The notes beneath the pieces are model-generated. The model was not told the DNA's origin and did no database searches. It saw only the letters and a list, made by a program, of their open reading frames with translations. 6,724 bases of DNA from Candidatus Fermentibacterales bacterium (GTDB lineage Bacteria; Fermentibacterota; Fermentibacteria; Fermentibacterales; JAFGKQ01), in the NCBI GenBank assembly GCA_016928495.1, contig JAFGKQ010000146.1, positions 1 through 6,724 of the forward strand, given 5' to 3'. Numbering within the stretch: position 1 is the first letter of the stretch; every line of letters begins with the position of its first letter. Of the stretch, positions 1 through 6,724 are shown piece by piece. The translations under genes were made by a program, and so were the position numbers.

Positions 1-1
1 A

Positions 2-496
2 GCTGTGGTCGCCCAGAGCACTCGGTGTGTTGTCGGCGAGCGTCGAAGGCCAGCCGCCCTGGGACATCTCCGTGTTCACGACGAGCCAGAACTGCGTGGC
101 GAGCGTGATCTCGGGGCTGTAGCAGCAAGGCGAGCAGTGCATGGCCTGAATGGACGTCTGGTGGAGCAGAGTGGTCGGAGCACCCACGCCGCCGTTCCAG
201 AGCTCGGAGTAGAACGACGATGTATCCCATGGATAGAGCTCGACCCAGTGGTAGAACCAGAGCTCGACGTCCTCCGCCCACCAGAACCCGACGCCTGGCG
301 GGATGAAGTCCTCCGCGTCGAACCAGGTGCCCCTGTAGGTGCCTCCCCAGGTGATCCACCAGCCGGTGCCGTCGTCGTACTGCAGCAGTACGTCTGTCTC
401 TCCCACCGGCACGGGCCTCTCGAGCGCTGCGTAAGGCGCCAGGGCGGGAGCTGCCGAGGCCGCCAGCAGGCTCATCGCTACGAGCCATCTTCTCAT
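2..496 (-). CDS. Secreted Trp-rich protein of unknown function, C-terminus cut by window edge
   Basis: Reading down from ATG at 496 gives 165 uninterrupted codons to the window edge, so the gene is partial at its 3' end. A good Shine-Dalgarno (GGAGGTG, 512-506) lies 9 nt before the ATG. Residues 1-20 (MRRWLVAMSLLAASAAPALA) form a textbook signal peptide, with basic n-region, hydrophobic core and an Ala-x-Ala site, so the product is exported. The mature part is very rich in aromatic residues (WW at 46-47 and 72-73, YPWD at 88-91, many single W/F/Y), has DDGT at 41-44, and carries C121, C124 and C125 in a CSPCC cluster. The pattern YPWDTSSFY..LWNGG, followed near 141-157 by NTEM..GGWPS.L.DNTP, resembles beta-rich exported proteins I associate with uncultured FCB-type bacteria. 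That association is from memory. I cannot assign a function. The long plus-strand frame across the same bases has no recognisable features. Confidence 0.82.
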   Translation of the reverse strand, partial: MRRWLVAMSLLAASAAPALAPYAALERPVPVGETDVLLQYDDGTGWWITWGGTYRGTWFDAEDFIPPGVGFWWAEDVELWFYHWVELYPWDTSSFYSELWNGGVGAPTTLLHQTSIQAMHCSPCCYSPEITLATQFWLVVNTEMSQGGWPSTLADNTPSALGDHS

Positions 497-505
497 GCCG
501 TTCCA

Positions 506-512
506 CACCTCC
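506..512 (-). promoter_or_regulatory. Ribosome binding site of the secreted-protein gene
   Basis: Read on the minus strand this is GGAGGTG, a strong match to the anti-Shine-Dalgarno sequence, 9 nt before the ATG at 496-494. It supports the chosen start of a gene whose end lies outside the window. Confidence 0.7.
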
Positions 513-558
513 GGTACACACACTCCGGAAGCGAAGGGCGGAAGTCAAGCCCGGCGCA

Positions 559-587
559 TTTACACCGGAGCGGCGGGTTGGTACTGT
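559..587 (+). promoter_or_regulatory. Candidate sigma-70-type promoter for the Tim44/TerB gene
   Basis: TTTACA at 559-564 (5 of 6 to TTGACA) is followed by exactly 17 nt and then TACTGT at 582-587. The -10 is only a fair match (3 of 6), but TGG directly before it fits an extended -10. Transcription would start near 594, giving a leader of about 70 nt before the TTG at 664. It sits in the 167-bp divergent gap between two genes, where a promoter is required. The minus strand of the same gap has a lone TTGACT (548-543) but no convincing -10 at the right distance. Inferred from pattern only. Confidence 0.35.
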
Positions 588-652
588 TCTGCAGTCAGTC
601 TGCTGCGGACGGCTCCATGCCGTCCCGTCGGATAACACATTCTGGAGCGATC

Positions 653-657
653 GGAGG
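653..657 (+). promoter_or_regulatory. Ribosome binding site fixing a TTG start
   Basis: GGAGG ends 6 nt before TTG at 664. The spacing is ideal and no ATG is available in this frame before the hydrophobic leader, so this site decides the TTG as the start. The next in-frame GTG (codon 14) would remove the basic residues before the hydrophobic segment. Confidence 0.75.
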
Positions 658-663
658 ATCCCC

Positions 664-2577
664 TTGAGGCTCATCAGGTCCGGGAGAGCCCGCGGTATCG
701 CGGTGGTGCTTGCCGTTCTGGTCGTGATGATGGTCGCGGACCTGGCCCTGGCCCGTGTGGGCGGAGGCCAGCGCTACGGCGGAGGCAGCTCCGGAGGAGG
801 AGGCGGGGGCGGAGACGGTTTCGGGATCATCTTCTACTACCTGATACAGCTTGCCTTCAGGTACCCCGTCGTTGGAGTCCCTCTCCTGATCGTCGCCGTG
901 TTCCTGTTCGTCAAGTTCGGCAAGCACGCGCGCAGCGCCCAGACCGGACACACGATCCAGAGGGCCCAGAGGATGTCCAGGGAGCAGAGCGCCCAGCAGA
1001 GGCAGCGGAACCTGGAGCAGCTCCAGCAGAGGGACCCCGGCTTCCAGGAGCAGGCGTTCGTCGAGAGGATGAACACCGCGTTCCTCAAGCTCCAGGAGCA
1101 CTACTCGAAGCAGGACCTGACCGATGTCGAGGCCCTGCTGTCCGACGGTGTGCGCGAGAGGTTCAGGCTCCAGCTCGAGATGGACCGATCGGAGGGCATC
1201 CGCAATGCGCTCGAGAGCCCCAGGATCCTGTCCTCGAGGATCGTTTCCGTTGGCAGCGACAGGCACTTCGACACGATCCATGTCGAGTTCAAGGCCACGG
1301 GGACGGATGTAGACTACGACCTGAAGACTGGCAAGAAGGTCCGCACCAACACGTCCTCCCCCTTCACGGAGTACTGGAGCTTCATGCGCAAGCCGGGGGC
1401 ACAGACCCTGCAGAAGCCCGGCCTGGTGGAAGGCTTCTGCCCCAACTGCGGGATGCACCTCGAGATGACCGACACGGGCAAGTGTGGAGCCTGCGACTCG
1501 GTCATCACCAGCGGAGAGTACGACTGGGTGCTGACCGAGATAACCCAGGAGATGGAGTGGCAGGCGATATCGGACCCCGCCAGGATTCCCGGCTACTCGA
1601 AGATGGTTCAGCTCGACCCGGGCTTCAGCGTGCAGCACATCGAGGACAGGACATCGGTCATCTTCTGGCGGCTGATGTCCGCCCACTTCCACAACGACCC
1701 GGATGCCATGAGGAAGGTGCTGCACCCAGACTTCATGGCCGAGTACGCACCTCGCCTGAGGAAGCAGCAGGACGGCTCCTGGGTCTACTTCAGGGAGGCA
1801 GCGATAGGCGCGGTCGAGATACAGGCCATCAGGCCGGCGGAGCAGGACGACGGTGTCGACACGGTAGAGGTCCTGGTGAAGTGGTCGGCCCGGAACGCCT
1901 ACAGGGACGGCGAGGGGCGCAGCCGCGGCGCCGGCGACAAGTCCATAAGGCCACAGCTCTACGTCCTTGGCAGGAAGCATGGCGTCACCACCCCCGCGGG
2001 CCAGAGCTTCCGCTCGGCCCACTGCCCGGGCTGTGGTGCCCCGTTCGAGGGAGGAGGGACCGGCAGTTGCGACTACTGCGGAAGGCCCCTTAACGACGGT
2101 TCGCAGGACTGGGTCCTCATGGACGTGCAGAGCTTCTCGGCAAGCCGGATAAGCGCCGAGGCCGGCGGCGGCATCGGGCGGCCCGCCACCGTGCCCTCGG
2201 AGGTCCTGCTGGCCGGGATGGCCGCAGCCATGTTCATAGACGGCAACGTGGACGAGAAGGAAGAGAAGATGCTGCGCGACTTCGCCGCCGCGCGTCAGAT
2301 CAGCGACGAGACGCTCGAGGGCATACTGGCCAGCGTGAGGTCGGGGGAGAACCTGCCGATCCCCTCGACTCCGCAGGAAGCCAGGGAGATACTCGCGGCG
2401 ATGGCCAGGGTCATCCTGGCCGACGGTAAGGTGACGCGGGCAGAGAACAGCATGCTGGTCGCCTACGGCGCGGCAAAGGGCATGACCCCGGCGGACGTCG
2501 GGCTGATACTCAACCAGCAGAAGGTGCTTCTCTACAGGGAGGCGAAGGCTGCCATCAAGTCGATGAAGGGGGCCTGA
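664..2577 (+). CDS. Membrane-anchored protein with two Tim44-like/zinc-ribbon units and a TerB-like C-terminus
   Basis: 637 residues from a TTG start. Order of parts: basic N-terminus and hydrophobic segment 11-30 ending in ALA (signal peptide or anchor); Gly-rich stretch 33-52 beginning RVGGG, as in bacterial Tim44-domain proteins; transmembrane helix about 64-84; charged Gln-rich, possibly coiled segment 90-122; Tim44-like unit 1 (from DPGF at 124) ending in a zinc ribbon, C259/C262/C274/C277; unit 2 (DPGF at 318) with an identical ribbon, C454/C457/C469/C472; and a TerB-like helical domain, about 511-632, with acidic motifs DGNVDEKEE (526) and DGKVTRAEN (587). Tim44-like domains are known for membrane or protein contact, and TerB domains for acidic metal-binding helices. 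The precise role is unknown. If the leader is cleaved, the ribbons and TerB part face the cytoplasm. It diverges from the secreted-protein gene and converges on tyrA with a 23-bp overlap. Domain names come from motif recognition, not a profile search. Confidence 0.88.
   Translation: MRLIRSGRARGIAVVLAVLVVMMVADLALARVGGGQRYGGGSSGGGGGGGDGFGIIFYYLIQLAFRYPVVGVPLLIVAVFLFVKFGKHARSAQTGHTIQRAQRMSREQSAQQRQRNLEQLQQRDPGFQEQAFVERMNTAFLKLQEHYSKQDLTDVEALLSDGVRERFRLQLEMDRSEGIRNALESPRILSSRIVSVGSDRHFDTIHVEFKATGTDVDYDLKTGKKVRTNTSSPFTEYWSFMRKPGAQTLQKPGLVEGFCPNCGMHLEMTDTGKCGACDSVITSGEYDWVLTEITQEMEWQAISDPARIPGYSKMVQLDPGFSVQHIEDRTSVIFWRLMSAHFHNDPDAMRKVLHPDFMAEYAPRLRKQQDGSWVYFREAAIGAVEIQAIRPAEQDDGVDTVEVLVKWSARNAYRDGEGRSRGAGDKSIRPQLYVLGRKHGVTTPAGQSFRSAHCPGCGAPFEGGGTGSCDYCGRPLNDGSQDWVLMDVQSFSASRISAEAGGGIGRPATVPSEVLLAGMAAAMFIDGNVDEKEEKMLRDFAAARQISDETLEGILASVRSGENLPIPSTPQEAREILAAMARVILADGKVTRAENSMLVAYGAAKGMTPADVGLILNQQKVLLYREAKAAIKSMKGA
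1033..1533 (+). repeat. Internal protein repeat, unit 1 (Tim44-like plus zinc ribbon)
   Basis: Residues 124-290 of the membrane protein. The unit opens with DPGF (124-127), continues through a helical Tim44-like part, reaches the ribbon CxxC-x11-CxxC (259-277) and ends at DWVL (287-290). The landmarks recur in unit 2 at an offset of 194-195 residues. The repeat is visible in the protein, not as near-identical DNA, so the duplication is old. Confidence 0.75.
1615..2118 (+). repeat. Internal protein repeat, unit 2 (Tim44-like plus zinc ribbon)
   Basis: Residues 318-485 of the same protein: DPGF at 318-321, ribbon C454/C457/C469/C472 with the same CxxC-x11-CxxC spacing, and DWVL at 482-485. The Cys and DWVL landmarks lie exactly 195 residues after those of unit 1, and DPGF 194 after. 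The middle part differs in sequence between units (for example, WVYFREAAIGAVEIQAI in unit 2 has no close match), so the two copies may bind different partners. Confidence 0.75.
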
Positions 2578-3622
2578 GCCCGAGAGCGTCTGCGGCGCCG
2601 GCGAGCAGCTCTTCCAGCTCTCTTCCGGGCCTGCGGAAGGCATCGAGCACCGTTCCGAAGCTCCCGGCGAGATCATCGAGCGCCCCGGGAACGAACCGGT
2701 TCCGGGCGGCCATGTCGACCAGGAGGTCGGGGCTCTCCGCCACCTGATGGCGCACGAGCTCGAGCAGCAGCCTGGATGATCTTCCCAGCCTTGCCTCATC
2801 GAGCCCGGGAAGTCCTGACCGGCACATCGCCAGGCCGGCGGACAGGAGGACCGCCGGTCTCGTGACCTGGACCCTGGACATCAGCTCATCGTGCTCCTCG
2901 GCAGCCATCCGCACGATCACGAGCTCCCAGGACGACATCAGGCCTTCGACACGGGACACCAGCGCGGGATCGCCTCCACTGCCGCAGAGGAACACCGTCT
3001 CCCCGCGGACCGGCTCCGTCCCGGGCCCGAACATGGGATGGCAGGACAGGAACGACCCCCGGCAGCAACGCTCCAGCACACGCCCGATCGGCTGCTTCAC
3101 CGAGGAGGTCTCCACCAGGATCGAGTCCGCCCGCATCGCTCCGCAGGCCTCCTCTACGACGGCCTCCGCCTGCCGCATGGGCACCGCCACGAAGACCAGG
3201 TCGCTCGATTCGAGCGCTCCGGGAGATGACACCCCCCTGGGAGGATCCAGGACTAGCGTCCTGAGGCCGCTCCCCTCGAGCAGGCGCACCAGTAGCGATC
3301 CCATCGCACCCATGCCTCCGACCACGCAGGCGGTCGCCCTTCCCTGCACCCGCCTGCACATGCCGACCACGAGCCGGAAGACCTCTACCAGATCCCCGGC
3401 GTGGTCCGCAGAGCCAACGCGGTCCCTGACCCGCTCGATTACCTCCCTCTCCCTGTCCGGATCATCCCTGCCTATCCCCAGCAGGTCTTTCTCCCGCCCG
3501 ATCCTCCTCGCCAGCGCCGCCCTCTCGTTCAGGAGCGAGAGCAGCCAGGTGTCGACCTCGTCTATTCGCCGTCTGAGCTCCGCAATTGCCGTCTCACCAC
3601 GATCCGCCACTTGTACTCCCAT
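2555..3622 (-). CDS. tyrA: Bifunctional chorismate mutase / prephenate dehydrogenase (T-protein)
   Basis: Converts chorismate to prephenate and then, by NAD-dependent oxidative decarboxylation, to 4-hydroxyphenylpyruvate, the tyrosine precursor. I chose ATG at 3622 (355 residues), where AAGGAG lies 8 nt upstream. The frame stays open to 3694 but the extra 24 codons are Gly/Pro/Ala-rich, cross the hairpin and have no family match. AroQ mutase domain about 11-95: ELRRRIDEVD at 15-24, R34, K45, DPDRE at 54-58. Dehydrogenase domain: Rossmann GGMGAMG (102-108), D126 after the second strand (suggesting NAD rather than NADP), SSVK (173-176), HPMFGP with catalytic-type H195 (E. coli TyrA H197), EHD at 243-245, and a helical C-terminal region that aligns by eye with E. 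coli TyrA to near the end. Length is close to E. coli TyrA (373). No ACT domain is present. It is last in the operon and overlaps the convergent gene by 23 bp. Confidence 0.94.
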   Translation of the reverse strand: MGVQVADRGETAIAELRRRIDEVDTWLLSLLNERAALARRIGREKDLLGIGRDDPDREREVIERVRDRVGSADHAGDLVEVFRLVVGMCRRVQGRATACVVGGMGAMGSLLVRLLEGSGLRTLVLDPPRGVSSPGALESSDLVFVAVPMRQAEAVVEEACGAMRADSILVETSSVKQPIGRVLERCCRGSFLSCHPMFGPGTEPVRGETVFLCGSGGDPALVSRVEGLMSSWELVIVRMAAEEHDELMSRVQVTRPAVLLSAGLAMCRSGLPGLDEARLGRSSRLLLELVRHQVAESPDLLVDMAARNRFVPGALDDLAGSFGTVLDAFRRPGRELEELLAGAADALGLRPPSST

Positions 3623-3630
3623 CTCCTCCG

Positions 3631-3636
3631 CTCCTT
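3631..3636 (-). promoter_or_regulatory. Ribosome binding site deciding the tyrA start
   Basis: AAGGAG on the minus strand, 8 nt before ATG at 3622-3620. A second GGAGGAG directly touches the ATG and is too close to serve it. That one, or GGGAG at 3620-3616, could instead serve a GTG four codons inside (3610-3608), so a start four codons shorter cannot be excluded. Confidence 0.6.
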
Positions 3637-3663
3637 CCGTTCGATATCCCCCAGGACGCGGAA

Positions 3664-3691
3664 GGGCCGCGGGCACTCCTGCCCGCGGCCC
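3664..3691 (-). terminator. Perfect 12-bp GC hairpin between aroC and tyrA (attenuator, weak terminator or processing element)
   Basis: 3664-3675 (GGGCCGCGGGCA on the plus strand) is the exact reverse complement of 3680-3691, with a 4-nt loop (GGAG as read in the operon transcript). It lies about 33 nt after the aroC stop and about 40 nt before the tyrA start. No U-run follows on the operon strand (TTCCGCG) or on the other strand (CCACCTC), so it is not a canonical intrinsic terminator, although the stem is very stable. Partial termination, transcript stabilisation or an RNA-processing role fits the position. The stem is certain from the sequence. The function and the 'terminator' label are guesses. 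Confidence 0.55.
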
Positions 3692-3724
3692 CACCTCACG
3701 CTCCGGATCGCCGCTAGTCGGGGA

Positions 3725-4885
3725 TCATGTGCCCCCGATCGCAGGCAGCCGCCCGAAGCCGCGGGCGGGCAGCGGGCCTCCGGGGTATCGGCTGTCCCTG
3801 TTCATGATGCCGGAGAGAAGCTCCGCCGGACACACCTCGGTCATGCGCTGTAGCACGCTGTCCGCAGCAACCAGGGCAGCCATGGCCTCCGCGACCGGAC
3901 CGATCCTGGGGCACAGGAAGGGATCGTGTCTTCCCTTCACGGAGATGGAGGCCTCCTTCCCGGTCAGGTCGATCGTGCTCTGAGGCACGGCTATGGAGGG
4001 CGTGGGCTTCACGGCAAGCCTCATCGACACTCTCTGTCCGGTGGAGACACCTCCCAGTATGCCTCCGCAGCGGTTGCTCACCGGCCCGTCCGCCGAGAGC
4101 TGGTCATTGGCACTGCTGCCGCTCATCCGGGACAGCTCGAAGCCCGACCCGAACTCGATTCCCTTCACGGCGCCGATGGAGAGCATCGCGCCTGCAAGGC
4201 AGGCATCCAGCCTGCCGAACACGGGGGACCCCAGGCCGGAAGGCAGCCCGTCCACGAAGACCCCGACGATGCCGCCTACCGAGTCGCCCCCGGCTACGGC
4301 ATGGTCCACCCGGCTTTCCATCGCAGCCAGCACCGCCTGGTCGGGACACCGCAGAGGGTTGGTCCCGGCAAAGTCCAGATCGAGACACCCTGCCTCCACC
4401 TCGCCCGCCGCGAGCGTGCAGGATCGTATCGATACTCCGAAGCCGGCAAGGAAGCACCTCGCCACGGCTCCTGCGGCCACCCGGCCCACGGTCTCGCGGC
4501 CCGAGGACCTTCCGCCCCCGGGCGGCGGCGCGGAACCGTACTTCAGGAAATGCCCCAGATCGGCGTGTCCCGGTCTCAGAAGCCCCTCTATCGAGTCGTA
4601 GTCGCCGCTGCGCGCGTCCTCGTTCGCCACGACGAGGGCTATGGGCGATCCAAGCGTCATGTCACCGGGGCCCAGGCCCGACAGCACGCTCACCAGATCC
4701 GCTTCGCGCCTGCCGGAGGAGAAGCGGGACCTTCCCGGCCTCCTGCGGTCGAGGTCCGACTGAATCGAGCAGAGAGGGACCCGGACTCCCGCCGGGACTC
4801 CGTCCACGACCGCGCCGACAGCTCTGCCGTGTGACTCGCCGAAGGTGGTGACCCTGAGGTAGTGCCCGAAGCAGCTTCCGGTCAT
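3725..4885 (-). CDS. aroC: Chorismate synthase
   Basis: Seventh shikimate step: EPSP to chorismate, using reduced FMN, in the cytoplasm. The start is ATG at 4885 (386 residues), because family similarity begins at once (FGHYLRVTTFGESHG). The frame is open upstream to 5077, but that stretch lies inside aroA and has no family match. Seen: GESHG 16-20 with H19, DLDRRRPGRS 44-53, RPGHADL 104-110 with H107 (the family's two catalytic His), GRSSGRET 125-132, GDSVGG 200-205, AVKGIEFG 239-246, GGILGG 274-279, KPTPSI 293-298, RHDP 319-322 with D321. Odd: after KYG (115-117), where most homologues have an RDxR-like motif, this protein reads SAPPP. The rest of the FMN/EPSP pocket looks intact. It starts one base after the aroA stop. 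A hairpin-bearing spacer separates it from tyrA. Confidence 0.96.
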   Translation of the reverse strand: MTGSCFGHYLRVTTFGESHGRAVGAVVDGVPAGVRVPLCSIQSDLDRRRPGRSRFSSGRREADLVSVLSGLGPGDMTLGSPIALVVANEDARSGDYDSIEGLLRPGHADLGHFLKYGSAPPPGGGRSSGRETVGRVAAGAVARCFLAGFGVSIRSCTLAAGEVEAGCLDLDFAGTNPLRCPDQAVLAAMESRVDHAVAGGDSVGGIVGVFVDGLPSGLGSPVFGRLDACLAGAMLSIGAVKGIEFGSGFELSRMSGSSANDQLSADGPVSNRCGGILGGVSTGQRVSMRLAVKPTPSIAVPQSTIDLTGKEASISVKGRHDPFLCPRIGPVAEAMAALVAADSVLQRMTEVCPAELLSGIMNRDSRYPGGPLPARGFGRLPAIGGT

Positions 4886-4886
4886 G

Positions 4887-6188
4887 TCATCCCTCCAGGA
4901 GGGCTTCCAGCGCCTCCGCGAACCGCGGATAGGAGACGGCAACGCTCTGCTCGCCGGCGATGCTGCGGAACTCCGACCCGGCGAGGAGTGATGCCACGGA
5001 GAGGGCCATCGCGATCCGATGATCCGACCCAGAGGACAGACCGGCGCAGGGAGAGAGCCGGCAGGGCCCCTCAACAACGAGGTCGTCTCCCTCCGCGTGG
5101 ATACTGGCTCCCATCCTGCCGAGCTGACCGCAGATCGCCCCCAGCCTGTCCGACTCCTTGACCCGCAGCTCCCCCAGCCCCTTGAAGAGAGTCCGTCCTC
5201 TGGCCTGGCTGGCGACCAGCGCGAGCACCGGGATCTCGTCGATCATGGAGGGGACCTCGCGGGACGCGACCGTGCAGCCACGAAGGCCGATCCGGCTGCC
5301 GGAACGGACCCGGATGGCCCCGTGAGGCTCCGGGTAGTAGCCGGACAGGCTGACGGAGACGTCTGCGCCCATTCTCCTTAGCACTCTGAGGAATCCGGTC
5401 CTCGATGGACTAAGCAGCGCGTTGGGCACGCTCACCTCACTGTCCGGCAGGACCGCGGCAGCGCACAGCAGGAAGGCTGCCGAGGATGGGTCTCCCGGCA
5501 CCCTGAGCCCCGATGGCATCCTCAGATCGCTCCTCGAGACGCTGCAGCTCCTGCGTCCTCTCCTGACCACCTCCGCCCCGAAGATCTCCAAAAGGCGCTC
5601 CGTATGGTCACGGCTCTCGTGCTGCTCCACGACCGTGGTGCTCCCACCCTCCGCCTGTGCCCCTGCGAGCAGGACGGCACTCTTCAACTGGGCACTGGGC
5701 ACCGGAGTGGCGAACTCCGGGAGACACCTCGGGGGCGAGCAGCCGCGGATGCTCACCGGGCAGCAGCCGTTGATGCAGTCGATCGAGGCTCCCATTCTCG
5801 CGAGAGGCTCTGCCACCCTTGCCATGGGCCGTCGTCTCAGCGAGGAGTCGCCGTCGAGCATGAAGCTGCCGGGAGCACCGGTCAGCACGCCCATGAGAAG
5901 CCTGATGGTCGTGCCGGAGTTGCCGCAGTCCACTCTCGCGCAGTCCGGCATCCGACCGGCTGCGCCCCTTACGAGCAGGGCCCCTCCTCGAAGGGTGGAG
6001 ACCTCGCCCCCGAGGGCCCGCACGGCCTCCGCGCTGGAGCAGACATCGACGCAGGGAGACAGGTTATGCACGACGGACTCCCCGGTAGCCAGGAGCGACA
6101 TGAGCAGCACCCTGTGGGAGATCGACTTGTCTCCCGGGACCTCGACCGCTCCGCGAAGCCTGAGCGAGGTGAGCGCGCAGGTGCTCAC
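4887..6188 (-). CDS. aroA: EPSP synthase (3-phosphoshikimate 1-carboxyvinyltransferase)
   Basis: Sixth shikimate step: shikimate-3-phosphate plus PEP to EPSP. 433 residues from GTG at 6188, the usual family length. Two-domain fold with the expected residues: GDKSISHR 19-26 (K21, S22, R26), GNSGTTIRL 89-97, RRRP 118-121, [13 protein letters not shown] 164-176, [10 protein letters not shown] 191-200, PGDPSSAAF 231-239, catalytic-type D317 in MIDEIP and E345 in KESDR, DHRIAMA 389-395, and VSYPRF 418-423 near the end. GNSGTTIRL and VSYPRF are closer to the Bacillus-type enzyme than to E. coli AroA, which has NAGTAMR at the first of these. Translation is coupled at both ends: GTGA shared with the upstream DAHP synthase stop, and one base between its TGA and the aroC ATG. 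Confidence 0.96.
4891..4896 (-). promoter_or_regulatory. Ribosome binding site of aroC, inside the end of aroA
   Basis: GGAGGG on the minus strand lies in the last codons of aroA and 5 nt before the aroC ATG at 4885. Ribosomes ending aroA at 4889-4887 would sit on it, which supports translational coupling and the 4885 start. Confidence 0.7.
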
Positions 6189-6724
6189 GGCCTCACCTCC
6201 TCTCCCACTGCCCCGTGAACGCGGGACGCCAGCTCCATCAGCCTCTCGAAACCCCGCGAGTCGAGCGTCTGCATCCCGTCGGAGAGCGCCCTGTCAGGGT
6301 CAGGGTGGACCTCCACCATCAGCCCGTCCGCTCCCGCGGCCACTGCCGCGAGCGCCGAGGGCACGACCAGCTCCCTGCGCCCGGTCGCGTGACTCGGGTC
6401 GACGATCACCGGAAGGTGGGTGAGGCCTCGGAGCAGCGGCACCACCGAGATGTCGAGAGTGTTCCGGGTCGCCGTCTCGAAGGTGCGTATGCCCCTCTCG
6501 CACAGGACGACGCTGCCGTTGCCGCGGGCCAAGATGTACTCGGCGGCGAGCAGCAGCTCGGTGACCGTCGCGTTCATTCCCCGCTTGAGCAGGACGGGCC
6601 TGTCGGTCTCACCGACGGCTTCCAGCAGCGAGTAGTTCTGCATGTTGCGGGCACCTATCTGCAGCATGTCCGCGTACCTGCCTACCAGAGGGACGTCCTC
6701 AGGGCACAGCACCTCCGTAACAAC
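6185..6724 (-). CDS. aroF: DAHP synthase, C-terminal half (N-terminus beyond window)
   Basis: First shikimate step: PEP plus erythrose-4-phosphate to DAHP. 179 codons are visible with no start, and the frame is open to the window edge. Motifs of the AroF-type (Thermotoga/Bacillus-like) family: [11 protein letters not shown] 21-31, LLKRG 45-49, [10 protein letters not shown] 74-83, TRNTLDIS 86-93, VDPSH.TGRR 108-117, VEVHPDP 137-143, ALSDG 146-150. H112, E138 and D149 have exactly the spacing of the metal ligands His272, Glu298 and Asp309 of Thermotoga maritima DAHP synthase, so about 160 residues are missing and the full protein should be near 338-340. The first metal-binding Cys and any N-terminal regulatory ACT-like or fused mutase domain lie outside, so the feedback type cannot be judged. 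The GTG at 6712 is internal, not the start. The stop overlaps the aroA start. The symbol denotes the family, not a specific isozyme. Confidence 0.93.
6193..6200 (-). promoter_or_regulatory. Perfect ribosome binding site of aroA
   Basis: GGAGGTGA, fully complementary to the usual 16S 3' end, ends 4 nt before the GTG start at 6188-6186. It lies inside the last codons of the DAHP synthase gene and compensates for the GTG start, making aroA probably well translated. Confidence 0.8.

Follow-up and report, generated by a model that had tools for sequence, protein, structure and literature searches.

A conserved membrane protein with duplicated Tim44-like and zinc ribbon units and a TerB domain, a putative SPFH anchor in Fermentibacterales

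The window analysed here, i.e. the whole stretch of 6,724 nucleotides (positions 1 to 6,724 of contig JAFGKQ010000146.1, Candidatus Fermentibacterales bacterium, assembly GCA_016928495.1), contains an open reading frame for a Tim44-TerB protein of 637 amino acids at 664-2577 on the forward strand. The frame starts with TTG, and a GGAGG sequence resembling a ribosome-binding site (653-657, +) lies six nucleotides 5' of the start codon. Orthologues of the same length are present in the order. Divergent from this gene is the start of a Trp/Tyr-rich secreted protein (2-496, −) with the signal peptide MRRWLVAMSLLAASAAPALA, which is cut by the contig end. The other flank is occupied by a shikimate/tyrosine cluster (2555-6712, −) coding for a DAHP synthase (cut by the contig end), an EPSP synthase, a chorismate synthase and a chorismate mutase-prephenate dehydrogenase fusion, and the gene of the fusion protein converges on the Tim44-TerB gene, the ends of the two overlapping by 23 nt. 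We considered these downstream genes (tyrA, aroC, aroA and aroF) as partners but treated them as unrelated, because they are on the opposite strand and because the neighbours of the relatives are different ones, namely LarA, a histidine kinase, a response regulator-PglZ protein, TsaE and TsaB. In the order, a conserved block lies upstream of the Tim44-TerB gene in divergent orientation; it includes the gene for a response regulator-PglZ fusion (L108:12083-13636, +, and syntenic loci), that for a histidine kinase, tsaE and tsaB.

The amino-terminal region of the protein has two hydrophobic stretches (residues ~9-30 and ~55-84) that are separated by a Gly-rich stretch. Hydropathy and the family alignment delimit the leader, or first hydrophobic helix, to residues 12-30 (697-753, +); four basic residues precede it, and it ends with ALA, followed by RVGGG, in which R31, G33, G34 and G35 are invariant. 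The Gly-rich stretch (residues 31-54; 754-825, +) is retained across the family. It is followed by the membrane helix (residues 55-84; 826-915, +), as judged from hydropathy and charge count, and by a segment (residues 85-115) with seven Lys/Arg versus one Asp/Glu. The leader with Arg, the Gly-rich stretch and the membrane helix resemble those of bacterial Tim44 proteins. Further downstream, the motif DPGF occurs at residues 124 and 318, and DWVL follows each of two zinc ribbons, at residues 287 and 482. The ribbons have the patterns CPNC-x11-CGAC (residues 259-277; 1438-1494, +; C259-x2-C262-x11-C274-x2-C277) and CPGC-x11-CDYC (residues 454-472; 2023-2079, +; C454-x2-C457-x11-C469-x2-C472). 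Two DGxV..E motifs lie in the carboxy-terminal domain, DGNVDEKE at residues 526-533 (2239-2262, +) and DGKVTRAE at residues 587-594 (2422-2445, +). The leader, Gly-rich stretch, membrane helix, repeated motifs, ribbons and DGxV..E motifs had been listed in an earlier sequence-only reading, and each was verified. From the charge around leader and membrane helix, it is most likely that the Tim44-ribbon-TerB part lies on the cytoplasmic side, in a compartment that keeps zinc ribbons reduced and stable; the positive segment after the helix and the eight conserved ribbon cysteines lend support to this orientation, which the same reading had proposed.

The protein matches the Pfam Tim44 profile (PF04280) in two stretches with an E-value of 4.6e-25 and 88.9 bits against a cut-off of 29.6. 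The canonical copy, domain 1, comprises residues 112-247 (997-1404, +; Tim44/mL45 fold with Z 13-14), whereas the divergent Tim44/NTF2-like domain 2 comprises residues 318-445 (1615-1998, +), as delimited by the internal alignment and the second PF04280 stretch. The second copy on its own reaches 25 bits, i.e. below the cut-off in the window protein, but it exceeds the cut-off in four relatives. An alignment of unit 1 with unit 2 yielded a score of 121, while 500 shuffles averaged 29 and did not exceed 46; the duplication of the Tim44-ribbon unit is far above chance. An AlphaFold2 model computed from 23 sequences (mean pLDDT 76) is of high confidence in both Tim44-like domains and of lower confidence in ribbons and leader. 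In structure comparisons, residues 112-299 of the model resemble Tim44 of human and yeast as well as mL45 (Z 13-15), and domain 1 shows the fold of the Tim44 C-terminal domain when compared with human Tim44 (2cw9; Z 13.7, rmsd 3.6, 158 aligned residues). Residues 314-497 match NTF2-like proteins with Z ~10.

Zinc-ribbon Pfam models, among them those of the DZR type, also match the window protein, and Tim44, TerB and the double zinc ribbon were each detected in all 23 family members at E ≤ 0.01. In the alignment of these 23 sequences the eight ribbon cysteines are invariant, as are the Asp and Glu residues of both DGxV..E motifs (D526 and E533; D587 and E594, as well as G588). The four CxxC pairs, including those of ribbon 2, are retained in eight distant Planctomycetota orthologues that were checked singly.

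Given that domain 1 is structurally closest to Tim44 and the mitoribosomal mL45, one could envisage that the Tim44-like domains serve as docking sites at the membrane for ribosomes, chaperones or translocons and thereby aid membrane-protein insertion, as would be expected for a protein of the TimA/mL45 type, with ribbons that bind RNA or the ribosome. The NCBIfam Tim44/TimA adaptor model (NF033779) is indeed matched with an E-value of 6.6e-18, but the score of 65.4 bits is below the cut-off of 80, and the TimA equivalog model reaches 26.2 bits against a cut-off of 200. Moreover, the common NTF2-like fold says little about function, and no gene for translation or Sec/YidC stood out as a constant neighbour; the genomic context points to SPFH and TPM. 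We consider a role of this kind unlikely.

The carboxy-terminal domain (residues 505-637; 2176-2574, +) is TerB-like. In the window protein the TerB profile (PF05099) gives 19.4 bits against a cut-off of 24.4 (E 0.0014); Planctomycetota orthologues score 28.6 and 33.8 bits, above the cut-off, and the best E-value among the 23 family members is 4.7e-10. A profile of the domain matches 2ou3 and 2h5n at 1e-4, and motif 1 aligns with the DG..E of 2ou3. The TerB part of the full-chain model resembles 2ou3 with Z 12.4. When folded alone, the domain has the TerB fold (Z 12.1, rmsd 3.6 and 133 aligned residues with 2ou3), followed by 2h5n with 7.2 and unrelated structures at about 5. The architecture proposed from sequence, an anchor followed by two Tim44-like domains with a ribbon each and a TerB-like domain, is thus borne out by profile and structure searches: residues 120-490 are Tim44-like and duplicated, the C-terminus is TerB-like, and the AlphaFold2 models back both Tim44/NTF2 domains as well as TerB.

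TerB is predicted to be a regulatory module, probably metal-binding or metal-responsive. It is decidedly improbable, however, that the protein is a membrane component of a Ter-type tellurite or metal-stress response in which TerB serves as sensor and effector, with no link to SPFH. While the invariance of both acidic motifs is in favour of such a role, a profile search detected TerD in none of the 42 genomes of the order, so that the link to metal stress (Ter) drawn in the sequence-only reading has no support from gene content, and TerB-less relatives retain the rest of the protein.

The Tim44-TerB protein is universal in the order, with members in 42 of 42 genomes (that of the window and 41 relatives), all of them draft assemblies in which some copies end at contig edges; in each genome it is the sole Tim44 protein according to PF04280. 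Outside the order, the full architecture was detected in 19 of the 294 Planctomycetota sampled as well as in a few further lineages (families f33, f31 and f121). A short form that consists of two Tim44-ribbon units without TerB, often encoded by tandem genes, is found in 22 of the 294 Planctomycetota and elsewhere, and single-unit forms exist in other lineages, e.g. Monoglobus. Viral contigs yielded no match, and among plasmids Monoglobus was the only one. The earlier reading knew of no described system with this duplicated layout. Our searches add that the arrangement is not singular but defines a conserved family, patchily distributed outside the order. None of the literature found combines Tim44 with TerB and a zinc ribbon, an earlier description of a Tim44-TerB fusion being possible, and none of it combines Tim44-like domains with SPFH.

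A tree was built from 79 units. In it, each of the two units of the full form makes up one group, with members from both the order and Planctomycetota. Therefore, either the duplication is older than the split of these lineages or the gene was transferred as a whole. Single units and the C-terminal unit of the short form cluster with the canonical unit 1; the canonical copy comes first in the full form and last in the short form. The tree is unrooted and compatible with a single duplication as well as with independent ones.

In several lineages the short form is located 3' of a gene for a TPM-domain protein. Three Planctomycetota loci (L100, L101 and L078) have tandem paralogous two-unit genes without TerB, also after a TPM-domain gene. 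In the order, profile searches detected PspA in 0 of 42 genomes and the TPM domain likewise in 0 of 42, the Pfam profile being one that divergent TPM proteins could escape. The idea that TerB replaces TPM had no statistical support (full form versus TPM, p 0.42; short form, p 0.14), again with a profile that may miss divergent members.

In 11 neighbourhoods of genus g8, the stop codon of the Tim44-TerB gene lies within a 4-nt overlap with a downstream gene for a PLD-like protein (PLDc_2, 1.9e-17), and the two genes probably form a translationally coupled pair. The PLD-like protein has 173 amino acids and a C-terminal Cys cluster (L041:5486-6004, −, and other g8 loci). A phospholipid-linked scaffold that works with this PLD-like enzyme is nevertheless highly improbable, since no such gene was found beside the Tim44-TerB gene, either in the window or in the searches of the other genera. 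An in-frame TGA in g8 was also considered as a selenocysteine codon and rejected, because it is the gene's own stop and is followed by a second TGA.

Comparison of relatives and their gene neighbours, which the sequence-only reading had suggested, revealed an SPFH (Band_7_1) zinc-ribbon protein as the informative partner, encoded elsewhere in the genome of the window. In two Planctomycetota, the full-length gene lies directly 3' of an SPFH gene on the same strand. The open reading frames overlap by ~28 nt in one of them (L165), and a gap of 65 nt separates the genes in the other (L166); the SPFH protein of the latter (L166:4998-6128, −) has a GYF_2 domain instead of C-terminal zinc ribbons. 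In Monoglobus, an SPFH Band_7_1 zinc-ribbon gene lies 15 nt 3' of the single-unit gene. Of the 41 Planctomycetota genomes with a Tim44-ribbon gene, 40 gave strong Band_7_1 matches, including 19 of 19 with the full architecture, versus 85 of 253 without (Fisher p 5e-16, a value that ignores kinship, for a domain that is common). In the order, 36 of 42 genomes have a strong Band_7_1 match, and the six others are 66-89% complete. The genome of the window itself (G000) encodes a Band_7_1 protein with C-terminal zinc ribbons on a different contig (C218, about 11,700-12,900); in this order the SPFH gene is not adjacent to the Tim44-TerB gene. At all five order loci inspected (L159 and L160-L163; e.g. 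L160:5714-6259, −) a conserved protein of ~175 amino acids is encoded directly upstream of the SPFH zinc-ribbon gene. It has the motif MSEGR..LEKAxRLxPGYKGYKxKEERRDND and no significant Pfam match.

On the basis of this gene context, we moderately favour the Tim44-TerB protein as a putative membrane anchor or adaptor of an SPFH membrane-integrity complex. The protein would be held in the inner membrane by one or both of its N-terminal helices, leaving the remainder in the cytoplasm. Like Tim44 and mL45, both Tim44-like domains might sit at the membrane face, with lipid or a partner as ligand, while ribbons and Tim44-like domains together could provide a docking platform for a soluble SPFH protein with C-terminal zinc ribbons of its own. 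Through its two DGxV..E sites, TerB may bind a divalent cation or a protein and adjust this assembly in response to envelope or metal stress. Neither PspA nor a TPM-domain partner would take part in the complex of these bacteria. A more far-reaching version of this scenario is tentative and rather doubtful: a PspA-free system, present in the whole deep-branching order and in parts of the Planctomycetota, in which the protein with its double Tim44-ribbon unit and TerB recruits and gates an SPFH zinc-ribbon scaffold and replaces both PspA and TPM.

Zinc-ribbon SPFH proteins of the YdjI type are found in many bacteria and some archaea, and we found no account, outside Bacillus, of how they are kept at the membrane. 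With a distribution that follows such proteins across phyla, the Tim44-ribbon family represents a concrete and directly testable candidate anchor. The Tim44-type fold, familiar from mitochondrial import and mitoribosome docking, would appear in another setting of membrane recruitment, and the lineage would maintain its membrane without PspA.

Among known proteins, those of the Tim44 family (PF04280; mitochondrial Tim44, mL45 and bacterial TimA) share with the Tim44-TerB protein a domain 1 above the Pfam cut-off and the fold of the Tim44 C-terminal domain, whereas two copies, a ribbon on each and the C-terminal TerB set it apart, as do scores below the NCBIfam TimA cut-offs. TerB (COG3793, 2ou3) and PG1108 (2h5n) are alike in fold and DG..E motifs; here, the domain is fused to a membrane Tim44-ribbon protein in an order without TerD. 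A Clostridia TIM44-like protein (Monoglobus WP_320691497) has the leader, Gly-rich stretch, transmembrane helix, Tim44 domain, ribbon, NWVL and an SPFH zinc-ribbon neighbour, but one unit only and no TerB. In B. subtilis, recruitment of PspA and of the SPFH protein YdjI to the membrane requires two membrane proteins, YdjG and YdjH, and cells that lack either of these two mislocalise cell-wall synthesis when exposed to alkaline stress (PMC8581546). YdjG consists of zinc ribbons, an NTF2-like domain and a transmembrane segment, and YdjH of a TPM domain (PMC11237479). The YdjG-YdjH-YdjI/PspA complex and our family thus have in common a membrane protein with zinc ribbon and NTF2-like domain, the link to SPFH and, in relatives, a TPM gene. 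However, the ribbons of YdjG precede the NTF2-like domain, no TerB has been described in YdjG, and the order of the window is devoid of PspA and TPM. As B. subtilis has no PF04280 match and YdjG escapes the Tim44 profile, the likeness described here is one of kinds of parts, and homology to YdjG is at best conjectural. The comparison suggests that the protein anchors a hitherto undescribed complex related to PspA-Ydj of the Bacillus envelope-stress response, and the best reading is that it would work like YdjG-YdjI, yet without PspA. Since it is made of the same kinds of parts as YdjG, the NTF2-like fold being present in its Tim44 version, and its relatives have the same types of partners, a role as anchor or adaptor of an SPFH scaffold appears to be the most economical interpretation.
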